From an uncultured Anaerolineaceae bacterium (GTDB taxonomy: Bacteria; Chloroflexota; Anaerolineae; Anaerolineales; Anaerolineaceae), in the NCBI GenBank assembly GCA_937907495.1, contig CALESS010000560.1, forward strand, positions 1 to 8,530: 8,530 nucleotides of DNA, in the 5' to 3' direction. Shown in pieces: positions 1 to 8,530 of this stretch (positions are counted from its first letter, which is position 1; the number at the start of each line of letters is the position of its first letter). The notes beneath the pieces are model-generated. The model was not told the origin of the DNA and did not search any database. It saw nothing but the letters and a program-made list of their open reading frames with translations. Both the position numbers and the translations under genes were made by a program.

Positions 1-1
1 C

Positions 2-553
2 ATCCTGCTGACCGGCATTCACCCGCAGGAGCATATCCTGCAGCAAACCCAAAACGAGCATGTGTGCGGGTATATCCTCAAAGGGGAAATCAGCAATTCG
101 ATGGTCTGGGCGGTGAGCATGGCAATGGAAGGCCGCTGGATCTCCACCCCCGGCGTGGAAGACCTGGCGGGCGAATTGTGCTTTCGCCTGCCCCCGAACC
201 GGGTTTGCATCAACGGTCATACCCCGATCTATGATTTCACCCCGCGGGAGGTGGCTGCTGCCCGCCTGGCATTTCTCTTCTCCATGGAGCGGCGCGACCT
301 GGCAGATGAGATGAGCATCACCGAGAATTGGACCTACGGCCTGGTGAGTGGAATTTATAAAAAACTGGGGCTGGAGGAACTGCTCAATGGAGAAATTGAG
401 GCCCGCGAGAGGCTGGGAGATAACCCCCTGGCTCTCTCCCACTTGCAGCAGATCATGGATGAATTGAACGCCACCGCCTCCGGCAAGGCCAGGGATATGG
501 AAACCCTGGCTTTCCACGTGATGACCATGCCAGAAATGGAATTCTTCCCCTAA
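2..553 (+). CDS. Response regulator, NarL/LuxR type (C-terminal part, 5' end outside window)
   Basis: The reading frame is open from base 2, so the gene enters from outside the window; the GTG at 62 is probably internal. About 183 residues are visible. The first ~50 look like the end of a receiver domain: a beta-strand (ILLTG), then GYILKGE with the conserved lysine after beta-5, then an alpha-5 helix and a 'GRWISTPGVEDL' linker. The Asp that would be phosphorylated lies upstream of the window. Further on, FTPREVAAARLAF...LADEMSITENWTYGLVSGIYKKLGL aligns in register with the LuxR helix-turn-helix (usual form LTPRE...IAxxLxISExTVkxHvxxIyxKL). The recognition helix is diverged, with WTYGLV instead of TVKTHL. 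The protein would bind DNA after activation by a partner kinase. A ~35-residue acidic/helical tail follows the HTH and is longer than usual. Family assignment is fairly secure; regulated genes are unknown. Confidence 0.75.
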   Translation: MLLTGIHPQEHILQQTQNEHVCGYILKGEISNSMVWAVSMAMEGRWISTPGVEDLAGELCFRLPPNRVCINGHTPIYDFTPREVAAARLAFLFSMERRDLADEMSITENWTYGLVSGIYKKLGLEELLNGEIEARERLGDNPLALSHLQQIMDELNATASGKARDMETLAFHVMTMPEMEFFP

Positions 554-576
554 ACCATAGATAATCTACACCTCCA

Positions 577-636
577 CCCGCCTCCTTTCGGCTAAGATGA
601 TGAAAACCAGTTCACCAATTGCCGAGAGGAGGCGGG
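577..636 (+). promoter_or_regulatory. Long inverted repeat enclosing the Shine-Dalgarno of the next gene
   Basis: Bases 577-592 are the reverse complement of 621-636, with 15 Watson-Crick pairs and one G-U (587/626). The loop is the 28 nt at 593-620. The ribosome binding site AGGAGG (627-632) of the gene starting at 638 lies inside the right arm, so in RNA the stem would hide it. A -10-like GATAAT at 560-565 would start transcripts near 572, just before the left arm; its -35 match is poor. It could be a translational switch, a terminator for the upstream gene (there is no U-tract), or a DNA operator. Confidence 0.6.
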
Positions 637-637
637 T

Positions 638-952
638 ATGTCATTTCAATGGACAGATCACTCAAAATGGCAGGCGGCAAGACGGGGCCTGTCGCACGAC
701 GAGCTGGAATATATTCTCTTTTTTGCCAGCAAGTACCACCGGGCTGGCGCACTCATCTTCTACCTGAAGCAGGCCGACCTGCCAGCCAGCGACCAACGGC
801 GGGATTTCGCCTGCCGCCTGGTGGGAACCGCCGTGGTGATGGGACGCGACCAGCGCACCATCATCACCGTCTGGCGTAACCGGCGCAAGGGGCTCAAGCA
901 CATCCGCTGCAAACAGGATCGCACCCGCTTCAACGAAGAATACTGGCAATAG
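638..952 (+). CDS. Small DUF4258-like protein
   Basis: This 104-aa soluble, basic protein has no signal or membrane segment. The visible pattern is RRGLSHDELEYILFFASKYHRAGALIFYLKQADLP..., then RRDFACRLVGTAVVMGRDQRTIITVWRNRRKGLKHIR. It resembles the DUF4258 family: an 'RGIs..Ei' helix at the start, then strands ending in a 'G(T)xVV...iITVwRN' hairpin. Some DUF4258 members are toxin-like, but no antitoxin partner is seen here and no function is claimed. The start at 638 is set by AGGAGG at 627-632, five bases upstream. That site is buried in a 16-bp inverted repeat, suggesting controlled translation. The gene stands alone between the response regulator and surE. The family call is from memory of the pattern and is moderately sure; that the gene is real is more certain. 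Confidence 0.7.
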   Translation: MSFQWTDHSKWQAARRGLSHDELEYILFFASKYHRAGALIFYLKQADLPASDQRRDFACRLVGTAVVMGRDQRTIITVWRNRRKGLKHIRCKQDRTRFNEEYWQ

Positions 953-969
953 CAGGGGGATTTTATCCA

Positions 970-998
970 TCCACCGGGTGCAGGGGGCGCCCGGTGGA
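970..998 (+). terminator. Hairpin after the DUF4258-like gene (weak terminator candidate)
   Basis: Bases 970-980 pair with 988-998: an 11-bp GC-rich stem with one G-U and a 7-nt loop (CAGGGGG). It lies 18 bases after the stop codon. No T-run follows it, so it is a stable 3' hairpin and at best a weak intrinsic terminator. Confidence 0.4.
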
Positions 999-1010
999 AA
1001 GCGGAATCCT

Positions 1011-1040
1011 TTCACGAGCCAGCCCGGATTGATGTACAAT
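1011..1040 (+). promoter_or_regulatory. Possible surE promoter
   Basis: TTCACG (1011-1016) and TACAAT (1035-1040) are separated by 18 bases and would start transcription near 1047, about 20 bases before surE. The -10 is a good match and the -35 is weak. The call rests on sequence match alone. Confidence 0.35.
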
Positions 1041-1067
1041 CCAGGTATCTACGTGGAAGGATAGGAC

Positions 1068-1847
1068 ATGCATATTCTCGTCACCAATGATGATGGCGTG
1101 CAGGCTCCCGGCTTGCTGGCGCTGGTTCAGGCGGTTCAACCGCTGGGCCGGGTGAGCGTGCTGGCACCCGACCATAACTGGTCGGCTTCCGGGCATGTGA
1201 AAACCATGCACCGGCCGCTGCGGGTGAAGGAAACCCGCCTGGCAGATGGCACCCCTGCCCTGGCTTCGGACGGAGCCCCCAGTGATTGTGTGGCTTTAGC
1301 CTTGCTGGGGCTGGTGGAAGGGCCGGTGGATCTGGTGGTCTCTGGCATTAACCCCTATGCCAACCTGGGGCATGATGTCACCTATTCCGGCACCGTCACC
1401 GCGGCCATGGAAGCCGCCATTGAACATATTCCAGCCATTGCCTTCTCGCTGGATGGCCCGGATTCGCCGATAACTGCCGAACGCTTCACGGACTCGGTGT
1501 TGATTGTGCGCCAGGTGGTGCAAAACGCCGCCCGCCAGGGGATTCCCGCCGGGATTTTGCTCAACGTCAACATCCCTTTCCGGCCCGCAGCAGAGATGCG
1601 GGGTTTCTGCATCACCCGCCAGGGGTTGCGCATCTACCGGGATGCACTGGTTAGGCGCGAGGACCCACGCGGTCAGCCATATTACTGGATCGGCGGAGAA
1701 TGGCCGACCGGGGTGCAGGAAGAGGGGACCGATTTTGGCGCACTGGGGGAGGGCTTTGTTTCCATCACCCCCTTGCAGTTGGATTTAACCGCCCATAGCC
1801 TGATCCCGGCTTTTGAACATTGGGATTGGCCCGGGTCCACGCCATAA
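1068..1847 (+). CDS. surE: 5'/3'-nucleotidase SurE
   Basis: SurE is a metal-dependent cytoplasmic phosphatase that removes phosphate from nucleoside monophosphates (in some species also short polyphosphate), linked to stationary-phase survival. The 259-aa length is typical. The protein opens with MHILVTNDDG; D8 and D9 are the metal ligands. S39 in WSASGH and N95 in the SGIN signature (residues 92-95) complete the metal site. The strongly conserved NLGHDVTYSGTV segment (residues 99-110) follows. The C-terminal half carries the usual dimerisation extension ending in FVSITPLQLDLTAH. The start is the ATG at 1068, preceded by GGAAGGATAGG. The gene appears monocistronic: it has its own candidate promoter and ends at a strong bidirectional terminator. 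No catalytic residue is missing. The identification is secure. Confidence 0.96.
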   Translation: MHILVTNDDGVQAPGLLALVQAVQPLGRVSVLAPDHNWSASGHVKTMHRPLRVKETRLADGTPALASDGAPSDCVALALLGLVEGPVDLVVSGINPYANLGHDVTYSGTVTAAMEAAIEHIPAIAFSLDGPDSPITAERFTDSVLIVRQVVQNAARQGIPAGILLNVNIPFRPAAEMRGFCITRQGLRIYRDALVRREDPRGQPYYWIGGEWPTGVQEEGTDFGALGEGFVSITPLQLDLTAHSLIPAFEHWDWPGSTP

Positions 1848-1903
1848 GCTGGGGGTTAAGGGTGCGCAAGAAGAATTTTCGCTTGTTTTAACCGGCGACA
1901 AGC

Positions 1904-1937
1904 AAAAACCGGGAGCGTTGGCTCCCGGTTTGGTTTT
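1904..1937. terminator. Bidirectional intrinsic terminator between surE and the NifU-domain gene
   Basis: A perfect 11-bp stem pairs 1906-1916 with 1921-1931 around a GTTG loop (1917-1920). On the + strand it is followed by GGTTTT. On the minus strand the A-run 1904-1908 gives TTTTT. It sits between convergent genes and can stop transcription from both sides. A smaller hairpin (GCTTGT 1881-1886 with ACAAGC 1898-1903) lies beside it. Confidence 0.85.
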
Positions 1938-1954
1938 ATAAGAATGCGATTTTT

Positions 1955-2209
1955 CTAGTCCTGCACAGCTTCCACCCCGGTTACTTCCGGGAAAAACTGG
2001 CGCAGGGTGCCTTCCACCCAGCCTTTGAGGGTCACCGGGGAAAGGGGACAGCCCAGACAGGCGCCGCCCATGCGCACCCTGACCACCTTGCCATCAAAAC
2101 TGACAAACTCCACCGAGCCGCCATGATAGGTATTGATATAGCCATCCAACTGTTCTACCAGGGCACGCATCTGCTCATCCACCGGGAATTTGGGAATTTC
2201 TTCGGTCAT
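1955..2209 (-). CDS. NifU C-terminal-domain (Nfu-type) Fe-S cluster protein
   Basis: This 84-aa protein is a stand-alone NifU C-terminal domain, the module that holds a labile iron-sulfur cluster and hands it to target apoproteins. The diagnostic segment is GGACLGCPLSPVTLKGWVEGTLRQFFPEV, with the CxxC pair at C51 and C54. The preceding ALVEQLDGYINTYHGGSVEFVSFDGKVVRVRMGGAC matches the family's helix-strand-strand core. The N-terminal IscU-like and central domains of full NifU are absent, as is usual for Nfu proteins. The ATG overlaps the stop of the upstream cNMP-fold gene (ATGA, 2206-2209), and AAGGAG (2216-2221) lies six bases upstream, so the pair is translationally coupled. The family is clear; the client protein is unknown. 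Confidence 0.9.
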   Translation of the reverse strand: MTEEIPKFPVDEQMRALVEQLDGYINTYHGGSVEFVSFDGKVVRVRMGGACLGCPLSPVTLKGWVEGTLRQFFPEVTGVEAVQD

Positions 2210-2694
2210 TTTTCGCTCCTTCCGGGACCTTCGCAGCGGTCCAACCCATTTTGTAAGATCGCCAGGATTTGTTCATGTGTGCTGGAAAGTCGTTCAGCAA
2301 TCACACTTGCCAGACGTTCCAATAATACCACACCCGTTTCCGGATGGCGGTCACAAAGGCAGTGCAGTTTTTCACCATACAGGCGCTGGGCTTCCACCGG
2401 TTCCCCGGCCACTGCGGCGGAGGTGTACACATCGCGCCCCAATGCAGCCGACCAACCAAACACTCCGCCCGGTGAGATTTTTGCCACGGTGAGAATGGGT
2501 CCATCATAAGGCTTGTAGCGCACTTCCACACAGCCGCTAACGAGCAGATACAGGCAGGTTGCCGGCGCACCCTGTTCAAAAATCACCATGCCCGCCGGAA
2601 AGTGGCAATATTCCAGCAGGGGATTGATCTCCAGCAGTTGTGCCTCGCTCAAGCCCTGAAAAAGTGGGAAATTCGCCAACTCTTGCTTTAACAT
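2206..2694 (-). CDS. Single-domain cNMP-binding-fold protein (Crp-like, no HTH)
   Basis: From the ATG at 2694 this is 162 aa. It begins with the usual Crp-family helix (LANFPLFQGLSEAQLLEINPLLEYCHFPAGMVIFEQG) and continues through the beta-roll (LYLLVSGCVEVRY...ILTVAKISPGGVFGWSAALGRDVYTSAAVAG) into a long helix (LLERLASVIAERLSSTHEQILAIL). It then ends, with no helix-turn-helix, so it should not bind DNA as Crp does. The phosphate-binding cassette normally reads FGE...R-A/T; here it reads FGW...YTSAA, without the Glu and Arg that hold cAMP. Another ligand, or none, is likely. The frame extends to an ATG at 2790, but residues from there to 2694 do not fit the family and neither start has a strong RBS. 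Its stop overlaps the NifU-domain start, implying a joint role, perhaps sensing in Fe-S metabolism (inference). Confidence 0.8.
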   Translation of the reverse strand: MLKQELANFPLFQGLSEAQLLEINPLLEYCHFPAGMVIFEQGAPATCLYLLVSGCVEVRYKPYDGPILTVAKISPGGVFGWSAALGRDVYTSAAVAGEPVEAQRLYGEKLHCLCDRHPETGVVLLERLASVIAERLSSTHEQILAILQNGLDRCEGPGRSEK

Positions 2695-2820
2695 TCTACT
2701 TATGTTAATAAAAGAACGCCGATGCGCAAAGTACCATATTTCCCAAATCCGCCGACAATGGTCACGCGCCGAAGGGGTGAATTGAGCCATTCAATATGAC
2801 AATCAACATTCGGGCCTGGG

Positions 2821-2851
2821 TGAAAATACAAAATCCCCATCCAGGATGGGG
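2821..2851 (-). terminator. Intrinsic terminator of the small membrane-peptide gene
   Basis: CCCCATC (2835-2841) pairs with GATGGGG (2845-2851) around a 3-nt loop. Read on the minus strand, the stem is followed by the T-rich ATTTTGTATTTTCA (rc of 2821-2834). It lies about 45 bases beyond the stop codon at 2897. Confidence 0.7.
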
Positions 2852-2896
2852 CAAGGTGGCAAGGGAGTCACATCTTCCCTGGCGGTTGAATAGTCG

Positions 2897-3034
2897 TTAG
2901 ATGGTGGAAACCAGCGAAAGGATCCAGGCCAGCACCAGGATCACCGAAATAACGATAAAGACAATCTGCTGCCAATTGCGGCGTGGTTTTTCTTCGCGCC
3001 GAAGATTTTTACTGTTGGTTGAACGATTGGACAT
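2897..3034 (-). CDS. Small single-pass membrane protein (45 aa), function unknown
   Basis: From the ATG at 3034 the peptide has 45 residues: a polar, strongly basic N-terminus (NLRREEKPRRN, residues 10-20), then one membrane helix (about residues 23-43, IVFIVISVILVLAWILSLV) and a short end. The positive-inside rule places the N-terminus in the cytoplasm. The start is supported by GAGGTG (rc of 3041-3046), six bases upstream. The frame continues up to 3133, but that extension has no RBS and does not look like part of the protein. A -10-like TAAAAT (rc of 3055-3060) lies just upstream. A terminator at 2821-2851 closes the unit. Similar tiny basic-plus-helix proteins are common in Chloroflexota, as I recall. 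No function can be assigned. Confidence 0.7.
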   Translation of the reverse strand: MSNRSTNSKNLRREEKPRRNWQQIVFIVISVILVLAWILSLVSTI

Positions 3035-3142
3035 ATTTTGCACCTCAGCCTCCAATTTTACCACTCTTTTCGGGGGGCCGGGTTGGAGGGTATGGATGGA
3101 CCTCGCCGTTTTTCTTTTTGAGAAATAGTCCAAAAACCATCC

Positions 3143-3171
3143 TTGGATTTTGAAACCGTTTGTGCTATGAT
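3143..3171 (+). promoter_or_regulatory. padR promoter with extended -10
   Basis: TTGGAT (3143-3148) and TATGAT (3166-3171) are 17 bases apart. TGC directly before the -10 (3163-3165) forms an extended -10. Transcription would start near 3178, only five bases before the palindrome at 3183, a classic place for repression. Confidence 0.65.
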
Positions 3172-3182
3172 CATTTCAAACA

Positions 3183-3203
3183 ATATGTCGTCTAGCGACA
3201 TAT
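3183..3203 (+). promoter_or_regulatory. Perfect palindrome, probable PadR operator
   Basis: ATATGTCG (3183-3190), a 5-base centre TCTAG, and CGACATAT (3196-3203) form a perfect 8+8 inverted repeat. It lies between the predicted start of transcription and the RBS of padR. PadR-type regulators bind ATGT...ACAT palindromes and often repress their own operon, so autoregulation is likely (inference). Confidence 0.75.
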
Positions 3204-3220
3204 AGGAGGTTTACCACCCC

Positions 3221-3568
3221 ATGCCCTCGAATCGTGAAACTGTTCTCCCCCTTTCTGAAGCCGTCTTCTTTATCTTGCTCTCCCTGGCGCAGGGTCCCCT
3301 CCACGGCTATGCCATTCTCAAAGATGTGGCAAGCCTGAGTGAAGCACGAATCCTGCTTAGCACGGGCACTCTGTATGGCGCGCTCAAGCGCATGCTGGAA
3401 CAGGGGTGGATTGAGCGGGTGGATGACCCGCAGCCCAACCTCACTGAGCGCGAGCGCAAAGCCTATTCCCTCACCCAGTTGGGACGCCGCATTTTGAATG
3501 CTGAACTAAACCGCCTGCGGCAACTGGTAGATTTAGCCGGGACACAACTATTGGAGGAATGCAGATGA
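3221..3568 (+). CDS. PadR-family transcriptional regulator
   Basis: This 115-aa protein is a short PadR winged-helix repressor (subfamily 1 size, with one C-terminal dimerisation helix). The winged helix runs from about residue 13: FFILLSLAQGPLHGYAILKDV, then the recognition region ILLSTGTLYGALKRMLEQGWIERV, then the wing (RERKAYSLTQLGRRIL). HGYxI and GTLYxxLxRLxxxGWI are the family hallmarks. The start is the ATG at 3221, with TAGGAGGT at 3203-3210. Its own promoter carries a perfect palindrome, so it probably represses the operon until an unknown ligand releases it. The stop overlaps the start of the following membrane-protein gene (ATGA, 3565-3568). PadR genes are often paired in this way with the membrane protein they control. 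The identification is secure; the ligand is unknown. Confidence 0.95.
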   Translation: MPSNRETVLPLSEAVFFILLSLAQGPLHGYAILKDVASLSEARILLSTGTLYGALKRMLEQGWIERVDDPQPNLTERERKAYSLTQLGRRILNAELNRLRQLVDLAGTQLLEECR

Positions 3569-4830
3569 ATTTCCTGGTTCATCTGGTCACCCAGGGTTAT
3601 GCGGCCATTCTACACTTATATCCATTGGCTTTTCGCCAGGAAATGGGGGCGGAGATGCAGGATGTTTTTGGCCAGGTGATAGCAGAAGCATCTCAGGGCG
3701 GTTGGGGTGCCATCATATTGGTTTTTTGGCGGGAGCTGCGCGATCTGCCCGGCAACCTGGCAGCAGCACAGCGCAGCCACCCGCAAGGTGAGTTCAAAAT
3801 GAAACGAAATGGTTTCTTCCTGGTGACCTTGTTCGTCTCTATCATAATTGTGCAGATCGCTTTCGGCTCCTATTTGGGTGGAATCTGGACCATTACAATT
3901 GGCCTGGTTGTTGCCTTCCCTCTCTCACTTTTGCTCTGGCAGGCCAGAAAATTGCGGACGAAGACATTGATCTATATCGGCCTGGGCGTCCTACTCGGCC
4001 TGTTGTGGCCTACATCCTCTCTGGTAGAATCGGAGAAATTTTATAATTACCATCTGCCCCAGCCTTATCTTTCCATCGTGAACATCCTTGTCTTTTCGTG
4101 TTTTCTCCTGGCGGTCGTCATGGCGGCGGCTATGATAGATCAAGCTGCCCAGATACTGCATCGTTGGCTGAATCTGCCGCCCACAAAGCCGGGCGAACTT
4201 TCCGCCCCGACCAAACGGGATGACTGGACGCTGCCAGCCCTGTTTGGCCTGAGCAGCGCCCTGTTGTTGATGTTCTTCCACAACCTCTCCGACCTGCTGA
4301 TGTGGGATAACACCTATGATGCCCTCGGGGGTCTATGGTTAATCCTACCGGTAATAACCTGTCTGCTATGCGGGATGGTGCTGGCCCTCAATCTGCCCGG
4401 CAAGTCCAAATGGATAAGTTTGCTCTTCATCCTCTTCATTCCGCTAATGATATATACATTGTCAATCCCCGCCATGAATATTGACGTTGGCACACTGACA
4501 AGAGAGCGTGGTGAACGCCTCACTTATGCCATCCAAACTTATTACCAGCGCGAAGGGCACTATCCGCAAACCCTGGCCCGCCTGACACCCCGAGACCTGC
4601 GTATGATCCAGCCGCCGTTCGTTCTCAACGGGCAAAATTGGTGTTACGATGCCGGGCAACATTATTACCGTTTGGGCTATGTGGATCGGGAGCATTGGAG
4701 CGCACCCGAGTATCGGGGAAATATGCTCGCTTCTGCCGGTGACCTTTCCGGCTTGCCGCCTGTTTGCCAGGCCGCGATTGCGAAACTAAGCATTGTTTAT
4801 AAAACTGCGGATATCCAAGGGAGCAAATAA
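3565..4830 (+). CDS. PadR-linked polytopic membrane protein with pseudopilin-like C-terminal domain
   Basis: I chose the ATG at 3565 (421 aa) because it forms an ATGA overlap with padR and has GGAGG seven bases upstream (3553-3557); an ATG at 3559 is the alternative. Residues 1-75 form a soluble helical segment (LYPLAFRQEMGAEMQDVFGQVIAEA...FWRELRDLPGNL). It resembles the N-terminal prefix found on many PadR-associated membrane proteins and permeases. About seven hydrophobic helices follow (roughly residues 84-104, 108-128, 135-151, 170-190, 223-240, 255-275, 284-301). The last ~110 residues are soluble and probably outside the cell: RGERLTYAIQTYYQREGHYPQTLARLTP..., then NWCYDAGQHYYRLGY. This is like the globular half of type II pseudopilins. 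No transporter motif is visible. A stress or envelope-sensing role under PadR control is possible, but unproven. Confidence 0.8.
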   Translation: MNFLVHLVTQGYAAILHLYPLAFRQEMGAEMQDVFGQVIAEASQGGWGAIILVFWRELRDLPGNLAAAQRSHPQGEFKMKRNGFFLVTLFVSIIIVQIAFGSYLGGIWTITIGLVVAFPLSLLLWQARKLRTKTLIYIGLGVLLGLLWPTSSLVESEKFYNYHLPQPYLSIVNILVFSCFLLAVVMAAAMIDQAAQILHRWLNLPPTKPGELSAPTKRDDWTLPALFGLSSALLLMFFHNLSDLLMWDNTYDALGGLWLILPVITCLLCGMVLALNLPGKSKWISLLFILFIPLMIYTLSIPAMNIDVGTLTRERGERLTYAIQTYYQREGHYPQTLARLTPRDLRMIQPPFVLNGQNWCYDAGQHYYRLGYVDREHWSAPEYRGNMLASAGDLSGLPPVCQAAIAKLSIVYKTADIQGSK

Positions 4831-5037
4831 AATCTGTCACTACCCTATTGTTAGTACAAGCCCCACAGCGTGGCGCTCCGCAATAAAACCGGGGTCAGGC
4901 AATCTATAAGCTCAAATGGAGATTTCCTCACCTGCTTTCTTGGTTTGCAAAGGACACAGATCGGCCTCATCCAATGATCAGAAGGAGTGAACCACTTGTC
5001 CTCAGATAGAAAATGTGAATCCCTTACCGATAACCAT
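4831..5037. other. Intergenic stretch, nothing recognised
   Basis: About 200 bases lie between the membrane-protein stop codon and the promoter at 5038. Base composition is closer to balanced than in the genes. I see no clear terminator, RNA gene or repeat. A minus-strand open frame crosses it and runs on through the ribozyme, but it looks like chance reading and matches no known protein. Confidence 0.5.
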
Positions 5038-5066
5038 TTGACTCCACCCTCACTTCCTGTTATATT
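5038..5066 (+). promoter_or_regulatory. Promoter of the ribozyme / small-ORF unit
   Basis: TTGACT (5038-5043) and TATATT (5061-5066) are separated by exactly 17 bases; each hexamer differs from consensus at one position. Transcription would start near 5073, leaving about 25 nt before the predicted ribozyme cleavage site. This is the best promoter match I found in the window. Confidence 0.75.
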
Positions 5067-5096
5067 TAGATTGTGAGTGAAAGCCGGTGGAGATAC

Positions 5097-5264
5097 AGCG
5101 GCTGAGCCCCGGAATGGTTCCGGGGTGACGAGGAAGAGGTTCCTCCCTGCGAAGGGAGCGCTAACCCTGCCGGGGCAGGGGAAAATCGAGAGATCAGCGG
5201 ATGCCTCCGGAGCTTGCAAGCTCCATTCTCCCCCAGACATAATTGTTGCCCGATGATACGGGCA
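5097..5264 (+). ncRNA. glmS-type self-cleaving ribozyme (GlcN6P-responsive), variant with extra core stems
   Basis: The order of elements matches the glmS ribozyme. The predicted cleavage site is A5097/G5098, followed by GCGGCUGAG (family: GCGCC-GA/G-). P1 is an 8-bp hairpin (5107-5114 with 5118-5125), joined directly to UGACGAGG (5126-5133). GAGGUU (5136-5141) supplies the 5' strand of P2 (GAGG 5136-5139 with CCUC 5204-5207). AUCGAGA (5185-5191) and GCGGAUGCC (5197-5205) are the other core blocks. P3 is GGAGCU/AGCUCC (5209-5214, 5219-5224). A candidate P4 is UGCCCG/CGGGCA (5247-5252, 5259-5264). Unlike standard members, 43 bases (5142-5184) with two hairpins sit inside the core. In the known family, glucosamine-6-phosphate acts as a cofactor for self-cleavage, which destabilises the downstream mRNA. 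No glmS follows here. The pairing near the cleavage site is shifted or has a bulge (see findings). The match is from memory. Confidence 0.85.
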
Positions 5265-5316
5265 TTTCACAGGAGCGCATCTTGCGCCCCTTATTGAGCA
5301 TCTACAGGAGGTACAC

Positions 5317-5451
5317 ATGCCCGGACGTTATGATTTTAAAGAAGAAGATATGTTAATCATTGAAAATAAATTGATTGAACCCACCCGCGAAGGGATGGAT
5401 ATGGAAACTGCCCAGATCTTGATGGATGATCGGGTTGCCACCGGCGGATAG
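5317..5451 (+). CDS. 44-aa protein of unknown function downstream of the glmS-type ribozyme
   Basis: The ATG at 5317 has an excellent Shine-Dalgarno, AGGAGGT (5306-5312), four bases upstream, and the frame runs 44 codons to TAG at 5449-5451. The product starts MPGRYDFKEEDMLIIENKL and ends in DDRVATGG. It is acidic, Met-rich, probably partly helical, and has no signal peptide, membrane helix, Cys or recognisable motif. It does not resemble the GlmS N-terminus (MCGIVGY), so it is not a truncated glmS. It is the only ORF between the ribozyme and the terminator at 5493. The RNA element would therefore make its synthesis depend on GlcN6P levels: high sugar phosphate, low protein (inference from the known ribozyme). 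Its reality rests on RBS quality and the promoter-to-terminator context; its function is unknown. Confidence 0.65.
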   Translation: MPGRYDFKEEDMLIIENKLIEPTREGMDMETAQILMDDRVATGG

Positions 5452-5492
5452 ATCCGGCTGCGGGGAGCCTCCCGGGCGTTCACTCACCCTGC

Positions 5493-5526
5493 GGAGCTGA
5501 AGTTTTCTTCAGCTCCGTTTTCGTTT
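5493..5526 (+). terminator. Strong intrinsic terminator of the ribozyme / small-ORF unit
   Basis: A perfect 10-bp stem (GGAGCTGAAG 5493-5502 with CTTCAGCTCC 5507-5516) with a TTTT loop is followed by GTTTTCGTTT. It ends the + strand transcript about 40 bases after the small ORF. The hairpin contains the stop codon of the convergent polX gene (5509-5511), so the two units abut tail to tail. Confidence 0.9.
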
Positions 5527-7233
5527 CAAGAACTCCCGGATCTGCGCGGGCTGCCAGGTGGTGATCACCTGTTGCGGGGTCAGCCAGGCCCGGCGGGCGA
5601 CCGAAACCCCATATTCCGCCAGGTCCATTTGGTCCGGGGCGTGGGAATCGGTGTTGATGGCGATCGGGATGCCCATCTCCCCGGCCCGGCGGGCATAAAC
5701 CTCATCCAAATCCAGGCGGGAAGGATTGGCATTAATTTCCAGCGCCACGCCGGATTCCCGGGCGGCAGGCAGTACCTCGTCCCAGTCCAGGTCAGCGCCT
5801 TCGCGATACCCCAGCAGGCGTCCGCTGGGGTGACCGATGAGATCCACATTCGGGTTGCGGATGGCGTTCAGCAGGCGGGCAGTGACCCGTTCCCGCGGCT
5901 GGCGCAGGCTGATATGCAGCGAAGCCACCACCACATCCAGTTCCGCCAGCACTTCATCCGGGTAATCCAGGCTGCCATCCGCACGGATTTCGACCTCCGC
6001 CCCTTGTAACAGCAGGATCTGCTCCCCCAGTTTTTCTTGCAGGGCGTCAATTTCCAGCCGTTGCTGGCGCAAACGCTCCACGCTCAAACCGCCGGTAATG
6101 GAAAGCCCGCCGGAGTGATCGGTGATGGCAAAAACCTTGCGGCCGCGGGCCAGGGCGCCGCGGGCCATTTCTTCCAGGGTGGAAGCGCCGTCACTCCAGT
6201 TGGTGTGGTTATGCAGGTCAGCCGTCAGGTCGGAGGTCTGGATCAGCTCCGGCAGCCTGCCGGCCTGGGCAGCCTGAATTTCGCCGCGGTCTTCGCGCAG
6301 TTCAGGCGGAATCCAGGGCAGGCCAAGAGCTGTGTACACCTCCTGTTCTGTGGCGCATAAAATTTCACTCCCATCGGCCTGCTGGATGGCCTGTTCAGAG
6401 AGGGAAAAACCCTTCTTCTGCGCCAATTCCCGCAGACGGACGTTGTGGTCCTTGGAGCCGCTGACGAATTGCAGCAGCGTGCCGAAGCGCTCCGGCGGCT
6501 GAGCCCAGAGCTGCAAGTTAATGCCATTGGATAGTTCCACGCTGGATTTATTCTCGCCCTGCCCGGCAATCCGCACCACATCCGGATGATGGACAAAGGC
6601 TTCCATCAGGGGTTTGGGGCTGCGGCAGGCAGCCACCAGGTCCAGGTCACCGATGGTGGATTTCCAGCGCCGCAGACTGCCCGCCACCTCGGCGGCTTCC
6701 ACACCCGGCTGGGCATTCAGCCAGGCCAGCCAGCGCAAGGCCAGCGGGCGGGCATTGCCGAGCAGCATGCGGTTGGTGCGCCGCGAAAGGGCAGCCAACC
6801 CCGCCAGGATGCGTTCCTCGCTTTTGGCTCCCATGCCGGGCAGGCTGCGCAACTGACCGGCGCGGGCAGCCGCCTCCAGCCCTGCCAGGTTGATGATGCC
6901 CAATTCGCGCCAGAAGAGGGCCGCCTTCTTAGGGCCGACATCGGGCACTTCCAGCAGGGTTTCCAGGGTGGGCGGCACTTCCTGCTCCAGCGTCTCCAAA
7001 AACCCCAATGATCCGGTGGTTAGCAGCTCAGTGATCTTTTCGGCAATCGCCTTACCTACGCCGGGAATCTGCTCCAGGCGGTTTTCGGCCAGCACAACGT
7101 GAATATCCTCCGGCAGGTTGCGCAAGGTTTCTGCCACCCGGCGGTAGGCGAGGGTTTTAAATACCAGCTCGCCCTTGATTTCCAACAGGTTGGCAATGTG
7201 TTCAAAGATATCAGCCAGATCATGATTGGTCAT
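5509..7233 (-). CDS. polX: Family X DNA polymerase with PHP domain (PolX)
   Basis: Bacterial PolX enzymes fill short gaps in base-excision and end-joining repair; their PHP domain adds Mn-dependent 3'-5' exonuclease and AP-site cleavage. The full length of 574 aa is normal. The 8-kDa-like region and helix-hairpin-helix motifs are at residues 53-65 (LEQIPGVGKAIAE), 94-106 and 128-140. The polymerase core has GSLRR (185-189) and the metal pair D196/D198. The third Asp of the triad, expected in a V-D-L-R context, is N239 (INLQLW). The PHP domain looks complete: H341, H343, D348, H373, E413, H440, H468, D529, H531. The start at 7233 has GGAGGA (rc of 7238-7243) five bases upstream. The gene ends inside a + strand terminator. 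It probably has its own promoter at 7290-7318. The family is certain; polymerase activity is in doubt. Confidence 0.95.
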   Translation of the reverse strand: MTNHDLADIFEHIANLLEIKGELVFKTLAYRRVAETLRNLPEDIHVVLAENRLEQIPGVGKAIAEKITELLTTGSLGFLETLEQEVPPTLETLLEVPDVGPKKAALFWRELGIINLAGLEAAARAGQLRSLPGMGAKSEERILAGLAALSRRTNRMLLGNARPLALRWLAWLNAQPGVEAAEVAGSLRRWKSTIGDLDLVAACRSPKPLMEAFVHHPDVVRIAGQGENKSSVELSNGINLQLWAQPPERFGTLLQFVSGSKDHNVRLRELAQKKGFSLSEQAIQQADGSEILCATEQEVYTALGLPWIPPELREDRGEIQAAQAGRLPELIQTSDLTADLHNHTNWSDGASTLEEMARGALARGRKVFAITDHSGGLSITGGLSVERLRQQRLEIDALQEKLGEQILLLQGAEVEIRADGSLDYPDEVLAELDVVVASLHISLRQPRERVTARLLNAIRNPNVDLIGHPSGRLLGYREGADLDWDEVLPAARESGVALEINANPSRLDLDEVYARRAGEMGIPIAINTDSHAPDQMDLAEYGVSVARRAWLTPQQVITTWQPAQIREFLKRKRS

Positions 7234-7289
7234 ATTTTCCTCCAGGCAATCGAATGAGGGGAGTGCCAGGCACCCTACCCCATGGAGGC

Positions 7290-7318
7290 AGTATAACCAA
7301 AAAGGCTTTTCAATTCAA
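7290..7318 (-). promoter_or_regulatory. Probable polX promoter
   Basis: On the minus strand, TTGAAT (rc of 7313-7318) and TATACT (rc of 7290-7295) are 17 bases apart, with transcription starting near 7283, about 50 bases before polX. The -35 overlaps the last codons and stop of the acetyltransferase gene, so polX may be read both from here and from upstream. Confidence 0.5.
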
Positions 7319-7759
7319 ATTTCCATCCCAACGCATGAGGCTGAAGCTTTCATGGGAGCGGCGGAAGAAATTAAAAACCGCCACCAGGCGCTGCAGGCGG
7401 CGGAAATAGGGTGGATATTCGGCCAGCGCCAGGGTCCGGAAACCAAAGCGGGTGTAAAGCGGTTGTAACGGCGGCTGGCAGGTCAGGAAAAGCGGCGGTG
7501 GTTCCGACTGCATGAGGTGAGTGATGAGGGCGCGGGCAATCCCCTGGCCGCGGGCTGACGGGATCACCGCGATCGAGGCCAATTCCCGGCTGCCATCGCC
7601 ATGAGGTTTGATCTGCCCGCAACCCAGCAGGCCGCCGGCCTCATTCACCGCCAGGGTAAACCGCCGCCAGTTCAACCCGCTGGGGTTGATCCTCACCTGC
7701 CAGATGAGCTTGCGGATGGCAGGGAAATCGGCGGCGGCGGCGGGGCACAGGTTCACCAC
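7310..7759 (-). CDS. GNAT-family N-acetyltransferase
   Basis: This 149-aa protein has the GNAT fold, which moves an acetyl group from acetyl-CoA to an amine. Motif A is clear: ELASIAVIPSARGQGIARALITHLM (about residues 59-83), with the RGQGIA loop that grips the CoA pyrophosphate. The later PLYTRFGF (residues 100-107) matches the motif B 'yek.GF' segment. The substrate cannot be told. The start is GTG at 7759 (a second GTG follows directly), three bases after the gatB stop. There is no good Shine-Dalgarno, so translation probably depends on ribosomes ending gatB. The end overlaps the candidate polX promoter. No residue expected for CoA binding is missing. Its link to GatB may be only shared transcription. 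Confidence 0.88.
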   Translation of the reverse strand: MVNLCPAAAADFPAIRKLIWQVRINPSGLNWRRFTLAVNEAGGLLGCGQIKPHGDGSRELASIAVIPSARGQGIARALITHLMQSEPPPLFLTCQPPLQPLYTRFGFRTLALAEYPPYFRRLQRLVAVFNFFRRSHESFSLMRWDGNLN

Positions 7760-7762
7760 GGT

Positions 7763-8530
7763 TCAGGCGGCGAGCAGTTCTTCCAGGATGCTGCGCGCCA
7801 GGGCCGGGTCGGCTTTACCGCGCATCTTCTTCATCACCTGGCCGACAAAATAGCCAAGCAGGGTCACTTTTCCAGATTGGTAAGAGGCTACTTCCTTCGG
7901 GCTTTCGGCCAGTACCTCCTGGCAGATGGCACGGATGGCGGCATCATCGCTGACCTGGGCCAGCCCTTCGGCTTTCACGATTGCCGCCGGGGTCTCTCCG
8001 GTTTCTTCCACTTTGGCCAGTAAGGTTTTCCCGGTGGAAGTGTTGATCGTGCCGGCATCCACCAGCTTGATGATTTCCGCCAGGGAAGCCGGGGTCAGCT
8101 TTAGCTCCCCGGCGGATTTGCCGGATTCGTTGAGCATGCGCAGTACATCATTCATAAGCCAGTTGGAGACGCGTTTGGGGTCGCCGGCGTAGGCTTTGAC
8201 CGCCTGTTCAAAATAATCGGAAAGCTGGCGTTCGCTGGTCAGGATATCGGCATCATACTCTGGCAGGCCGTACTCGCTGGAAAAACGGGTGCGGCGGGCA
8301 AGCGGCAGCTCGGGGAAATCCGCCAGGATGGCCTCGCGCCAGGCATCTTCCATGTGGATGGGGAGCAAATCCGGCTCGCGGAAGTAGCGGTAATCCGCTT
8401 CGGTCTCCTTGGAGCGCATCTTGCGCAGCACCCCGGCATCTTCGTCCCATTCCAGTGTCCAGGCTTCGATACGGTGACCGGCTTCCACCTCGCGCACCTG
8501 GCGTTCGTATTCCTTTTCGATGGCAGTTCG
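7763..8530 (-). CDS. gatB: Aspartyl/glutamyl-tRNA amidotransferase subunit B, C-terminal part (5' end outside window)
   Basis: GatB is the kinase/tRNA-binding subunit of GatCAB. It converts Glu-tRNA(Gln) and Asp-tRNA(Asn) to the amidated forms, using ammonia from GatA. About 255 residues are visible and the frame is open to the window edge. RTAIEKEYERQVREVEAGHRIEAWTLEWDEDAGVLRKMRSKETEADYRYFREPDLLPI is the hallmark end of the catalytic cradle (family: RSKEeahDYRYFpEPDLpP). The helical linker follows, then the YqeY-like tail domain (SNWLMNDVLRML...LAEIIKLVDAGTINTSTGKTLL...VASYQSGKVTLLGYFVGQVMKKMRGKADP), which contacts tRNA. The reading frame is intact to its stop at 7763. An acetyltransferase gene follows after three bases. 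The identification is secure; gatA and gatC are not in the window. Confidence 0.96.
   Translation of the reverse strand, partial: RTAIEKEYERQVREVEAGHRIEAWTLEWDEDAGVLRKMRSKETEADYRYFREPDLLPIHMEDAWREAILADFPELPLARRTRFSSEYGLPEYDADILTSERQLSDYFEQAVKAYAGDPKRVSNWLMNDVLRMLNESGKSAGELKLTPASLAEIIKLVDAGTINTSTGKTLLAKVEETGETPAAIVKAEGLAQVSDDAAIRAICQEVLAESPKEVASYQSGKVTLLGYFVGQVMKKMRGKADPALARSILEELLAA

What the first reader, a model, noticed from the sequence alone, without database searches (positions are those of the whole stretch)
5038..5526. Orphan glmS-type ribozyme controlling a 44-aa ORF instead of glmS
The elements P1 - UGACGAGG - P2 strand - AUCGAGA - GCGGAUGCC - P3 - P4 occur in the order and near-identity of glmS ribozymes (Bacillus and Thermoanaerobacter forms compared from memory). 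They sit inside a complete unit: promoter 5038-5066, ribozyme 5097-5264, RBS and small ORF 5306-5451, terminator 5493-5526. Known glmS ribozymes lie almost always in mRNAs for GlmS. Here the unit ends after 44 codons, and the neighbours (PadR membrane operon, polX) have no link to amino-sugar synthesis. Either the ribozyme was re-deployed to control a new small protein, or a glmS gene was lost downstream. The intact strong RBS, terminator and absence of a glmS remnant favour the first.
Basis: partly seen in the sequence, partly recalled or inferred. Interest (0 to 1): 0.93.

Follow-up and report, generated by a model that had tools for sequence, protein, structure and literature searches.

The report
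Ribozyme switch before a tiny gene
In a bacterium that is probably a relative of Longilinea, an RNA of the glmS self-cleaving ribozyme family sits in front of a tiny conserved gene instead of the usual glmS gene, and it would likely cut that gene's messenger when glucosamine-6-phosphate is plentiful, so a ribozyme thought to serve one gene appears to serve a small set of genes.

Summary
Confirmed and extended. Window 5095-5237 holds a glmS-class ribozyme. Rfam RF00234 scores it only 21.2 bits (cut-off 37), but gives only 27.5 bits to the glmS leader of Longilinea arvoryzae. A covariance model built from 44 related loci, window left out, gives 107.7 bits, E 1.7e-28. The '43-nt insert' is two hairpins; 104 genome loci share core plus insert, 90 of them with GlmS downstream. 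The 44-codon ORF belongs to an undescribed small-protein family ending D.ETIEIL..D..ATGG, under purifying selection (pN/pS 0.21). Four further genomes carry a ribozyme-ORF unit, one with a mutated core. So the ribozyme is redeployed; a lost glmS is not needed.

Beyond the finding: of 151 Anaerolineaceae ribozymes examined, 95 precede glmS, 54 glnA (glutamine synthetase), 2 the small-protein gene; all 56 non-glmS ones read AGCG[G/A]CTG, all 95 glmS ones [A/G]GCGC. The window has the glnA-type signature and falls inside that clade. Untested: cleavage, ligand, protein function.

The parts
5038..5066 (+). sigma-70-like promoter TTGACT-17-TATATT
   Evidence: 10 of 12 consensus matches; L. arvoryzae's homologous unit has TTGACA-17-TATGAT upstream of its ribozyme (read by eye in the sequence)
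5095..5237 (+). glmS-class ribozyme, glnA-type (AGCGGCTGA) subtype
   Evidence: R1 107.7 bits, E 1.7e-28; RF00234 21.2 bits; 32 of 32 invariant columns
5097..5098 (+). predicted self-cleavage site A(-1)|G1
   Evidence: alignment to the glmS consensus AGCG; not tested
5099..5105 (+). 5' strand of pseudoknot helix P2.2: C5099-G5199, G5100-C5198, bulged G5101, C5102-G5197, U5103-A5196, G5104-C5195, A5105-U5194
   Evidence: sequence; AGCG[G/A]CTG is shared by 54 of 54 glnA-linked and 2 of 2 small-ORF-linked ribozymes examined; the nucleotide after CTG varies, so the last pair is not conserved
5106..5126 (+). P1 hairpin (5106-5114 with 5118-5126)
5127..5139 (+). catalytic core GACGAGG and 5' strand of P2 (GAGG 5136-5139, pairs with CCTC 5204-5207)
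   Evidence: the single-sequence fold pairs this region locally instead and cannot show pseudoknots
5142..5185 (+). two-hairpin insert as in other Chloroflexota glmS-class ribozymes (stems 5143-5147/5154-5158 and 5165-5170/5175-5180)
   Evidence: the single-sequence fold forms the second hairpin and only the inner part of the first
5186..5205 (+). core TCGAGAGATCAGCGGATGCC incl. 3' strand of P2.2 (5194-5200)
5209..5224 (+). P3 hairpin GGAGC-TTGCAA-GCTCC; the usual P4 domain after it is not recognisable
5306..5311 (+). ribosome-binding site AGGAGG
   Evidence: sequence
5317..5451 (+). 44-codon ORF, member of the -ATGG small-protein family
5491..5528 (+). intrinsic-terminator-like hairpin and T-rich tail, overlapping the 3' end of convergent polX
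   Evidence: (stem 5491-5518)

Best explanation
The unit is a predicted single-gene transcript whose 5' leader holds a glmS-class ribozyme of the type that precedes glutamine synthetase genes in Anaerolineaceae, and it would likely cleave itself when glucosamine-6-phosphate (GlcN6P) is high, so that the 44-residue protein is predicted to be made mainly when amino-sugar supply is low. Shown: the ribozyme's sequence core and its fit to a lineage-specific covariance model; the same ribozyme subtype before homologous small ORFs in four other genomes (core mutated in one) and before glnA at 54 of 151 family ribozymes examined; purifying selection on the ORF's C-terminal segment. Inferred from the studied glmS ribozymes: GlcN6P as cofactor, cleavage at 5097/5098, and loss of the mRNA after cleavage. 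Inferred only: that the protein (acidic, predicted largely unstructured with one C-terminal helix, free Gly-Gly end) is a partner or regulator of the glutamine and GlcN6P enzymes whose genes carry this ribozyme class.
For: R1 107.7 bits in the window. Of 104 loci with the same core and insert, 90 have GlmS and 9 GlnA within 2.6 kb downstream, 5 neither. In 147 Anaerolineaceae genomes 113 have R1 matches at E 0.01; of 151 ribozymes examined (150 listed, one added; weaker matches were not listed) 95 precede glmS, 54 glnA, 2 the small ORF. The target splits by subtype without exception: 95 of 95 glmS-linked are [A/G]GCGC, 54 of 54 glnA-linked and 2 of 2 small-ORF-linked are AGCG[G/A]CTG; the window is AGCGGCTGA. 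Small-ORF + ribozyme units: L. arvoryzae (L140; 100 bits), G463 (L149, 106), G444 (L150, 92.9), G464 (L148, 68.5). In a tree of 154 RNAs the glnA- and small-ORF-linked ones form one clade (54 + 5, local support 0.999). Neighbours differ between the window (polX), L140 (branched-chain amino-acid-type ABC transporter genes) and L150 (uvrC and a response regulator). ORF family: 30 proteins at E up to 10 with the three-sequence profile, 146 at E up to 1 with the 22-sequence profile (120 listed); pS 0.71 against pN 0.15 over the last 17 codons, 66 pairs of 12 genes. A shifted P2.2 bulge is compatible with some cleavage in mutants of a known glmS core (PMC7125110, section 14 read).
Against: No cleavage or ligand data. 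RF00234 stays below its cut-off. The window's RNA lacks a recognisable P4 domain and has at best a 6-pair P3.1 candidate, a length chance could give, where four glnA-linked relatives have 8 pairs. One of the four related units (L148) has changes in core positions (AGAG, GACAAGG, GCGGAGG), so the ribozyme may be decaying or the assembly faulty there. Eight of 12 small-ORF loci in the family have no ribozyme in the fetched stretch (some stretches are cut by contig ends), so the protein does not need it. In the tree the window's RNA sits with glnA-linked RNAs of G209, G408, G411 and G413 (support 0.907), not with the other four small-ORF RNAs, so common descent of the unit is unproven. L140, L148 and L149 look alike in their downstream flank (read by eye), so they may be one event. 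pS is near saturation.
Confidence: 0.74

Rival explanations
1. The ribozyme is a remnant: a glnA (or glmS) leader whose gene was lost or displaced, and the small ORF lies after it by accident.
For: The window's RNA is glnA-type and clusters with glnA leaders; it lacks a normal P4.
Against: All 32 invariant core positions are kept; homologous ORFs follow the same ribozyme type in four other genomes; L. arvoryzae and G463 have separate glnA ribozymes too; the ORF has its own RBS and terminator-like hairpin.
Confidence: 0.1
2. The ribozyme subtype with the bulge at nucleotide 4 answers to a different ligand (for example glutamine or another nitrogen signal), not GlcN6P.
For: In the 151 examined the subtype is found with glnA and the small ORF only, never with glmS (0 of 95).
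Against: The core segments are unchanged, and the second P2.1 strand, which forms part of the cofactor pocket in a known glmS ribozyme (passages of PMC7125110), lies in them by my placement; the change is in pairing helix P2.2.
Confidence: 0.12
3. The small ORF is not translated; the RNA itself (ribozyme product plus terminator) is a small regulatory RNA.
For: Short predicted transcript of about 450 nt with strong hairpins; no function known for the peptide.
Against: Codon-level conservation (pN/pS 0.21), 146 related proteins at E up to 1, clear RBS.
Confidence: 0.04

Closest known systems
glmS ribozyme (Rfam RF00234)
   Same: Order and identity of core segments, pseudoknot pairing P2.2, P1, P2, P3; place in a 5' leader
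   Different: Two-hairpin insert in the P2 loop; P2.2 bulge at nucleotide 4; no recognisable P4; target is a 44-codon ORF; RF00234 score below cut-off
Chloroflexota glmS leaders (90 of 104 loci)
   Same: Same core and insert (by construction of the scan)
   Different: In the family sample they read [A/G]GCGC, not AGCGG (95 of 95), and precede glmS
glnA-linked glmS-class ribozymes of Anaerolineaceae (54 loci)
   Same: Same AGCG[G/A]CTG signature and clade
   Different: An 8-pair P3.1 in the 4 examples checked; they precede glutamine synthetase
glnA RNA motif / glutamine riboswitch (RF01739 recalled)
   Same: It too concerns glutamine metabolism (listed with ligand glutamine in a passage of PMC3766115)
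   Different: Different RNA; no match to it at E 1 in the window or in six related loci
Pup and ubiquitin-like modifiers (recalled)
   Same: Small acidic protein, largely without predicted structure, with Gly-Gly at its C-terminus
   Different: No Pfam or NCBIfam match; no beta-grasp fold predicted; ends in GG itself, not GGE/GGQ; no ligase looked for

Membership tests
glmS ribozyme | Rfam RF00234 gathering score (37 bits) | tested here: not met
   21.2 bits; in six control loci none reaches 37: L. arvoryzae glmS leader 27.5, glnA leader 31.2, small-ORF leader 26.1, L198 23.7, L149 23.5, L150 no match, so the cut-off misses the members of this lineage that I tested
glmS ribozyme | Homology to leaders of glmS genes | tested here: met
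   R1 107.7 bits, E 1.7e-28; 35 of the 44 training rows have GlmS and 9 GlnA downstream; training loci were found with a window-derived pattern
glmS ribozyme | Conserved catalytic core nucleotides | tested here: met
   32 of 32 invariant columns of the lineage alignment, many of them fixed by the scan pattern
glmS ribozyme | P2.2 pseudoknot next to the cleavage site | tested here: met
   Six pairs with one bulge (sequence); bulge at nt 4, where the studied ribozyme has it at nt 6
glmS ribozyme | P3.1/P4 peripheral domain | tested here: inconclusive
   P4 not recognisable; 6-pair P3.1 candidate; self-cleavage has been measured on a 66-nt core construct (PMC7125110 passages)
glmS ribozyme | Located in the glmS mRNA | tested here: not met
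   ORF of 44 codons, then terminator-like hairpin
glmS ribozyme | GlcN6P-dependent self-cleavage | not testable with these tools
   needs bench work
-ATGG small-protein family (defined here) | C-terminal motif D.ET..IL..D..ATGG and stop | tested here: met
   window DMETAQILMDDRVATGG; D28 E30 L35 D38 T42 G43 G44 invariant over 42 sequences
ubiquitin-like / Pup-type modifier | Diglycine C-terminus | tested here: met
   sequence
ubiquitin-like / Pup-type modifier | Beta-grasp fold (ubiquitin-like) | tested here: not met
   AlphaFold2 gives one helix 29-41, mean pLDDT 64, low confidence
ubiquitin-like / Pup-type modifier | Dedicated activating enzyme or ligase | not tested
   no genome held for the window; not sought in relatives

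The most novel reading that the evidence does not exclude
Anaerolineaceae run a GlcN6P ribozyme regulon: one ribozyme ancestor was copied from glmS to glnA, acquired a shifted P2.2 bulge, and was copied again to a diglycine-tailed small protein that itself tunes glutamine synthetase or GlmS, coupling glutamine supply to cell-wall amino-sugar demand.
Probability: 0.3. Interest if true: 0.92.

Novelty: new variant of a known kind. Interest (0 to 1): 0.8.

Why it matters
glmS ribozymes are the textbook case of one ribozyme for one gene (recalled: a 2011 survey put all but two known examples in glmS mRNAs; paper not held). Here the class is found with at least two other targets, in a lineage whose tested members fall below the public model's cut-off, and the targets split cleanly by a structural change beside the cleavage site. 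That makes testable how a self-cleaving riboswitch is retuned and recruited to new genes. It also gives a handle on an undescribed small-protein family with a member in a named strain, L. arvoryzae KOME-1.

Tried and rejected
Lost glmS downstream: not needed, because the ORF unit recurs. ORF as chance: rejected. Rfam suhB match at 5460-5530 (21.7 bits, cut-off 41, E 0.6): terminator hairpin, taken as chance. Single-sequence protein search found only the ORF itself. The G333 hit of the small protein (L141, E 0.0014) has no -ATGG end and no ribozyme: dropped. L154 (G403) ends NTGG; L153 ends ATGG but has a divergent motif; both are distant. Pfam (2 small proteins) and NCBIfam (7): no family. Structure: one low-confidence helix, so no fold search was run. 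Viral scan: 0 matches. Paper searches: glmS ribozyme with glutamine synthetase (7 listed) or glnA (7 listed), with Chloroflexi or the survey's title words (15 listed), glmS riboswitch with Anaerolineae (none), glmS ribozymes with Deinococcus and variants (none), and UBact/Pup/diglycine/Chloroflexi (24 found, 20 listed). In these listings I saw no title or opening abstract that describes glmS-class ribozymes before glnA or this small gene; I read only passages of PMC3766115 and PMC11602151, and passages plus section 14 of PMC7125110. This covers an open-licence library, not all literature. Of the flanking genes I tested, none was shared between the window and the other units; the flanks of L148 and L149 were not run against Pfam. 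The ribozyme and protein lists were capped by the tools.

Full report
What is in the window. A complete small unit lies at 5038-5528: promoter-like site, ribozyme, RBS, 44-codon ORF, terminator-like hairpin. Upstream are a PadR regulator and a 423-residue protein without a Pfam family; convergent downstream is polX. The highest-scoring polX match among 147 family genomes is that of Longilinea arvoryzae (69% identity), then G209 and G411 (68%); 74 of the 147 have any match. So the window most likely comes from a member of the Anaerolineaceae. No whole genome is held for it. The 44-residue protein itself is recorded on 33 contigs of the protein database.

The RNA. RF00234 finds it at 21.2 bits, E 0.12, under the cut-off of 37. 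I scanned the genome collection for the core with an 18-48 nt insert: 104 loci, nearly all with Chloroflexota titles (exceptions: L048 Caldisericota, L074 Coleofasciculus, L032 'bacterium'). Within 2.6 kb downstream: 90 GlmS, 9 GlnA, 5 neither (four with only 121-453 bases left in the locus, and L029). A covariance model from 44 of these (9 GlnA-linked, 35 GlmS-linked; window left out) scores the window at 107.7 bits, E 1.7e-28. Because the scan pattern was modelled on the window, the score is not fully independent, but the position of the hits before glmS is. As a control on RF00234, the L. arvoryzae glmS leader scores 27.5, its glnA leader 31.2 and its small-ORF leader 26.1, L198 23.7 and L149 23.5, all below 37, and L150 gives no RF00234 match.

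The subtype. In 147 Anaerolineaceae genomes 113 have R1 matches at E 0.01. I took the 150 listed places plus one more from L. arvoryzae; further, weaker matches were not listed by the tool. Of these 151, 95 precede glmS, 54 glnA, 2 the small ORF (its script left one place, L218, unassigned, and the -ATGG ORF there was read). By genome (104): 50 only glmS, 43 glmS and glnA, 9 only glnA, 1 all three (L. arvoryzae), 1 glnA and small ORF (G463). All 95 glmS-linked RNAs read [A/G]GCGC after the cleavage site; all 54 glnA-linked and both small-ORF-linked ones read AGCG[G/A]CTG. In the second form nucleotide 4 is unpaired, while CUG pairs with CAG of the other strand, so the P2.2 bulge is moved towards the cleavage site. 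In a mutational study of a glmS core, bulges shifted towards the middle of P2.2 were suggested to improve cleavage over mismatched helices (PMC7125110, section 14). The window has the second form, and in a tree of 154 RNAs this form makes one clade (54 glnA + 5 small-ORF, local support 0.999; short sequences, so inner branches are weak).

The gene. A homologous ORF lies directly after L. arvoryzae's second ribozyme (LARV_02557). A three-sequence profile found 30 proteins at E up to 10, a 22-sequence one 146 at E up to 1. The proteins have a variable N-terminal part and a nearly fixed C-terminal end; the three for which I computed it are acidic (pI 4.1-4.2). In 147 family genomes 12 have a hit at E 0.1; a ribozyme is upstream at 4 of the 12 loci. 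In 396 genomes spread over the class, 2 have a hit with the 22-sequence profile at E 0.01. Over the last 17 codons of 12 genes pS is 0.71 and pN 0.15. In G209, whose protein equals that of Bellilinea caldifistulae, the gene has no ribozyme in reach and follows argG-argH. AlphaFold2 gives one helix, residues 29-41, mean pLDDT 64.

How it would work. From studied glmS ribozymes (established knowledge): GlcN6P acts as cofactor, the RNA cuts itself, the 3' product is degraded. Applied here, the small protein, glutamine synthetase and GlmS would be made together when GlcN6P is short. GlmS uses glutamine, which glutamine synthetase makes, so putting glnA under the same sensor is coherent. The role of the small protein is unknown; a regulator of one of these enzymes is my inference from shared control only.

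Weak points. No activity data; P4 is missing or replaced in the window; the single-sequence fold prefers a local pairing over P2 (z-score -2.58, and it cannot model the pseudoknots); L148 has core changes; the window's RNA does not group with the other four small-ORF RNAs.

Noticed in passing
L123, L198, L170 and 51 other loci: glmS-class ribozymes precede glnA (glutamine synthetase of about 445 residues) in 54 Anaerolineaceae loci, with a median of about 180 nt from model end to gene start.
   Followed up: yes
L029:3767-6445: A [A/G]GCGC-type ribozyme lies before a gene with glutamate synthase domains (PF01645, PF04898): a possible further nitrogen target, one locus only.
   Followed up: partly
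L115, minus strand: A strong ribozyme match (119.5 bits) is followed by a hairpin with a T run and an ORF that looks FAD-oxidase-like by eye, with no GlmS or GlnA match in the locus.
   Followed up: partly
L048 and L074: Same ribozyme before glmS in MAGs titled Caldisericota and Coleofasciculus; transfer or misbinned contigs.
   Followed up: no
L302, L303, L304: The small-protein gene without ribozyme keeps its place between an ORF of argH size and a 275-279 residue ORF in three genomes; Pfam was run on L302 only, where the former is argH.
   Followed up: partly
window 3221-4830: PadR regulator overlapping a 423-residue protein without a Pfam family, on the same strand as the ribozyme unit and upstream of it.
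   Followed up: no
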